Source: Gracilimonas sediminicola (GTDB lineage Bacteria > Bacteroidota > Rhodothermia > Balneolales > Balneolaceae). Taken from it: 64,000 nt of DNA. Under the pieces are notes generated by a model that was not told the origin of the DNA, made no database searches, and worked only from the letters and a program-made list of their open reading frames with translations. The stretch lies in the NCBI RefSeq assembly GCF_024320785.1, contig NZ_JANDBC010000001.1:1928001-1992000 (forward strand), given 5' to 3'. Positions 1-64,000 of the stretch are shown one piece after another. The first letter of the stretch is position 1; each line of letters starts with the position of its first letter. A program made the position numbers and the translations under genes.

Positions 1-1681
1 GAATATCACTGGTTCCCCATTTAGACAGGTTGTTGCTGATACCAACAAACATCACTCCGGCAGCAAAACGATCGCTGTATTTGGTGCTCATCCATGCAGT
101 GGCATAACCGCCATAGGAACCGCCGGTTACACCGACTTTAGCTTCATCCGTCACGCCTTCTGCAATCAGGTAATCAACCCCTTCTACGATGTCATCGAAC
201 TCGGCTCCGGCTAAATCGCCCTGGCTGCTCATGGCGTACTCAATCCCGCGTCCGGTACTTCCGCGATAATTGGGATAGAATACAACAAAGCCTTCTGCAG
301 CACCCATTTGTCCGGCCATGGAGTAGGAGGTCAGCCAGCCGTTATCGTAGTGAGCTTCAGGTCCGCCATGCACCACAGTGATGGTTGGGTAACGCATTCC
401 TTCTTCATAATCCAGCGGGTAAATAACAATTCCCTCTACTTTCATACCATCTTTGGTGGTGTAAGTAACCGCTTCTTGGTTTCCTTTTGGAACTTCGTCA
501 AGCCAAGGGTTGCTGTTGGTTACTCTTTGGGGCTGATTATCTCCTTTCTTCATCAGGTACAATTCACCGGGATGATCCGGAGTGTTGGCGTTGAAAACAT
601 GAGTTCCGTTTCCGGCATGGGCAAATGAATTCAGAATAGCTCCGCCGGTAGGGACAATCGCTTTCATCTGGCTGCCGTCACTTTTAATGCTTCCAAATTC
701 TGACCAAACTCCTTTGCTGGCTAAATAGTGAATGGTGTTGGCGTTCGCCCATTCTATTTGTTCGAAGCTGCCCTTGAAGTCTTCTTTAAGTAAAGTAGTT
801 TCGCCGGTGGCAGCATCGGCAATCTTCAGTCGGCCGGCAATAGGATCGTTGATGGTGGCAGCGGCAATCATAGCCAGTTTCTTGCTGTCTGGGCTCCAGG
901 TAATTTGCCCGAGCTTCCCTTCGTGGTCAACTTCGGCAACTACATCACGCGTTTTGTGATCAATAATTACCACTTTCTGGCTCATGTAGAAATCATCAAC
1001 CAAAGGAGTAGGAGCAACGGCTACGGCAAGTTTTTGCTGGTCCGGACTCCACACGGCATCATATACAGAACCTTCAACCGGAATGCGGTGGGGCTCATGT
1101 TCTGCCATGGCAACATTTTGGATGTAGGCCCAGGTGTTCGTCAAATTCTCTTCATAAACTTCCGGGCTGTAGGGAAGCGGTGACTCGCTTTCATCTTGAG
1201 GTTCTGCAGACCTGAATACGATGTGATTACCATCAGCTGCCCAGCTGTATCCGGCAATATTTCGTTCAAAGGAATACAGCTTCTTAGACTCTCCGGATTC
1301 AGCGTTCAACTCATACAATGAATTAGTTTCATCTCCTTCTTTTTTCGCCAGGTAGGTAATATTAGTGCTACCGGGCCTGAAGGCAATGCCACTCACGTTC
1401 ATGTCGGTTATTAAGGGTGAAGTCTCCCGGCTCGAAACATCCATTATGTACAGATGAGTACTGGGCAAGGCGTTTTCTTTCATGGGGTCGGCCGGTACGG
1501 AAAGCGTGTAGGCGGCAGTGCTTCCGTCAGCTGATAAGTAAACAGAGCCGACATTTTTAATTTTGGCAACTTGTGTTGGGGTGAGGCCGTTCTGGGCCAG
1601 CCCAAGCTGCATAAATCCAACCGTAAACGCCAGAATAAGCGTTGTTAGATAGCTCGATTTTCGGAATGAAGAACAAGTCAT
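1..1681 (-). CDS. S9 family peptidase (prolyl oligopeptidase-like), 3' end beyond window
   Basis: Secreted serine peptidase of the S9 (dipeptidyl-aminopeptidase/acylaminoacyl-peptidase) family, probably digesting peptides in the periplasm. I translated the minus strand from the ATG at 1681; about 560 residues are visible before the window edge. It starts with a signal peptide (ending GLAQ), followed by a beta-propeller-like region with WSPDS/WSPDQ repeats (residues about 40-380). The alpha/beta-hydrolase domain begins near VVHGGPEAHY and contains the nucleophile elbow GGSYGGYAT. The catalytic Asp and His would lie beyond the edge. An AGGAGG ribosome binding site sits 6 bases before the ATG. 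It is divergent from the amidohydrolase at 1828. Family assignment is firm; exact substrate is unknown. Confidence 0.9.
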   Translation of the reverse strand, partial: MTCSSFRKSSYLTTLILAFTVGFMQLGLAQNGLTPTQVAKIKNVGSVYLSADGSTAAYTLSVPADPMKENALPSTHLYIMDVSSRETSPLITDMNVSGIAFRPGSTNITYLAKKEGDETNSLYELNAESGESKKLYSFERNIAGYSWAADGNHIVFRSAEPQDESESPLPYSPEVYEENLTNTWAYIQNVAMAEHEPHRIPVEGSVYDAVWSPDQQKLAVAVAPTPLVDDFYMSQKVVIIDHKTRDVVAEVDHEGKLGQITWSPDSKKLAMIAAATINDPIAGRLKIADAATGETTLLKEDFKGSFEQIEWANANTIHYLASKGVWSEFGSIKSDGSQMKAIVPTGGAILNSFAHAGNGTHVFNANTPDHPGELYLMKKGDNQPQRVTNSNPWLDEVPKGNQEAVTYTTKDGMKVEGIVIYPLDYEEGMRYPTITVVHGGPEAHYDNGWLTSYSMAGQMGAAEGFVVFYPNYRGSTGRGIEYAMSSQGDLAGAEFDDIVEGVDYLIAEGVTDEAKVGVTGGSYGGYATAWMSTKYSDRFAAGVMFVGISNNLSKWGTSDI

Positions 1682-1827
1682 TGGTTTCCTCCTGATTATG
1701 ATTGATTGAGTTGAGGGAATATACTTAATAAGCCCACTCATCTAAAGACTTAGGTGAAAATTGAGTGCAATTTGTAAAGCTGATTTTAAATGCTTAAATC
1801 CGGTCATAATTCAATTTTGGAGACCGT

Positions 1828-3255
1828 ATGAAATACAATACATGGATTAATGTAGCATTAATAATAGCAGCCATTGGGGTTTCCGGGTGCACCGAAACAG
1901 ACCCCGATAAAAAAGTAACGGTAATTTCGGGAGCAACTTTATTTGACGGAACCGGAGCTGAAGCCATTCAGAACAGTATGGTGGTAATAAGGGGAGGAGA
2001 AATCGACTGTGTGGGTAAAGATGGAGATTGCTCAGTACCGCTGGGGGCAGAAGTTATAAATGCAGAAGGGAAATACATCACTCCCGGACTTGTGGATGCA
2101 CACATGCATTTTTTCCAAACCGGTTTTTTTGACAGCAGGCCAGACGCGATGGATATCACCAACGAATATCCATTTGCAGAAGTAGCGGCCTATCAGAAGC
2201 AAAACCCTCAGCGCTACTACAATTCATACCTCTGTTCAGGAATTACGGCGGTGTATGATGTAGGTGGAATGAGCTGGTCCATCGATTTGCAGGAGGCGGC
2301 GGAGAATAACCCCAAATCCCCTCATGTAGCGGCAGCAGGTCCATTGATTACTCCGGTTCCCGGCGCTCCTTTCGATCTTCCTTCAGACAAAGTATTGGTC
2401 ACTCTTGATTCGGAGGAAGCAGGAGTGAAAACGGTTCAGTATTTATCTGCTTTGGGAAGTACAGGTATTAAATTCTGGACCTTTGATGAAGATAGCGATG
2501 AATATATGAAGCGTGTTAAGGCCACAGCTGATGAAATTCGGCGGCAGGGAAACCAAATGATCTCCCATGCCACAACGCTTGATCAGGCCAAAGCGGCATT
2601 GCGTAATGGTACCAAGCTGTTGGTACATAGCGTGCAGAATACGGAGGTTGATGACGAGTTCATCAAATTGGCGAAAGAAAATGGTACGTACTACAACCCA
2701 ACCCTGATTGTAAGTGCCGGGTATATGCTTGCATTTCGTGCAGCAGCAGATATTGCCCCGATTCCGGTTACAGATCCCAATGGCTGTGTGGATTCTAAAA
2801 CCATGGAGCTCATTACTTCAGCAAGTCAGTTTCAGAACCATCCGCGACTATCCGGAAATATGAAAAACCGGCTTCAGTCTTTTAACCCTGAAACGGACAT
2901 GACCCGGGAGATGCTTTTAACGAATCTTAGGAAAGTGTATGAGGCCGGCATCCCCATTGTTGTTGGTACTGATGCGGGTAACCCGGGAACTCTCCACGGA
3001 ATTTCTATTTATGATGAAATGGAATACATGCAGCAAGCCGGGATTCCGGCCAAAGACTTGATTGTGATGGCCACAAAAAACGGGGCCGAATCTATGCGTC
3101 GCGGAGATGATTTCGGAACACTTGAATCCGGGAAGCTGGCTAACCTGATTTTACTTGAAGAAAACCCCGCCGATGACATCTCGAATATGCGGTCATTAAC
3201 CCACGTGATGATCAAAGGAAAGCTGATGGATGTTGGGGAAGTTCAGACGGAATAG
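1828..3255 (+). CDS. Amidohydrolase-family lipoprotein (imidazolonepropionase-like)
   Basis: Metal-dependent hydrolase of the amidohydrolase superfamily, likely anchored as a lipoprotein (lipobox GVSGC at residues 17-21). Visible metal-site elements are DAHMHF near residue 90, a lysine in GIKFW near 215, histidines in ISHAT near 247 and LLVHS near 267, and the aspartate in VGTDAGNPG near 382. At 475 residues it has the usual length for secreted imidazolonepropionase-like or prolidase-like members. GGAG lies 5 bases before the ATG, fixing the start. The substrate cannot be told from sequence; the neighbouring divergent S9 peptidase makes a role in peptide use plausible. Its stop codon abuts the first RAYT-associated repeat. 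Confidence 0.85.
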   Translation: MKYNTWINVALIIAAIGVSGCTETDPDKKVTVISGATLFDGTGAEAIQNSMVVIRGGEIDCVGKDGDCSVPLGAEVINAEGKYITPGLVDAHMHFFQTGFFDSRPDAMDITNEYPFAEVAAYQKQNPQRYYNSYLCSGITAVYDVGGMSWSIDLQEAAENNPKSPHVAAAGPLITPVPGAPFDLPSDKVLVTLDSEEAGVKTVQYLSALGSTGIKFWTFDEDSDEYMKRVKATADEIRRQGNQMISHATTLDQAKAALRNGTKLLVHSVQNTEVDDEFIKLAKENGTYYNPTLIVSAGYMLAFRAAADIAPIPVTDPNGCVDSKTMELITSASQFQNHPRLSGNMKNRLQSFNPETDMTREMLLTNLRKVYEAGIPIVVGTDAGNPGTLHGISIYDEMEYMQQAGIPAKDLIVMATKNGAESMRRGDDFGTLESGKLANLILLEENPADDISNMRSLTHVMIKGKLMDVGEVQTE

Positions 3256-3265
3256 CCTCCGAAAG

Positions 3266-3340
3266 TAACTTTTCCAAAGTTGTAAGGAGAAGTTGTTGTA
3301 TCGATATAGTAGTTTAACTTTGGAAAGGTTAACTAAGGGC
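3266..3340. repeat. RAYT-associated hairpin repeat, copy A
   Basis: Inverted repeat with a left arm TAACTTTTCCAAAGTTG (from 3266) and a right arm TTAACTTTGGAAAGGTTA (ending about 3331), followed by CTAAGGGC. It lies directly upstream of the transposase-like gene at 3376. The loop is nearly the same as that of copy B, and the right flank is the same as in copy C. A further half arm (TTCGGAAAGGTTA) follows at 3346-3358. Confidence 0.8.
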
Positions 3341-3375
3341 TTTAATTCGGAAAGGTTAAAAAGTTAGAGAGAACG

Positions 3376-3939
3376 ATGATTAAGCTTGAACCAAATAGAT
3401 ATTATCATATTTATAATCGGGGAAACAATCGGGAAAAGCTTTTTTATACCGAGGCCAATTATAGATATTTTTTGACCAAATTTCGCCAACATTGTTTTCA
3501 TGTATTAGAAACATATGCCTATTGTTTGATGGGGAATCACTTTCATGTATTAGTTAGTGTCAGGCCGGTAAATGAGCAACAAGCTTTATTTGAAGAAAGA
3601 AGCTTGAACACGCGAAAGTTGCGCTCACCATCAAAGCATATTGCGCATTTCTTTAGTTCTTATACCCAATCAATAAATAAGCAAGAAGGCCGGGTAGGGA
3701 GTTTGTTTCAAAAGAACTTTAAACGAAAAGAGATTGATCCCGAAGATTACTTTAGGCAAACAATTGTTTATATACACCTGAACCCCTTAAAACACGGATT
3801 TTCAGATGATATTAAAGCTTATCCGTATTCTTCATATCCCGTTTATCTGAACTCAGAAGAAACATTTCTAAACCGGGAAAAGACGTTAGATTTATTCGGA
3901 GGGATTAAAAACTTTTATGTTGCTCATAAAATGGGATAG
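3376..3939 (+). CDS. REP-associated tyrosine transposase (RAYT, Y1 transposase family)
   Basis: Single-domain HUH/Y1 nuclease of the IS200/TnpA-REP type, expected to nick and join single-stranded DNA at hairpins. Visible elements are YYHIYNRGNN (residues 9-18), the HUH-like MGNHFHVLV (52-60; H55 and H57) and YIHLNPLKHG (132-141), which carries the likely nucleophile tyrosine region. The length of 187 residues is typical of RAYTs, which are single-copy domesticated enzymes rather than full insertion sequences. It is framed by three copies of a hairpin repeat (3266, 3952, 4035), the expected substrate. The start at 3376 has no strong ribosome binding site, but the family's N-terminal motif begins there. 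Confidence 0.92.
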   Translation: MIKLEPNRYYHIYNRGNNREKLFYTEANYRYFLTKFRQHCFHVLETYAYCLMGNHFHVLVSVRPVNEQQALFEERSLNTRKLRSPSKHIAHFFSSYTQSINKQEGRVGSLFQKNFKRKEIDPEDYFRQTIVYIHLNPLKHGFSDDIKAYPYSSYPVYLNSEETFLNREKTLDLFGGIKNFYVAHKMG

Positions 3940-3951
3940 CCCTCCTCTGAC

Positions 3952-4018
3952 TAACTTATCCAAAGTTAGAAGGAGAAGTTGTTGTATTGATATAATGGTT
4001 TAACTTTGGAAAAGTTAT
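3952..4018. repeat. RAYT-associated hairpin repeat, copy B
   Basis: Left arm TAACTTATCCAAAGTTA at 3952 and right arm TTAACTTTGGAAAAGTTA ending at 4018. The loop (AGGAGAAGTTGTTGTAT-type sequence) matches copy A almost base for base. It starts 12 bases after the transposase stop. AGCCC before it and GGGCT after it extend the dyad. Confidence 0.8.
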
Positions 4019-4034
4019 TACGGGGCTCATACCC

Positions 4035-4110
4035 TAACCTTTCCAAAGTTGTTTAAGGTATAATGTAATTCCAGAATATTAGCTTAACTTTGGAAAGGTT
4101 AACTAAGGGC
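4035..4110. repeat. RAYT-associated hairpin repeat, copy C
   Basis: Left arm TAACCTTTCCAAAGTTG at 4035 and right arm TTAACTTTGGAAAGGTTA ending near 4101, followed by CTAAGGGC as in copy A. The loop differs from copies A and B, so arms and the right foot are the conserved parts. Confidence 0.8.
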
Positions 4111-4157
4111 AGCATCTTTTGTATATCAATAATAGCAGTTCACCAAATAGTAGAACC

Positions 4158-5624
4158 ATGAAAAGCCATCTTTCTTTACTTCTGATTATTCCCCTGTTCC
4201 TTTTTTCGTTTGACGCAATAGCTCAGGATAAGCTGTTGGGTAAAATCGACTTTCCTAATTCCGGAGCGGAAGCAGCGCAGGCTGATTTTACTGAAGGGGT
4301 GAAGTTTCTGCATAATTTTGAATACGGGGATGCCGCCCGTGCTTTCAGGCGAGCTCAGGAAAAGGACGCCGACTTTGTAATGGCTTACTATGGGGAGGCC
4401 AAGTCTCACAACCATCCTATCTGGATGCAGCAGGATCGGGTAGCGGCGATGGCCATTCTGAGCAAACTTGGAGAAACCGTTGAAGAGCGGCAGAAAAAAG
4501 CGACTACCCAAAGAGAAAAAGATTTATTGATGTCGCTGGAAGTGCTTTATGGTAATACCGAGGAAGCAAAAAACCTCTCCAAGGAAGAGCGTGATGATTT
4601 GTACATGGAATTCATGAAGGAACTACATGAGAAATATCCCGATGATCATGAGATTACTGCATTTTACGGGTTGTCGATTTTGGGAACCGCACATGAAGGG
4701 CGCGATTTTGCCATTTACATGGAAGCCGCCGCTGAGCTGTTTGACGTATGGAACGCTAATAAGGAACATCCCGGTGCCGCTCATTATCTCATTCATTCTT
4801 TTGACGATCCTGTTCATGCTCCGCTTGGCTTACCGATGGCAAAGGCCTACTCCGAGATTGCTCCTGCAGCCGCACATGCCCAACATATGACCTCACACAT
4901 TTTCCTTGCTTTGGGAATGTGGGAAGAAACCATTGATGCAAATATCGTGGCGAGAGATGTTCAGCAAACTCGCCAAAAAGAACTCGGGGAAAACTTAACC
5001 GTTTGCGGTCATTATACCTGGTGGTTACAATATGGATACCTTCAAACCGGAGAAGAAGAAAAAGCCCGTCAGGTTCTGTTAAAATGCTACGACCGAATTC
5101 AAAAAGAACCGACAGGTGGAGAAAAATGGCACTTTTCTGTGATGCGCGGTCACTTTATTGTTGATAGTGAAAGCTGGGTGGAGGTCGCGGAATGGACGGC
5201 AGATTATGATGAAGGAAACAGAGCCGGTCAAAACTATTTCTTCACATCTGCGCTGGCAGCTATAAAAATGGGTAATCTTGAAAAAGCACATCAAAACCTG
5301 GATAAATTAAAGGAAGTACCTGAAAGTCCGGATCGAAATATTCAGATGAATCAGATAAAGAGTTTACTGCTGATTGAAGAAGGAAAGAATGAGCAGGGAC
5401 TTCAATTGTTGAAAGAAACGGCTGTGGCCGAGTCTGAATTACCCATCGACTTTGGCCCGCCAACTATTGTAAAGCCATCCTATGAGTTATTAGGTGATGT
5501 GTTGCTGGACATGAATAAATACGAAGAAGCCATTGCCGCTTACGAAAAACAATTGGAGCGTACACCTAAACGTAGGAGGTCGGTGCTCGGCAAGGAGAAG
5601 GCTAAGGGGCTGGCTTCGCGATAA
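4158..5624 (+). CDS. Secreted tetratricopeptide-repeat protein
   Basis: Exported protein of about 488 residues with helical repeat units. The start is put at the ATG at 4158, because MKSHLSLLLIIPLFLFSF...IAQ is a normal signal peptide; an in-frame start at 4119 would add 13 polar residues in front of it. TPR-like helices are visible near residues 30-70 (FLHNFEYGDAARAFRRAQEK) and at the C-terminus (YEEAIAAYEKQLERTP). The middle holds the conserved HYLIHSFDD and HAQHMTSHIF stretches seen in a broad family of bacterial TPR proteins of unknown function. It probably sits in the periplasm and mediates protein contacts; no enzyme motif was seen. Confidence 0.8.
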   Translation: MKSHLSLLLIIPLFLFSFDAIAQDKLLGKIDFPNSGAEAAQADFTEGVKFLHNFEYGDAARAFRRAQEKDADFVMAYYGEAKSHNHPIWMQQDRVAAMAILSKLGETVEERQKKATTQREKDLLMSLEVLYGNTEEAKNLSKEERDDLYMEFMKELHEKYPDDHEITAFYGLSILGTAHEGRDFAIYMEAAAELFDVWNANKEHPGAAHYLIHSFDDPVHAPLGLPMAKAYSEIAPAAAHAQHMTSHIFLALGMWEETIDANIVARDVQQTRQKELGENLTVCGHYTWWLQYGYLQTGEEEKARQVLLKCYDRIQKEPTGGEKWHFSVMRGHFIVDSESWVEVAEWTADYDEGNRAGQNYFFTSALAAIKMGNLEKAHQNLDKLKEVPESPDRNIQMNQIKSLLLIEEGKNEQGLQLLKETAVAESELPIDFGPPTIVKPSYELLGDVLLDMNKYEEAIAAYEKQLERTPKRRRSVLGKEKAKGLASR

Positions 5625-5705
5625 ATCTACGCAAAACACCTTTCTAACTTGAAATTTTGCCGCATTATTATACCTTAGAGTAAGGGTTAACAAATGGAGT
5701 GCGGT

Positions 5706-6494
5706 ATGAAAAAGGTTGCTTTGCTTACGTTCGTAGTAGTTTGTATAACGGCAGTGTCCGGTTATTCTCAGACTGAAGAAGGGGCTTATCTAAACATAGA
5801 CTACCTGAAAGTTGAGACGGAGAAACTGGCCGAGTTCGAGAAATTCGTTAAGTCAAAGTGGATGCCTATTTTAGATTCAGAAGTGTCATCCGGAGATTTG
5901 ACCGCTTGTTATTTTTATAAGGTTGTCTATCCTGGTGGAAGCCTGAGTAAATACAATTATGTTTTGGTTCGTACCTATCAGGATCTGGATGCTATTATGG
6001 CTAAAGGAGAGAGGTTTAATGAATTACTTTCAGCCGGAGGAAATAAAGTATTGTCAGAGTCACTGGTTCTGGCTGATTTTCAGTATTCTGAACTTTGGAG
6101 AACGGAGGCAGGCGTGATGAATATCATGGACGCCGCACCCGGCAGATATGCCGTTGTAAACTTTATGCGGGTGAAGCCCGGGATGGAAAATCAGTATCTC
6201 GCGCTCGAAAATGATATTGCCCGACCGTTACATGAAGAGCGAATTAATCAGGACAAGATGCATAACTGGCGAACCTATTCGTTAATGAAGCCCGGCGGAG
6301 CTAATTATGAGTTTAATTTTATTACGGCTGATTTTTACGATAAAGTCAGCAATATAGAATATGGTTTCACCAACGAGATTATGCAAAGTGTGATGCCACG
6401 TGCTAATTTCACCGAGACAATGAATGCTATCATCAACACCCGTGAAATCATGAATAGTGAACTGTGGAAGTTAATATCTTATCAGGAAAAGTAG
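5706..6494 (+). CDS. Secreted protein of unknown function, NIPSNAP/dimeric-barrel-like
   Basis: About 262 residues from the ATG at 5706, chosen because GGAG lies 6 bases upstream and the protein then opens with a clean signal peptide (MKKVALLTFVVVCITAVSG). The mature part has two similar halves (YLNIDYLKVETEKLAEFEKF and YAVVNFMRVKPGMENQY), a pattern reminiscent of duplicated dimeric alpha/beta-barrel (NIPSNAP/DUF-type) domains. No catalytic residues can be assigned. The function is unknown; the fold suggestion is an inference from the repeated strand-helix pattern. Confidence 0.7.
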   Translation: MKKVALLTFVVVCITAVSGYSQTEEGAYLNIDYLKVETEKLAEFEKFVKSKWMPILDSEVSSGDLTACYFYKVVYPGGSLSKYNYVLVRTYQDLDAIMAKGERFNELLSAGGNKVLSESLVLADFQYSELWRTEAGVMNIMDAAPGRYAVVNFMRVKPGMENQYLALENDIARPLHEERINQDKMHNWRTYSLMKPGGANYEFNFITADFYDKVSNIEYGFTNEIMQSVMPRANFTETMNAIINTREIMNSELWKLISYQEK

Positions 6495-6507
6495 GGAACT
6501 GCGGTAC

Positions 6508-6840
6508 ATGACGGACTCCGAAAAGGCGAAGCTCAAAGAAATCATCAGCTCAAGAATAGAAGAAACAAAAGAAGAGATCACTGAGCTTCAGGAGCTGGTG
6601 AAACCCATTCCATTGGACGCCTCCATCGGCAGGGTTTCGAGGATGGATGCCATTAATAATAAGACCATAAATGAGTCGTCGCTGAGAGAGAAAACCCAAC
6701 AGCTCAAAAAGCTGGAACGTGCTAAAGAGAATGCAGAAGCCGATAATTTTGGCCTTTGTTCGCGATGTGGAGAGGAAATTCCATTCGGCCGTTTAGAGTA
6801 CATGCCTCATACTACCCGATGCGTGAAGTGTGTAGGTTAG
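6508..6840 (+). CDS. TraR/DksA-type zinc-finger protein
   Basis: Small (110 aa) DksA/TraR-like protein. A long N-terminal helical part (residues 1-75, rich in E and K) is followed by a four-cysteine zinc finger, CSRCGEEIP...TRCVKC. Proteins of this family bind in the RNA polymerase secondary channel and adjust initiation with ppGpp. This short member may be a specialised or stress version rather than the main DksA. It starts 13 bases after the upstream gene and may be co-transcribed. Confidence 0.85.
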   Translation: MTDSEKAKLKEIISSRIEETKEEITELQELVKPIPLDASIGRVSRMDAINNKTINESSLREKTQQLKKLERAKENAEADNFGLCSRCGEEIPFGRLEYMPHTTRCVKCVG

Positions 6841-6912
6841 CCGTTCGGCTTTCTTACAATTTTTGAGAGATACTATTGCTAAATATTAGCCGGTTAAGTA
6901 ACATCGGCAGCT

Positions 6913-7815
6913 TTGAAAAATGTAATTCTATATCTCATACCGGCCCTGATCTGGGGCTCCACCTGGTTTGCCATCACCTTTCAGGTTGGGGAGGTTGACC
7001 CTATTGTTTCGGTAAGCTACCGGTTTTTGTTGGCCGGATTGATACTGCTGGGATATGCTATAATCAGGAGATTAAATCTTCGCTACAGCCTGTCCGAACA
7101 TAAGTTCATATTTCTTCAGGGTGTGTTCTTGTTTGGGTTTAACTACTGGATGGTATATCTCGCTGAGCAGACACTTACAAGTGGATTGGTGGCTCTTGTT
7201 TTTTCTACTATGCTGTTCATGAATATTTTCAACAGTCGTATTTTTCTGAAGAATGTTATCCCCTGGAAGGTGTATGGCGGGGCAGTTCTTGGGTTAACGG
7301 GTATCGTGATGATTTTCTACCGTGACCTGCTGAGCTTTTCTTTCTCTGATGCTGCTTCCATTGCGCTGTTGCAAGCGGTTGGTGCAGCATACATTGCATC
7401 TTTGGGTAATATCATTTCGGCAAGGAATCAGTCAGCCGGTTTGCCCGTAATCCAAACTAATGCTATAGGGATGACTTATGGCGCAATTGCAATGGCTGTG
7501 GTCGCTTTGTTGGCTGGATATGAATTTTCATACAGTGTAGCGTTCTCCTATAGTCTTTCCCTGCTGTACTTGGGCGTGTTTGGGTCCGTTTTTGCATTCG
7601 GGGCTTACCTGAGTTTAATAGGTCGAATTGGCGCCAGCCGGGCGGGATATGTTCAGCTGGTAGTTCCCATCATCGCCCTCATATTATCCACCATATTTGA
7701 AAACTATAGCTGGACGATAACAGCCATGGTGGGGGTGGCTTTCATTATCTCCGGTAACTTTATTGTACTGGAACGTGGTAAAACAAAGCAGGCGCCTCTT
7801 TCACAAAGAACTTGA
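6913..7815 (+). CDS. EamA/DMT-family transporter
   Basis: Integral membrane protein (300 aa) with about ten hydrophobic helices in two homologous halves, the EamA (drug/metabolite transporter) layout. The N-terminal LIPALIWGSTWFAI is the usual first helix of the family. Translation appears to start at a TTG (6913): no ATG lies near enough upstream in frame and the next ATG would delete two helices. Likely exports a small metabolite or amino acid; the substrate is not predictable. Confidence 0.85.
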   Translation: MKNVILYLIPALIWGSTWFAITFQVGEVDPIVSVSYRFLLAGLILLGYAIIRRLNLRYSLSEHKFIFLQGVFLFGFNYWMVYLAEQTLTSGLVALVFSTMLFMNIFNSRIFLKNVIPWKVYGGAVLGLTGIVMIFYRDLLSFSFSDAASIALLQAVGAAYIASLGNIISARNQSAGLPVIQTNAIGMTYGAIAMAVVALLAGYEFSYSVAFSYSLSLLYLGVFGSVFAFGAYLSLIGRIGASRAGYVQLVVPIIALILSTIFENYSWTITAMVGVAFIISGNFIVLERGKTKQAPLSQRT

Positions 7816-7896
7816 GTCTCTTTTGTTAAATATTGTGACAATGGTAATGCCTGAGATTACCGCGTTGATCTATTCAAAGGGATGTAAACAGTATTA

Positions 7897-7925
7897 TTGG
7901 TAACTTCACACAAAATTTATATTTG
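7897..7925 (+). promoter_or_regulatory. Bacteroidota-type promoter of the fasciclin gene
   Basis: TTG (7897) followed after 18 bases by TATATTTG (7918-7925), close to the TTTG-N19-21-TAnnTTTG consensus of the primary sigma factor in this group. It is 87 bases before the start at 8012. Confidence 0.45.
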
Positions 7926-8011
7926 GTAGGTAGATTTTAGATACAATTTTAGTAATGCATTTAGTTTTAAGATAAAAAGGTATTAAAACCTACTAACTAA
8001 CCTTCAAAACC

Positions 8012-8563
8012 ATGTTTAAGAAAACGTTTAATCCCGTACTGCTCTTCACAATAATTGGATTTTTAGCTTTTGCCTGTACGAATAAGAATCAACAATCCAG
8101 CTCAAGTAATGTGTCTTCAAATACTCTTGGGCAGGCCGGAGTTGTTGATGAAGTGTCTGAGCCTAATATTCTTCAAATTGCCCAAAGCTCTGAAGACCAT
8201 ACAACCTTGGCAGCAGCTATTGAGGCAGCAGGAATTCAAAAAGTATTGGTTAATGCCGGCCCTCTTACAGTTTTTGCCCCTGTAAATGAAGCCTTTGATG
8301 CTCTTCCTGAAGGTACAGTGGAAGAACTGCTAAAGCCTGAAAACAAGAAAAAATTAGCTAACATTCTAACCTCACATGCCTCGCCTTCTTCTTTGAAAAT
8401 GAGTCAGTTAACCGATGGGTTTCAAATTTACCTTGCCACGGGCCAATATGTACAGGTAGAAAAGAAGGATGGGGAAACCTATGTAAACGGGGCTAAAATC
8501 TTAGGTACCGTAAGTGCTACCAATGGAATTATTCACGTAGTTGACAAGGTCTTTTTATTCTAA
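8012..8563 (+). CDS. Fasciclin (FAS1) domain lipoprotein
   Basis: Surface or periplasmic adhesion-type protein of 183 residues. A lipobox (FLAFAC, Cys at about residue 22) is followed by a serine-rich linker and a single FAS1 domain (about 50-183) with the conserved motifs LTVFAPVNEAFDALP and TNGIIHVVDKVF. FAS1 proteins mediate cell-cell or matrix contact. It has its own promoter-like site upstream and a terminator-like hairpin downstream, so it is probably monocistronic. Confidence 0.92.
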   Translation: MFKKTFNPVLLFTIIGFLAFACTNKNQQSSSSNVSSNTLGQAGVVDEVSEPNILQIAQSSEDHTTLAAAIEAAGIQKVLVNAGPLTVFAPVNEAFDALPEGTVEELLKPENKKKLANILTSHASPSSLKMSQLTDGFQIYLATGQYVQVEKKDGETYVNGAKILGTVSATNGIIHVVDKVFLF

Positions 8564-8584
8564 ACAAGTTCACCATGATTGATA

Positions 8585-8618
8585 TGCTGAATCCGGTAAA
8601 GCGGGTTCGGCATTTTTT
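8585..8618 (+). terminator. Rho-independent terminator after the fasciclin gene
   Basis: Stem TGCTGAATCC / GGGTTCGGCA (two G-T pairs), 8-base loop, then a run of six T. Confidence 0.75.
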
Positions 8619-8762
8619 ATGTGGTTCTGTCTAACAACAAAAGGAGAACCTTAAGGGCCCGATTCCCAAGTAAAAGAAGAGAATCGATATTGTGCGTTTG
8701 AACATTGATGTTCAGACATTATATTGAGCGCAATCATATCATCTGCAAAAAAACCTGATCTA

Positions 8763-9206
8763 ATGGATGCTAACGCTACTGCAACGGCTCAAAAAAATGT
8801 ATGGCGGGAACTGAGAACGAACATCTTTGAAACGGAAGTCTGGCTTCGGGCGGCCATAAAGGAGTTCCTGGATGAATTCGATTTAACACCGCAGCAGCTT
8901 TCAATACTCAGAATATTGAAGGCAGCCAATAACGAACCGATGTCCACCAAGCAAATCCAGGAGGAAATGATGGACAAAAGCTCGGATACTTCCCGCCTTG
9001 TGGACAGGCTTATAAAAAAAGACCTCGTTCGAAAAAGAAAGGATCCTAATGACGGTCGCTTGATTCAGGTGTTCATCAAATACGAAGGCCTTCGTTTATT
9101 GGCACAGATCGAAGATCGTATTCATACCCTCGATGAAAAGTTCACGCTGCTTTCCGAAGAAGAAGCCGAGCAGCTGAACTGGCTGCTCGAAAAAGCGCGT
9201 TCTTGA
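8763..9206 (+). CDS. MarR-family transcriptional regulator
   Basis: Winged-helix repressor-type protein of about 147 residues. The recognition helix region (MMDKSSDTSRLVDRLIKKDLV) and the wing with KDPNDGR are clear. I favour the ATG at 8763; a TTG at 8724 would add 13 residues, and neither has a clear ribosome binding site. MarR proteins often sense phenolic or oxidant ligands. The next gene (VOC protein) runs in the same direction 65 bases on. A role in the distant quinone-type cluster (24-31 kb) is possible but unsupported. Confidence 0.9.
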   Translation: MDANATATAQKNVWRELRTNIFETEVWLRAAIKEFLDEFDLTPQQLSILRILKAANNEPMSTKQIQEEMMDKSSDTSRLVDRLIKKDLVRKRKDPNDGRLIQVFIKYEGLRLLAQIEDRIHTLDEKFTLLSEEEAEQLNWLLEKARS

Positions 9207-9271
9207 ATTTAACCCCTCTATCCTGTACTATCGGTCAATTATTTTAAAATTCAGGCGGAGGAATGTATTAG

Positions 9272-9649
9272 ATGAATAATGCGATAAACTGGTTCGAGAT
9301 ACCGGCCAACGATATTGGCCGGGCAAAAAAATTCTACGAAACAATCTTTGAGTTTGAAATGCCGGAACTTGACATAGGAGATGGTTTACGTATGGCACTT
9401 TTCCCGGCTACTACCGGAACTGTGGGTGGCACTATCATTGAGAATAAGGAATGGTACTTTCCGAGTGAAAGTCACGGCCCGCTTTTATACCTGAATGCCA
9501 ATCCCAATTTACAACACATTCTTGACCGGGTGGAAGAGGCCGGGGGGAAAGTCATGATCCCAAAAAGACTTATCACCGAAGATAATGGCTATATGGCCGT
9601 GATACTGGATAGCGAAGGAAACCGAATAGCGCTCCATTCCAACGAATAA
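9272..9649 (+). CDS. VOC-family (glyoxalase-like) protein
   Basis: Single vicinal-oxygen-chelate domain protein of 125 residues with the beta-alpha-beta-beta-beta pattern twice (INWFEIPANDIGRAKKFYETIF and the C-terminal DSEGNRIALHSN). Similar short proteins are annotated as glyoxalase or bleomycin-resistance-like but mostly have no known substrate. GGAGG lies 10 bases before the ATG. An ATG at 9263 in the same frame meets a stop at once, so the start is secure. Confidence 0.88.
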   Translation: MNNAINWFEIPANDIGRAKKFYETIFEFEMPELDIGDGLRMALFPATTGTVGGTIIENKEWYFPSESHGPLLYLNANPNLQHILDRVEEAGGKVMIPKRLITEDNGYMAVILDSEGNRIALHSNE

Positions 9650-9652
9650 CAC

Positions 9653-10414
9653 CTACCGGTAGAACTCTTTATTCTTAAGCTGAACCGAGGCCGCGTAATA
9701 AGCCGCGCCCACAATACTTGCATTATTAAGCAGGCTGGCAGCCTTAAACTTGGTCTTTATTTTGATGTAAGGAAAGGTTTTATCAGCTTTTTTGGAAAGC
9801 TGCCCGCCAAGGATGAAAAGATCGGGATGAAAAAGCCGCTCATACTGCTCTAATACCAGCTGTAGGCGTTTGCCCCAGGTTTTCTTTCGGATTCCTTCTT
9901 CTTTCCGGACCCGGTTCGAGGCTCTTTCTTCAATGCTAATTCCCTTTATTTCAACCTGACCTAATTCAGTGTTGGGAACCAACGTGCCATCCACAAAAAT
10001 GGATGAGCCAATTCCGGTGCCCACCGTCAATACAATTACGGTTCCGCGCTGTTCTTTGCCAACGCCAAATTTCATTTCCGCTAAGCCAACAGCATCTGTA
10101 TCGTTAATTACGCTGACATTGCAGCCGGTGATTTCAGTAAACAGGTGGTCGGCATCGGCATCCACCCAGCCTTGATCCATCCGGGTTGTGGAGAGTACGA
10201 TTCCTTTGCTGGTCGCTGCCGGGAAGGCGCATCCGATCGGGCCATCCCAGTCAAACTTCTTAACCACCTTGTGCAGTTTTGAGATGAGCTTATGCGGGCG
10301 GGTATCATCAATTTTGTCGGTTGTTCGTTTCTTGGATACAATCTCTCCTTTGTCTGTATCCACGATGGCACCTTTGATGCCGTAACTTCCAATATCGATC
10401 CCTAAAACTTCCAC
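9653..10414 (-). CDS. ppgK: Polyphosphate glucokinase (ROK family)
   Basis: Phosphorylates glucose with polyphosphate (or ATP) as donor in the cytoplasm. The 253-residue protein carries the N-terminal phosphate loop DIGSYGIKG (6-14), a GCAFPAA segment, the NDTDAVGLAEMKFGVG glucose/phosphate region and TVGTGIGSS, followed by LVPNTELGQVEIKG. The usual family sequence is NTELGH; here Gln replaces His, a mild departure. It lies on the same strand as secA, separated by a palindromic repeat. The specific polyphosphate name is favoured over a generic ROK kinase by the ELG..E.KG motif and length. Confidence 0.82.
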   Translation of the reverse strand: MEVLGIDIGSYGIKGAIVDTDKGEIVSKKRTTDKIDDTRPHKLISKLHKVVKKFDWDGPIGCAFPAATSKGIVLSTTRMDQGWVDADADHLFTEITGCNVSVINDTDAVGLAEMKFGVGKEQRGTVIVLTVGTGIGSSIFVDGTLVPNTELGQVEIKGISIEERASNRVRKEEGIRKKTWGKRLQLVLEQYERLFHPDLFILGGQLSKKADKTFPYIKIKTKFKAASLLNNASIVGAAYYAASVQLKNKEFYR

Positions 10415-10463
10415 AAATCCGGTGTTTAATTAGTTCGGGACAAACATAGCGAAAAAATGTTTA

Positions 10464-10506
10464 GGTACATAGCAGGGACGCAAAATCTTGTGACCTGCTA
10501 TGTGCC
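10464..10506. repeat. Palindromic repeat with GACRCAAAATCTTGTG core
   Basis: A 13-bp outer stem (GGTACATAGCAGG against CCTGCTATGTGCC, one G-T pair) encloses GACGCAA-AATC-TTGTG. The inner core is shared with the hairpin at 30609-30652. Sits between the co-directional secA and ppgK. Confidence 0.7.
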
Positions 10507-10525
10507 TGTGAAAAAGGTGAATGAA

Positions 10526-13500
10526 TTACTTCTCGACTACTACCCAGCCTTCTTCATCTACCATCCGTTTGGCGTATTTCCATTTGATCTCTTTGGTTTC
10601 GCCGCTGCTCATATTCTGGACGGTTACATAATCATTTCGTCCGGGTTCATCAGCAACTTCAACCGGCTGACGTTTTGCATTTCCACCCTGTGGTTTCTGC
10701 CCTCCATTTTGCTGAGGCTGAGCCGGCGCCTTGAGTCCCATACCGGTAGAGTCGGCGTGCTGGGTTTCCATCGAGGAAGTGTCGAAACGTGATTTCTGCT
10801 TCTGAGCTTTCTCAAGTTTGGAATCCTCGGCCTGCACTTCTGGTACTGCCTTCCATATCAATGAAATAGCTTCCTGGTTGATGTCGTCAAGTAACATCTT
10901 AAACATGTCAAATGCTTCACGTTTGTATTCCAGCAACGGATCTTTCTGAGCAAACGAACGCAATCCGATACCTTCTTTAACGGAATCCAGCTCGCGCAGG
11001 TGTTCCATCCATTTTTGATCGATAATGGAAAGGATGGCACTTTTCTCCAGAGATCGTGCAACTTCACGTCCTTCATTTTCAAGAGCTGATTCTACATCCA
11101 CCACAATGCGCATGCGGCGAATTCCGTCGGTGAAAATAACCTGAACTTTATCGGGACGATTTTCCGGATTGGCTTCCGTAATTCGCTTCATTACCTCATA
11201 AAGCGGTTTGGCCATTCGTTCTTCTTTCTTACGATAAGCAGCAATAGCTTTGTCGATAATGTGATCGGCCAGATCCCGCTCGTTCATGTTGAACCACTTC
11301 TCACGATCATAGTCCACATCTACAGCAAGGTGGCGTAAAACAGACTCATGAAGTCCGTCATAATCGCCGGCAGCTACATGTTCTTCCACCGTCGACTCGA
11401 TCAGGTCATCCAGCATGTCCATGATGTCTGTTCGCAGCTGATCCCCGGAAAGAGCGTGCTTTCTTCGGGCATAAATCACGTTACGCTGATTGTTCAGTAC
11501 GTCATCATATTCCAGCTGTCGTTTACGGATGCTGAAGTTATTTTGCTCTACTTTACTTTGAGCTCTCTCCAGCGACTTGGTAATCCATGGATGAGTAATA
11601 ACCTCGCCTTCTTCAAAGCTGAGTTTATCCATCACATTGGCTACCCGGTCGCTCATAAACAACGCCATCAGGTCATCTTCCAGCGATACATAAAACTGTG
11701 ATTCACCGGGATCACCCTGACGACCAGCACGTCCGCGAAGCTGTAAGTCAATACGGCGCGATTCGTGACGCTCGGTACCTAAAATAGCCAGTCCGCCTTT
11801 TTCCTTCACGCCCTTGGCAAGCTTGATATCGGTACCACGACCGGCCATGTTGGTAGCTACGGTTACGGCTCCGATTTCACCGGCTTGTTTTACAATTTCA
11901 CTTTCCTTGGCGTGCTGTTTCGCGTTCAAAACATTATGCGGTATGCCGGCGCGTTGCAGCATACGGCTCAGCTTTTCAGATACATCAACACTGGTAGTAC
12001 CCACCAATACCGGCTGACCTTTTTTATGGTACTCGCGGATTTTCTCAACCGATGCGTTAAATTTCTCCCGCTTGGTTTTAAAAACAAGATCCTCTTTGTC
12101 ATCGCGGGCAATAGGCTTGTTGGTGGGGATGACAACCACATCAAGTTCATAAATCTCGTTAAACTCACCTTCTTCTGTTTCCGCAGTACCGGTCATACCG
12201 GCCAGTTTGTTATACATTCGGAAATAATTCTGAAGGGTAATGGTAGCATAGGTCTGTGTGGAAGCCTCAACTTTTACTTCCTCTTTAGCCTCAATCGCCT
12301 GGTGCAAGCCATCGGAATATCGACGTCCGGAAAGTACACGTCCGGTGTGCTCATCCACGATGTTTACCTTGCCATCCTGAACGATGTATTCCTCTTCCCG
12401 TTCAAAGTTAGTGTAAGCCTTTAGCAGCTGATTTACGGTGTGGATACGGTCTCCGCGCTCAGCAAATAACCGGTGCAGATCGTTGAACTTGCGCTCTCGT
12501 TCCTGCCGGACTTCCTGCTTGGCCTCTGCTATTTTCTTCTCTTTATACTCTTCACTGAAGTCGTCATTTTTTTTGATTTCATTCAGCTTCTCTTCTTCGA
12601 GCTCTTCAATTTCTTTTTCGATGACGGCCGTTTCTTCCCCTAAATCCGGGATTACGAAAAAGTCTTCATCTTCTCCTTTTTTGGTGATGAACTCCCGGCC
12701 TTTTTCGGTCATTTCAATGGAATTCATCTTTGGATCCACCGCGTAAAACAAGTACTCATCCACCACAGGCATGTTTTTGGCGTTATCCTGCAGGTAGAAA
12801 GACTCGGTACTCTGAATCAGTTTCTGAATTTTAGGATCCTGCTGAAGTTTTCGCAGTTGTGAGTTTTTCGGGAAACCGCGAACGGCACGGAAGAGGGCGA
12901 GCCCGGCTTTTTCTTCATCGCCTTCATCGAGCAGCTCTTTTCCTTCTTTCACAAGATTGGCAACCAATTTCTTCTGGGCATTAACCAGCGATTCTACACG
13001 AGGCTTCATTTCCACGTATTTCCCGGACTTGTTGTCCTGCGGTACCGGACCAGAAATGATAAGTGGAGTACGGGCCTCATCAATCAGGATGGAGTCAACC
13101 TCATCAATAATGGTGTAGTGATGTTCGCGCTGAACCAACTGCTCCTGTTCAACTACCATGTTATCGCGGAGGTAGTCGAAGCCAAATTCGTTATTCGTTC
13201 CGTAGGTAATATCAGCTTTGTAGGCTTTTCGTCGCTGCTCGGTACTGGGTTGGTAGCGGTCCACACAATCCACATGCAAGCCGTGGAAATTAAAAATAGG
13301 TTCATTCCACTCGGCATCACGCATGGCCAGGTAGTTGTTCACCGTCACAACATGTACGCCTTTTCCGGCAAGGGCATTCAGGTAAGCCGGGAATATGGCG
13401 ACCAGTGTTTTACCTTCACCGGTTTTCATCTCAGCAATGCGGCCCTGGTGCAGTACAATCGCACCTATTAGCTGTACATCATAGGGCACCATTTCCCAGG

Positions 13501-13921
13501 TAATTTCATTGCCACCCACTTTCCAGGATTTTCCGACAAATCGTCGGCAGGTATCTTTAAGCACGGCAAAGGCCTCGGGCAAAATGTCATCCATAACCTC
13601 TTCGATGATGTCCAGCTCCTGCTGTTCCAGCTCTTCCAGGTGCTCCGCCATTTCGCGGTGTTCGCCAGGCCCGATGTTCTCAATATCATCAAGCTGCTTC
13701 TTAATCTCTTTTATCTCGGCAATCGTTTCGGCCGTAGCATCTTTTATTTTTTGCTTAAACTCTTCCGTTTTGCCTTTAAGCTCATCATCGCTGAGCTGCT
13801 TCATTTGCTCTTCGTAGCTCTTGATTTCATCTACGATAGGCTGAATCTTTTTAATGTCCTTCTCACTCTTGGAACCAAAGACTTTGGTAATCACCTTACC
13901 AACTTTATCTAATATATCCAT
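10526..13921 (-). CDS. secA: Preprotein translocase ATPase SecA
   Basis: Motor ATPase that pushes preproteins through SecYEG. The 1131 residues include the Walker A region GRIAEMKTGEGKTL, DEVDSILIDEARTPLIISG, and the C-terminal helicase part with GTTSVDVSE, TNMAGRGTDIKL and LRGRAGRQGDPGESQFYVSLEDDLM. It is longer than the roughly 900-residue enterobacterial protein because of an acidic, helical insertion (about residues 300-480, with EEIEELEEEKLNE-type sequence) as in other Bacteroidota-group SecAs. The extreme C-terminus lacks the CxC zinc-binding tail and ends WKYAKRMVDEEGWVVVEK. Single gene, own promoter presumably in the 13.9-14.4 kb gap. Confidence 0.98.
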   Translation of the reverse strand: MDILDKVGKVITKVFGSKSEKDIKKIQPIVDEIKSYEEQMKQLSDDELKGKTEEFKQKIKDATAETIAEIKEIKKQLDDIENIGPGEHREMAEHLEELEQQELDIIEEVMDDILPEAFAVLKDTCRRFVGKSWKVGGNEITWEMVPYDVQLIGAIVLHQGRIAEMKTGEGKTLVAIFPAYLNALAGKGVHVVTVNNYLAMRDAEWNEPIFNFHGLHVDCVDRYQPSTEQRRKAYKADITYGTNNEFGFDYLRDNMVVEQEQLVQREHHYTIIDEVDSILIDEARTPLIISGPVPQDNKSGKYVEMKPRVESLVNAQKKLVANLVKEGKELLDEGDEEKAGLALFRAVRGFPKNSQLRKLQQDPKIQKLIQSTESFYLQDNAKNMPVVDEYLFYAVDPKMNSIEMTEKGREFITKKGEDEDFFVIPDLGEETAVIEKEIEELEEEKLNEIKKNDDFSEEYKEKKIAEAKQEVRQERERKFNDLHRLFAERGDRIHTVNQLLKAYTNFEREEEYIVQDGKVNIVDEHTGRVLSGRRYSDGLHQAIEAKEEVKVEASTQTYATITLQNYFRMYNKLAGMTGTAETEEGEFNEIYELDVVVIPTNKPIARDDKEDLVFKTKREKFNASVEKIREYHKKGQPVLVGTTSVDVSEKLSRMLQRAGIPHNVLNAKQHAKESEIVKQAGEIGAVTVATNMAGRGTDIKLAKGVKEKGGLAILGTERHESRRIDLQLRGRAGRQGDPGESQFYVSLEDDLMALFMSDRVANVMDKLSFEEGEVITHPWITKSLERAQSKVEQNNFSIRKRQLEYDDVLNNQRNVIYARRKHALSGDQLRTDIMDMLDDLIESTVEEHVAAGDYDGLHESVLRHLAVDVDYDREKWFNMNERDLADHIIDKAIAAYRKKEERMAKPLYEVMKRITEANPENRPDKVQVIFTDGIRRMRIVVDVESALENEGREVARSLEKSAILSIIDQKWMEHLRELDSVKEGIGLRSFAQKDPLLEYKREAFDMFKMLLDDINQEAISLIWKAVPEVQAEDSKLEKAQKQKSRFDTSSMETQHADSTGMGLKAPAQPQQNGGQKPQGGNAKRQPVEVADEPGRNDYVTVQNMSSGETKEIKWKYAKRMVDEEGWVVVEK

Positions 13922-14124
13922 AATGGGGTACTCGTACTCTGCGAATAATTTTTAATGTGAAGGTTGAAGTTAACCTTATATAAAGGGCGGTTCAACTGTT
14001 TGCACGTTAATGATTACAAATATCCTGCCATAATTTATTTTGGCAGAACTATTCAGGTAAAACAGCCTATCTGTTCGGTGTAAGTTTGACCTCGTACCCG
14101 ATGCCCCGTTGGGAATGCCTGGTT

Positions 14125-14218
14125 GAACCTCTGGTTCAGAGGGGTTGCTATAGGTAAGACATTGCCATAAACAAGGAACCAGAGGTTCTGTCATGCATTA
14201 CGAACCGGAAGTTCGTAA
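14125..14218. repeat. Nested palindromes in the secA upstream region
   Basis: GAACCTCTGGTTC (14125-14137) and its exact reverse complement (14176-14188) form an outer dyad, and each is itself a 5-bp hairpin. Ten bases later TTACGAAC-CGGAA-GTTCGTAA (14198-14218) forms an 8-bp perfect hairpin. Confidence 0.65.
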
Positions 14219-14401
14219 CGAGGAAAAGATTAACAAAAAGTCCTTCCGGTGATTTTATTTTCTTAATCTAAACATCATATGATGAACAATTGCTTAGTTA
14301 TAGAATCGCTTCCAATATTTTATTATTTATATAATTTTATAATTTTTACTAAATAATTAATGTTTATTAAAATAATAGCGTTCAAAAATATTGCATTAGT
14401 A

Positions 14402-14432
14402 TTGTATAGATTAAATTTTATAAATAAATTTG
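14402..14432 (+). promoter_or_regulatory. Bacteroidota-type promoter
   Basis: TTG (14402-14404), 20-base spacer, TAAATTTG (14425-14432), a full match to TAnnTTTG, 32 bases before the ATG at 14465. Confidence 0.5.
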
Positions 14433-14464
14433 AGTATTGTTAATCTTCATAAAACTCACTTGTC

Positions 14465-14764
14465 ATGATTTCAAAAGAATTCACTCCTAAAAGAACGGTA
14501 TGTAAAGTAAGGCTTACGATCCCCGCCGAATGGGCCGAAAAGGAAGTGGCCGTTGCCGGCGACTTTAACGACTGGGATACGGCTGCTGAAAAACTGGAAA
14601 AGAAAAAAGATGCCTGGACCACCACGCTTCGCCTGAAGCCTGAGAACGAGTATAAGTTTAAATACTTTATTGATGGCGAGCGCTGGGAAAACGACGATGC
14701 TGCGGACAAATACGTGCCTAATGAATTTGGTACCGAAGATTCTGTAGTCTCGATTGGGGAGTGA
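14465..14764 (+). CDS. Small protein with isoamylase-N/CBM48 (glycogen-binding) domain
   Basis: A 99-residue protein consisting almost only of one early-set/CBM48-like fold. The motifs VAVAGDFNDWD and YKFKYFIDGERWENDDAAD are the glycogen-binding signature seen in AMPK-beta and branching enzymes. It has no catalytic domain, so it probably binds alpha-glucan or acts as a regulatory subunit. It has its own promoter-like site and no signal peptide, so it is cytoplasmic. Confidence 0.85.
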   Translation: MISKEFTPKRTVCKVRLTIPAEWAEKEVAVAGDFNDWDTAAEKLEKKKDAWTTTLRLKPENEYKFKYFIDGERWENDDAADKYVPNEFGTEDSVVSIGE

Positions 14765-14857
14765 TAATAGAACCCAGATTTTTGCTGGAACATTACCGGG
14801 TTTATTTTACTTTGTATGATTCGGTGGGTTTATCACTAACTAATGCGAGATTGAATT

Positions 14858-15637
14858 TTGTTCGATTCAGAACTTTTTGAGAATCATTTAGCTACGTCCT
14901 GGCTGGGACGTAGCTTTTATTTTTTTGAGGAATTGCCATCTACTAACTCCTATGCGAAGCAACTTAATGGCGAGAATTCTCAACATGGAGCGCTGGTTTT
15001 AACCGATGATCAAACCGGGGGGCGGGGGCAATATGATCGCATATGGAAGGCAGAGCCGGGAAAAAACCTGACGTTCAGCCTGGTTTTTGAGCCTCAAAAA
15101 GCCGAACGGTTTACCTTGCTTACTTTAGCATGCGCTCTGGCTGTTTCAGAAATTGTGAATGCCTGCGCAGAAGTTGATACCAAACTGAAATGGCCTAACG
15201 ACATCCTGTGCAATAACAAAAAGCTCTGTGGTATTCTTACCGAAACTCAGTTCTCCGGAAATAAGCTGGAACGTGTGGTAGTTGGCCTTGGCTTAAATAT
15301 AAACCAAGTTGAGTTTCAGGGAGAGCTGGCTGAAAAAGCTACCTCTTTAAGGAAGGAATGCAGCAAAGAGTTTTCAAGAGAAAAGGTGTTGGCCGATATC
15401 CTTCAAAAAATTGAATACCGCTACCGGTTATGGAATCAATTTGATGCCGACCTGGTGAAACAGATAAACCGGGCACTGATTGGTTTTGGGGAATGGACCC
15501 GGTTGGAAGTAAATGACGAACAGCTGGATGGCGAGTTTAAGTTTCTCGGAGTGAATGAATCGGGGTCACTCATCGCGCTCAATAAAGATTATGACATCCG
15601 AAGCTTTTCTCACGAGCAGGTGCGAGTTCAGGCATAA
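14858..15637 (+). CDS. birA: Biotin--[acetyl-CoA-carboxylase] ligase
   Basis: Attaches biotin to the carrier protein of acetyl-CoA carboxylase. The 259-residue protein shows the catalytic loop GGRGQYDRIW (usual GRGR), KWPNDIL, KLCGILTE and the C-terminal SH3-like domain. There is no N-terminal DNA-binding domain, so it is a monofunctional ligase. The start is a TTG at 14858; the nearby ATG at 14843 is out of frame and soon meets a stop. Confidence 0.93.
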   Translation: MFDSELFENHLATSWLGRSFYFFEELPSTNSYAKQLNGENSQHGALVLTDDQTGGRGQYDRIWKAEPGKNLTFSLVFEPQKAERFTLLTLACALAVSEIVNACAEVDTKLKWPNDILCNNKKLCGILTETQFSGNKLERVVVGLGLNINQVEFQGELAEKATSLRKECSKEFSREKVLADILQKIEYRYRLWNQFDADLVKQINRALIGFGEWTRLEVNDEQLDGEFKFLGVNESGSLIALNKDYDIRSFSHEQVRVQA

Positions 15638-15884
15638 TATACCTTTGCATATTAATGCATATAAGTATTTATGAGGCTGATTCTGCTCAAGCGTTTTGGT
15701 TTTGGATCTGGTTTAAGCGTCTGTTTGGACTAAAGGTAATTCTAAATTGGTTTTCCTGTTCAAATAAAGCACAAGCGGACGCTTGCGCTATTTGATGACC
15801 AAAGATGGGATAGTATAAAACAAAAAAAGCCTGCTTGTTCATTCAAGCAGGCTTTGCAATAAAATTAAAAAAGCAGGGCTTTAA
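15638..15884. other. Convergent intergenic region
   Basis: Between the convergent birA and the oxoamine synthase. It holds a small palindrome, CAAGCG-GA-CGCTTG (15772-15785), and the terminator listed next. Nothing coding was seen. Confidence 0.6.
15826..15855. terminator. Bidirectional terminator between convergent genes
   Basis: Perfect 12-bp stem AAAGCCTGCTTG / CAAGCAGGCTTT with a 6-base loop, with A-rich sequence on the left, giving a U tract for the minus-strand transcript. Confidence 0.85.
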
Positions 15885-17111
15885 TTAAGCACTAAGCTTT
15901 TCAGCAGCTTCGAATACAAACTCTTTGATGGCGCCAAAGGCTTTAAGAGTTTTCTCGATGTGTGCATCGTTATGAGCTGCGGTAGGGATGAGGCGAATCA
16001 GGACCGTTCCTTTTGGAACTACCGGATAGGCAACACCACTTACAAATACGCCGTGTTCTTCACGAAGCTTGCGCATAATATCCTGGCAAAGGTCCGTGCT
16101 TCCTTTGGTCAGAACCGGAGTTACGGGGCTTTCGGATGGAAGAACCGTATATCCCAGATCACGAAGTCCTTCGCGAAGTTTGAGTGTATTACTCCACAGT
16201 TGTTCTCTCCACTCAGGATGATCTTTAATCATCTGCAGGCGTTTACGTGCGGTAACAGCCATTGGTAGTGGGAGTGATTTTGCAAATACCTGACTGCGTG
16301 AATTGGCTTTGAGGAATTCGATAACACGAGGCTCAGAAGCAATAAAAGCTCCGATCAGGGCAAATGATTTTGCGAAAGTACCGAAGTAAACATCGATTCC
16401 ATCCTGAATGCCAAGGTGCGTTCCTGTACCGGAACCGTCTTCACCCATTGTTCCAATACCGTGAGCATCATCTACCAGCAAGCGGAAAGGTACTTCTTTT
16501 TTGAGCTCAATAATTTCTTTAAGAATACCGAGGTCTCCGGTCATGCCAAAAACACCTTCCGTTACAACAAGGATGGAAGAATTGTCTTTGCGCTTTTTGT
16601 CGGCACGGTATAGTTGTTTTTTGAAGCTTTCAATGTCGTTGTGCTTAAACACAGACTTGTCGGCCATGGAAAGCTGCTTACCATCTACAATACAAGCGTG
16701 GCTCAGCTCATCGTAAATAAGGAAGTCATTGCGATCTACCAGGGAGTGGATGGTACTCATAATGCCCTGATAACCGTAGTTGAGTAGCTGAGCAGATTCT
16801 TTGTGTACAAAAGCTGCCAGTTCTTCTTCCAGTTTTTCATGCTCGGTAGTGTTGCCGGTCATCAGCCGGGCACCCATTGGCGCGCTCAGGCTGTATTTTT
16901 CAGTGGCTTCTGTGTCCACTTTTTTAATTTCCTCGTTGCTTCCAATACCGAGGTAGTCGTTTATACTCCAAACGACCATATCCTTGCCGTTGAATTTCAT
17001 TTCCGGTCCTAAAGGTCCTTCCAGTTTAGGAAAAGTGTAGTACCCGTAACCTTCAGAAGTGAATGGGCCAAGTGGACTTGGACGGCCCTCAAGCTTATCA
17101 AATAAATCCAT
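15885..17111 (-). CDS. Alpha-oxoamine synthase family PLP enzyme
   Basis: PLP-dependent acyl-CoA:amino-acid condensing enzyme (408 aa) related to 8-amino-7-oxononanoate synthase, 2-amino-3-ketobutyrate CoA ligase and serine palmitoyltransferase. Visible are the substrate-binding NDYLG (51-55), the PLP aspartate in LLVDDAHGIGTMGEDG (D214/D215) and the Schiff-base lysine in GTFAKSFALIGAF (K248). No biotin, threonine or sphingolipid gene is adjacent, so which substrate it uses is open. In this group both sphingolipid synthesis and KBL-like roles are plausible. Assignment to the family is certain, to the exact enzyme is not. Confidence 0.88.
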   Translation of the reverse strand: MDLFDKLEGRPSPLGPFTSEGYGYYTFPKLEGPLGPEMKFNGKDMVVWSINDYLGIGSNEEIKKVDTEATEKYSLSAPMGARLMTGNTTEHEKLEEELAAFVHKESAQLLNYGYQGIMSTIHSLVDRNDFLIYDELSHACIVDGKQLSMADKSVFKHNDIESFKKQLYRADKKRKDNSSILVVTEGVFGMTGDLGILKEIIELKKEVPFRLLVDDAHGIGTMGEDGSGTGTHLGIQDGIDVYFGTFAKSFALIGAFIASEPRVIEFLKANSRSQVFAKSLPLPMAVTARKRLQMIKDHPEWREQLWSNTLKLREGLRDLGYTVLPSESPVTPVLTKGSTDLCQDIMRKLREEHGVFVSGVAYPVVPKGTVLIRLIPTAAHNDAHIEKTLKAFGAIKEFVFEAAEKLSA

Positions 17112-17300
17112 AAATATGCGCTGAGATTTTCGCTGTAATTGTGATTAGAATGGCCTTTCTGGCCATGTTAAAAGCGTGCTAAATGTACGCAAATATCCCC
17201 TTATCTCAAAAGAACCGACACTTCGGTAACATGCAGTTAACATTGCTGTAATCCGGACGCCAGAATGAATGGAACCGAAACCGCCCCTTACAGATACAGA

Positions 17301-17326
17301 AAAGCCCGAAGGTGAATTCGGGCTTT
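17301..17326 (-). terminator. Terminator of the LVIVD lipoprotein gene
   Basis: Perfect 10-bp stem AAAGCCCGAA / TTCGGGCTTT, 6-base loop, 25 bases after the stop codon at 17351. Confidence 0.7.
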
Positions 17327-17350
17327 AAATTCCAGGAATTTGGCTGAAGG

Positions 17351-18709
17351 TTAATCCAAATTCGGGCGAACGATAAATAAGCCGGTTTCGATATCACTTA
17401 AAATAACCATTCCGCTTTCAAAATAGGGGTAGTTACTCCAGGTTCCCTTAAAAGAGGAGGCATCAGTTGCTGGCTGAGTGTCGAAATAGGCGATTCGCTC
17501 AAGGTTGGCGTTTTCTACATCAGACAGGTCAAGAATCTGTAGCCCGGAGTTATAATTAGTTTCATAGGCATAATTTCCTTTCACATACAGATTGTGATCA
17601 ATGGAAAAGGTGTTGTGCTCGTAATATCCTACAAATTCCGGGTTCTCCAGATCACGCACGTCCCAAACATAAGTCTTTGTGCCACGACCGAGGTTTCGCT
17701 CATCAAGTTCATCATTCATTAAAAAGTAAGACTGATCTTCAGTCAACCAACCCTGGTGCGAGTACTGCATATCAGCCTGGCGCTCAAAACCGATGGTGGT
17801 TGGGTTCTCTTTGTCTGAAACATCAGCGATAACCACATTACCTTCGGCAGAGTTAAAGCATATTTCTTTACCCTGGTGCTCAGAATCAGGTCCGTTGTAA
17901 ATTACGCACTGGGCATCGTGAATATAACCTGGCGCCACACGATAAAAGCCCGGTTCGGTATCGATATAGCAACCGGAATACGTCGGGTTTTTGGGATCAC
18001 GAATATCAATCATGTGTAAACCGGTGCTGTCCCGGCTTCCGCACATCATGGATTGCGTTACGCCGGCGGCATAAGCAAAACCGGTTTGCTCGTTTATAAC
18101 AATGTTGTGGGATGGCCCGAACTGGTCGTATAAAGCATCATGCTCGAGCAATATGGGTGAGCCGTCGTAGTCGCGAAGTTTGGTGAGGTCCAGCACCTGC
18201 ATTCCATGGGGCTGAGCATCACTAACCACGAATGCATGATTGTCATACACTTTCACATCGCGCCAGGAAGAGCCCTGAGTGATTGATTTGGATCGTGCTG
18301 TGGTTCCAAGCCCGAGATTACAGGCCGGATATTGATCGAGCGGAAGCGCTTTATACTTTGCATTAAGGTTCGATTCCGGCATCCGGCCAACCACTACCGG
18401 GTTCTCCGGATCAGAAATATCCACAAAAGACATGCCGTTCGTCAGGCCAACCAATGCATATTCTTTATCGGTTTGTGGATCGGTCCAGCCCCAAATATCA
18501 TTTAAATACACCCCGGATGACTGTCCGGTAAGCTCAAATATGGAAACATGGGCAAATAAATCCACATTGTCACAAGCATAATCCATGGCGGTGCCATCTT
18601 TGCAAGGAAAGGGGGCATCACTTTTTTCTTTTGTTTCGGAAAGGTCACAGCTTGAAAAAAACAGGGCCAAAACGGTGATGGCGACAGGTAAAGAGGAACG
18701 GTTAAACAT
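17351..18709 (-). CDS. Choice-of-anchor B family lipoprotein (LVIVD repeats)
   Basis: Exported lipoprotein of 452 residues (lipobox ALFFSSC near residue 21). The rest is a beta-propeller-like array of LVIVD-type repeats, e.g. ALVGLTNGMSFVDISDPENP, NHAFVVSDAQPHGMQVLDL, GNVVIADVSDKENP and GLQILDLSDVENA. The arrangement matches the choice-of-anchor B family found on bacterial surfaces. The function is unknown; no enzymatic residues can be named. It is followed by a clear terminator and is probably monocistronic. Confidence 0.88.
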   Translation of the reverse strand: MFNRSSLPVAITVLALFFSSCDLSETKEKSDAPFPCKDGTAMDYACDNVDLFAHVSIFELTGQSSGVYLNDIWGWTDPQTDKEYALVGLTNGMSFVDISDPENPVVVGRMPESNLNAKYKALPLDQYPACNLGLGTTARSKSITQGSSWRDVKVYDNHAFVVSDAQPHGMQVLDLTKLRDYDGSPILLEHDALYDQFGPSHNIVINEQTGFAYAAGVTQSMMCGSRDSTGLHMIDIRDPKNPTYSGCYIDTEPGFYRVAPGYIHDAQCVIYNGPDSEHQGKEICFNSAEGNVVIADVSDKENPTTIGFERQADMQYSHQGWLTEDQSYFLMNDELDERNLGRGTKTYVWDVRDLENPEFVGYYEHNTFSIDHNLYVKGNYAYETNYNSGLQILDLSDVENANLERIAYFDTQPATDASSFKGTWSNYPYFESGMVILSDIETGLFIVRPNLD

Positions 18710-18907
18710 AAGGCGGTTGATTAATCTCTTAGAATGTTCAGAAATATAAACGATAATTACTCAGAAAACATATTCAATGTACACTGGTACAAATACTATG
18801 TATATAACTTCAGGCCCAAATATAATATTCTGTTTAAGGGCTTAATAAGATTTTAAATGTTATTTCAGTTACTTTTGATCTTGAATAAATTAAGGTAAGG
18901 AGCAAAT

Positions 18908-19432
18908 ATGTTCTTGTTAATGCGTTACATCGCCAAGCTGCTAAAGGCACTGGCTTCCGAAACCTCGCCGGGGCAGATAGCAGGTGGTATCATCCTTGGA
19001 ATGATAATCGGGCTTACCCCCCTGTCGTCGTTGCATAATCTGTTAATTGTTGTGCTGATTCTGGTACTTAAAGTCAATATCGGGATGGCTATTCTCTCAT
19101 TTACCATTTTCAGCGGAATAGCTTATCTCGCAGATCCGCTATTTCACAGCTTTGGAGTTTGGTTGCTGGAGCTGGAAAGTATGCAGGAAACCTGGACAGC
19201 AATGTACAACAACGAATGGATTGCTCTTACCGAATTCTATAACACCGTAGTTATCGGGAGTTTTGTGACCGCTATTTTACTATGCTTTCCTGTTTTCCCG
19301 TTGGCCCGGTATGGGGTTTTGCAGTACCGGGAGCACATTCACGCCAAAATCCAAAAATGGAAGATTGTGCAGGCTTTTAAGGGCACTAAGTTCTACAGCA
19401 TTTATCAAACAGTAAACAGGGTGAGAGGATAA
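18908..19432 (+). CDS. TIGR03546-family membrane protein
   Basis: Small integral membrane protein of 174 residues with four hydrophobic segments, resembling the DUF2062/TIGR03546 family (SPGQIAGGIILGMIIGLTPL is the signature-like stretch). AAGGAG lies 5 bases upstream of the ATG. It ends 4 bases before the next gene, and TIGR03546 and TIGR03545 genes are known to occur side by side, so they likely act together at the envelope. The function is unknown. Confidence 0.85.
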   Translation: MFLLMRYIAKLLKALASETSPGQIAGGIILGMIIGLTPLSSLHNLLIVVLILVLKVNIGMAILSFTIFSGIAYLADPLFHSFGVWLLELESMQETWTAMYNNEWIALTEFYNTVVIGSFVTAILLCFPVFPLARYGVLQYREHIHAKIQKWKIVQAFKGTKFYSIYQTVNRVRG

Positions 19433-19436
19433 GGCG

Positions 19437-21281
19437 ATGAGAATAGGCGGAATAATTACGGTTTTAGTACTGGCGGGCATTGGATTTGCCGCAACTTATT
19501 TCATTACCGATGAGTGGGTGGAAGGGCAAATTGAATACCAGGGTAGCATATTGAATGAAGCCAAAGTAGAGCTGGATGGTTTTGATTTCAGCTTGTGGGA
19601 TCTCCACATAAAATGGAGCCGTTTGCAGGTGGCCAACTCCAACAACACCATGCAAAACACCTTCGAAACCGGGGAAACAGAGTTTAGCATGGAGTTCTGG
19701 CCTCTTATTCTCCGCAACAAAGTAATTGTAGATGACGTGAGGCTGACAGGCTTTCAGATGGACACGGAACGCGAAACGGATGGTTCGTTTGAAATACCGG
19801 AGGAAGTTAAGAATGAAGAGCCGGGATTTGTGTACAGTGTGGTTAGTCAGGTGACCAGCGAGGCAAAAAAGAATGCCGAAGTTAAATTTACGGATGTTCG
19901 GGACGACCTGAATGTGGACAGCCTGATGGCAAAGGTGAATATTCAATCCGTTGATAAAATTGATTCGCTAAGGCAGGGAATTCAGCAGAAGTATGCCAAA
20001 TGGGACAGTACCTTTAAGAATACAAAGGTGAATGAAGAGGTTGCCAAAGTTCGGAGTACGGTTGAATCCATCAACCCAAAAGAAATTAAAAAGCCCAAGC
20101 AGGTGGTAGAGGCCATTGAAAATGTACAAAAGCTTCGAAAACAGGTAGATTCACTGAAAACCCGTGCCGAAAAACTGAAGAAAGACTTTGAACAGGATTA
20201 TGGAACTACCCGAAATGATATTGACCAGGTAGATAATTGGATCAGGGATGATTACCAGCGGGCTCTCAGTGTAGCTAAATTACCGGATCTGGACGTTCAG
20301 AATATTGGGAAAGCCTTATTTGGTCAAAATTTGTTAGGTGACTATGCCGCTTATCTTGAATACGTAGCTATTGCCCGGGAGTATGGAAGCCGGTTGGTTG
20401 GGGAAGAGGATTCGGTGCAGGAAATCCCAAGATATGAGGGGCTGGATTACGAGTTTTCGGATAAATATGATTATCCGGGATTCTGGTTTAAAAACATTGA
20501 ACTGTCCGGTAAAACAAAATCGGATATCTCAATTTCAGGCACGGTAACCGATATCAGCAGCAGCCAGAAAAAGACCGGTCAGCCGGTGAAGTTTAATGTG
20601 CAGGGGCAGGATGAGAATGAGGTTGCATTGACGGTAAACGGCGAGTTTAATTATCTGGAAGAAGAACCGCGCGAAAGCTTTAGGGTGAATTATTCCGGCT
20701 TTACCCTATCCAAAGCAAGGTTGTCCGGCTCTGATTTGTTGCCGTATGAACTGAAAACCGGAACGGGTGAACTGAATGTTGAGATGAGCATCATTGACAA
20801 GCGGATTGACAGCCGCATCGATTATATCGCCAAAAATATCAGCTTTGATTTTGCTGCTGCTGGAAAACCCAAGAACCGGGTGGAAACCCTGATCCGTAAT
20901 GCCATTGGAAGTACCAATCAGGTTGATGTTACGGCACTGGTAGATAATGTGGACGGTCCGTTGCGGGTACGGGTGCGATCCAATGTGGATGATTTATTCA
21001 TGAATGCACTGAAGAAAACGGTAAGCCAGGAAGTGGAAAACGCGAAGCGTAAAATCAGGGCGGAAGTGCAGAAGCAGGTTGCCGGTAAAAAGCAGCAGCT
21101 GGAAAAGCTTAAAGCCGAAAAAGAGGCCGAGCTGCGCAAACGCTACGAAGAACTTCAGGCCAAAGTAGATGAGCAGTTGCAAGTTGTGGAAGAGAAAAAG
21201 AAAGAGCTGGAAGAGCGCAAGAAAGAATTAGAAGATTCGCTGAAGGACAAAATCAAAGACAAGATTGGGATTGATTTCTAA
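19437..21281 (+). CDS. TIGR03545-family envelope protein with AsmA-like features
   Basis: A 614-residue protein with one N-terminal membrane anchor (GIITVLVLAGIGFAATYFI). A beta-rich stretch near residues 30-130 resembles AsmA/tubular lipid-transfer protein starts (LWDLHIKWSRLQVANSNNT). Two coiled-coil zones follow: about 170-260, and the C-terminal 80 residues, an almost uninterrupted E/K heptad run. It matches the partner of TIGR03546 by order and length. A bridging role between membranes is an inference. Its stop codon overlaps the stop of the convergent gene at 21278 by four bases. Confidence 0.82.
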   Translation: MRIGGIITVLVLAGIGFAATYFITDEWVEGQIEYQGSILNEAKVELDGFDFSLWDLHIKWSRLQVANSNNTMQNTFETGETEFSMEFWPLILRNKVIVDDVRLTGFQMDTERETDGSFEIPEEVKNEEPGFVYSVVSQVTSEAKKNAEVKFTDVRDDLNVDSLMAKVNIQSVDKIDSLRQGIQQKYAKWDSTFKNTKVNEEVAKVRSTVESINPKEIKKPKQVVEAIENVQKLRKQVDSLKTRAEKLKKDFEQDYGTTRNDIDQVDNWIRDDYQRALSVAKLPDLDVQNIGKALFGQNLLGDYAAYLEYVAIAREYGSRLVGEEDSVQEIPRYEGLDYEFSDKYDYPGFWFKNIELSGKTKSDISISGTVTDISSSQKKTGQPVKFNVQGQDENEVALTVNGEFNYLEEEPRESFRVNYSGFTLSKARLSGSDLLPYELKTGTGELNVEMSIIDKRIDSRIDYIAKNISFDFAAAGKPKNRVETLIRNAIGSTNQVDVTALVDNVDGPLRVRVRSNVDDLFMNALKKTVSQEVENAKRKIRAEVQKQVAGKKQQLEKLKAEKEAELRKRYEELQAKVDEQLQVVEEKKKELEERKKELEDSLKDKIKDKIGIDF

Positions 21282-21883
21282 AATCTCAGGCTAAGTCCGG
21301 CTGAAAGTGCCGTTCGCCTCTGATTGAAATCAGAATCATCGAGTGGAAAATAAAGTCGAAAGTCGCCGCTGAAAAAGAAGTTTTTATAAATCGGAATGTC
21401 TGCTCTAAAACCCGTAGCAAGATTTAAGTAGGTTTCTTTGATTGTAATCAAAGGCTCCGCCTGTATGTTAGCTGGTAACATTCCTGAGCGGGTTTGTTCA
21501 ATTACTGTTTGATTGAGATTCAGCCCTGAATACACACCTAAAACCACGGGAGTGTCAACCGTTTGCAGCTTTATCGCTGATCCAATAGCATGTCCTTTAA
21601 AATTATATTGGGGGCAATCCAGACAGGCATAGGTGTCGAGTCGTTCGGCTTCTCTTCGTAATGAACCTGTAAGTCCAACACTAAGCTCTGATTTTTCGAA
21701 ATTGAGAAAAGGGTGGAAGGCCTCAATCTCATACATCACCGTGTGATCTTGTTCATAGTCAGGATTAAAAGAATGGCCACTAATTCTTTGTATGCCTGTT
21801 TTTAAATTTATCTCCGGAGAAAAAGACTGGGCGACGATTTGACCCGGAATCAAAAAGAACAGGATTATGGTTAAGTGCTTCAT
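21278..21883 (-). CDS. Secreted outer-membrane-like beta-strand protein, unknown function
   Basis: About 201 residues from the ATG at 21883, chosen for its signal peptide (MKHLTIILFFLIPGQIVAQ) and an AGGTGA element just upstream; the frame stays open 65 codons further but reads through a palindromic repeat. The mature protein alternates polar and hydrophobic residues and ends in Phe (LSLRF), as outer-membrane barrels do. It has one CxxC-like pair (ACLDCP). No family was recognised. Confidence 0.65.
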   Translation of the reverse strand: MKHLTIILFFLIPGQIVAQSFSPEINLKTGIQRISGHSFNPDYEQDHTVMYEIEAFHPFLNFEKSELSVGLTGSLRREAERLDTYACLDCPQYNFKGHAIGSAIKLQTVDTPVVLGVYSGLNLNQTVIEQTRSGMLPANIQAEPLITIKETYLNLATGFRADIPIYKNFFFSGDFRLYFPLDDSDFNQRRTALSAGLSLRF

Positions 21884-21998
21884 CGCGATCACCTGAGTTG
21901 CCGTTTCCTGAAATATAAAGAGATTATTTAGATAACAACATCTTTTGCTTTCATGAATTGTATAGCTGCTCTTTTGGGAAAGAATGAAAAGCACAAAG

Positions 21999-22031
21999 AA
22001 CCTCCAAGCGTCTGAAGGACCTTGGAGCGTT
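21999..22031. repeat. 33-base REP-like hairpin, copy 1
   Basis: Stem CTCCAAG / CTTGGAG within a 33-base unit that begins AACCT and ends GCGTT. Pairs with copy 2 (22077-22109), which is inverted and has compensatory stem changes. Confidence 0.75.
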
Positions 22032-22076
22032 CGCCGCCCAAACAGGATTACGATATCTACCCAACCACATTCCCGC

Positions 22077-22109
22077 AACGCTTTCAGGACCTGCGGACGC
22101 TGAAAGGTT
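22077..22109. repeat. 33-base REP-like hairpin, copy 2 (inverted)
   Basis: Reverse complement aligns with copy 1 without gaps over 33 bases. Stem CTTTCAG / CTGAAAG replaces CTCCAAG / CTTGGAG; the AACCT, GCGTC, AGG, CCT and GCGTT blocks are unchanged. Confidence 0.75.
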
Positions 22110-22165
22110 GCTGCTGCCGTTTTGGGCTGTACCTTTTTTGATACGCCCTTTCGCTAATGGCTATG

Positions 22166-24163
22166 TTATTTAGATAGCAACATCTTCTGTGTGAAGGTAA
22201 CTTCACCGGCTCTCAGCTGATAGAAATACACTCCGCTGGATAAACCGGAAGCATCAAACGTGGCCATATGTGAACCGGCACTTTTCATGCCATCTACCAA
22301 AGTCACAACTTTTTGTCCAAGTACATTATAAACGGACAGGGTAACATCAACCGCATTTTTTAACTCATAACTAATGTTGGTGGTTGGGTTAAACGGATTT
22401 GGGTAGTTTTGGTGAAGTTTGAAATCGTCGGCAATCGCAGGATTTTCGTCTTCGTTGGATGTAGGAGTTTCAAAGGTCTGATTGGTGTTCACTGAGCCTT
22501 TAGTGTTAGATTCGGTGAATGCCCAGCTAAAGTCCTTGTATGCTGAACCGGTTCCTTCAAGAGAAAGTGAACTGCCCACAGAGCTGTTGCCGGGCTGTTC
22601 CACCCCAATGTCCGTACTTTCCACATCCTGGGCAGGGCCGTCAACCGCAGTAAAAGTTCCTTCATAAGAAAGAAACTGAATGAGTTCGCCGCCAATATCC
22701 AGGCTCATGCCATCCGGGCTGCCGTTTTGTAATCCGTTTACCGGAAGATCCACATAGAAAATGGAAATACCGTTTTCAGTATCACCGGCGGTAAAGTCGT
22801 TGCCGGAGTAGGTGGCATAAACGGAGCCGCCGTTCCCATTGTACAGGCTTAGCGTAACATCAGTGAGGTCAGCGAATTCCGAATTTACCGCAATTTCTAC
22901 AAATTCCCCCTGATCACCGCCGTCATTATCATAATGCATTTCATTTATCCAAGCAGCTGAGGGTGTTTCTCCATCATTATCCCGAATGGTAATCTCAGTG
23001 GAGTTCGCAGACCCAATCACCGCTTGTTGTGGCCCGGAAACGTTTTCTAATCCCAATGAAATGGTTTCGTCTCCTTCTTCCAGGTCATCATCAATTAAGG
23101 TGAGGGTCACCGATTGTCGGTCTAAGGATCCGGCCGGGAAGGTTACGCTTTGGCTGCTAAAGGCCTGGAAGTCATCGCCGGATGTAGCGGTTCCACCCGA
23201 GTAAACCACATCCACCGTAGTGGCTGTATCTGCATTTGGGTTAGTGATGGAAAGCTCGATTTCTATGGCTCCGTCTCCTTCACTGAAGTTCAAAACAGAA
23301 GCTGAAAACTCCACGTTAGTCTGACTGATTTCACCTTCAAAATAAGCGCGCTCTACCAAGGATGGGTCAATCACAAATGGATTCACTTCATTCCCTTGTA
23401 TATCCGCGATGGCACACGTCCGCTCGTATTCCGTGGTTGAAACCGCGTCCACAGAATTCCAGTTGCGGAGAAAATCTTTCTGAATTTCAAAGAAAATAGG
23501 GTCGGCATTGTCGGCCTGGGTTTTGTACATGGTATAGAAGTAGAAAACGGCACGGGCAATATCACCTTTTACGCTTTCGCGGGGTTCCCAGCTGGCCGAA
23601 TAGGAAGTGTTAGGGTGTGAATCCCTATACTCGCTGTATTCATCAACTACATTGCCATCAGGATTGGAAAGATCCTGATCAAGACGCCACCAGGTATCGG
23701 TTTCCTGATCCGGAATTTCATAAAAAGGGTGATTTCCGCGGGCGCTGTTGGCGCGGGAATAGGCCGGAAAAAGATGATGCATATCGGAACGAGCAGGCTC
23801 AGTTGAAGCTCCCTTACTTTGCGGCCAGCTGTGTTCTGCGTTTACGTCTTTTTCAAAAGCATCCGTACTTGGATCGTTATTGGGATCGAGATAGATTCTA
23901 TAGCCGGTATAAATCGTGGTCAAAGAATCATTCTTATTATCAATTTCAGAATAGAGGATATCCCGGGCGTTATCATAATTGATGTTATCCGTGGTTCCGT
24001 ATTCCTGTACCAATGCATCCAGCAGTTCCTGACCGGAGAGTTCAGGAAAAATCTGAGTGCCTTGTGTCGGACAACTTTGAGAAAATGCGGAGGTGGAGAA
24101 AAGCAGTGAAAACACAAAGATTAAAGCCGCTGCTTTTTGGGTGATGGAATTTGGGTATGCCAT
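22166..24163 (-). CDS. Secreted endonuclease I with Calx-beta, lamin-tail-like and C-terminal sorting domains
   Basis: Extracellular DNase/RNase of the endonuclease I (EndA/NucM) family. Domains in order: signal peptide (1-29, ending AFSQ); nuclease (about 35-270) with NAEHSWPQSKGA (H111), SDMHHLFP (H129/H130) and NSARGNHPF; a Calx-beta domain (about 282-397, ending IRDND); a lamin-tail-like beta domain (about 405-555, starting INEMHYDND); and a secretion sorting domain (about 585-665) with NYPNPFNPTT...GLSSGVYFYQL ending KMLLSK. The last marks it for type IX-like secretion and surface attachment or release. Probable role: using or clearing extracellular DNA. At 665 residues it is far longer than the bare enzyme. 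Confidence 0.93.
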   Translation of the reverse strand: MAYPNSITQKAAALIFVFSLLFSTSAFSQSCPTQGTQIFPELSGQELLDALVQEYGTTDNINYDNARDILYSEIDNKNDSLTTIYTGYRIYLDPNNDPSTDAFEKDVNAEHSWPQSKGASTEPARSDMHHLFPAYSRANSARGNHPFYEIPDQETDTWWRLDQDLSNPDGNVVDEYSEYRDSHPNTSYSASWEPRESVKGDIARAVFYFYTMYKTQADNADPIFFEIQKDFLRNWNSVDAVSTTEYERTCAIADIQGNEVNPFVIDPSLVERAYFEGEISQTNVEFSASVLNFSEGDGAIEIELSITNPNADTATTVDVVYSGGTATSGDDFQAFSSQSVTFPAGSLDRQSVTLTLIDDDLEEGDETISLGLENVSGPQQAVIGSANSTEITIRDNDGETPSAAWINEMHYDNDGGDQGEFVEIAVNSEFADLTDVTLSLYNGNGGSVYATYSGNDFTAGDTENGISIFYVDLPVNGLQNGSPDGMSLDIGGELIQFLSYEGTFTAVDGPAQDVESTDIGVEQPGNSSVGSSLSLEGTGSAYKDFSWAFTESNTKGSVNTNQTFETPTSNEDENPAIADDFKLHQNYPNPFNPTTNISYELKNAVDVTLSVYNVLGQKVVTLVDGMKSAGSHMATFDASGLSSGVYFYQLRAGEVTFTQKMLLSK

Positions 24164-24327
24164 GCCTTCCGGTTGGATTAGATGATCGTTTTTAAAAAGA
24201 AGTGGTGACGGCGCGATTTACGGTTGTGCCGGTGGAAGCTTCCCTGTCCTTATTACCGGGAATTACACATCGGCCATAATATAAGATTTCTAAGCGGGAG
24301 TGGGGTAAATCTTTTGTTAAGGAACCA
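24164..24327. other. Intergenic region upstream of the endonuclease gene
   Basis: Both flanking genes are on the minus strand. No clear terminator, repeat or coding frame was seen. Confidence 0.5.
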
Positions 24328-25995
24328 TCAGGTATTTGAATCCGCCAGGTATTCATGAACATATTTGATGGCCATGGAACCTTCCCCCACAGCAGAGGCC
24401 ACACGATTCATGGCTCCGGCACGCACATCACCGGCCGCAAAAATGCCGGGTGAGCAAGTTTCTAACAGAAATGGCTGCCGGTCCAGCTTCCATGTTTTTC
24501 TAAAATTATCGTATCGCTGCAGATCTCTCCCGGTTTCAATAAATCCGCGTTTACTTTTAATAACATCCGCTTTGATCCAGTCGGTATAGGGCCGGGCACC
24601 GATAAAAATGAAGAGTCCATCTGCCTCTACATCTCTGTGGTCGTCTTTCTGATTATTGAACAACACCAACTTCTCAAGCTTTCCATCACCACAGGCTTCT
24701 TCCACTTCGGTGTGGGCTATCACTTCGATGTTTTCCGTATCATTAAGCTGATGTATAAGGTACGAAGACATGCTTGAAACCAACGATTCTCCGCGAATCA
24801 AAATCTTCACGTCTTTTGCAAAAGTGGATAAATACATAGCAGCTTGCCCTGCTGAGTTCCCACCGCCTACGATATAAACCTGCTTATCCTTGAAAGCATG
24901 GGCTTCCGTCATGGCTGCCCCATAATAAATCCCGGCGCCCGTAAAATCGGAAATCCCTTTACTTTCCAGCTTTCGGTAATTAACCCCGGTGGTAACCACC
25001 ACCGCCTTGGCATTAATCTCAGAACCGTCCGCCATTTTTACGGTTTTGTATTGATCGGTGAGTGAGATGTCAACCACTTCCTGCGGAGATAAAAACTCAA
25101 CGCCGAAACGTTTCGCCTGGGTGATGGCACGACGGGCTAAATCAGATCCACTCAGTCCTTTTGGGAATCCGAGATAATTTTCGATCCGCGAGCTTGTTCC
25201 CGCCTGCCCGCCCGGCGCCCGCTTTTCGATAAGCAGCGTTTTCAGTCCTTCCGAACCTCCGTAAACGGCGGCGGCAAGTCCGGCAGGACCGGCACCAATG
25301 ATAGCTACGTCATAAATGGTTTCATTTGCGGTGGGATTTCTTCCCAGCTTCTCAGCAATGGTTTTAGGGGAGGGTTCGGTAAAATGACTTCCATCTTCAA
25401 AAAAGATAGCAGGGAGGTCGTTGGTATTGATTTCGTAATCATCCAGAAGTTCCCGGGCTTTATCATTGGTTTCGATATCGAGCCAGCGGTAGGGAATCAG
25501 ATTTCCGGAAAGGTAGTCTTTGACAGCATGAGACTTTGGCGAGTACTGATAGCCCACCAGTCGTATTCCATGAAATTCCGGTTTGAAATCAGCCAGCCAT
25601 TCATCCAGTTGGTCATCCAGAACGGGGTAAAGTTTTTCTTCGGGAGGATCCCAGGGTTTCAATAAATAATAATCCAGCTGCACATCGTTGATGGCTTTGA
25701 TAGCGGCTTCCATATCGGAATAAGCAGTCAGTAACACGCGCTTGGCATCGGGGTAGGTTTGCCTGGCCTTTTCCAGAAACTCGACTCCCATCATCTCCGG
25801 CATGCGCTGATCGCTGAGAAAGAGTGCCACTGTTTCACCCTTTTTCTTCAGCTCAGGCAACGTCTCCAGTGCTTCTCTGCAAGAATCAGTACTCATAATC
25901 CGATACTCACTGCGGTATTTGTTGCGCAAATCTCTGGTCACCGCACGAAGGACCTGGGCATCATCATCAATTACAAAAATTATTGGTTTACTCAT
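24328..25995 (-). CDS. Response regulator fused to a glutaredoxin-like and a thioredoxin-reductase-like flavoprotein
   Basis: A 555-residue three-part fusion. Residues 1-130: CheY-like receiver with DDD (10-12), phospho-acceptor D62 in LSDQRMP, T90 and K113 in LLKPWD. Residues about 140-215: glutaredoxin-like fold, but the redox motif is YSPKSH, so both cysteines are missing. Residues about 225-550: FAD/NADPH oxidoreductase with GAGPAG (234-239), PGGQAG, GGGNSAGQAA (377-386) and FAAGDVR. The position of the thioredoxin reductase CATC motif reads YYGAAMTEA, with no cysteines. It is therefore not a thioredoxin reductase; it likely transfers electrons from NAD(P)H through FAD to another acceptor, gated by phosphorylation from the kinase encoded just upstream. 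Start ATG at 25995. Confidence 0.9.
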   Translation of the reverse strand: MSKPIIFVIDDDAQVLRAVTRDLRNKYRSEYRIMSTDSCREALETLPELKKKGETVALFLSDQRMPEMMGVEFLEKARQTYPDAKRVLLTAYSDMEAAIKAINDVQLDYYLLKPWDPPEEKLYPVLDDQLDEWLADFKPEFHGIRLVGYQYSPKSHAVKDYLSGNLIPYRWLDIETNDKARELLDDYEINTNDLPAIFFEDGSHFTEPSPKTIAEKLGRNPTANETIYDVAIIGAGPAGLAAAVYGGSEGLKTLLIEKRAPGGQAGTSSRIENYLGFPKGLSGSDLARRAITQAKRFGVEFLSPQEVVDISLTDQYKTVKMADGSEINAKAVVVTTGVNYRKLESKGISDFTGAGIYYGAAMTEAHAFKDKQVYIVGGGNSAGQAAMYLSTFAKDVKILIRGESLVSSMSSYLIHQLNDTENIEVIAHTEVEEACGDGKLEKLVLFNNQKDDHRDVEADGLFIFIGARPYTDWIKADVIKSKRGFIETGRDLQRYDNFRKTWKLDRQPFLLETCSPGIFAAGDVRAGAMNRVASAVGEGSMAIKYVHEYLADSNT

Positions 25996-26002
25996 TCCTG
26001 AA

Positions 26003-26098
26003 GGAATTAAAAATTTAAAATTTAAAATTAAGGACGAGGCTATAATTAAATGCTGAGGATAATTTTAAATTTTTCATCTTTAATTTTGAATTATTTAA
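26003..26098. repeat. AT-rich inverted repeat between kinase and response-regulator genes
   Basis: Left arm of AATTAAAAATTTAAAATTT type (26005-26031) and right arm AATTTTAAATTTTTCATC... (26061-26095). Shares the TTCAAAATNAAAGATGAAAA motif (minus strand) with the repeat at 29849-29914. The kinase stop codon lies inside its edge. Confidence 0.6.
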
Positions 26099-27476
26099 GT
26101 GGAAAACAGAGTTCGAAGATGGTTTCGCCGGGTTTGGATTGTACGGTGATGGTGCCGTTGTGCTTATTTACAATTTTACGGACAAAATCGAGACCGAGGC
26201 CGGTTCCTTCTCCTATACCTTTGGTTGTAAAAAAAGGATCGAAAATTTTGGTATGAATGTCCTCCGGGATGCCGGCCCCATTGTCTTTAAAATAAATTCT
26301 AAGGTCTCCGTTTTTGGCCTCAGCAGAAATCTCGATACGCCCTTCTTTCTCTATCGCATCAACGGCGTTGTCGAGCAGGTTCATCCATACCTGATTCAAT
26401 TCACTCACAAACCCACAAAACTCCGGTAAATCATCGGGTATGTTTAATTCTACCGACACCTGTTTTTCTTTTATTTGATGATTTAAAATGCTGAGCGTGC
26501 TTTTCAGTAACTTTTCCAGTTCAACCGGCTGCTTCTCATTTGCCTGATCCATATGCGAATAGGTTTTCACCGAAGAAACAAGGTCAGAAATGCGACGTGA
26601 TGCATCCTCAACCTCAGCAATCATCTTTTCGGTAACAAACACATCTTCAATCCATTTAAAAACCGGAGTGAGCATGGCTTCATCACCGATGTCTTTGATT
26701 TGTTCAAGAGACTCTACATTGAACCCGTGTTCAGCAAATGTTTCTGCCAGTTCATAGGTTTCTTCAATGCCGTGGTCTTCCATCCAATCAGCCAGGTCAT
26801 CTTCAAGCGATGTTCGTTCCATCAAAGAAAGGGAGGGAATCTCAGCATTCAGCTTATTGAAAATCACCTTGTTTATGGCATCCACTTGCTCTTCTGAAAG
26901 TTTGAGCTCCATCATGCCTTTAAACTTTTCGGGTTTGGCGTGAAGGTTTGCTTTCAGGGAAGTAGCGCTTCTGACCATAGCCGAAGCGGGATTATTCAGC
27001 TCATGGGCTAAACCGGCAGATAGTTTACCCAGGGCCAGTAATTTCTCGTTTTGTTGCTGCTGGGTAGTGAAATGACGAATACGATCGGAGAGGGCATGTA
27101 CAAAAGATTCGATTAGCTGATAATGAGAAGCGATTTCAGGGAATTTATCTTCGTGGGTGATTAAAACAGTCGATTCCTCTATTACAGTTACATAAGCCAG
27201 AGACGATTGAAGTCTTGAAAAGGGAAGCTTTCCGGTGAGGTCGCCGGCTTCAAAAGTATCGATAACGGTAAATTGGTCTCCACGCTTAAGCTGCAGCCGA
27301 ATGTTTCCTTCAAGCAGCAGGTACATCTTGTTGATTTCGTCACCGGGCTTTACAATCACCTCATCCGGTTGGTAAGTGCACACTTCCGACAACCGAACAT
27401 ACTCCCGAATCTCGTCTTCCGGAACCTCGGAAAACTGAGGAAACGATTGAATACCTTTTACGATATAGTCGTCCAT
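26091..27476 (-). CDS. Histidine kinase with N-terminal cyclic-nucleotide-binding domain
   Basis: Soluble sensor kinase of 461 residues with no membrane segment. Residues 15-130 form a cNMP-binding/CRP-like beta-roll (KPGDEINKMYLLLEGNIRL). The dimerisation and phospho-acceptor helix has H158 in LAHELNNP. The ATPase domain has the N box NQVWMNLLDNAVDAI, DNGAGIPED and GEGTGLGLDFV. The start codon shares one base with the stop of the UBP zinc-finger gene (TGATG), so they are translationally coupled. The cognate regulator is almost surely the fused receiver at 24328. The signal bound by the beta-roll is unknown. Confidence 0.92.
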   Translation of the reverse strand: MDDYIVKGIQSFPQFSEVPEDEIREYVRLSEVCTYQPDEVIVKPGDEINKMYLLLEGNIRLQLKRGDQFTVIDTFEAGDLTGKLPFSRLQSSLAYVTVIEESTVLITHEDKFPEIASHYQLIESFVHALSDRIRHFTTQQQQNEKLLALGKLSAGLAHELNNPASAMVRSATSLKANLHAKPEKFKGMMELKLSEEQVDAINKVIFNKLNAEIPSLSLMERTSLEDDLADWMEDHGIEETYELAETFAEHGFNVESLEQIKDIGDEAMLTPVFKWIEDVFVTEKMIAEVEDASRRISDLVSSVKTYSHMDQANEKQPVELEKLLKSTLSILNHQIKEKQVSVELNIPDDLPEFCGFVSELNQVWMNLLDNAVDAIEKEGRIEISAEAKNGDLRIYFKDNGAGIPEDIHTKIFDPFFTTKGIGEGTGLGLDFVRKIVNKHNGTITVQSKPGETIFELCFPLK

Positions 27477-27733
27477 CAGGGCCTCATGTATAGTTCATCG
27501 ATATAACACCAGCGCCATTCTTCACCGGGTTCGACAGAGCGGATGATGGGATGATGAGATTCCTCGAAATGAGCTCGGGCGTGTTTGTTTGGGGATGAAT
27601 CGCAGCAGCCCACATAGCCACAAATCATGCACATGCGCAGGTGAACCCACGAACTGCCCTGCTCTACACAATCCGGGCACACATCTTCCGAGGTATTTGT
27701 AACTTTGATCGTATTTTTGTGGGAGCAAGCCAT
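27476..27733 (-). CDS. UBP-type zinc-finger protein
   Basis: An 85-residue protein that is just a ZnF-UBP domain: C3, H5, C19, C22, C35, C38, C43, H51, H55 and H61 follow the CxH...CxxC...CxxC...C...HxxxH...H spacing. In eukaryotes this fold binds the C-terminal GlyGly of ubiquitin. The bacterial proteins have no ubiquitin and their ligand is unknown; a C-terminal peptide of a partner is a reasonable guess. It lies between the DsbA-like and kinase genes in a tight operon (10-base gap, 1-base overlap), so it is probably part of the same redox or signalling device. Confidence 0.88.
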   Translation of the reverse strand: MACSHKNTIKVTNTSEDVCPDCVEQGSSWVHLRMCMICGYVGCCDSSPNKHARAHFEESHHPIIRSVEPGEEWRWCYIDELYMRP

Positions 27734-27743
27734 AAGCGTTTAT

Positions 27744-28268
27744 TTAGTTCAGGAAAGTATCAACAAAAGCCTTCAATTGATTATAATCCAATTCACCGGA
27801 ATATCGCTCCCCGTTCACAAAAAAAGTAGGAGTGTCGTCAACGCCACTTTTAACACCTCCCCGGAAATCAGCGGTAACCCGACCGGCAAATTCATTGGTC
27901 GCCAGGTTTACCTTAAAGCGATATAGATCGAGCCCGATATCTTCCGCAAATTCAAGAATTCTGGTTTCACTCAGCGTTCGGTTGTGTTTAAAAAGCAGGT
28001 TGTGCATCTCCCAGAACCGATCCTGAGCACCGGCGCACAAAGCCGCCTCAGCTGCTAACTGAGCATTCGGGTGTTTTTTGCGAAGCGGGAAATTTCGGAA
28101 TACAAACCTCAGCTCCTGCTTGTACTTCTTCAGCAACATCTGCGAAAAACGATATCCCAGCCGGCTGTATGGGCACTCATAGTCACCGTATTCGAGCAGT
28201 GTGAGTTTTGCATCCGGGTTACCCAGCATATAGTCATCCTCTGATATTTCAGCATATAAATCGCTCAT
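27744..28268 (-). CDS. DsbA-family thioredoxin-fold protein with a CPYS active site
   Basis: Cytoplasmic (no signal peptide) DsbA-like protein of 174 residues. The active-site motif is CPYS (C32 to S35), so only the first cysteine is present, and a cis-proline loop is seen in DDTPTFFVNG. Single-cysteine versions usually work by a monothiol or glutathione mechanism (reductase, isomerase or transferase) rather than disulfide formation. Related proteins are often fused or next to NhaA/Kef-type antiporters. Its start overlaps the stop of the antiporter gene by four bases, so they are coupled. Confidence 0.88.
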   Translation of the reverse strand: MSDLYAEISEDDYMLGNPDAKLTLLEYGDYECPYSRLGYRFSQMLLKKYKQELRFVFRNFPLRKKHPNAQLAAEAALCAGAQDRFWEMHNLLFKHNRTLSETRILEFAEDIGLDLYRFKVNLATNEFAGRVTADFRGGVKSGVDDTPTFFVNGERYSGELDYNQLKAFVDTFLN

Positions 28269-29833
28269 CGGTCAAAAGTCAGGTTAAGCGAAGTGCTTTC
28301 GGATGGGCCTTCTTCGAGGCTGAGCTCAGCTAATTTTTTTCCGGCCTGAGACATCGGCAGACAAACAGCTGTAGCCCCGGCTTCTCTAAGGGCTTTATGT
28401 TCGTCACTTCGCATGGTCAGGGCTACAACATCTCCCTTATAGCCATATTGGCGGAGCAATTTTGTGGCTTCCACTTTAGTGCCCGGGTTTGGGATAGCCA
28501 GCATGATGGCTTTAATATTTTCAAGATTGATGTTCTCCCATAATTCGGGATCGCGGGCATCACCATACACTACCCGTCTTTTGCTTTGAATATTTTCTTC
28601 CAGCTTGGCCGGATCCGCATCCATACCAATTACTTTGTGGCCGTAATATTTCATGTACTCATAAGCGGATGAACCGGCCTGCCCCATTCCAACCACCAGG
28701 TAATTCGCACTACCAAGTGAGACAACCTGCTGCCCCGGATGCTTGACATCCCGTTCGTACTTCAGCAGGGAAAGCTCAAACCGACTCCAAAGCGCATTCA
28801 CATTTGCAGAAAGCGGAGCGTTGATGGCATAAGAAACCGCCACAAGCAAGGCAAAGCTGGTAACAACGGTTTCCGGGATGAAGCCACCAGAAACGGCTAC
28901 AATTCCGGCTATGAGGGTGAACTCGCTGTAAGAAGTGAGCGTGGTGGTGACCAGAAAGGAGTTTCTGGATCGCAGTTTGAATCCCACCAGCAAAAAGAAG
29001 TAGAGGATGGATTTGATGGGGAGTAAGGCTAAAATCACCACGCAGAATATCAGTTCGTTATAACCCGGTAATCCTGCAAGGCCCACTTCCAGAAAGAATC
29101 CAACCAGAAAGGCCTCTTTGAGTCCCCAAAGTTTGTGGGTGAGTTCATCAGCAAGTTTATGGCCGGAAAGCAGGGCTCCTGCCACTAAAGCTCCCAGTTC
29201 GGATGAAAGTCCCAATACTTCAAAAAGAGCACCGCCGCCGATGGCTAAAATTAAGGCGAATAAAAGCTGAAGTTCATCATGTCCGCTCGCAATTAGGGCT
29301 TTAATTAACAGCGGGCGGAAAAGGGGCAGAGCAAGCAGAGCCAAGCCCCATATGGAAGGCACGCCGCCACCAGTTAAAGCCAGCAAAGCGATAGCTACAA
29401 TATCCTGCAAAATCAAAATACCGATAGAGACACGGGCGTGGAAAGCGCCGAGTTCGCCTCGGTCTTCCAGGGATTTGGCGGCCAGCACCGTACTCGAAAA
29501 GCCCAAAAGGATACCAATTATGACAGCCTCAACAAGCTCGTATCCGAACAGGGAGGCAATCAGTCCGAATACACCTGCGGTTAAGGCAAGATGGATGCCA
29601 CCCGCGCCCAACACTTCCGGTCGTAGAATACTTTTAAGCCGCAGGTGAAGACCTACCGTAAACAGTAGAAATAAAACCCCGAGATGCCCGATCTCGTGAA
29701 GGGTGTCGGTGGTTTCAAATCCGAAAAGAGAGAGAATAATACCGGCACCGAGAAAACCGACCAGTGGCGGCAACTTAAGTCGCGATACAGCCATCCCCAG
29801 AACATAGGCTGCTGCCAGCCAAAGAATTTCCAT
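28265..29833 (-). CDS. KefB/CPA2-type cation:proton antiporter with TrkA-N domain
   Basis: Membrane antiporter of 522 residues. About 12 hydrophobic helices (residues 1-350) include the CPA2-type stretch GFSSTVLAAKSLEDRGELGAF. They are followed by a cytosolic NAD(H)-binding TrkA-N domain (about 365-490) with VVGMGQAGSSAYEYM and MDADPAK. There is no TrkA-C domain. In E. coli, KefB/KefC release K+ when glutathione adducts of electrophiles bind; the neighbouring dioxygenase, esterase and thiol genes fit such a role here. It is the first gene of a run coupled to the DsbA-like, UBP and kinase genes. Confidence 0.9.
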   Translation of the reverse strand: MEILWLAAAYVLGMAVSRLKLPPLVGFLGAGIILSLFGFETTDTLHEIGHLGVLFLLFTVGLHLRLKSILRPEVLGAGGIHLALTAGVFGLIASLFGYELVEAVIIGILLGFSSTVLAAKSLEDRGELGAFHARVSIGILILQDIVAIALLALTGGGVPSIWGLALLALPLFRPLLIKALIASGHDELQLLFALILAIGGGALFEVLGLSSELGALVAGALLSGHKLADELTHKLWGLKEAFLVGFFLEVGLAGLPGYNELIFCVVILALLPIKSILYFFLLVGFKLRSRNSFLVTTTLTSYSEFTLIAGIVAVSGGFIPETVVTSFALLVAVSYAINAPLSANVNALWSRFELSLLKYERDVKHPGQQVVSLGSANYLVVGMGQAGSSAYEYMKYYGHKVIGMDADPAKLEENIQSKRRVVYGDARDPELWENINLENIKAIMLAIPNPGTKVEATKLLRQYGYKGDVVALTMRSDEHKALREAGATAVCLPMSQAGKKLAELSLEEGPSESTSLNLTFDR

Positions 29834-29848
29834 GTTTGTGAATTAAAG

Positions 29849-29914
29849 ATTCAAAATGAAAAATTAAAAATAGGTGTCCAACCAATTTTTAATTTTTCAT
29901 CTTTCATTTTGAAT
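29849..29914. repeat. AT-rich inverted repeat between esterase and antiporter genes
   Basis: Left arm ATTCAAAATGAAAAATTAAA... (29849-29871) and right arm ATTTTTAATTTTTCATC... (29885-29914) with a 7-base insertion. It supplies the last codons (Asn-Ser-Lys) and stop of the esterase. Related to 26003-26098. Confidence 0.65.
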
Positions 29915-30572
29915 TTAATAAGGCATTAATATGCTTGATCTCATCTTCATTCACAAGGTGTCCCATGCCCGGGTATAGTTTTTTGGTGACATCTGCGCCC
30001 AACTGCTTTAGAAGTTCTTCGGTCTCATTAACGCGTTCTTTGGGGATATGTGGATCAACATCACTGCAGCCTAAAAAAGCCGGGGTTTTTTGAAGGTCGC
30101 CTGTATATTGGTCGAAATCGACAGATTCGCCGATCACACCTCCACTCAATGCAATCAAGCCGGCATACTTTGCAGGGTGACGCGCTATAAACTCAGAAGC
30201 AAGGCATGCACCCTGAGAAAATCCCAGAAGAAAGATTCGGTCTTTTGAGATGCCATCCGACTCGAGTTCCTCAATGATGTCATGAATTTTCTGAAGGCCG
30301 GAAGACAGGCCGGGCTCGTTCCTGTCGGTTGGGGCCATAAAGGAATAAGGATACCAGGTATGCCCGTTTGCCTGAGGTGCCCGATAGGTGATTTTTTTAT
30401 CGGTTTCGAATGCGGAACTCAGGTCGAGTATGCTGGGAGCGCTGGCTCCACGGCCGTGAATCATAATCATGGCGTAATCGGCCTCTGAAGAAGGAACTCC
30501 GGTTTCAGCTACGAGTGTGTTTTGATGAGGACCTTCGAAATTTGTGTCTTCTGTTACGCGGAATAAACTCAT
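29904..30572 (-). CDS. Phospholipase/carboxylesterase-like alpha/beta hydrolase (MhqD-like)
   Basis: Cytosolic esterase of about 222 residues from the ATG at 30572. An in-frame ATG at 30608 would add 12 residues but directly abuts a 20-bp hairpin and is less likely. Visible: oxyanion HGRGA, nucleophile elbow GFSQGAC, an aspartate in GCSDVDPHIP and the histidine in GMGHLVNED. With the ring-cleaving dioxygenase just upstream it reproduces the MhqO-MhqD pair of Bacillus, induced by catechols and quinones. That parallel, not the sequence alone, is the basis for the name. Confidence 0.85.
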   Translation of the reverse strand: MSLFRVTEDTNFEGPHQNTLVAETGVPSSEADYAMIMIHGRGASAPSILDLSSAFETDKKITYRAPQANGHTWYPYSFMAPTDRNEPGLSSGLQKIHDIIEELESDGISKDRIFLLGFSQGACLASEFIARHPAKYAGLIALSGGVIGESVDFDQYTGDLQKTPAFLGCSDVDPHIPKERVNETEELLKQLGADVTKKLYPGMGHLVNEDEIKHINALLNSK

Positions 30573-30608
30573 GAATGCAATTGTAATTGGATTGGACTTG
30601 GTAATCAT

Positions 30609-30652
30609 TTTCTAACTTAGAGACACAAAATCTTGTGTCTCTAAGTTAGAAA
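30609..30652. repeat. Perfect 20-bp hairpin filling the dioxygenase-esterase gap
   Basis: TTTCTAACTTAGAGACACAA (30609-30628), loop AATC, then its exact reverse complement (30633-30652). It shares GACRCAAAATCTTGTG with 10464-10506. No T run follows in the direction of transcription, so it is not a standard terminator. Confidence 0.8.
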
Positions 30653-30656
30653 TGTG

Positions 30657-31604
30657 TTAGGATGTTGCCTTTGAGGGTACCCTAATCCCGGGCAGGATTT
30701 CTTCAATCCGGTCCCGTTTGTTTTCTAACCACGGGGGAAGAATCAGGTGTTCTCCCAGGTGTTCAAATTCTTCGTCTACGGTGTAACCGGGATCATCAGA
30801 AGCCATCTCAAAAAGCACGCCGGCCGGAACTCTGTAGTACACAGAATTAAACCAGTGACGGTCGATAATTTGAGTTGGGTGAAGCCCGCGCTTATCTACT
30901 TGTTCGCGAAGTTGATCCAGTTCTTCCTTATTCTCAGTCCGGAAAGCGATATGGTGGACGATACCCCGTCCATTTTGTCCGTGAATAGGAGCATCAGCGA
31001 CTTCGATAATCACCGAATGCCCAATTTCAGCATCGGTTTGATATAAATATAGGTTGCCTTCATTCGCCACTTGCTCGAACTCGAATAACTCATTAAGGAG
31101 CTTTTCGGTGTGCTCACGCTCAGTCAGGTACATGCGCGCTCCCCAGAATCCCTGAATGGTTTTGTCGAAGTGAACGATATAATCCACATTCTCCACTTTT
31201 TCTTTTGCCTGTCCTTCAAACACCAGATCCAGTTCCATGCCGTCGGGATCGCTGAAACGAAGTGCGGTTCTTCCGAAAATATCTTCCATTGTATAATCAA
31301 CACCGTGATCAGTGAGGCGAGATTCCCAGTAATCTTGTGTTCCTTCAGGAACCTGTAGTGCCACATTCACAACTTCACCGGTTCCGGCTTTGCCCTGAAC
31401 GGCATTCGGCCATGGGAAGAAGGTTAAACTTGAACCCGGATTGGCAGACTGATTTCCATAAAACAAATGATAGGTACCGGGGTCATCCTGATTCACCGAT
31501 TTCTTTACCAGCCGCATCCCCAAAACCTGCGTATAAAATTCGGCATTGCGCTGAGCATCTCCGGCCAATGCTGTAATGTGATGTATTCCTTTCTGATGTT
31601 TCAT
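30657..31604 (-). CDS. Ring-cleaving dioxygenase, VOC family (MhqO-like)
   Basis: Two-domain vicinal-oxygen-chelate protein of 315 residues, of the family annotated as ring-cleaving dioxygenase (MhqA/MhqO). Each half opens with a metal-ligand region: GIHHITALAGDAQRNAEFY at residues 6-24 and GIVHHIAFRTENKEEL near 210. An acidic ligand lies in GVLFEMASDDPGY near 275. The family is tied to resistance to hydroquinone-type compounds. It is the first gene of the minus-strand cluster ending at 24328. Confidence 0.9.
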   Translation of the reverse strand: MKHQKGIHHITALAGDAQRNAEFYTQVLGMRLVKKSVNQDDPGTYHLFYGNQSANPGSSLTFFPWPNAVQGKAGTGEVVNVALQVPEGTQDYWESRLTDHGVDYTMEDIFGRTALRFSDPDGMELDLVFEGQAKEKVENVDYIVHFDKTIQGFWGARMYLTEREHTEKLLNELFEFEQVANEGNLYLYQTDAEIGHSVIIEVADAPIHGQNGRGIVHHIAFRTENKEELDQLREQVDKRGLHPTQIIDRHWFNSVYYRVPAGVLFEMASDDPGYTVDEEFEHLGEHLILPPWLENKRDRIEEILPGIRVPSKATS

Positions 31605-31793
31605 TGCTTCTCGTTTATTTGGCGTTCATTAAACCAACCACAAGATACAACGAATCATTCAATAGTTTAACATTAAACTAATTTGTTATTTTCTATCGCC
31701 TGTATAGATGCGCAGGTTGCCGGGGAACAAAGCGGGGCTTGTTTCTTTTATATCAGTAAGGAACAGAATCAGCAACCTTAAGTGATTAGAATT

Positions 31794-32279
31794 ATGGATT
31801 TATTAGCTCAATCGTACATATTGATGGATGTAAGCATCGCTTTGGTCTTGGGCGGTGTTTTAGGGCTGGAGCGAGAATGGAAGCAAAAGCCGGCAGGTTT
31901 AAGAACGAACATGATTATAGCGGGATCGGCAGCGTTGCTGGTCTCTTTGGGAAGGGTCGTGGTTCAGGATTTTGGCACGCTGGCTGCAACCGAAAGCTTT
32001 GGCGTTGATCCCATTCGTATGCTTCACGCGGTGATTGTGGGCGTAAGCTTTATTGGAGCCGGCACCATCCTGAAAAGTACCTCAAAAACCATGGTCCGGT
32101 ACCTGACTACCTCCGCAACCATTTTGATGGCAGCAGGAATTGGAATTAGTATTGCCTTAAAACAATATATGCTGGGAGCCGGAGCCACTCTTATTTTGGT
32201 GACGGTTAACTTCCTGTTCACCCGACTGAATAAATGGGTTTATAAAATTTCAGATTATGAGAGTCCTTATGTTGAATAG
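31794..32279 (+). CDS. MgtC/SapB family membrane protein
   Basis: Inner-membrane protein of about 161 residues with the MgtC N-terminal domain: ALVLGGVLGLEREWKQKPAGLRTN, IVGVSFIGAGTIL and TTSATILMAAGIG. There are about four to five membrane helices and no C-terminal ACT-like domain. MgtC proteins affect Mg2+ homeostasis and ATP synthase in pathogens; in free-living bacteria the role is less clear. The ATG at 31794 is preferred over an in-frame GTG at 31782. Divergent from the dioxygenase. Confidence 0.9.
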   Translation: MDLLAQSYILMDVSIALVLGGVLGLEREWKQKPAGLRTNMIIAGSAALLVSLGRVVVQDFGTLAATESFGVDPIRMLHAVIVGVSFIGAGTILKSTSKTMVRYLTTSATILMAAGIGISIALKQYMLGAGATLILVTVNFLFTRLNKWVYKISDYESPYVE

Positions 32280-32338
32280 TTTTTTAGTTATACTACTATT
32301 TGTTAGCATTGAGTGAAGAGAAATAGAGTAAAAAAACT

Positions 32339-32656
32339 ATGTCAAGACCGAAAGAAATAGATGCCAAAGTAGTAGAACATATTATCAGGTTTGGGGGAGA
32401 TATTGATAAAGAAAAGCCGGTCGATTTTTTCTTTTATTTTCCAACCGAATATGCTGCCAGTCAAGTAGAAGTCAAGTTGTTAAATCTCGGTTTCAGTACA
32501 GATCTGCATTACCTGGATAAGAATAAAAAGTGGTCATTATCAGCTAATAAGATAATGAAGATAAGTACGGATCGGATTTATGAATTGGGCCTGTGGTTCA
32601 ATAAGATAGCTGAAGAACAGGGCGGAGAATATGATGGTTGGGGAGCTCCAATTTGA
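32339..32656 (+). CDS. RraB-like (ribonuclease E inhibitor) family protein
   Basis: A 105-residue acidic protein with the RraB-type core: PVDFFFYFPTEYAASQVEVKL, a GF..DLHY segment and a C-terminal GGEYDGWGAPI tail. RraB proteins in gammaproteobacteria bind and inhibit RNase E. In this lineage the true partner is unknown, so the name reports family only. It lies between MgtC and the protease, same strand, 59 bases after MgtC. Confidence 0.8.
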   Translation: MSRPKEIDAKVVEHIIRFGGDIDKEKPVDFFFYFPTEYAASQVEVKLLNLGFSTDLHYLDKNKKWSLSANKIMKISTDRIYELGLWFNKIAEEQGGEYDGWGAPI

Positions 32657-32707
32657 TTCCTTTATTCGTACTTTAACAATTCTAAAAGCTACTCAAAAAA
32701 GTATTAA

Positions 32708-33952
32708 ATGAACATCTACGCCATCATTATTCTGGCAACCATTGCCATCGATTTTATTCTTGATATCACTTCCAACTACCTGAACCTGAAATCTCTATCA
32801 AAAGAACTTCCTGAAGAATTTGAAGGAGTATATGATGAAGATACCTACGCCAAATCCCAGGAGTACACCAAAGTAAGAACCAAGTTTGGCTTTCTGACGG
32901 GCGGTTTTGACCTGGCACTGGTATTGGGGTTCTGGTTCTCGGGCGGATTCAACTGGCTGGATCAGATTGTTCGGGCCTGGGGGTTTGGAGAGCTGGTAAC
33001 GGGTTTGACCTATATCGGGATTTTACTGCTGGCTAAAACCATCCTGAACCTTCCATTCAGTATTTATTCTACTTTTGTGATTGAAGAGCGATTCGGCTTC
33101 AACAAAACCACCCCGAAAACTTTTGTGTTGGATATGGTGAAAGGTCTGGGGCTTGGATTATTAATCGGGACCCCTCTGCTTGCCGGAATTCTCTGGTTCT
33201 TTATGTATGCCGGAGATTTGGCCTGGCTGTATGCCTGGGGGGCGGTCACTGCCTTTACGTTGATTATGCAATATGTGGCCCCGACCTGGATTATGCCGCT
33301 GTTCAATAAATTCACCCCACTTGAAGAAGGGGAACTTAGAACCGCTATTGAAGAATATACCGAGAAGGTGAATTTCCCACTACAGGGGTTGTTTGTGATT
33401 GACGGTTCCCGTCGCTCCAGTAAATCGAACGCCTTTTTTACCGGCTTCGGGAAGAATAAAAGAGTAGGGCTTTATGATACGCTGGTCGAGAATCACACCG
33501 TACAAGAATTAGTGGCAGTTTTGGCTCACGAAATCGGGCATTACAAGAAAAAGCACATTATAAAAGGGATGATAACCAGCGTTGCCCAAACAGGAGTGCT
33601 TTTCTACTTGCTTTCGGTGTTTCTAAACGCCCAGGGGTTGTTTGATGCGTTTTATATGGAGCAGATGTCGGTTTATGCCGGACTCATCTTTTTTGGAATG
33701 TTGTATGCTCCCATTGATATGATTTTATCTGTATTCATGCAAATGATTTCCCGCCGGCACGAATTTGAAGCCGATGCTTTTGCAGCTGAAACAACCGGGG
33801 AGCCCGAAGATATGATTTCAACGCTTAAGCAGCTTTCGAAGGACAACCTGAGCAATTTAACCCCTCACTCGTTCTACGTATTTCTGAATTATTCCCATCC
33901 GCCGGTTCTGGAGCGAATTCGGGCAATCAGAAAAGATAATCAGGAAAGGTGA
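32708..33952 (+). CDS. M48 family zinc metallopeptidase (Ste24/CAAX protease 1-like)
   Basis: Integral-membrane zinc protease of 414 residues. About seven hydrophobic helices; HEIGH at 274-278 is the zinc site and FEADAFA near 355 gives the third ligand. The layout and the N-terminal extension match Ste24-type M48A enzymes rather than HtpX. Probably removes misfolded or tail-anchored membrane proteins. Its end overlaps the convergent kinase gene by 13 bases. Confidence 0.92.
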   Translation: MNIYAIIILATIAIDFILDITSNYLNLKSLSKELPEEFEGVYDEDTYAKSQEYTKVRTKFGFLTGGFDLALVLGFWFSGGFNWLDQIVRAWGFGELVTGLTYIGILLLAKTILNLPFSIYSTFVIEERFGFNKTTPKTFVLDMVKGLGLGLLIGTPLLAGILWFFMYAGDLAWLYAWGAVTAFTLIMQYVAPTWIMPLFNKFTPLEEGELRTAIEEYTEKVNFPLQGLFVIDGSRRSSKSNAFFTGFGKNKRVGLYDTLVENHTVQELVAVLAHEIGHYKKKHIIKGMITSVAQTGVLFYLLSVFLNAQGLFDAFYMEQMSVYAGLIFFGMLYAPIDMILSVFMQMISRRHEFEADAFAAETTGEPEDMISTLKQLSKDNLSNLTPHSFYVFLNYSHPPVLERIRAIRKDNQER

Positions 33953-35235
33953 CTCCCATTTACATCTGAGAGGCTGAATGACAACCGGAAGAGTACGCCG
34001 GGTTCCGTTTTTCGGGATTTATATTCATAGTCTGCTTCCAGCTGATGCGCCAGCGTTTGGATCAGCACCATCCCGAGAGAATCTTTTGTTTCCGGATCGG
34101 CATCATCAGGAAAGCCAACCCCGTTGTCTGTTATCTGTAGGGTAATTTGTTGGTTATTCTTTTGAAGCTGAACGGAAATCAGTCCTTTTTGCATATCCGA
34201 AAACGCGTGCTTGATGGAGTTGGTCAGCACTTCATTCACAATCAAGCAGCAGGGTACCGCCTGATTAATGTTCAGGTTGATGGGCTCAAGATTGAATTTA
34301 GTCTCAATTTTAGAATGATCATCCATGGTTTCGAGAATGGCATGAACCAGGTTTTTTAAGCCGGCATCAAAATCCATATTTGAGAAACTGTTGGACTGGT
34401 AAAGTTGCTCGTGAATATTGGCCATCGATTTAATGCGAAGAGTACTGTCTATCAATTTTTTTTGGATTCGTTCATCGGTTTCTTTGAACGACTGCATCTG
34501 AAGCATTCCCGATATTACTGCCAGGTTGTTTTTTACCCGATGGTGAATTTCAGCCAGAAGGGTATTTTTCTCGTCCAGCGAATTCTCCAGCTCCCCCTGA
34601 TGGCTCAACAGGTTTAGCTTCAGTTCTTTCTGGGATTCAATGGTTTCCTGAAGTCCGCTAAACAGCATGGGCATAAATACCACGGCGACTATACTCAACA
34701 GAATAGAATTAGCCGAAATAGCAAGCCAGGAGGCCACCTGATAGCTTTCACGAAGTGGATAATCGACAAGGCGGTTGTGAATTAATAACGCCTGTACCAC
34801 ACAAATAAGGATATTGATGAAAATGGTAAGCACCCCCGCGCGGGTAGGCAAAATCAGCAGGGAGAAAACCGTGGCTCCGAACAAATAAGTAAGCCCGGCC
34901 CCAAGTTCACCCATAAAGAAAATAAGGATGGCAGCTACCGAGTAAATAAGGGTAAGAAAAAGATATTTACGTTGATTGATCCGGAGTCCGCTGTATAACG
35001 ATATGGTTGTAATTGCTACCCCAAAAAAGATATACGCCACGGTCAACGACTGGATGCCAAGCGCAAATACCACAATGGAGGAGGGAATCAAAACAATGAT
35101 CCCCAGCGGGAAAAGATAGATGATGATGGTGGTAAAGAGCTTGTTTCTCCAATACTCCAATCCATCGGACCGCGTAAGGCTGCCCATGCAGTTCTTGCGA
35201 ACCCTCAGTTTATAATTCTCCCAAAGCTTTGCCAT
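33940..35235 (-). CDS. Membrane sensor kinase of the HisKA_2 class
   Basis: A 431-residue kinase with about six transmembrane helices (residues 35-195). The HisKA_2 phospho-acceptor segment is LLAEIHHRVKNNLAVISGML (H231/H232), followed by a HATPase domain with the N box NEVLTNSIKHAF and DNGVGFPDD. No extracytoplasmic sensor domain is evident, so it may sense the membrane itself. No response regulator is adjacent. Convergent with the M48 protease. Confidence 0.9.
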   Translation of the reverse strand: MAKLWENYKLRVRKNCMGSLTRSDGLEYWRNKLFTTIIIYLFPLGIIVLIPSSIVVFALGIQSLTVAYIFFGVAITTISLYSGLRINQRKYLFLTLIYSVAAILIFFMGELGAGLTYLFGATVFSLLILPTRAGVLTIFINILICVVQALLIHNRLVDYPLRESYQVASWLAISANSILLSIVAVVFMPMLFSGLQETIESQKELKLNLLSHQGELENSLDEKNTLLAEIHHRVKNNLAVISGMLQMQSFKETDERIQKKLIDSTLRIKSMANIHEQLYQSNSFSNMDFDAGLKNLVHAILETMDDHSKIETKFNLEPINLNINQAVPCCLIVNEVLTNSIKHAFSDMQKGLISVQLQKNNQQITLQITDNGVGFPDDADPETKDSLGMVLIQTLAHQLEADYEYKSRKTEPGVLFRLSFSLSDVNGSHLS

Positions 35236-35504
35236 TAAATTCTATTATGTAAAAATGATAAGTACGGCTAACAGTTATTCTATTTTTACTGTTCCGGCTA
35301 ATGCAAATTCAGTTGACAATAGAATGAAAGCACCATCCAAAATCAACCTAACCTCAATTTCATTGCTATGTTACATACTACTACTTATCGGCGAATAAGG
35401 AGTAAGCATTAGAAAAGGATGCACACCTCACTTGTGATAACAAATAAGGGAGTATCCTGAGATTTTGTTTATTTTGGGGTGAATCAAATAAGCACCGATT
35501 ATCC
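35236..35504. other. Divergent intergenic region
   Basis: Between the kinase and the PLP-enzyme genes. Presumably holds promoters for both; no hairpin, riboswitch-like fold or full promoter consensus was recognised. Confidence 0.4.
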
Positions 35505-36632
35505 ATGAAAAAACACATTGAGACAATAGCCATCCATGGCAGCATGAAGGAACAGGTTGGGGAGAATGAACCCATTGTTCCGGGAATAGAAATGTCTACC
35601 ATTTACGAGCACCGGAAATCGGGCAGGAAAGATGAGGACTGGAAATACACCCGCCATTCAAACCCCAACCGTGTACAGCTGGAAAATGTGATAAGAGATC
35701 TGGAACACGGAGATCATTGTGCGGCATTTTCATCAGGGATAGCGGCTATCTCCTCGGTATTTCAAACCATAGAATCCGGGGCACACGTGCTGGTTCCTGA
35801 GGATGTGTATTTCGGTACCCGAAAGCTGATCTGGGAGTTTGCCGAACGTTGGAACCTGGAGGTTGATTTCATTGACATGACGGATTTGAGTACCGTTTCA
35901 TCATCCCTTAAAGAGAATACCAAACTGGTTTGGATGGAAACCCCGTCAAACCCACGACTCCTCATTACCGATGTGGTGGAAGTAAGTAAAATCGCCAAAA
36001 ACCATGGAGCCATAGCGGCCATCGATAACACCTGGCCCACACCATTCAATATGCGTCCGCTGGAGCTTGGGGCAAATATTGTCATTCATTCCACCACTAA
36101 ATATTTAGGAGGACACAGCGATATTTTAGGCGGTGCCGTGATCACCAAAGGGAATGAAGAGTTGTTTGAGCAAATCAGAAAAGTTCAGGTAGTACAGGGC
36201 GCCGTTCCCTCTCCGCAGGATTGCTGGCTGCTGAGCCGGAGTATCCGTTCGTTTCCGTATCGAATGCGTGCTCATAATGAGAATGGCCGAAAAGTAGCTG
36301 ATTTTCTGAATGATCACCCAAAAGTTGAAAAGGTATTCTATCCCGGTTTACCCTCTCATCCCGGACACGAAATAGCCAAAGCCCAGATGGATGACTTTGG
36401 AGGGATGATCTCATTTCTGATTGACGGAACGGCCGAAGATGCCATTAAGGTTGTTGCAGGAGCAAAAATGATCAAAGCCGCTACCAGTCTCGGAGGCATT
36501 GAGAGCATCTGGGAACACCGCAAAAGCAGTGAAGGGGAAGAATCGCCAACCCCGGATAACCTGATTCGCCTGAGCGTGGGGCTGGAACATCCCGATGATA
36601 TTATTTCAGATCTGGAATTAGCCTTATCTTAA
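35505..36632 (+). CDS. Cys/Met-metabolism PLP enzyme (cystathionine gamma-synthase/lyase-like)
   Basis: Fold-type I PLP enzyme of 375 residues in the trans-sulfuration family. Motifs: YTRHSNPNRVQLE, AFSSGIAAISSV, VWMETPSNPRL, AIDNTWPTPF, the Schiff-base lysine in HSTTKYLGGHSD (near residue 197) and a C-terminal RLSVGLEHPDDII. Whether it makes cystathionine (gamma-synthase) or splits it or methionine (gamma-lyase) cannot be decided from these motifs. Single gene with no methionine neighbours. Confidence 0.9.
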   Translation: MKKHIETIAIHGSMKEQVGENEPIVPGIEMSTIYEHRKSGRKDEDWKYTRHSNPNRVQLENVIRDLEHGDHCAAFSSGIAAISSVFQTIESGAHVLVPEDVYFGTRKLIWEFAERWNLEVDFIDMTDLSTVSSSLKENTKLVWMETPSNPRLLITDVVEVSKIAKNHGAIAAIDNTWPTPFNMRPLELGANIVIHSTTKYLGGHSDILGGAVITKGNEELFEQIRKVQVVQGAVPSPQDCWLLSRSIRSFPYRMRAHNENGRKVADFLNDHPKVEKVFYPGLPSHPGHEIAKAQMDDFGGMISFLIDGTAEDAIKVVAGAKMIKAATSLGGIESIWEHRKSSEGEESPTPDNLIRLSVGLEHPDDIISDLELALS

Positions 36633-36694
36633 AAACAAAGTAATAGAAAGCCCGTTGGGTTCATCAAAAGAGTGTATCATTTAAAACCATATTC

Positions 36695-37195
36695 ATGTTC
36701 AATAAGATTTTTTCTGTATTTCTGATTTCTATCACTGCTATTTCCATGGCGCAGGCTCAAAACCGGCCAGATATGTTTGACTGGAAGCCACTTTCGGAGG
36801 CTATGGAGCTGGCTGAGCAAAACGATAAAAAAGTGCTGGTGTATGCCAATGCCGTGTGGTGCACGTATTGCAAGAAGATGGAGAAGGAAGTGTTTACGCA
36901 GGAGGCGGTTCAACAAAAAACCAAAGAGCATTTCTATTCCGTTTGGATGGACATTGAATCGGATGAGAAACTGACTTTTCGCGATCAGGAAATGACGCAG
37001 ATTCAGTTCAGCCGTGCGATGAGAATCACCGGAACCCCCACCTTCATTTTCTTTGATTCAGAAGGAGAGATTATAGCCGGTCAGCCCGGATTTATCCCGG
37101 AAGAAATGTATCTGCAAATCCTCGAATTTGTAGGAAGCGATGCCTACCTCGATCAAAGCTTCGGAGAGTTTGCGGGGGTAGAGGCGGAGAATTAG
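36695..37195 (+). CDS. Exported thioredoxin-fold protein
   Basis: A 166-residue protein with a signal peptide (MFNKIFSVFLISITAISMAQA) and a thioredoxin fold (about 30-150). Active site WCTYCK has C56 and C59; the cis-proline is in ITGTPTFIFFD. The long segment between the active site and the cis-Pro resembles the thioredoxin_7/DUF255 type. It is likely a periplasmic disulfide reductase or isomerase. Confidence 0.88.
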   Translation: MFNKIFSVFLISITAISMAQAQNRPDMFDWKPLSEAMELAEQNDKKVLVYANAVWCTYCKKMEKEVFTQEAVQQKTKEHFYSVWMDIESDEKLTFRDQEMTQIQFSRAMRITGTPTFIFFDSEGEIIAGQPGFIPEEMYLQILEFVGSDAYLDQSFGEFAGVEAEN

Positions 37196-37270
37196 ATTGG
37201 GGTGAGTCTTCCCTCAAAATCCTTTACATTCCTGCCGTGGAATTGTTTACAGGAATAAAAACAAAAGGAG

Positions 37271-38920
37271 ATGGGAAGAACAATTAAAGCACCAACGGGA
37301 ACCGATCTGAATTGCAAAAGCTGGCTGACGGAAGCTCCTTTCCGCATGATCCAGAATAACCTTGACCCGGAGGTAGCCGAAAAACCGGAAGAGCTGGTGG
37401 TGTATGGCGGTATTGGTCGTGCTGCCCGCAATTGGGAGAGCTTCGATAAAATCCTGGATTCGCTGAAATCCATGAGTGACGAAGAAACCCTGCTTGTTCA
37501 ATCCGGTAAGCCGGTCGGCATTTTTCAAACTCATAAGGATGCCCCGCGTGTTTTAATCGCGAACTCCAACCTCGTTCCAAAATGGGCCAACTGGGACCAC
37601 TTCAACGAACTCGATAAAAAAGGCCTGATGATGTACGGGCAAATGACGGCCGGCTCATGGATTTATATCGGAAGCCAAGGCATCGTTCAGGGAACCTATG
37701 AAACCTTTGTAGCCATGGGGAAAAAGCATTTTGACGGGGATCTATCCGGTAAATGGATTCTCACGGGCGGACTCGGAGGCATGGGTGGCGCTCAGCCGCT
37801 GGCAGCCAAGATGGCCGGTGCAAGTATGTTAGCTGTGGAATGCCGGGAAGACCGGATTGATATGCGCATCCGAACCGGGTATGTAGATCAGAAAGCGACT
37901 TCTTTGAACGAGGCTCTGGAGATTATTGAACAGTCTGTTCAGGACAAAAAGCCGGTTACCGTTGGCCTTCATGGAAACGCTGCAGACATTTACCCCAAAC
38001 TGCTGGACAGAAAAATTATGCCGGATGCGGTGACCGATCAAACCAGCGCCCACGATCCGCTTAACGGATATCTGCCACTTGGTATGACGGTTCCTGAATG
38101 GGAAAGCAAACAGAAATCCAATCCTAAAGAAGTAGAGCAACGGGCCAAAGAATCTATTTCAGTGCAGGTTCAGGCCATGTTGGGCTTTCAGCAGCAGGGT
38201 ATTCCCGTTTTTGATTATGGCAATAACATCCGGCAGGAAGCTTATGATCAGGGTGTAGAAGATGCATTTAATATTCCGGGATTTGTGCCTGAGTACATTC
38301 GTCCATTGTTTTGTAAGGGAATTGGTCCTTTCAGGTGGGCGGCTCTTTCCGGTGATCCCGAGGATATCTATAAAACCGATCAAAAAGTGAAGGAGCTCAT
38401 TCCTGATGATCCTCACCTCCACAACTGGCTGGATATGGCCAAAGAACAAATTCACTTCCAGGGATTACCTTCCCGCATTTGCTGGGTGGGATTAGGTCAG
38501 CGTCATAAACTGGGACTGGCCTTCAACGAAATGGTGAAAAACGGAGAGCTGAAAGCCCCGGTCGTTATTGGACGCGATCATCTGGATTCCGGTTCCGTTG
38601 CCAGTCCAAACCGGGAAACCGAAGGCATGAAAGACGGTTCAGATGCCGTATCCGACTGGCCGCTATTGAACGCTTTGCTTAACACTTCATCCGGAGCCAC
38701 CTGGGTTTCCTTCCATCATGGCGGGGGCGTGGGGATGGGATTCTCGCAGCACGCAGGACTGGTCATTGTTGCTGATGGAACCGATGATGCCGCGGCACGG
38801 TTAAATCGTGTGTTATGGAACGACCCGGCCAGTGGGGTTATGCGTCATGCCGATGCCGGATATGAAATTGCCATCGATTGTGCCAAAGAACATCAATTGA
38901 AATTGCCATTTTTGGAATAA
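37271..38920 (+). CDS. hutU: Urocanate hydratase
   Basis: Second step of histidine breakdown: urocanate to imidazolone propionate, with bound NAD+. The 549-residue length is standard, with family motifs [38 protein letters not shown], the dinucleotide site [13 protein letters not shown] and [16 protein letters not shown] directly touches the ATG, an unusually close spacing. It is the first gene of a hutU-hutI-hutG run. Confidence 0.97.
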
Positions 38921-38936
38921 TTGGCAGAAATATCAT

Positions 38937-38968
38937 CCGTGGGGACGTATCATGATACGTCCCTACGG
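38937..38968. repeat. 32-base palindrome between hutU and hutI
   Basis: Two 16-base arms, CCGTGGGGACGTATCA against TGATACGTCCCTACGG, perfect but for one G-T pair. Similar in style to 10464-10506 and 30609-30652, with a GGGACG start of the inner stem. Confidence 0.75.
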
Positions 38969-38998
38969 ATTGATTATCATATTGTAAATCTAACACCT

Positions 38999-40228
38999 AT
39001 GCCTGATTTATTAATACAAAACATATCGCAAATTGCTACGCCCAAACCCGGGGTAACCCGCGGGTCGGAATTGCGCAGCCTGAATGTAATTGAAAATGCC
39101 TCGATATTTATATCTGATGGCGTGATTCAGGCTATCGGGCCACTTTCGGAGGTATTGAAACAAGTGGAAGGGCACCCGGTAATTCTGGATGCGGAAGGCA
39201 AAGCAGCCGTGCCGGGCTTTGTGGACTCCCACTCCCATTTGGTGTTTGGGGGAAATCGGGCTGATGAATTCGCCATGCGTTCGGCGGGTATGAGTTACGA
39301 AGAAATTGCCGAACAAGGCGGTGGAATTGTATCGACGGTAGAGGCCACTCAACTGGCAACCAAAGAAGAGCTAAAAAACATTGCCCGCATTCGTTTGCAG
39401 AAAGCGTTGAGGCAAGGCATCACCACCATGGAAATAAAGAGTGGTTACGGGCTGAACCTCGATAACGAGCGCAAGATGCTGGAAGTAATCAACGAACTGA
39501 AAGAAGAGCAGCCTATTGAACTAAAAGCCACCTTTTTGGGAGCTCATGCGGTTCCCAAAAATTCTACCAAAGAGGAGTATGTGGAAGAGGTGCTGAATAT
39601 GATCCCGGAAATTGCCGAACTGGCCGATTACTGCGATGTGTTTTGTGAAGACGGCTATTTTACAAAAGATGAGTCCAGAAGCATACTGGAAAAAGGGATG
39701 GAGCATGGACTCAAACCTAAAATTCACACCAATCAGTTCAATGATATCGGTGGGGTGGAAATGGCCCTGGATTTGGATGCTGTCTCGGTAGATCACCTGG
39801 AAGTGCTGTCTGACGAAGATGTAGATCGCATCGCCGGATCTGATACGGTAGCCACTATTCTGCCCGGAGTTTCCTACTTCCTCAACATCCCCTATTCCCC
39901 GGCGCGTAAGCTCATTGACAGGGGCGCACTGGTAGCCCTGGCTACGGATTTCAACCCCGGTTCATCTATGACTATCTCCATGCAGCTGTTGATGAGCATG
40001 GCTTGTACGAAAATGGGGATGTCGGTAGAGGAAGCGCTAAGTTGCGCCACCCAGAATGGAGCCAAAGCCCTGGAAAGGAAGAAGCTGGGCTGTATTGCTC
40101 CCGGTTTCCAGGCCGATATCCTGTTGCTCGATACGGATAATTACAAAGACCTTGCTTATTTCTTTGGGGAAAATCACGTGCATACGGTCATCAAAAAAGG
40201 AGAGAAAGTATGGGAATCGAGAGGCTGA
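38999..40228 (+). CDS. hutI: Imidazolonepropionase
   Basis: Opens the imidazolone ring to N-formimino-glutamate. About 409 residues from the ATG at 38999. The frame is open back to 38921, but that stretch is the palindrome at 38937-38968 and encodes no family sequence. Motifs: the metal histidines in FVDSHSHLVFGG, KSGYGLN, FLGAHAVP, HTNQFNDIGG, VDHLE and ATDFNPGS. Overlaps hutG by 19 bases. Confidence 0.96.
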   Translation: MPDLLIQNISQIATPKPGVTRGSELRSLNVIENASIFISDGVIQAIGPLSEVLKQVEGHPVILDAEGKAAVPGFVDSHSHLVFGGNRADEFAMRSAGMSYEEIAEQGGGIVSTVEATQLATKEELKNIARIRLQKALRQGITTMEIKSGYGLNLDNERKMLEVINELKEEQPIELKATFLGAHAVPKNSTKEEYVEEVLNMIPEIAELADYCDVFCEDGYFTKDESRSILEKGMEHGLKPKIHTNQFNDIGGVEMALDLDAVSVDHLEVLSDEDVDRIAGSDTVATILPGVSYFLNIPYSPARKLIDRGALVALATDFNPGSSMTISMQLLMSMACTKMGMSVEEALSCATQNGAKALERKKLGCIAPGFQADILLLDTDNYKDLAYFFGENHVHTVIKKGEKVWESRG

Positions 40229-41196
40229 AAGCTATTCTAAAACCGGTTTCCAAATCGCTTAAGTCAATGCGCTCTCATGATCCAAACGACCACTGGCTGG
40301 TTCAGGAGATGTTGTTTGACGCGAACGATTACGACCAATCAACCCACGTGTTGATTGGCTGCCCGCAACATGAAGGAGTGTTGAGAAACAGTGGAAGAAC
40401 CGGAGCCGCAGAAGCTCCCAATAAAATCCGTGAGCAGCTGTTTAAGTTACAGGTGAAAAAGGACACCGCCATCCGGTTATTTGACGCCGGCAATGTGAGT
40501 ACTGATTTATTCGATTCTTCAGAAGTCACCGACTTTCCCGACCTTGATCAAAATCCGGATGTATTGGAAGAAATTCACAACAGGTTAAGCACGGCTGTGA
40601 TTGAATTTTTGCGGGACGGCAAGAAGGTGATTGTGCTGGGCGGGGGGAATGACATTTCCTATGCGGACGTAAGAGCACTGGCCGAAACGAGCAGGGAAAT
40701 TTCCGCCATCAATATCGATGCCCATCTGGATATGCGCGAGGCCGATGAAATGACCAGCGGCACACCTTATCAAAAACTCATTGACGACCATTATTTGAGT
40801 CCCCATCGACTTTATGAGTTTGGGATACGGCCGGAATCCAACGGAGCTTTCTATATGGATAATGCGGACAAACTTGGAGTGAATGTCCATCTGTTGGCTG
40901 ATATTCTGCAGGAAGGAGTAAGCCCGGCCTTTCAGCATATTCTGGGGCAAATCGGGCAGCGGCCTTTCTTCCTTGGCTTGGATATGGATTCCAGTCAGGC
41001 TTCGGATGCCCCGGGCGTAAGCGCATCTTCTCCGGTTGGATTTTCAGGAAGGGAAGTGCTGGAATGTATTTATCAGGCCCGACAAAAAGAAAACCTGAAG
41101 GTATTTGAAATCACGGAAGTGAATCCAAAATACGATATCGACAACCGCACGGTGAAGTTAGCTGCGCAGTTTGTTTATAAGTTTATATTTGGATAA
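40210..41196 (+). CDS. hutG: Formimidoylglutamase (arginase family)
   Basis: Hydrolyses N-formimino-glutamate to glutamate and formamide. A 328-residue member of the arginase/ureohydrolase fold with the manganese motifs GGGNDISYADV, NIDAHLDMRE and GLDMDSSQASDAPGVS. The first motif has Asn where most arginases have His, a variation I believe common in Bacteroidota formimidoylglutamases. The start lies within the end of hutI. Its place fixes its role as the last step. Confidence 0.92.
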   Translation: MGIERLKAILKPVSKSLKSMRSHDPNDHWLVQEMLFDANDYDQSTHVLIGCPQHEGVLRNSGRTGAAEAPNKIREQLFKLQVKKDTAIRLFDAGNVSTDLFDSSEVTDFPDLDQNPDVLEEIHNRLSTAVIEFLRDGKKVIVLGGGNDISYADVRALAETSREISAINIDAHLDMREADEMTSGTPYQKLIDDHYLSPHRLYEFGIRPESNGAFYMDNADKLGVNVHLLADILQEGVSPAFQHILGQIGQRPFFLGLDMDSSQASDAPGVSASSPVGFSGREVLECIYQARQKENLKVFEITEVNPKYDIDNRTVKLAAQFVYKFIFG

Positions 41197-41289
41197 TTGT
41201 TAAAATTAGGATTTTTAGATAAGACGAACGTAATAAGTTGTTTGGGGTATATAATTTTCATTATTTGTCACTAATTCTCGGATGTGAGA

Positions 41290-41400
41290 AAAAAAATAAA
41301 CTTTTTTATGAACCCGAATGTTAGTATCATAGAATCGAAGAAAATAAGACCTGCCACGCCTCTCCATAGTGACGCGCACCCGGGCGGGTTTTTTATTTTA
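41290..41400 (+). ncRNA. Candidate abiF-type structured RNA upstream of the Abi gene
   Basis: Immediately before the Abi_2 gene. ACCTGCC (41349-41355) pairs with GGCGGGT (41383-41389), enclosing CATAGTGACGCGCACCC, and the right arm runs into TTTTTTATTTT, so the RNA could end there. AACCCG at 41311-41316 can also pair with CGGGTT at 41385-41390, a competing or pseudoknot helix. A conserved abiF RNA motif is described upstream of such genes; I place this candidate there from position and from a remembered GC-rich hairpin, without a covariance search. The exact ends are a guess. Confidence 0.55.
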
Positions 41401-41413
41401 TACAACTTAGGTT

Positions 41414-42313
41414 ATGCAATTTGATAAATCTCCTCTTAGCATAACGCAACAAGTTGAGCTATTAAAAGATCGGGGCTTGACGATAAAGGATGAAGAAAGA
41501 GCTGAACATTATTTGTCATACATCAGCTTTTATCGTTTAAGGGCATATACCTACCCTTTCCAGGATAATGAAGATTCAGATCACCCTTTTATCAAAGACA
41601 TTACGTTTGATGAGGTTTTGGATTATTACATTTTTGATCGTGAATTACGATTGATTGTTTTTGATGCAATTGAGAGAATAGAAATTGCTTTTCGTACTCA
41701 AATAATTTACCAGTGTTGTATGGCTCATCAAAGTCACTGGTATGAAGATGAATCTCTATTTCGTAATTTGCGACACTTTGAGTCAGACTTAAAAGCAATT
41801 GATGATGAGCTGAGGCGCTCGGCAGAGGTTTTTATAGAACATTATTACAACAAATATTCAAACCCTGAACGTCCGCCGGCATGGATGACTTTAGAGGTAA
41901 TATCTTTAGGAACTCTTTCAAAACTATACCACAATTTAGAATTGGGGAAAACAAAGAAGACTATTTCAGGTAAATTCAATTTGGGACATCCATTTATTTT
42001 AGAGAGCTGGATGCATGCCATTAGTAATGTTCGAAATATTTGTGCTCATCATGGCCGATTGTGGAACAGGAAGTTGGCTGTGGCTCCAAAACTCCCAAAA
42101 CTAACATCTCTTCCTTTCATCAGAAATAAAGATATTGACGAGCACAAATTATATGCCTTGCTTTGTTGTATGGCATATTTAATGGATGTAATTAACCCTG
42201 ATCATCACTTTAAACAACGACTGAAAGATCTTTTTAACCGTTATGAAATGATTGATTTGAAAAAAATGGGTTTTCCTGAATACTGGGAACAAGAAGCACT
42301 TTGGAATGGCTGA
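41414..42313 (+). CDS. Abi_2/AbiF-family HEPN protein
   Basis: A 299-residue abortive-infection (AbiD/AbiF) type protein, probably a HEPN ribonuclease that shuts down a phage-infected cell. The N-terminal signature ISFYRLRAYTYPFQ (37-50) and the central FDRELRLIVFDAIERIE are typical. The HEPN catalytic motif RNICAH (R207-H212, RNx3H) lies in NVRNICAHHGRLWNR. The candidate RNA upstream may hold it inactive, as in RNA-antitoxin systems. More AT-rich codon use than hutG next to it, suggesting transfer. No partner protein gene is adjacent. Confidence 0.9.
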   Translation: MQFDKSPLSITQQVELLKDRGLTIKDEERAEHYLSYISFYRLRAYTYPFQDNEDSDHPFIKDITFDEVLDYYIFDRELRLIVFDAIERIEIAFRTQIIYQCCMAHQSHWYEDESLFRNLRHFESDLKAIDDELRRSAEVFIEHYYNKYSNPERPPAWMTLEVISLGTLSKLYHNLELGKTKKTISGKFNLGHPFILESWMHAISNVRNICAHHGRLWNRKLAVAPKLPKLTSLPFIRNKDIDEHKLYALLCCMAYLMDVINPDHHFKQRLKDLFNRYEMIDLKKMGFPEYWEQEALWNG

Positions 42314-42407
42314 CTTATCAGGCTCGCAATTAATTATATTGCTAAATGATCAATCTATTTCATCTCATCTCTCAGAATGACTAAGGCAAGATTGACCTAA
42401 TTGAATA

Positions 42408-42494
42408 GAACACGGATAACGCAGAAACTGCGGATTTTCACAGATATTTACTTTAAAACTGCGAGCATCTGCTCAATCAGTGTCATCCGCGTTC
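42408..42494. repeat. Imperfect long inverted repeat between convergent genes
   Basis: GAACACGGATAACGC at 42408 pairs imperfectly with GTGTCATCCGCGTTC ending at 42494 (GAACGCGGATGACAC on the other strand). Inner parts such as GCAGAAACTGCGGATTTTC allow more pairing. The rest of the 42314-42514 gap holds nothing I recognise. Confidence 0.6.
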
Positions 42495-42514
42495 CATAAA
42501 AAGTTAAAAGAGAC

Positions 42515-43252
<738 letters not shown>

Positions 43253-43267
43253 TTATAAGACAAAAAA

Positions 43268-43291
43268 AAGGCTGTCAATTTTGACAGCCTT
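43268..43291 (-). terminator. Terminator between tsf and pyrH
   Basis: AAGGCTGTCAA / TTGACAGCCTT stem; on the minus strand it is followed by eight T. Placed 17 bases after the tsf stop. Confidence 0.85.
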
Positions 43292-43308
43292 AATGTAAAG
43301 AAAATTTA

Positions 43309-44142
43309 TTAGTCGTTTTCGCCCAGTTGCAGCCGGTGAAAGGATTTCACCAGGGGAGCATCATTCTGCTCCAGGTACTGCTGTACGGAAACGCTGTTAT
43401 CTTTAACAAACTTCTGCTCCAGAAGAACACGTTCTTCGTAGAAACGGCGAAGTTTACCTTTGGCAGCTTGCTCAGCGATGTGCTCAGGCTTGCCTTCGTT
43501 CAGAAGTTGTTCTTTGGCGATTTCAAGCTCTTTCTCAACCAGAGAAGAATCAACGCCGTCTCGGGTAACAGAAAGAGGCTTCATAGCTGCAACCTGCATG
43601 GCTACATCTTTACCGATTTCTTCGTCGGTAAGGTCGCCATCAAATTCAGCCAATACGCCTAACTGGTTTCCGGGGTGGATGTAAGAAATCAGTGTGCCTT
43701 CAGTTGTGGCCAATATCACATTGTTGATTTCAATTTTCTCACCGATTTTACCCACCATCTCTTCCAGGTGCTTTTCAATAGTCAATCCATCAAGCTCAAT
43801 CTTCAGAAGATCGTCAGCATTATCGATGTCATTTTCGAAAGCAGCGTTCAGGAACGACTCGGCATCATCCTGGAATTCCTGATTTCGGGCTACAAAGTCA
43901 GTTTCACAGTTGATTTCAAGCAGAGAAGCTTTGGTTTTATCATCGTTGATGCGGCTCAGGATCAATCCCTGGTTAGCTTCACGATCAGATCTCTTTTCAG
44001 ATACTTTTTGTCCTTTTTTACGAAGGATTTCAACAGCACGGTCAAAATCACCATCTGCTTCAGAGAGGGCTTTTTTACAGTCCATCATACCCGCTCCGGT
44101 CATGTCACGAAGTTTTTTTACGTCAGCAGCAGAAATGCTCAT
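43309..44142 (-). CDS. tsf: Elongation factor Ts
   Basis: Recycles EF-Tu. The 277 residues start with the signature VKKLRDMTGAGMMDCKKALSEADGDFDRAVEILRKKG, followed by ALLEINCETDFVARN-type core and a coiled-coil end. 33 bases after rpsB. Confidence 0.97.
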   Translation of the reverse strand: MSISAADVKKLRDMTGAGMMDCKKALSEADGDFDRAVEILRKKGQKVSEKRSDREANQGLILSRINDDKTKASLLEINCETDFVARNQEFQDDAESFLNAAFENDIDNADDLLKIELDGLTIEKHLEEMVGKIGEKIEINNVILATTEGTLISYIHPGNQLGVLAEFDGDLTDEEIGKDVAMQVAAMKPLSVTRDGVDSSLVEKELEIAKEQLLNEGKPEHIAEQAAKGKLRRFYEERVLLEQKFVKDNSVSVQQYLEQNDAPLVKSFHRLQLGEND

Positions 44143-44175
44143 TATTCTGAATAGTATTTTTGGTGTTGGAAATTT

Positions 44176-45069
44176 TTATTCTTCTTCATCATTGCTGTCA
44201 GCATCCGCTTTCGCTTCGGCTTTTTCAGCTTTGTTGTCGTCTTTCTTGGAAGACTTTTTCTTGCGGCGGGAACGTAACTTGGTTCCTTTAGCAGCGTCTT
44301 TAACGTCAACGTCATCATCTTTATCGTCGCCTTTGGCTTCAGCAGCAGCTTGCTCCATTACGTCTTCTTCCTGCTGTGCTTCACGCTCAGCTGTACCTTC
44401 AATAATAGCATCGGCAACCTGAGTTGCTACCAGCTGGATGGTACGGGCTGAGTCATCGTTACAAGGAACGATGTAGTCAGGGATATCCGGATCACTGTTG
44501 GTATCAACCATAGCAATGATTGGGATGTGGAGTTTAATTGCTTCGCTAACGGCAAGGTGCTCTTTAATAATATCTACCACAAAAATGGCACCGGGAAGGC
44601 GACCCATGTTTTTGATACCGCCAAGAGTGTCATTCAGTTTGTCCTGCTCGCGTTGCAGCATCAAACCCTCTTTCTTGGTGAGTTCTTCAAACGTACCGTC
44701 AGTCTTCATGCGCTCAATTTCCTCCATACGGGAAATACTTTTACGAACGGTACTGAAGTTGGTAAGCATACCACCTAACCAGCGATGCGTAATGTGTGGC
44801 ATTCCACAACGTAACGCTTCAGTTTTGATGATTTCGGTAGATTGCTTCTTGGTACCTACAAAAAGGATAGTTTTACCGGCACGAGAAAGTTTTTGAACTT
44901 CGTCGAGGGCTTCCTGTAAATATTTCTGAGTTTTCTTCAGGTCAATGATGTGAATCCCGTTTCGTTGCATGAAGATGAAATCCTTCATTTTTGGATTCCA
45001 TCGACGGGTTAAGTGACCGAAGTGTGCGCCTGACTTAAGCAGGTCTTGTATTGATGCAGCTTTTGGCAT
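44176..45069 (-). CDS. rpsB: 30S ribosomal protein S2 with long charged C-terminal tail
   Basis: Small-subunit protein. Core residues 1-230 carry LLKSGAHFGHLTRRWNPKM, GTKKQS and HRWLGGMLTNF. The last ~65 residues are a low-complexity tail: an acidic stretch (DDKDDDVDVKD), a basic patch (RSRRKKKSSKK) and an acidic end (DSNDEEE). The usual protein has about 240-250 residues. The tail's role is unknown. Confidence 0.97.
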   Translation of the reverse strand: MPKAASIQDLLKSGAHFGHLTRRWNPKMKDFIFMQRNGIHIIDLKKTQKYLQEALDEVQKLSRAGKTILFVGTKKQSTEIIKTEALRCGMPHITHRWLGGMLTNFSTVRKSISRMEEIERMKTDGTFEELTKKEGLMLQREQDKLNDTLGGIKNMGRLPGAIFVVDIIKEHLAVSEAIKLHIPIIAMVDTNSDPDIPDYIVPCNDDSARTIQLVATQVADAIIEGTAEREAQQEEDVMEQAAAEAKGDDKDDDVDVKDAAKGTKLRSRRKKKSSKKDDNKAEKAEAKADADSNDEEE

Positions 45070-45126
45070 TGTAATAAGTATGTAAGTTTAGGTTAATCCT
45101 CTGTGTGGGTCATTCCCGAACGTTAA

Positions 45127-45149
45127 TCCTGAGTCAATTAAGCTCAGGA
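45127..45149 (-). promoter_or_regulatory. rpsB: Hairpin in the rpsI-rpsB gap, possible rpsB leader
   Basis: TCCTGAG / CTCAGGA, 9-base loop, in a 142-base gap before rpsB. It lacks a T run. A ribosomal-protein leader for autoregulation is possible but not shown. Confidence 0.35.
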
Positions 45150-45211
45150 CACCAAACGCAGGGTCGCCACACATGTGTGATTGTGTTTGAAAAAAATTGG
45201 TCGCGTAAATA

Positions 45212-45598
45212 TTAACGCTTAGAGAACTGGAATTTCTTACGAGCTTTAGGCTGACCGTATTTCTTACGCTCTACCATTCTGTCGTCTCGGGTAAGAAGTC
45301 CGTGTCCCTTAAGAACATCGTGAAGGTCTTCATTCTCTCCGTCCAAAGCACGTGCAAGAGCATGAGAAATAGCACCGGCTTGTCCGGTACTTCCACCACC
45401 GCGAACGGTGATTTTGATGTCATACTTGCCTTCCGTTTCAGTAACGCTCATTGGAAACAGCGCAATGTTACGGCGTGCTTTTACCGGAAAATATTCTTCA
45501 ATGGGTTTGTGGTTGACGAGAATGTCGCCTTTACCCGGTTTGATGTACAAACGGGCCGTTGCAGTTTTTCGTCGTCCTATGTAATTCGCTTGTGCCAT
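45212..45598 (-). CDS. rpsI: 30S ribosomal protein S9
   Basis: 128 residues with YIGRRKTATARLYIKPG, the GGGSTGQAGAISHALARAL core and the basic tail KYGQPKARKKFQFSKR that reaches the P site. Follows rplM with a 6-base gap, as usual. Confidence 0.98.
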   Translation of the reverse strand: MAQANYIGRRKTATARLYIKPGKGDILVNHKPIEEYFPVKARRNIALFPMSVTETEGKYDIKITVRGGGSTGQAGAISHALARALDGENEDLHDVLKGHGLLTRDDRMVERKKYGQPKARKKFQFSKR

Positions 45599-45604
45599 TA
45601 TTGA

Positions 45605-46048
45605 TTAAAGCTCAATGATTTCTGGTTCTTGTGCAGTATGCGGATGTACGGGGCCTGCATAAACTCTCAAGTTGGTGGCAATTTTATTGCCCAACTTGGT
45701 TTTAGGAAGCATGCCCTTCACAGCAGTAGTTACCAAAGAGGTTGGATCTTTCTCCAACATTTCGGCTGCTGTTTCAAATCGCTCTCCGCCCGGGTAAAAT
45801 GTGTGACGGAAGTATGTTTTGTCCGTCATTTTCTTACCAGTCAGCTTCACCTTTTCAGCATTGATAACGATTACGTTATCACCTGTATCCATATGTGGGG
45901 TGAAGGTAGGCTTGGTTTTACCTCTCAAAATTTTTGCTACTTCGCTACTCAGGCGACCCAATGGCTGATCTTCAGCATCAATGAGTACCCAGTTCTTTTC
46001 AATATCACTGGGTTTGGCCGAGTATGTTTTAAAACTTAATGTGTCCAC
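45605..46048 (-). CDS. rplM: 50S ribosomal protein L13
   Basis: 147 residues with WVLIDAEDQPLGRLSSEVAKILRGK, NVIVINAEKVKLTGKK and VKGMLPKTKLG. First gene of the rplM-rpsI-rpsB-tsf cluster. Confidence 0.98.
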   Translation of the reverse strand: MDTLSFKTYSAKPSDIEKNWVLIDAEDQPLGRLSSEVAKILRGKTKPTFTPHMDTGDNVIVINAEKVKLTGKKMTDKTYFRHTFYPGGERFETAAEMLEKDPTSLVTTAVKGMLPKTKLGNKIATNLRVYAGPVHPHTAQEPEIIEL

Positions 46049-46085
46049 GATTAAACTCTTTTATTTCGTCAAATTGGAAAGTCGA

Positions 46086-46116
46086 ATAAGATAGAAGTAA
46101 TTCTTGTAGATATCAA
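46086..46116 (-). promoter_or_regulatory. Putative promoter of the rplM operon
   Basis: On the minus strand TTG (46116-46114), 20-base spacer, TATCTTAT (46093-46086), six of eight bases matching TAnnTTTG. 38 bases before the rplM start. Confidence 0.35.
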
Positions 46117-46306
46117 TATCAAAAAAGCAGAAATGTTCACTTCTTTGAGTGAAATCCAAAAATAACCATTTTCCCGGCAGCACATCAAAAGTGAATAGCA
46201 TTGATACCTGCATATTCATGTTAAATTATTGTATCTCTGATTACAATTAAATACTATCACGGCAGTACGATTGATTATGAAGTTTAAGCGTCCAAAAAAC
46301 ATACAT

Positions 46307-47143
46307 ATGAATAAAGTCTCATCGGTTCTTTTTGCCGCCGTTTGCCTCTTCCTTTTTTGTGCTGGCTGTGAGCAAACGTTCCAACCGCTGGATAAAACGG
46401 ACGATGTGTTTACCATTTACGGGGTGCTTGATGTGCACAGCGACACCCAGTGGGTGCGGGTGATGCCCATCGGTGAAACCTACCTTCCGCAGGATCCTTC
46501 GATCGGATCAAGTGAAGTACGCCTTACCCGCGAAGCGACCGGAGAGACGGTAACTCTTAACGATTCACTTTTTAAGTTTAGCGGGGACACCTACGTTTGG
46601 AATTACTGGCTGCCGGATTCCGTCTTTACCAATGAAGTATATACCCTCGTTGCTGAAAACGAGGAGGGCGAGCAAAGCAGGGTTACCCTGGAAACCCCCT
46701 CTCCTCTGGAACTTCCTGAAGTTGAAAAGCGGGGTGGAGAAACCCGGATCTCAGGTCCGGCAGCAGATTCGTTGGTGGTAGCGTCCGTGAATTACCTGGT
46801 TCAGCCGGTTACGGATATGGGCTGCGGTCAGGAGGTTGAGATTTCAGTCTCGCAACTGGATCACACCTTATTAAACTCAGAAGGTGGTTATTTCTTCATC
46901 GTTCGCGGAAGCTCTGCCATCGTAGATGAACTGGGTACAAGTAATTTCATCGTAAACAGAACGTCGGTGGAAGTTGTGACGGCTACCGACAGCTGGCCCG
47001 ATGCGACAAGCCTGGAGGACATCGAAGTGGCTCTGCCGGAAGTGGTCTCAAATGTTGAAAACGGAACGGGAGTTCTGGCGGGTGTAGCACGGCGTGAAGT
47101 TATCCTGACTCCACGGCAACCCCCGTGTAAAAACGAAAAGTAA
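46307..47143 (+). CDS. DUF4249-like lipoprotein
   Basis: Outer-membrane-associated lipoprotein of about 278 residues. The ATG at 46307 gives a clean lipoprotein signal (MNKVSSVLFAAVCLFLFCAGC); upstream in-frame TTG/ATG codons (46271, 46277) would add charged residues. The mature part is beta-rich (VYTLVAENEEGEQSRVTLETPSP) like DUF4249 proteins. It stands 45 bases before a TonB-dependent receptor, as DUF4249 genes usually do. It may be the surface-exposed lid of the receptor; the ligand is unknown. Confidence 0.75.
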   Translation: MNKVSSVLFAAVCLFLFCAGCEQTFQPLDKTDDVFTIYGVLDVHSDTQWVRVMPIGETYLPQDPSIGSSEVRLTREATGETVTLNDSLFKFSGDTYVWNYWLPDSVFTNEVYTLVAENEEGEQSRVTLETPSPLELPEVEKRGGETRISGPAADSLVVASVNYLVQPVTDMGCGQEVEISVSQLDHTLLNSEGGYFFIVRGSSAIVDELGTSNFIVNRTSVEVVTATDSWPDATSLEDIEVALPEVVSNVENGTGVLAGVARREVILTPRQPPCKNEK

Positions 47144-47188
47144 AAATATCCAACGCATAAAAGGCTAATTAACTCAGCTCAATACACA

Positions 47189-49441
47189 ATGTCGGAACTG
47201 AAAAAAGGTATTTTTCTATTGTTTATTCTGCTTCCCCTGAAAGAAGTTTATGCCCAGAATAATGCGGTAAGGGGTATTATTTCAGACCGGGGAACCGGAG
47301 AGGCTCTGATAAGTGCCACCGTTTCAATCCAGACTTTCTCCGGGGAGATAGTGAAGGGTACGGTAACGGATAACAACGGGCATTACCAGATAAACAACAT
47401 TGACCGGGGAGATTATATTTTCAAGGCGAGCTATGTGGGGTACCAAACCTATACCGATACCATACGGGTAATTAATTACGGAGGGGCCATTCTTAAAAAC
47501 ATAACACTGAGTCCTTCCAGTGAGGAGCTTGGAGAAGTAACGGTTTCTGACCGAAGTCGGGGCGATAATGCCGGACAAACCCGTATTCAGCCCGAGACTA
47601 TTGGCCGGGCACCAACACCGGCGGGCAGTGCAGATTTAGTGAGCTATATTCAAAGTCAGCCCGGCGTTTTGGCTACCGGAGACCGGGGCGGTCAGCTTTT
47701 TGTACGGGGAGGTACTCCTTCTGAGAATATGGTGCTGATGGACGGTACCCTGATTTATCAACCTTTTCATATTGTCGGGTTTTTCTCGGTATTTCCGGAA
47801 GACGTAGTTTCTTCAGCCGATTTTTATGCCGGTGGATTTGGCCCCAAATACAGTGGACGGTCTTCATCGGTTATGGATGTGAGGCTGAAAAACGGGAATT
47901 TGTATGAGACCGGGTGGTCGGCATCGGTGAGTCCCTTTATTTCTGATGTATTTGTGGAAACGCCGATTAAAAAAGGGAAAAGCTCGCTGCTTTTTTCCAT
48001 GCGCGGTTCTTTAATTGAGGAAACGAGCGATGCGTATTTACAGGAACAGCAGCCGTTAAAGTTTAACAGCCAGCTGATGAAATTTAACAGCACCACCAAC
48101 GAAGGTCTTGGCTGTTCTGCTCTTTTAATGCGAACCTACGACCGGGGCAAGCTCAATTTTGATTCGGATCAATATTTTAAATGGAGCAATGTAGTTGCCG
48201 GAACCCGCTGCTTTGGAACTGCCCAGGAATCCTCCCTTTCATTTATGGAGCTGAATTTCGGCCTTTCCAACTTTAATAACGAAGCGGGCGGTGGTGGCGG
48301 AGGGCGCAGAACGTCCAACATCTTCAAATCGAATCTGGATCTCAGTTTCGTTAACTATGTGAGCGATATCAAAATTGAGTATGGTTTCTTTGCTAACTAT
48401 CGAACGGTGAACTTCGACATTCTGAACAGATTCAACTCTTTAGATGCGAACGAAGAATCATTTTTAACAACCGGATTATATTTGGAAAGTGAGGTTCCGG
48501 TAGGGAAATACTTATCCCTGAAACCCGGACTTGTTGCCAATTCATACATGATCAGGCTTGACGGTACCCTTGAACCCCGGTTTCGGTTCTCTTTAGACTT
48601 CACGGATGTTTTTAACGGGGAATTTCATGGAGCAGCGGGCGTGTATCTTCAGCCTTTAATTGGTTTGGCTGATTTACGAGATGCCGGCACCGCTTTTACA
48701 GCCTGGATGTTGCCACCCGGTTATGAAACCACGCTCAGAACCACCCATTACTTGATTGGGTGGAGACAAACGGTGACTTCCGGTTTCGACTTCACCGTAG
48801 AAGGCTACTTCAAAACCATTGAGGATACTCCGATTTCAGTGTGGAACCCCGTAGCACAATTTACAACCGAACTGGAATACGCCGATGGTACGGTACGTGG
48901 AATTGATGCCCGGCTTAATTTCAGTCACAAAGCTTTTTATGCGGCCGTGGGTTATGGCTATTCAATCACAGAATATGAAACTTCTCAGGATCACTTTGTG
49001 CAATGGTTTGGCAAAGAGACGCAGAGATACAACCCTCCTCATGATCGTCGCCATCAGTTGAATGCACAGCTTGGTTTTGACTGGGGTAATTTTTCAGCCA
49101 ATCTGAACTGGATTTACGGCTCGGGCTTACCCTACACTCAGCCTAAAGGATTCGACAGCTTTTTTAATTTAGATGAAGGAGTTCCGGAAGTGAAAGATGA
49201 ATACGGAACGCCAAGAATACTTCTTGAAAAACCTTTTCAGGGGAATATGCCCGATTTCCACCGGTTTGATGTATCGCTCCAGCAGCAGTTTCAGCTTCCC
49301 TCAGCTAACCTGAATGTACAGCTTGGGGCCATTAACCTGTACGATCAACAAAACTTATTCTATTACGATGTGTTCTCCCAGAGAGGAATAAATCAGTTAC
49401 CCATCGTACCTTATGTAGCCTTGAAGGTGGAGTCAAAATAA
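47189..49441 (+). CDS. TonB-dependent receptor with carboxypeptidase-regulatory-like N-terminus
   Basis: Outer-membrane transporter of 750 residues. Signal peptide 1-23; a CarboxypepD_reg-like beta-sandwich (about 25-110, VRGIISDRGTGEALISATVSI); plug (about 125-230, QPGVLATGDRGGQLFVRGGTPSENMVLMDG); then a beta-barrel ending LKVESK. A GGGGGG-rich loop lies near 370. At 750 residues it is shorter than SusC. It likely forms a unit with the lipoprotein at 46307. The substrate is not predictable. Confidence 0.92.
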   Translation: MSELKKGIFLLFILLPLKEVYAQNNAVRGIISDRGTGEALISATVSIQTFSGEIVKGTVTDNNGHYQINNIDRGDYIFKASYVGYQTYTDTIRVINYGGAILKNITLSPSSEELGEVTVSDRSRGDNAGQTRIQPETIGRAPTPAGSADLVSYIQSQPGVLATGDRGGQLFVRGGTPSENMVLMDGTLIYQPFHIVGFFSVFPEDVVSSADFYAGGFGPKYSGRSSSVMDVRLKNGNLYETGWSASVSPFISDVFVETPIKKGKSSLLFSMRGSLIEETSDAYLQEQQPLKFNSQLMKFNSTTNEGLGCSALLMRTYDRGKLNFDSDQYFKWSNVVAGTRCFGTAQESSLSFMELNFGLSNFNNEAGGGGGGRRTSNIFKSNLDLSFVNYVSDIKIEYGFFANYRTVNFDILNRFNSLDANEESFLTTGLYLESEVPVGKYLSLKPGLVANSYMIRLDGTLEPRFRFSLDFTDVFNGEFHGAAGVYLQPLIGLADLRDAGTAFTAWMLPPGYETTLRTTHYLIGWRQTVTSGFDFTVEGYFKTIEDTPISVWNPVAQFTTELEYADGTVRGIDARLNFSHKAFYAAVGYGYSITEYETSQDHFVQWFGKETQRYNPPHDRRHQLNAQLGFDWGNFSANLNWIYGSGLPYTQPKGFDSFFNLDEGVPEVKDEYGTPRILLEKPFQGNMPDFHRFDVSLQQQFQLPSANLNVQLGAINLYDQQNLFYYDVFSQRGINQLPIVPYVALKVESK

Positions 49442-49469
49442 GCTTCATCTCCTTAGCGAGTTTTTTCTC

Positions 49470-49604
49470 ATTGCGGCGCTCTGCGGCGCAATGCCCACCC
49501 GAGGCTCTGCCTCAAATTCTGCATTCATATCTTTACACTATTTCCCTGTTAACTAACTTGAGGCGGAGCCTCACAATGAGGTTCCGCAGCGGAGTGGCGG
49601 AACC
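49470..49604. repeat. Block of GC-rich palindromes before the aconitase gene
   Basis: Four hairpins in 135 bases: ATTGCG/CGCAAT (49470-49492), GAGGC-TCT-GCCTC (49501-49513), TGAGGC-GGA-GCCTCA (49559-49573) and GGTTCCGC/GCGGAACC (49580-49604). The second and third are variants of one motif. The remaining 49605-49731 holds no feature I can name beyond TACCTTTG at 49688. Confidence 0.7.
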
Positions 49605-49731
49605 AGTCTAAATGGTAAAGTTGAATCTATCATCACATTCAATAAATCTCATAGATACTTGATAAAGACAAAGCCCAAAAAGATTTGTACCTTTGGGCAT
49701 TAGGAGAAAGAAAATCTAAATCGAGTAAAAA

Positions 49732-52443
49732 ATGAGCGACAAACTGAAGCAAACCAGAGTTGAATTTGAAACCGGTTCGGGCAAAGCCTACCTGCACAGC
49801 CTCCCAAAACTGAAAGAACTGGGTTATAAGAGTATTGACAAGCTCCCCTTCTCTGTAAAAATATTGTTGGAAGCCGTACTCCGCGAATTTGACGGATACG
49901 CTGTTACTGAAAAAGACATTGAAGCACTGGCGAATTATAATGCCAAAGATCCGCAGGGCGAAATCCCTTTTAAACCATCTCGTGTGGTGCTGCAGGATTT
50001 TACCGGCGTTCCCGCTGTTGTTGACCTGGCGGCTCTCCGGTCTGCAATGAAACGAATGGGTGGTAAAGCTACAGACATCAACCCGCAAGTACCTGTAGAT
50101 CTGGTGATTGACCACTCTGTGCAGGTTGATATGTTTGGGCAAGATGCCGCGCTGATGTTCAACGTGGAAAAAGAAATGGAGCGTAACAACGAGCGCTACG
50201 AATTCCTGAAATGGGGTAAAGAAGCTTTTGATAATTTCCGTGTGGTACCTCCGGGGCGTGGAATTGTTCACCAGGTAAACCTTGAGTATTTAGGCCGCGG
50301 TGTTTTCACCCGAAAAGAAGAAGACGGAACAACAACGGCATATCCGGATACGCTGGTGGGAACTGATTCTCACACAACTATGATTAACGGACTCGGTATT
50401 CTCGGCTGGGGTGTTGGCGGGATTGAAGCGGAAGCTGCCATGCTTGGCCAGCCTATTTCCATGCTGGTTCCAGAAGTAACCGGAATGAAACTGACCGGAA
50501 AACTTCGTGAAGGTGTAACGGCTACCGACTTAACACTGACGGTAACCCAAATGCTTCGTGAGCACGGCGTAGTAGGTAAGTTTGTAGAATTTTACGGCGA
50601 CGGGCTCAGCAATATGAGTCTGCCCGACCGTGCTACCATCGCAAACATGGCTCCTGAATACGGAGCAACCATGGGTTTCTTCCCAATCGACAAAGAGTCG
50701 TTGCGGTACATGAGAAGAACCGGCCGTTCGGAAGAGTTGGTGCAACTGGTTGAAAATTATACCAAGGCACAGGGCTTATTCAGAACGGATGACACTCCGG
50801 ACCCTGAATTCTCTTCAACCCTCGAACTTGATTTGAGCACTGTTGAGACTTCCCTTGCCGGACCAAAACTTCCTCACGACCGAATTACCCTCGGTAATAT
50901 GAAGAAGGCTTTTGAGAATTCATTGACCAGCGACAATCCAACCATGGGTTTCAACCTTGCCCAGGAGAAGCTGGCCAACAAAGGCTTGTACAAAAACGGG
51001 CAGGAAATTGAGATGAAGCACGGTGATGTGGTTATTGCCGCGATTACTTCCTGTACCAACACTTCCAACCCAAGCGTAATGCTGGGCGCCGGTATTGTAG
51101 CGAAAAAAGCATACGAAAAAGGTCTGGAAGTACCGGCTTATGTGAAAACATCCCTTGCTCCCGGTTCACGAGTAGTAACTGAATATCTGAAAGAAGCAGG
51201 CTTGACCGAGTACATGGATAAGCTTGGTTTTAACCTGGTAGGATACGGATGTACAACTTGTATTGGTAATTCAGGTCCGCTGCCCGAGCCGGTTGAAAAA
51301 GCCATCAAAGAAGGCGACCTGATTGCAGCCGGTGTACTTTCCGGAAACCGTAACTTTGAAGGCCGAATTCACCCTTGGGTGAAAGCGAATTACCTGGCTT
51401 CACCTCCACTGGTAGTAGCTTATGCACTGGCCGGAAGTGTGGATATTGATCTTGCTACCGAGCCTTTAGGCAAAGACAAAGACGGCAATGATGTATATCT
51501 GAAAGACATCTGGCCAACAACGGCTGAGATTGCAGAACACCTGGATGCAGCTATTCGTCCGGAACTCTTCGAGAAGATGTACGGCGACATTTTTGAATCC
51601 CCAACCTGGGAAGAAATCCCGGTATCCGGTGGCGACTTGTTTAACTGGAGTGAAGAATCAACCTACATTCAGGAACCTCCATTCTTTATGGATATGAATG
51701 AAGAGCCGGAGCCTATCAAGCCTATTAAAGGCGCCAGAGCCCTGGTGAAAGTTGGTGATTCTATTACCACTGATCATATTTCTCCGGCCGGTAATATTAA
51801 AGAAGACGCTCCGGCAGGAATTTACCTTAAAGAGCACGGAGTGGAGAAAAAAGACTTCAACTCTTACGGTTCACGCCGAGGTAATGACCGTGTAATGACA
51901 CGCGGCACCTTTGCCAACGTTCGGTTTAAGAATCAGCTGGCTCCCGGAAAAGAAGGTGGGTTTACCAAGTATTTCCCGAATGATGAAATCACAACCATTT
52001 ATGATGCATCGCTGAAATACAAAGAAACAAACACGCCGCTGGTTGCCTTAGCCGGTAAGCAGTACGGAACCGGTTCATCCCGCGACTGGGCCGCCAAAGG
52101 AACTGCGCTGCTTGGAATCAAAACGGTAATTGCGACTTCTTATGAGCGTATTCACCGATCAAACCTGATTCAAATGGGTGTGCTTCCCCTTCAGTTTAAA
52201 GAAGGCGATAGTGCTGACACTCTTGGGTTAGACGGTTCGGAAACATTCGACATCCACGTGGATGACAATGTGAAGGCCCGTGATGAGATTAAAGTAACGG
52301 CAACCAAAACCAATGGTGAAGTTGTTGAATTTATGACCGATTGCAGAATCGATACACCTGTTGAGGTAGATTACTACCGCAATGGCGGAATCCTGCATAC
52401 GGTATTGCTTGATTACCTCAAGAAAAGTAAAGCAGAGAGCTAA
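49732..52443 (+). CDS. acnA: Aconitate hydratase (AcnA type)
   Basis: TCA-cycle isomerase from citrate to isocitrate with a [4Fe-4S] cluster. 903 residues, AcnA/IRP1 type rather than AcnB. Cluster cysteines lie in [13 protein letters not shown] and [14 protein letters not shown]. Substrate motifs are [41 protein letters not shown] and [10 protein letters not shown] in the swivel domain. Single gene, followed by a strong terminator. Confidence 0.97.
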
Positions 52444-52464
52444 TCAAGGCGAATTAATCATTCT

Positions 52465-52493
52465 AAAAGCACAGAATTTTATTCTGTGCTTTT
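52465..52493 (+). terminator. Rho-independent terminator of acnA
   Basis: Perfect 13-bp stem AAAAGCACAGAAT / ATTCTGTGCTTTT, 3-base loop, then T-rich. Confidence 0.9.
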
Positions 52494-52655
52494 TTTATTT
52501 TCGATAATGTTTATTATTAGAGCAGAAATACAGAGCTGATTACCTGTCTTTTCTCAGCCTCTGATAAGTATAATTTTTCGGGTATCGTTATTAAAAATCA
52601 GGACAAAAATATAGTCAGGGAAGGACCTCAGACTCCGGGCCATGAAGCACTTCTT

Positions 52656-53756
52656 TTGCATGTGGTAGATGGTATAAACCGAACACTGCAACTTAAGGAA
52701 GTACTTCGCAAGTGTATGGAGGCCGCCAAGGTTGTGATGAACTCAGAAGCGAGTTCTCTTATGCTTTTGGATGAACTCACCGGTGATTTGAACGTCAGCA
52801 TTCCAACCGGCCCCGTGAAAGATGAAATTATGGGGATGGCCGTTCCGAAAAGCAAAGGTATTGGTGGATGGGTAATATCCTATAACCAACCTTTCATCTC
52901 TAACGATGTGGTGGAAAGCGATATTTTCTGGAAAGATCTGTCCACAGGCTTCACAACCCGGAATATCATTTGTGTGCCTTTGCAGGATAATGAAGGACAG
53001 GCATTCGGTGTACTTCAGGCCATCAACAAAAAGGATGGGCAGATGTTTGTGAACGAAGATGTGCCTGTGTTTGAGTCGCTGGCCCTTCATGTTGCTTCCG
53101 CCATAGAGCGGTCCAAAAAGTTTGATGAGGTGGAGAGAAAACTGGCTGAACGGGAGGAGGAAATTCTGGACATCCACCGCCGGCTGAATGATAACTTATC
53201 TGCAATTTCTGACCTTCTTGAGTTTGACCTGGAGGAAATCAGAGATATTGACTCCCGAAAAATACTGAAGGCTACGAATGCACGCATTAAATCCATGATG
53301 AACGTGCAGCCTCTTTTGTCTGAGAAGACGGAATCCGGAACCATCAACTTATCAAAGTACCTGGGACTGATAGCCGGTCAGGTAGAACAATCTTTCGATG
53401 ATTCAGACGAGGATGTGCGATTGACTTTACGCCTTGAAGACGCACAGCTGGATAGCAGAAGAAGCATGCTTTGTGGTTTAATTTTGAATGAATTGATGAC
53501 CGCTGCATACAAAAAAGCATCTTCCAGTAAAGAAATAGGAGAGGTAATCGTAAGTCTGAAGCAGACCGGGAAGGAAAAAGTTGTGGTTATTGTGACGGAT
53601 AATGGCCGTGGAACAGAGGTTATTCAAAAGGATGTTGAAGGAATGAAAAGTCCAAAGGCCATCATTCGAAACCTGGCGGAAAAGCTGGAGGCAGACCTTA
53701 GCTACACACAGAACCCTGAAATCGGTTCAACCTCCATTCTTTCATTTCATATTTAA
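52656..53756 (+). CDS. GAF-domain kinase-like protein with HisKA_2-type end
   Basis: A 366-residue soluble signalling protein. GAF domain about 15-160 (MLLDELTGDLNVSIPTG, IICVPLQDNEGQAFGVLQAIN), then EILDIHRRLNDNLSAISDLL, which aligns with the HisKA_2 phospho-acceptor of the kinase at 33940, and a HATPase-like end with LNELMTAAYKKAS and TDNGRGTE. The G2 region is weak, so activity is uncertain. The start is unclear: no ATG is in frame; TTG at 52656, GTG at 52662 or an upstream ATT at 52590 are possible, and the frame is open back to 52521. Confidence 0.8.
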   Translation: MHVVDGINRTLQLKEVLRKCMEAAKVVMNSEASSLMLLDELTGDLNVSIPTGPVKDEIMGMAVPKSKGIGGWVISYNQPFISNDVVESDIFWKDLSTGFTTRNIICVPLQDNEGQAFGVLQAINKKDGQMFVNEDVPVFESLALHVASAIERSKKFDEVERKLAEREEEILDIHRRLNDNLSAISDLLEFDLEEIRDIDSRKILKATNARIKSMMNVQPLLSEKTESGTINLSKYLGLIAGQVEQSFDDSDEDVRLTLRLEDAQLDSRRSMLCGLILNELMTAAYKKASSSKEIGEVIVSLKQTGKEKVVVIVTDNGRGTEVIQKDVEGMKSPKAIIRNLAEKLEADLSYTQNPEIGSTSILSFHI

Positions 53757-54925
53757 ATCCACCAGCTGCCGAGCCCCCGCATTGTAAAAATCTCCGCTAC
53801 TTTATTCTTGAGTGGTGAATGCAGCATGCCCTTTACAAACAGGTTTCTGAAAACAGGCATCCTTTGTTTTCGTCCCAGTGCCATATTGATTTCCGCTCTT
53901 CGTGCCACTTTTTTTGCAATAGACCTTTGATGTTCGGAATACTCCCGAAAGATCTGTTCAGCGATACCAGATTCTTTGTTTTTAATTTGAGCAAAAGAAT
54001 CAGCGAGCACCCGGCAGTCCAGCCAGCCGAGGTTCATACCCTGACCACCAATGGGGCTTACAACATGAGCGGCATCACCGGCGAGTAATACCCTACCTTT
54101 GGCAAAGGTTTCAGCCATAAAATGCTGCACTCCAAAACTGCTGAGCATCGTGCTTTTTATGCCAAATAAGTCATAATCCAGTCTGTCCTGCACCAAAGTA
54201 GCGAGCTTTAGCTGACTTGGTTCCGGTATATAGTCATCGGTCTTTACCACCCAGCGTCGCATTCCATTCGGGAGCGGGAAGCATTCAATCAGGCCTTCTT
54301 TTAGCAAAAATACAGCCGCATCGGGACCGAAGTCGGTGGTGTCTTCAAAGTCGCCCATGATGTAGGTATCGTTATATCGTTTTCCGGAATAGTGGATAGA
54401 GGCTTTTTGGCGGATAGCACTGTTTTTCCCATCACAACCGATGATGTAGTCAGTCGTTATTCGCTGATTCGCTTGCTGATCAATGGAATAGGTGATTTCC
54501 ACAAACTGCCCATATTCATCGAAGTGTTTTACGGTTGCTCCGGTTATCAAAGCATCTTCATCAAGTTTTTGCAGTTCATTACGCAAGATTTTTTCTATGG
54601 TGAATTGCGGACAGGCGAGGATATAATTATGAGGCGTCGGGCAGTTTTCGAAGGAGATTTCACCCAGCTTCTGGTCTTTGGTAAGCGCAATTCCTTTCCT
54701 GATTTTTAAACCGGCACTTAAGAATTGCTCTGTGATCCCCACTTCATCAAACAGCTCCAGCGATACGGGGTGAATGCCCAATGACCGAGAATCCGGAATG
54801 GGTTCTTTTCGTTTTTCAAGTACACGGCATTCTATTCCCTCTTTAATCAGGCAGATGGCCAGGAATAAACCAACGGGCCCTCCACCTACAATTACCACCG
54901 GTATGTCAGGCTTAGTTCTTGTCAT
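53753..54925 (-). CDS. FAD-dependent monooxygenase of the type III PKS operon
   Basis: Aromatic-ring hydroxylase-type flavoprotein (390 aa) related to UbiH/PHBH. Motifs: VVIVGGGPVGLFLAI (10-24) for FAD, DYIIGCDGKNSAIR (DG motif) and GRVLLAGDAAHVVSPIGGQGMNLG. Third gene of the PKS-methyltransferase-oxygenase set; its start overlaps the methyltransferase by 14 bases. By analogy with SrsC of Streptomyces it would hydroxylate a methylated alkylresorcinol to a hydroquinone that oxidises to a quinone. Convergent with the GAF gene (4-base overlap). Confidence 0.9.
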   Translation of the reverse strand: MTRTKPDIPVVIVGGGPVGLFLAICLIKEGIECRVLEKRKEPIPDSRSLGIHPVSLELFDEVGITEQFLSAGLKIRKGIALTKDQKLGEISFENCPTPHNYILACPQFTIEKILRNELQKLDEDALITGATVKHFDEYGQFVEITYSIDQQANQRITTDYIIGCDGKNSAIRQKASIHYSGKRYNDTYIMGDFEDTTDFGPDAAVFLLKEGLIECFPLPNGMRRWVVKTDDYIPEPSQLKLATLVQDRLDYDLFGIKSTMLSSFGVQHFMAETFAKGRVLLAGDAAHVVSPIGGQGMNLGWLDCRVLADSFAQIKNKESGIAEQIFREYSEHQRSIAKKVARRAEINMALGRKQRMPVFRNLFVKGMLHSPLKNKVAEIFTMRGLGSWWI

Positions 54926-55607
54926 ACTTCAATAATAATCGAAAAGGAAATAAGCGTTGAACCTGCCATCCGGTAGGGGCGACTTCAGCCAATTCCGCCT
55001 TGGTGTAACTTCGTTTTATGGAAATCAATCCATCGGGAACAATGAAGGAATTACGAAAAATCAGCCGGGCAAAAGTGGCAAAGAGGCCATAGCCAATATC
55101 ACTCCGTTCAATATCATTGAAAATGACTTTTTGAAGGGCAAGCGACTTCGCTTCATTCAATATTTGAAGCGTCTGATCTTTAGGCAGGTGATGAAGCACA
55201 TGATTGGAAATCACGAAATCGTACGAACGGGATTGGGATACCAGATCCGTGGAAGAACAATGCCTGAATGTAACCTGATCAGGAGCCTTCTGCTGCCGGG
55301 CAAATTCAAAGGCTCGTTGATCAGTTTCTATAGCTGTGATTTGCAAATCAAGCCCATCCTTTTTGGCCCATTCAGAAAGTTTGAGAGGTACATCTCCGCC
55401 TCCAAAGCCGATGTCGAGGAGAGAATAGCTTTCACCTTTTTTCATCAATGGCTGAAGTTCGTTTTTATAAATCCGTTTCCATTGTGACAGCAGCAAATTA
55501 ATAGTCGCAAACTGCCGATAGGTATTTTCGAGCAGTTGAGGGTCACAATCATCCCGATCCATATATTCAATTAAATCCGGCCGGCGCTTTGACAGAAAAA
55601 CAGGCAT
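54912..55607 (-). CDS. Class I SAM-dependent methyltransferase of the type III PKS operon
   Basis: 231-residue methyltransferase with SAM motif I LLDIGFGGGDVPLKL (near 65), an acidic end of strand 2 in ITAIETD, and SNHVLHHLP. It starts 3 bases after the PKS stop codon. By analogy with SrsB/BpsB-type partners it would methylate the phenolic polyketide; BpsB is a different protein type, so SrsB is the better functional parallel. Confidence 0.88.
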   Translation of the reverse strand: MPVFLSKRRPDLIEYMDRDDCDPQLLENTYRQFATINLLLSQWKRIYKNELQPLMKKGESYSLLDIGFGGGDVPLKLSEWAKKDGLDLQITAIETDQRAFEFARQQKAPDQVTFRHCSSTDLVSQSRSYDFVISNHVLHHLPKDQTLQILNEAKSLALQKVIFNDIERSDIGYGLFATFARLIFRNSFIVPDGLISIKRSYTKAELAEVAPTGWQVQRLFPFRLLLKYDKN

Positions 55608-55610
55608 GGA

Positions 55611-56717
55611 TCAATCCTCATCCGGATGATGAACTTCAAAGAGCCCACTTTCAATCGTCAATCCCGGACCAAAAGCCATGGGAAGAACGTACTGTCCGGC
55701 TGTTAAATCAGAATCCAGCAGCTTGTTGAGTACAAACAGAACCGTGGCGCTGCTCATATTACCAAACTCGGAAAGCACAGCCCGGGATGCTGATATTTGA
55801 TGGGGTTTCAGATTCAGGCTGTCCTCAATTTTGTCAAGGATTGCACGCCCACCCGGATGCAAAGCCCAGTAATCGATATCCGCTCTGGAAAGCTGATAAG
55901 CCTCATAAAGTGGCTGAACAACAGATTCCAGGTTCTCTTTAATGATGTCCGGCACATAAGTGGAAAGGATCATATTAAAGCCGGAATCACCAATGGTCCA
56001 GGCCATATCTTTTTCCCCTTTTGGAGCCAGGGAAGAAGCAAACTTCCGGATTTCAAAGCCTTGCTTTTTGGGTGGTTTTGAAGAGATGATCATTCCTGCT
56101 GCCCCATCTGCAAACACAGACCCGGATAGCAAATTGTCGATGTCATTTCTGAACTGAAAGTGAAGCGTGCATAGCTCAGCAGCAACCACCAACACCACCG
56201 CATCCGGATCAGCTTTGCAAAATGATTGGGCCATTTTCATGGCCGGGAAGGCAGCATAGCACCCCATAAATCCAACATGAAAACGTTCTGTAGAGGGTTT
56301 CAACCGGAGAGCTTTCACCAGTTCATAATCAGGCCCCGGAGCAAAAAAGCCCGTACAGGATACAGTGACTACATGGGTGATTTCTTCAGAAGAGATATGT
56401 GGATTGTCAGCAAGCAATTTCCGACCGACATCCACAAAAAGCTTTTTTGATTCCTCTTCATACACCTTGTTTCGGGCGGCTGTTCCTGGCTCGGATTTAG
56501 CCTGACCGTTAAAAAACAATCTTCCGTGTTCGTTGGGCTCAAAATCTTGCACCACAGAATGGCGTTTCTCAATTCCGGACTGAGTATAGATGCGGTGAAT
56601 AATGGCTTCGGTTTTTCGATCCGTACCCACATGCTTTTTCATCACCTCGCGGATATGCTGCTGATCGCTCGAAAAAGGCGGAACTGAAGTGGCTATGTCA
56701 TGAATGAATACGGGCAT
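55611..56717 (-). CDS. Type III polyketide synthase (chalcone/alkylresorcinol synthase family)
   Basis: Condenses acyl-CoA with malonyl-CoA units into phenolic or pyrone lipids. About 368 residues from the ATG at 56717 (an upstream in-frame TTG at 56750 is less likely). The catalytic triad is visible: Cys153 in GFMGCYAAFPA, His287 in WALHPGGRAI and Asn320 in SEFGNMSSATV. SCTGFFAPGPD is the usual thiolase-fold loop. GFMGCYAAF favours bacterial fatty-acyl-primed enzymes over plant chalcone synthases. Product type (resorcinol or pyrone) cannot be read from the sequence. Confidence 0.93.
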   Translation of the reverse strand: MPVFIHDIATSVPPFSSDQQHIREVMKKHVGTDRKTEAIIHRIYTQSGIEKRHSVVQDFEPNEHGRLFFNGQAKSEPGTAARNKVYEEESKKLFVDVGRKLLADNPHISSEEITHVVTVSCTGFFAPGPDYELVKALRLKPSTERFHVGFMGCYAAFPAMKMAQSFCKADPDAVVLVVAAELCTLHFQFRNDIDNLLSGSVFADGAAGMIISSKPPKKQGFEIRKFASSLAPKGEKDMAWTIGDSGFNMILSTYVPDIIKENLESVVQPLYEAYQLSRADIDYWALHPGGRAILDKIEDSLNLKPHQISASRAVLSEFGNMSSATVLFVLNKLLDSDLTAGQYVLPMAFGPGLTIESGLFEVHHPDED

Positions 56718-56776
56718 ATGGTAGGATAACAATTTGGGGATGTTATCCAAACCTTTTGGGGCGGGTCTTCATTCAG

Positions 56777-58120
56777 TTAAGACCTGGCTTTCGTGAGCTT
56801 ATTAAACCGGTAGTTATGTAATACAGCTGCTACAGTCAATCCACCGATCAGCCCAATCCATAGTCCTTCCGGGCCATATCCGAGATAAATTCCTAACAGG
56901 TATCCGGTTGGAAAACCCACCAGCCAGTAAGAAATAAAGTTCACGATCATGGGAATGCGAGTGTCCTTCAATCCCCGAAGTGCACCAAAGGCTCCCACTT
57001 GCAGTCCGTCTGAGATCTGGAAAATAGCGGCCATAAACAGTAAGGAAATGGCAACTGAAGCTACTTCCACATCATCGGTGTAAATGCTGATGATGAATTC
57101 CGGTGCCAGGAATAGCAGCAATGCGGTGAGCGTCATCACCCCTGCACAAATGACAATTCCTACAAAACCCCGAAAGCGGGCATTAGTCATAGAACCTTGC
57201 CCCAGCGAAAACCCGACCCGTTGGGAAATAGCCATGGAAAGCCCGAAAGGAATCATAAACATGGTAGCTGCTACATTAATCGCAATTTGGTGAGCAGCGG
57301 CAGCTTTTACGCTCAGTGTTCCCATCAGCAAGCTGACGGTAGCAAAAAGAAGGATTTCCATAGATGAACTCACCCCATTTGGTACACCTACTTTAATGAG
57401 TTCACCAATGTACTTCCACTCAGGACCGGTTGTCCGATCGAAAATATTAAAGCGTTTGAAGGGTTTAAAGGATGCGGTAAAGGCGATGAATACAATGGCC
57501 CCGAACAGATTAATGATGGAGGTTGCATAGCCGGTGCCAACCGCTCCCAAAGCCGGGAACCCTAATTTGCCATACATCAGCACATAGTTGGCTCCGACGT
57601 TTAAAACCAGGCTTGCCGCGGCAATGTACATAGCCGGCTTGGTAACCGATAATCCTTCACTGAAGTATCGAACACCCGCGTAGGCAAGCAGCGGTAAAAC
57701 GCCCCAGGAGATGGCTTTGAGGTATCCATCGGCGAGGGGGATGATTTCCGCGGTTACGCCCACCAGGTGCATCACCAGGTCCAGGTTTCGGATCAGGAAA
57801 AAAGCGGGAATGGTTAGTAAGATGATGAGCCAGAACATCTGCCGGGCGCTTTTGCCAATTTCCTCAAACTTTCGGGCACCCAGAAATTGAGAAACCACCG
57901 GATTGATGGCGATCAGCGTGGCCATGCAAAAAATCCCGATGGGCATATAAATGGCATTACCGATGGCGACGGCAGCAAGATCGAGGGCAGACAGGTTTCC
58001 GGCCATTACCGTATCGGTAAAATTGAGCCCCATTCGTAAAAGCTGAGTAGCAATGATAGGGCTACCAATAGCTACTAACTTCAGCCCTTCTTTCTTTATA
58101 TCTTTGCGCGGATTTTTCAT
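56777..58120 (-). CDS. MATE-family multidrug/toxin exporter
   Basis: Integral membrane transporter of about 447 residues with 12 hydrophobic helices in two halves, the NorM/MATE layout (IATQLLRMGLNFTDTVMAGNLS in helix 1). The ATG at 58120 is preferred; an in-frame TTG at 58156 would prepend a cysteine-containing leader. It is followed 59 bases later by the PKS gene on the same strand, so it may export the polyketide or simply be a neighbour. Confidence 0.92.
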   Translation of the reverse strand: MKNPRKDIKKEGLKLVAIGSPIIATQLLRMGLNFTDTVMAGNLSALDLAAVAIGNAIYMPIGIFCMATLIAINPVVSQFLGARKFEEIGKSARQMFWLIILLTIPAFFLIRNLDLVMHLVGVTAEIIPLADGYLKAISWGVLPLLAYAGVRYFSEGLSVTKPAMYIAAASLVLNVGANYVLMYGKLGFPALGAVGTGYATSIINLFGAIVFIAFTASFKPFKRFNIFDRTTGPEWKYIGELIKVGVPNGVSSSMEILLFATVSLLMGTLSVKAAAAHQIAINVAATMFMIPFGLSMAISQRVGFSLGQGSMTNARFRGFVGIVICAGVMTLTALLLFLAPEFIISIYTDDVEVASVAISLLFMAAIFQISDGLQVGAFGALRGLKDTRIPMIVNFISYWLVGFPTGYLLGIYLGYGPEGLWIGLIGGLTVAAVLHNYRFNKLTKARS

Positions 58121-58181
58121 AGGAGGAGCGCAAAGGTACGGACAAATTTTCTCCAATTGCGATAAAGATTGGCTATCGGGT

Positions 58182-61100
58182 CTATTCGGTTTTGTCTAAA
58201 GGAAGGTGAATGGTGAAGGTGGTTCCCTTTTCTTTTTCGGAGGTAAAAGAAATCTCGCCATCGTGTTCTTCAATGACTTTTTTAGTGATGGCCAGCCCCA
58301 GGCCGGTTCCGCTCGATTTAGTGGAAAAATTCGGCACAAAAATCTGATCCTGAGTTTCTTCGGGAATACCCTCACCATTGTCTTTCACAGATATGACTAC
58401 CTTGTCTTTTGCCCTGCTCAGAGTAGATGTCAGGGTGACTTTCCCTCCTTCGGGCATGGCCTCATGCGCATTCTTAACGAGGTTGATGAGAGTCCGCCGT
58501 AGCTCATCTTTCACGCCAAGAACCCGGAGTTCTCCTTGGTGAAGTTCAGTTTCTATGGTGAGGTTCTCTTCCGGCTCATACAGCTCTGCCACCGATGCAA
58601 GCAGTTCATTCAATTCAACCGGTTTAAACTCCTGATCGGTAGGGCGGGCAAACTTGGAGAAATCGGAAGCAATTTGGCTGAGTGATTCAATCTGTTCAAT
58701 CATATTTGCCGCGATCTTCTCAATTTTTGGTTTCATGAGTTTGAACTCATCTTCCGAAACATTCAGCTGACGCTCCAGGTGTTGGAGGTTCAGCTTCATG
58801 GGTGTAAGCGGATTTTTGATTTCGTGAGCCACCTGCTGGGCCATTTCTTTCCATGCAGCTTCCCGTTCGGCACGGGCCAGGTCTTCCTGTAAGTCTTTCA
58901 GCCGGTACACCATAACGTTATAAGCATTGGTCAGCGAGCCGATTTCATCTTTACTTTTTACGGGAAGAGTGGTTTCCAGATCGCCACCGGATATTTTTTT
59001 GAGTCCTTCCCGCAGTGCTTCGAGTGGAGAGGTTAATTGGGTTGAAATCAATGAAGCGGCAATAATGAACAGCCCGAATATGATGACATAAAACCCAAGC
59101 AAATAGCTGGTTGTTGAAAGCAGCTGTTCATTGAATTTTGGCGCTTCCAGAAAGGTAGGAATGGCAACAATACCGGCAATCGACCCTTCTGTGTTAAGCC
59201 AGGGCTGATATCCAATCAACAGTTCCTGATTGCCAAGGGTGGCTTTTCGGGTAACCTGGCTGTTTCCCCGGTTATAAATGGAATCGTACACATCCCAGGG
59301 TAAAATTCTCGGAAGCAGGTGCTGATTATAAATCTGGCTGGTGGTAGAGGTGTTGACGGTTTTGTCTTTATAAAGAGCAGCATCAGCATCCAGTGTTGAT
59401 GTGAGTTCGCTGAGTGGAATAGGGGATGCGCTAAGCGATTGCTTCTCCTGAAGAGAAATAGCATCGGTAAGATTTCCCAGTTTATCCAACAGTTGGTCCT
59501 GTACGCTTTTTTGGTTTTGGCTTTTGATGGCATAATATGTTGTTGCGATCAAGGCCATCAGGCAAAGCAGGGAGGCAAATACAAAACGGTCGATAAGCCG
59601 GTCTCGAAAACGACGGTTATGCCCCAGAATGTTGAGGTCTTTTTTCCAGAACAGGGAGCCAAGGACGAGGAGGCCGGTAATCAACACACAAAAGAAAAAC
59701 CGGAGCAGCGAAAACAGGTGATTATCCAGGCCGGGGTGATTTGTAGCAGCCCGTATTATTTTCTCACTTGAGGTGGCAATGAAAAACTCCCTGATTTGCT
59801 GATCTCCAAGACCCTCTGTTCTGAACATGGTGGAATCTTCCTCTACCACAATATCTTCAATAAGTTCTCCGGGAAGCCGCAGATAACCGGGCATTTCCAG
59901 GGGTATCCCAACAATGTTTCTGCGGGAAGCAAGTCCGTTCACATATTCCGTGATACTGATTGACGCGTTCCAGTTCTCACTGCCCTCCGAGGCAATAACG
60001 GCACGCAGAGGTTTCTCAAATTGAGGACGTTCGCGGTACACGGAGCATAAAATCCATCCAATACGCTGTGGAGACGAGCCGTTTTCATAAAGGGGAATCC
60101 AGGCCCGGCGGAAAGAAGAATAATTTGAGTTGGCTTCATTTAAGGGCCGCTCCCGTACAATGGGTCGAAGGTTTTCCAGCCTGATTTGTTCTTCCTCAAA
60201 TGGAATCACCAGCGACATAATATTGAAAGCGCGGGTCCATGCCGGGGAATCTAAATCAGAAGAGTACTCCCCGATGATATCCCCATTATTATTTACAAGC
60301 TGGGTTGAAATGGAGAAACGCTCCCATTCTTCGGTAATAAGTTGTTGGGTTTGCTGGGTGAAATAATTCTCAACAAAAGCGGGGCGCTGATTTAAGTCTT
60401 CTTCGGTAAGATTAGAGACTGAGCGCTCAAGCCCGGTAAGTAAACTTCTGGCAATACGTTCGGCCTGGGTGGCTTCTTCATCAACAAATAACTCGGCTGC
60501 CCGCTGCATCTGCCCATTCAATCGTTCAGAATAGCCTTTGTACACAGCTATATACGATAAGCCTACAGAGATAAAGCTGAATAAAAGCAGCAATCGTAAA
60601 CGGGAGGCATAGGTAAATAAATCAGAATCTCGATTGGCCAGGAAAACGAAGCTAAGGATGGTTCCAAAGAAAATGCCGGTGGTAAGGGTGATCCATCCCG
60701 CAATATGGGCATCGGCACTCAGCTCAAAGATGATAAACATCCCAAGGATATATCCTGAAAGAATGAATAAAAAGGGGATAATGGGAGGGGTGATGGTGAG
60801 CTTAATGATAAACCAGCCCAGCAAGGTTAACAGCGTGATGCATGAAATGGTGAAAACCCCGGACATCACATAGAAAACGAGGGTGTCCCAGTTGGGGAAT
60901 ACCTCAAGATCTAACACCGGGATAGATGTCTGGGTAAAAAGAGAGTAGGTTTCAATGATATAAAAGTGAAGCAGGAAGGCGCATAGAAACCCAAAGAAAA
61001 TCAGGGTTAACGGCAGGGTGATTTTAGGTTGTTTCTGCAGCTCAATCTCCGAAGAAATTAACGGGCGGAAGCAGACAATGGTGAGCAGCAGAACAAATAA

Positions 61101-62075
61101 CGCATGTACTCCATACTTTACCAGGGGCTTAAGCGTCAAAAAATCTTGCTGACCCAAAGCATAAAATATTTCAATCCAGCCCACCCCGTAATCAATATTT
61201 GAAAAGAAAGCCCATGCCAAAGTGATGGCAAATAATTTCAACAGCAAGGATTTCCAGGTACTCAATTCCCGGGAAATGGAAATCAAAAACAGGGTAATTA
61301 GGCAGATGAAAACAGCGTAGAAAATAGCCCGGTATAAAAAGTAACGGTTCTGTTGGTTTGACCGGTAGGTAGCGTAGCCTTCCGAAAGGGTATAAACGAC
61401 TCCGGCTGAATCTATATTTGCGGTAGATATTTTTGTTTGGAACTGAATGTTAGCCGGTGGGTTTTCAAAAAAACTAAAGTGAACCGGGTACTCCGATTCT
61501 GTCTGGAAAAGAGTTGAAGGACTTATCTCGGCATTGTTGCCAATGGGGAGAATATTTTCCTGCTTAATTTTCTTCCGGGTAATGAGGATAAACGGTACGG
61601 AAGAATCCGCCTCACTGACGGTGAAGGAAGTTCGGTATTGCAGAAATGTGACGTTGTTATTCTGTTCAAGGCTTAAAACGGCTTCGCTGCTATCCGAAAT
61701 AGTGGGGAGAGTCTTTGCGGCAAAGCCGGTCCAAAGCAACATGTTCTGATCTCTAAAAAGTGACAACCCCCAGAAGTCAAAACCTGCCACTGCTTCTTCG
61801 GCAAGTGCATCTGTCGGGACATTGTTTTCCAGGAATTGGTTTGCGGTAGTCGCATACTTTTCACTTTCATTAATGAAGTCCTGCTCAAAATCGCTGTAGT
61901 TTTGCAGTGCTTTATAAACCGATTGATTGGCTAATTGAACCTGTTCAATCTCAGAAAGTTGCCCTTGTTCGGTCCATATTTCAAATATCCCGTAAGCAAG
62001 GGCGATCAGAGTCAGCAGAAAGGCAAGAGCCCAGGTTTTATTTTCTATGGGTGATTTCAATATAGCACTACTCAT
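58182..62075 (-). CDS. Giant polytopic sensor histidine kinase, NtrY-like C-terminus
   Basis: A 1297-residue kinase. One N-terminal helix and a periplasmic region (about 35-240), then a cluster of about eight helices (240-530), a second extracytoplasmic region (about 530-790), two helices, a third extracytoplasmic region (about 850-970) and a last helix. Then HAMP (GGDLETTLPVKSKDEIG), HisKA with QVAHEIKNPLTPMKLNLQ and HATPase with NLVKNAHEAMPEGG, DNGEGIPEE and GTGLGLAITKKV. The catalytic half resembles NtrY; the N-terminal two thirds are unlike ordinary NtrY. No response regulator is adjacent. Confidence 0.88.
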   Translation of the reverse strand: MSSAILKSPIENKTWALAFLLTLIALAYGIFEIWTEQGQLSEIEQVQLANQSVYKALQNYSDFEQDFINESEKYATTANQFLENNVPTDALAEEAVAGFDFWGLSLFRDQNMLLWTGFAAKTLPTISDSSEAVLSLEQNNNVTFLQYRTSFTVSEADSSVPFILITRKKIKQENILPIGNNAEISPSTLFQTESEYPVHFSFFENPPANIQFQTKISTANIDSAGVVYTLSEGYATYRSNQQNRYFLYRAIFYAVFICLITLFLISISRELSTWKSLLLKLFAITLAWAFFSNIDYGVGWIEIFYALGQQDFLTLKPLVKYGVHALFVLLLTIVCFRPLISSEIELQKQPKITLPLTLIFFGFLCAFLLHFYIIETYSLFTQTSIPVLDLEVFPNWDTLVFYVMSGVFTISCITLLTLLGWFIIKLTITPPIIPFLFILSGYILGMFIIFELSADAHIAGWITLTTGIFFGTILSFVFLANRDSDLFTYASRLRLLLLFSFISVGLSYIAVYKGYSERLNGQMQRAAELFVDEEATQAERIARSLLTGLERSVSNLTEEDLNQRPAFVENYFTQQTQQLITEEWERFSISTQLVNNNGDIIGEYSSDLDSPAWTRAFNIMSLVIPFEEEQIRLENLRPIVRERPLNEANSNYSSFRRAWIPLYENGSSPQRIGWILCSVYRERPQFEKPLRAVIASEGSENWNASISITEYVNGLASRRNIVGIPLEMPGYLRLPGELIEDIVVEEDSTMFRTEGLGDQQIREFFIATSSEKIIRAATNHPGLDNHLFSLLRFFFCVLITGLLVLGSLFWKKDLNILGHNRRFRDRLIDRFVFASLLCLMALIATTYYAIKSQNQKSVQDQLLDKLGNLTDAISLQEKQSLSASPIPLSELTSTLDADAALYKDKTVNTSTTSQIYNQHLLPRILPWDVYDSIYNRGNSQVTRKATLGNQELLIGYQPWLNTEGSIAGIVAIPTFLEAPKFNEQLLSTTSYLLGFYVIIFGLFIIAASLISTQLTSPLEALREGLKKISGGDLETTLPVKSKDEIGSLTNAYNVMVYRLKDLQEDLARAEREAAWKEMAQQVAHEIKNPLTPMKLNLQHLERQLNVSEDEFKLMKPKIEKIAANMIEQIESLSQIASDFSKFARPTDQEFKPVELNELLASVAELYEPEENLTIETELHQGELRVLGVKDELRRTLINLVKNAHEAMPEGGKVTLTSTLSRAKDKVVISVKDNGEGIPEETQDQIFVPNFSTKSSGTGLGLAITKKVIEEHDGEISFTSEKEKGTTFTIHLPLDKTE

Positions 62076-62102
62076 AAAGGTGAGAACGAATATGAGCGTA
62101 AA

Positions 62103-63074
62103 TTAACGGCTAATCAAGTTTGGTATTTCGCTGTCCGCCTTACCTTCAAGGACCGATGTGATCGCTTCGGCGGCAAGCATCCCGATGTCTTTTCTGGTGC
62201 GATGGGTAGCACTGGCGATATGCGGAAGCAGCAGGGTATTTGGGGCCGTTAACAAATCGGGATGTACTTTGGGCTCCTCTTCAAAAACATCGAGTGCGGC
62301 TCCGGCAATTTGGTTTTGGTGCAATGCCTGGGCTAAAGCCGCCTCATCAATAACCGCTCCTCTCGAAATATTGATCAATAATGCGTGCTCCGGCATCGAA
62401 TCTAAAAGCTCTTTATTCACCAGGTGATGGGTTTCTTCAGTGAGTGGGCAATTCAGGCTCAATACATCAGCGCGTTGGGCAAGCTCTTTATGATCTGCAA
62501 TAAACTCGGCTTTAAGTTCCTGTTCTGTTTCTTCATCCACTCTTGTGCGGTTGTGGTAGATAATCTTCATGCCAAATGCACGAGCCCGGTCTGCAAAGGC
62601 CTGCCCAATTCTCCCCATCCCTATGATGCCAAGGGTTCGGTCTCTCAGTTCCATTCCTAAAAAGCCAAGGGGCTCCCAGCCGGCAAATTTTCCATCACGC
62701 AGATACTGTTCGGCTTCTTTGAATTTTCTGGAAAGTGCGAGCAAAAGGCCCATCGCGTAATCTCCACAAGCTTCGGTAAGCACATCCGGAGTGTTGGCTA
62801 CTTTAATGCCAAGATCATGAGCGGCTTCTACATCAATGTTATCATACCCAACGGCAAAGTTGGCTATAACCTTTAGGTTTTGCCCGGCTTTTAGTACCGT
62901 CTCCGAAACCGGGGTGGACAGCATGCATAGGAGTCCGTCGTATTCCGGGATATCCCGAATGAGCGCTTCCTCAGATTGGTAGGTGCCTTTATCCCCAACA
63001 GTGACCGATGCGAAGTTCTTCAAATAATCAATTACATCATCAGGTATAGGTTCTGTGATCAGGATCTTAGGCAT
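62103..63074 (-). CDS. D-2-hydroxyacid dehydrogenase (glyoxylate/hydroxypyruvate reductase-like)
   Basis: NAD(P)H-dependent reductase of 323 residues. NAD site LGIIGMGRIGQAFADRARAFGMK; the catalytic Arg is in NISRGAVIDEAAL, Glu in DVFEEEPKVHP and His in LLPHIASATH. Closest by motif to glyoxylate/hydroxypyruvate reductases rather than phosphoglycerate dehydrogenase (no ACT domain). Probably with the lipoprotein and rsfS in one transcript. Confidence 0.92.
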   Translation of the reverse strand: MPKILITEPIPDDVIDYLKNFASVTVGDKGTYQSEEALIRDIPEYDGLLCMLSTPVSETVLKAGQNLKVIANFAVGYDNIDVEAAHDLGIKVANTPDVLTEACGDYAMGLLLALSRKFKEAEQYLRDGKFAGWEPLGFLGMELRDRTLGIIGMGRIGQAFADRARAFGMKIIYHNRTRVDEETEQELKAEFIADHKELAQRADVLSLNCPLTEETHHLVNKELLDSMPEHALLINISRGAVIDEAALAQALHQNQIAGAALDVFEEEPKVHPDLLTAPNTLLLPHIASATHRTRKDIGMLAAEAITSVLEGKADSEIPNLISR

Positions 63075-63080
63075 GTCAGG

Positions 63081-63521
63081 TTATTTTGTTGAAGAGCCAA
63101 GCGGCAGTTCAAATTCCTTTTCATTTATCACGATCAGCTTTTTTTGTTCCCACTGCTCCGAACTGATGCCCTTGTGGATATAGGTGAATGGAGTGATAGT
63201 TTGGGCACACATCTGCTGATATTTTTGCCAGCCGATAATATTCAGTGTCAGCATTTCGGGGACGATGCGCTCATCCACTCGAAGTATTTGGGTGCAGGGG
63301 TTCGGGAAAGTTCCTTTTACTACTAATGCTTTTTCTTTTTGCACTCTGATAAAGGCGATACTGTCGATAGCGATCTCTTTCTCTACATATGGAATCCGGT
63401 GCGGTGGATTTTCATCAGCCAAGTCCGGGTAACGTTCCTCCGGGGAAGGTTGATTTGAAGCACATCCAACTCCCAGAATAATCACAGCGATCAAATAAAT
63501 GAGGAGACTATAAACTTTCAT
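63081..63521 (-). CDS. Lipoprotein of unknown function
   Basis: 146 residues with a lipobox (ILGVGC near residue 20). The mature part is beta-rich with no recognised family (AFIRVQKEKALVVKGTFPNPC...). Two cysteines beyond the lipobox may form a disulfide. Start overlaps the rsfS stop by four bases. Confidence 0.7.
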   Translation of the reverse strand: MKVYSLLIYLIAVIILGVGCASNQPSPEERYPDLADENPPHRIPYVEKEIAIDSIAFIRVQKEKALVVKGTFPNPCTQILRVDERIVPEMLTLNIIGWQKYQQMCAQTITPFTYIHKGISSEQWEQKKLIVINEKEFELPLGSSTK

Positions 63522-63937
63522 TCTTCAGAAGCATCTTCAATGTAGGTCACTTTGGCATCATTCCACATGCGCTCAAGTCCGTAGAAGTCCCGTTTTTCTT
63601 TACTCATTACGTGTACTACAATGTTCACAAAATCCAGGATTACCCAGGAGCGGCTCTGCAAACCCTCTTTTTTCCAGGCTTTCTCTCCCATTTTTTCGCG
63701 TACATCTTCTTCCACAACATCGGCGAGAGCTTTGATTTGAACGTCGGAGTTACCATGGCAAACAACGAAATAGTCGGTAAGGGTAGTCAGTTCAGAAACA
63801 TCCAGCACGATTATTTCTTTACCTTTTCGGCTAAGCAGGGCCTCCGTAATTACTTCCACCATTTCCTGAGAATCAGGGGTGTCATCCGAGAAGGCATTTT
63901 CAAATTGTTTTTTTGCTGGTTGTTTAATGTCGGTCAT
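63518..63937 (-). CDS. rsfS: Ribosomal silencing factor RsfS
   Basis: 139 residues; binds L14 of the 50S subunit and blocks subunit joining in starvation. Motifs: KGKEIIVLDVSELTTLTDYFVVCHGNSDVQIKALAD and WVILDFVNIVVHVM. Often follows an LCP-type gene, as it seems to here. Confidence 0.95.
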   Translation of the reverse strand: MTDIKQPAKKQFENAFSDDTPDSQEMVEVITEALLSRKGKEIIVLDVSELTTLTDYFVVCHGNSDVQIKALADVVEEDVREKMGEKAWKKEGLQSRSWVILDFVNIVVHVMSKEKRDFYGLERMWNDAKVTYIEDASEE

Positions 63938-63941
63938 AAAG

Positions 63942-64000
63942 TTAATCAGTGTTTAGTTTTTCAAAGTCGTGGCCAATAATTACGCTCACGTCGAGATAAA
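63942..64000 (-). CDS. C-terminal end of an LCP/LytR_C-like protein (5' part beyond window)
   Basis: Only the last 18 codons are inside the window: YLDVSVIIGHDFEKLNTD then TAA (63944-63942). The DVSVIIGHDF stretch is like the end of LytR C-terminal domains (cell-wall polymer ligases), and such genes often precede rsfS. Too short to be sure. Confidence 0.5.
   Translation of the reverse strand, partial: YLDVSVIIGHDFEKLNTD

Follow-up and report, generated by a model that had tools for sequence, protein, structure and literature searches.

A histidine kinase and a receiver-flavoprotein fusion form a candidate two-component switch with an enzyme-type output in Gracilimonas sediminicola

In a 64,000-nucleotide stretch of the Gracilimonas sediminicola genome (contig NZ_JANDBC010000001.1, positions 1,928,001 to 1,992,000; the window), we identified a histidine kinase (HK) that is paired, here and in distant bacteria, with a receiver domain fused to a thioredoxin reductase (TrxR)-like flavoprotein that lacks the catalytic thiols (FUS). 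The targets of response regulators are, for the most part, DNA or second messengers. HK and FUS would form the core of a two-component switch whose output is of the enzyme type. We put the probability of this explanation as a whole, an HK-FUS switch with a thiol-free flavoprotein as output and a preferred link to a neighboring antiporter, at roughly 0.62. The evidence is drawn from sequence: the domains of both proteins, the loss of both CxxC motifs, an invariant histidine and aspartate, the co-occurrence of the two genes, a swap of the sensor domain in sister proteins and the fusion of antiporters to UBP fingers.

HK and FUS lie in a row of seven minus-strand genes at 24328-31604. All seven had been proposed in a sequence-only reading of the window; the open reading frames are present, and the gene families were confirmed. 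Along the minus strand, the row comprises a two-domain, MhqO-like VOC ring-cleaving dioxygenase (VOC; 30657..31604, 315 aa), identified by Pfam and by PDB entry 3oaj (6.9e-69, 236 bits, residues 3-304); an Abhydrolase_2 carboxylesterase (EST; 29904..30608, 234 aa); a CPA2 cation/H+ antiporter with a TrkA_N (RCK) domain and no KefC-type C-terminal region (KEF; 28265..29833, 522 aa); a DsbA-like protein (27744..28268, 174 aa; PF13462, 3.1e-23) in which CPYS replaces CPxC, leaving C32; a UBP zinc finger protein (UBP; 27476..27733, 85 aa; PF02148, 8.8e-14; PDB 2ida, 95.8 bits); HK (26091..27476, 461 aa); and FUS (24328..25995, 555 aa). The proposed couplings were exact, with a 4-base overlap between KEF and the DsbA-like gene, a 10-base gap before UBP and a 1-base overlap between UBP and HK. 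HK and FUS are separated by 95 bases. Promoter-like sites numbered 7, compared to 11.2 expected by shuffling, and terminator-like sites 16, compared to 8.4 (sd 3.1); as the latter are scattered within genes on both strands, we conclude nothing from them. A PADLOC search for known defence systems gave weak, generic-domain matches to FUS and HK alone, and we rejected such a system.

FUS consists of three domains. Its receiver (aa ~1-125; 25621..25995, minus strand, as for all features here; Pfam Response_reg, 5.2e-16) carries D10, D11, D62, T90, and K113, each present in all 51 aligned fusions. D62 (codon 25810-25812), which had been named as the receiver site, is indeed the receiver aspartate. 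The second domain (aa ~140-216; 25348..25578) is a degenerate glutaredoxin-like domain overlooked in the earlier reading. In each of two Grx-Grx-TrxR fusions (L103 and L104), the profile of this domain matches the two canonical glutaredoxin domains with CxxC. Here S152-P-K-S155 replaces CPxC, and the first active-site cysteine is serine (S152) in 51/51 fusions. The third is a low-Mr TrxR-like FAD/NAD(P)H domain (aa ~222-553; 24337..25332) that matches TIGR01292 at 239.4 bits, under the curated cut-off of 343.45. The cysteine places of its CxxC are occupied by G359 and T363, followed by E364. No fusion has a cysteine at either place (0/51), and E364, the acid after the second place, is invariant. 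The flavoprotein is not cysteine-less, as had been stated, since cysteines are present at 39, 435, and 514, but none falls within a CxxC. With both thiol relays lost, the reductase CxxC and the glutaredoxin-like CPxC, FUS should not perform the usual disulfide reduction.

The cofactor-binding motifs of FUS are preserved. G234, G236, G239, G262, G263, Q264, and G377 are found in 51/51 fusions and D523 in 50/51. For the NADPH-type HRRxxxR motif, R401 is kept in 50/51, the second place is R in 13/51 and K in 13/51, and the third is R in 1/51. The best PDB matches are TrxRs, and entries named as ferredoxin-NADP+ oxidoreductases (FNRs) are weaker. AlphaFold predictions had low mean pLDDT (44.3 for two sequences, 37.2 for one). 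Scanning genome contigs with the single FUS protein gave 24 loci; one of them, L038, encodes a full-length relative, and matches at the remaining 23 are confined to residues 1-189. Six records carry the annotation FAD-dependent oxidoreductase; "fused response regulator/thioredoxin-disulfide reductase" is an NCBI product name.

HK contains an N-terminal cNMP-like domain (aa 34-117), a weak HisKA match that includes H158 (20.5 bits, below the cut-off of 26.9), a stretch without a Pfam model and an HATPase_c domain (2.9e-26). Alignment of 49 such kinases revealed that H158, N366, N370, and G400 are invariant. cAMP receptor domains carry a phosphate-binding cassette with a conserved Glu and Arg. 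The HK loop G82-x-L84-P85-x-S87-R88 is conserved in most of the 49 (G82 in 43, L84 in 43, P85 in 42, S87 in 39, and R88 in 39), and the residue after G82 is variable.

The two genes occur together. Among 296 Bacteroidota genomes, HK (E<=1e-60) was found in 40/41 genomes with a full-length fusion and 0/255 without one (Fisher 7e-49), counts for which about the best 4-5 first-look candidates were scored per genome, so that absence is not absolute, and in which related genomes are not independent. The same held outside the host family, Balneolaceae, where HK was present in 23/24 fusion genomes and 0/236 fusion-less genomes. In the sole exception (G086), a weaker match to HK lies immediately upstream of the fusion (L097). 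Beyond Bacteroidota, we found the pair in Cyanobacteriota, Actinomycetota, Deinococcota, and Betaproteobacteria; the examples, with HK confirmed by profile, are from Nostoc, Gloeothece, Caballeronia, Tsukamurella, Deinococcus, and Streptomyces. A Bacillota sample gave 0/149 and, having no positive control, is uninformative.

We also compared loci encoding receiver-type (REC) flavoproteins with loci encoding a sister group that NCBI names cNMP-binding domain-containing "thioredoxin-disulfide reductase". The REC set comprised 50 loci, 40 from genomes and 10 of 11 plasmid records covering >=80% of the query; the cNMP set comprised 25, namely 19 of 20 fetched loci (of 27 Pseudomonadota matches), L101, L102, and four plasmid records. 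An HK of at least 250 bits lies within the fetched locus for 48/50 REC-type and 0/25 cNMP-type flavoproteins, a comparison that excludes 7 "other" loci, assigns the cNMP class at a weak threshold (>10 bits to a two-sequence or kinase profile) and includes some loci that contig ends leave shorter than the desired flank. Near cNMP-type genes, the highest-scoring kinase reached 92.8 bits. In the two REC loci without an adjoining HK (L075 and L084), the kinase is elsewhere in the same genome. HK may be upstream or downstream of the fusion, separated from it by an antiporter-UBP gene or on the opposite strand (L094); large negative gaps in high-GC records are artefacts of the longest-ORF gene caller, which over-extends starts.

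The cNMP-type flavoproteins resemble FUS in their glutaredoxin-like and TrxR-like core, in the N-terminal place of the regulatory domain and in having no cysteine at the CxxC places (0/25). They differ in that the N-terminal domain is of the cNMP type, with no receiver, and in that an HK-type kinase is absent from all 25 fetched loci. The Grx-Grx-TrxR fusions L103 and L104 share the domain order of FUS, glutaredoxin then TrxR, but retain CxxC at three places each and have no N-terminal receiver. In a tree, these two and the host's own TrxR fall opposite FUS across a supported branch (100/99); all REC-type flavoproteins lie on one side of a branch with weak support (72/14).

Because co-occurrence is near-perfect, the genes adjoin in several orders, H158 (49/49) and D62 (51/51) are invariant and the cNMP-type sisters do without the kinase, HK very probably controls the flavoprotein directly rather than through transcription, as had been proposed. 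The first reading named a lack of co-occurrence in other genomes as a refutation, and the co-occurrence found here goes against that outcome. The phosphotransfer, electron acceptor, and stress signal that we infer would operate as follows. As a soluble kinase, HK would sense an intracellular signal through its cNMP-like domain, autophosphorylate at H158 and pass the phosphate to D62 of FUS, altering the state of the TrxR-derived FAD/NAD(P)H domain. Most likely, FUS would oxidize NAD(P)H and hand the electrons to an acceptor other than a thiol, such as a quinone, O2 or a protein; alternatively, its conformation might report NAD(P)H status. The TrxR-type FNRs use the low-Mr TrxR fold for non-thiol electron transfer, including to quinones; unlike FUS, no receiver or glutaredoxin-like domain is mentioned for them in the sections of that article available to us (PMC9137726).

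Within the family, we found rows of this kind in a further 16 genomes, more than expected by chance. All 16 loci contain KEF and HK, 14 contain UBP, 13 VOC, 13 EST, and 11 the DsbA-like gene, and 8/16 have the complete set of seven. The row is made up of two modules, an HK-FUS core and a second module of VOC, EST, KEF, DsbA-like protein, and UBP, with EST and VOC attached loosely. The second module occurs without HK-FUS in one genome (G042) and partly in another (G286), and of the HK-FUS loci fetched from outside the family, 30/34 have no KEF-like antiporter within about 7-9 kb (in one of the other four, L092, it is on the opposite strand). Gating an antiporter is therefore not the general job of HK-FUS. 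The view of the row as one system is thereby weakened: its genes recur together in the family, but their association is not obligate.

The antiporter had been called KefB-like, and KefB/KefC classically release K+ on electrophile-glutathione signals. KEF falls short of the curated models PRK03562 (135.5 vs 752 bits) and PRK03659 (117.5 vs 804 bits). Equivalents of the KefC ion-site residues T127 and D156 are kept, as are D429 and D449 of the AMP site, while H430, F441, and D472 of that site are not. The glutathione-binding residues of KefC are changed (R409Q, Q412S, R416E, R498M, and R516L), and because the alignment stops at KefC 531, with 15 residues left, N551 has no partner. In the genome assembly, which is 97% complete, a thiol-synthesis search covering GshB and BshA found BshA above its cut-off and no GshB above cut-off (best 74.8 vs 299 bits). 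With neither the ligand residues nor the C-terminal region in place, and with BshA but not GshB clearing its cut-off, the glutathione logic is unsupported, and glutathione gating of KEF is, on these sequence grounds, unlikely; we rejected it.

The two small proteins beside the antiporter have features of their own. Ten Cys/His zinc ligands of UBP, which has the fold of PDB 2ida, are conserved in 32-35 of 35 sequences, and the WCY part of HDAC6, which has a role in the pocket for a free C-terminal tail, aligns with it. UBP is fused to the antiporter C terminus in four loci (L091, L093, L095, and L147), the first three of which lie beside HK-FUS and encode a KefB-like antiporter. The DsbA-like proteins of the host and 12 cluster orthologues contain CPYS or CPFS and lack the CPxC redox pair; a 13th sequence compared, from a cyanobacterial plasmid (L140), keeps CPNC.

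The evidence on FUS and HK can be read in other ways. That FUS is a housekeeping thioredoxin reductase in an accidental neighborhood, as its TrxR fold and oxidoreductase annotation might suggest, is highly improbable and was rejected: the CxxC is gone, a separate TrxR with CATC (L002) is encoded in the genome and the co-occurrence with HK is far above chance. More deserving of attention, if still unlikely, is the idea that the flavoprotein is a sensor rather than an output, such that the redox state of its NAD(P)H/FAD sets the lifetime of the receiver phosphate and the pair acts as a redox-tuned sink or timer for another regulator. FUS may feed back on its receiver in this way; a degenerate sensor would be expected to keep FAD and nucleotide motifs without known catalytic thiols, and three loci (L111, L113, and L136) have a second HK-type kinase near the fusion. 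However, when genes within 5 kb of 34 HK-FUS loci from outside the family were compared, HK was the one gene family present at more than 5/34; the small families common to several loci were identified in part. A conserved third partner was accordingly rejected, and no shared further output gene is apparent. In the sister proteins, a domain of the sensor type takes the corresponding N-terminal position, which also fits N-terminal input and flavoprotein output.

Two further readings concern the whole row. One, which we consider possible though improbable, takes the seven genes as a single electrophile/quinone defence in which VOC and EST are effectors, the antiporter acidifies the cytosol and HK-FUS serves as sensor and quinone reductase. 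It draws on the MhqO-like VOC, on the frequency of VOC and EST in the family, and on quinone reduction by TrxR-type FNR (PMC9137726, in part) and KefF (PMC10224563, in part). Of the proposed pairing of a ring-cleaving dioxygenase with an MhqD-like esterase, the first half stands, but EST scores 20.5 bits against an MhqD cut-off of 325, and we rejected that identity. Moreover, among the 34 HK-FUS loci fetched from outside the family, VOC was found in none and EST as one weak match (L079), and glutathione gating lacks support. Electrophile sensing by the system is plausible; the one direct pointer to such a signal is the dioxygenase. The other reading, to which we give similarly limited credence, is that UBP and a CxxC-less flavoprotein form a conserved redox/proteostasis unit docked to varied stress machines, the antiporter here and a DnaK-ClpB-Trx operon in Actinomycetota. 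In Streptomyces angustmyceticus and Rhodococcus sp. PD04, a cNMP-type flavoprotein and UBP end a DnaK-GrpE-DnaJ-CbpM-ClpB-TrxA row; in Tsukamurella and Streptomyces fungicidicus, UBP comes after the genes for fusion and kinase, and it accompanies 9/25 cNMP-type loci. Against this reading, UBP was not found in 17/41 fusion genomes (E<=1e-15), and it lies near 22/50 REC-type loci.

We therefore return to the HK-FUS switch, which in the host family would be tied to the module of KefB-like antiporter, single-Cys DsbA-like protein, and UBP. KefC requires the flavoprotein KefF, an FMN quinone reductase, for full activity, and KefC-KefF and KefB-KefG likewise set a CPA2 antiporter with RCK and a soluble flavoprotein in one row (PMC10224563 and PMC11150392). 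The host cluster differs in that FUS is of the TrxR type, a kinase and a UBP finger are added, and KefC glutathione residues are not kept. Our preferred, though unproved, version is that FUS is a phosphorylation-controlled, KefF-like ancillary subunit that would gate cation/H+ exchange, with UBP as a docking piece. UBP is found in 24/41 fusion genomes and 6/255 others (E<=1e-15), and its fusion to a KefB-like antiporter beside HK-FUS speaks for this explanation. Fuller still, and decidedly tentative, is the proposal of a widespread bacterial device in which a soluble kinase, by phosphorylating the receiver, sets the activity of a thiol-free, TrxR-derived flavoprotein that, docked through UBP, would make gating of the antiporter depend on the state of NAD(P)H. 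Such a device would replace Kef control, with no need for glutathione, in bacillithiol makers. The 95-base gap between HK and FUS, the occurrence of UBP near 8/34 outside loci and a KEF ligand site unlike that of KefC count against the overall explanation.

Another stress island, the tLST/LHR oxidative stress module trxGI-kefBGI, also has a thioredoxin-fold protein beside a KefB-like antiporter; unlike the host cluster, the tLST1 genes listed in the part of that article available to us include no kinase, receiver or flavoprotein (PMC8290217). A KEF search at 1e-20 returned four plasmid records, and the two whose surroundings were inspected show no tLST genes; this plasmid search gave no support for tLST KefB as the nearest relative. 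Judged by the listings of open-licence PMC papers, neither the receiver-flavoprotein nor its kinase nor the cluster has been described there, in keeping with the first reading, whose author knew of no account of the assembly as one system. A term search of an article on Deinococcus thiol reductases (PMC8945050) gave no such fusion in the text proper.

If the one-to-one link between kinase and receiver-flavoprotein, seen in five phyla, is taken at face value, the flavoproteins would constitute a class of phosphorylation-controlled redox proteins, for which we found no functional description. In one arrangement the cNMP domain belongs to the flavoprotein itself; in the other it belongs to a kinase, and the flavoprotein has a receiver instead. 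This swap is a clean natural experiment on the exchange of input domains. Finally, the antiporter-UBP fusions provide a concrete, testable partner for bacterial UBP fingers.

The ORF listing of the window contained all seven minus-strand genes, with the coordinates and overlaps given in the sequence-only reading. Pfam assigned Response_reg and Pyr_redox_2 to the receiver-flavoprotein fusion (FUS, 24328-25995); cNMP_binding, a weak HisKA and HATPase_c to the histidine kinase (HK, 26091-27476); zf-UBP to the UBP zinc finger protein (27476-27733); Thioredoxin_4/DSBA to the DsbA-like protein (27744-28268); Na_H_Exchanger and TrkA_N to the KefB-like CPA2 antiporter (KEF, 28265-29833); Abhydrolase_2 to the esterase (EST, 29904-30608); and two stretches of Glyoxalase to the dioxygenase (VOC, 30657-31604). 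The row is bordered by a plus-strand MgtC-like gene (Pfam) and, downstream, by a 665-aa ORF. A separate MASE11-HisKA_2 kinase gene lies on the minus strand ~2.3 kb past the cluster (33940-35235). Within HK, a long stretch (aa ~190-280) leading from the phospho-acceptor region to the ATPase domain is without a Pfam model.

We searched 296 Bacteroidota genomes, counting as fusion-positive the 41 whose match covers receiver sequence and continues into the reductase (the fusion-search tally of 60 genomes includes shorter matches). With a threshold of E≤1e-60 and the best ~4-5 first-look candidates scored per genome, HK was found in 40 genomes, all among these 41 (40/41 versus 0/255 without the fusion; Fisher 7e-49, a guide only, given this limit on scored candidates and the non-independence of related genomes). 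The expected co-occurrence of kinase and receiver-flavoprotein was thus borne out. Outside the window's own family, Balneolaceae, the counts were 23/24 and 0/236, again among related genomes that are not independent. In the single exception, G086, a weaker match to the kinase lies immediately upstream of the fusion (locus L097).

Fifty loci encode the flavoprotein with an N-terminal receiver (40 from genomes and 10 plasmid records). HK, at 250 bits or more, lies inside the fetched stretch in 48; the remaining two have HK elsewhere in the genome. HK is upstream of the fusion in most Bacteroidota loci, downstream in Cyanobacteriota and Actinomycetota records, separated from it by an antiporter-UBP gene in L093 and L095, and on the opposite strand in L094. 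Since the pair stays together through these rearrangements, the comparison indicates that HK and the fusion are functionally linked. In alignments, H158 was invariant in 49 kinases and D62 in 51 fusions. Same-type kinases flank the fusion on both sides in L111, L113, and L136, one of them ~2.4 kb off in L113. In three Nostoc and Gloeothece plasmids (L109, L110, and L135), genes for GlgX and an AGE-family epimerase precede the receiver-flavoprotein, and "low temperature requirement protein A" is also nearby in the two Nostoc records.

Between receiver and reductase (FUS residues ~140-216), we found a glutaredoxin-like domain that had been overlooked. A profile built on this stretch of the fusions matched two Grx-Grx-TrxR proteins at each of their two glutaredoxin domains, with 33 and 36 bits for L103 and 32 and 40 bits for L104; these domains are Pfam Glutaredoxin and keep CxxC. 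The fusions have Ser at the first Cys place in 51/51; at the second, they have Ser in 44/51 and Cys in one. The acid after the reductase CxxC place is retained (E364, 51/51), and the glycines for FAD and NAD(P) binding are still present. The HRRxxxR nucleotide motif keeps its first Arg in 50/51 and its last in 1/51, while its second place is Arg in 13/51 and Lys in 13/51. Thus, the fusions have lost the two thiol relays that a Grx-TrxR ancestor would have had. The L103 and L104 proteins (L103:8697-10109; L104:8984-10441), which have CxxC at three places each, resemble a probable ancestor of this thiol-free form.

At 25 further loci, a cNMP-type domain takes the place of the receiver at the N terminus of the same Grx-TrxR core. 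HK, whose own N terminus is a cNMP-type domain, was near none of the 25 (top kinase score, 92.8 bits). The plain reading is that both forms have the flavoprotein as output: one is under direct control of a cNMP-type domain, whereas control of the second runs via kinase and receiver. The HK cNMP-type loop has a pattern of its own (G82, L84, P85, S87, and R88) and varies at the place where we presume the cAMP-pocket Glu would be. In a tree, the receiver form made up one side of a weakly supported branch (72/14). Among 299 Pseudomonadota genomes, we obtained 27 matches in 25 genomes (E≤1e-80), all starting at residue 141 or later, so that none showed the receiver; two Burkholderiaceae plasmids do hold the receiver form.

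Within Balneolaceae, KEF is present in 16 of 16 loci, UBP in 14, VOC and EST in 13 each, and the DsbA-like gene in 11. The parts also occur separately: VOC-EST-KEF-DsbA-UBP in G042 and VOC-KEF-UBP in G286 occur in genomes where kinase and receiver fusion were not found, and outside the family, 30/34 HK-FUS loci lack a KEF-like gene in the fetched stretch. The row of seven thus consists of two modules that have come together in this family. One genome (G187, L098) has a second KEF-DsbA-UBP set near a Grx-TrxR gene without a receiver.

UBP (E≤1e-15) was found in 24/41 fusion genomes versus 6/255 others. In Tsukamurella and Streptomyces fungicidicus, its gene comes after those for the fusion and the kinase. 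In the Streptomyces angustmyceticus and Rhodococcus sp. PD04 plasmids (L139 and L142), it is next to the cNMP-form flavoprotein, the two genes ending a DnaK-GrpE-DnaJ-CbpM-ClpB-TrxA row. Beside HK and the fusion in L091, L093, and L095, UBP forms the C-terminal part of an RCK-containing, CPA2-type antiporter, an assignment that for L095 comes from profile and sequence only. The same antiporter-UBP protein is encoded in L147 (G085), in whose genome no receiver fusion was found. In some genomes, therefore, antiporter and UBP are physically linked. In L147 (6971-10471), the antiporter gene is followed directly by Zn_protease (PF05618) and RimK. RimK adds residues to the C termini of proteins and eukaryotic UBP fingers bind free C termini; possibly, C termini are a theme common to both.

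The sequence-only reading had also invoked glutathione-dependent KefB/KefC logic, which the comparison did not support. KefC binds glutathione through R409, Q412, R416, R498, and R516, with N551 on a C-terminal helix (PMC11150392 and PMC10224563). In contrast, the first five positions read Q, S, E, M, and L in KEF, whose alignment to KefC stops at residue 531. At the KefC AMP site, KEF retains D429 and D449 but not H430 and D472. KEF also scored far below the NCBIfam KefB and KefC cut-offs, and we rejected it as a KefC-type antiporter. In the window genome, bacillithiol BshA exceeded its cut-off and no glutathione synthetase did. For these reasons, electrophile-glutathione gating of KEF is unlikely. 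Because the VOC protein is MhqO-like, an electrophile role through another route is possible.

There are precedents for TrxR-fold flavoenzymes with non-thiol electron transfer, including to quinones (PMC9137726), and full Kef activity requires a flavoprotein subunit (PMC10224563 and PMC11150392). By analogy, the cluster may combine both, pairing non-thiol TrxR-fold chemistry with a flavoprotein subunit for a Kef antiporter; this suggestion is weaker because many HK-fusion loci have no antiporter of this sort close by. In the open-licence PMC literature, we found neither the receiver-flavoprotein nor its kinase nor the cluster described. In six plasmid records, annotation goes no further than FAD-dependent oxidoreductase for the fusion and ATP-binding protein for the kinase. 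HK-FUS belongs to the known class of two-component systems, but we did not find its output described in that literature. Most likely, a signal would act on the kinase, which would place phosphate on D62 of the fusion, and the flavoprotein thus altered would deliver a redox output of a non-thiol kind.
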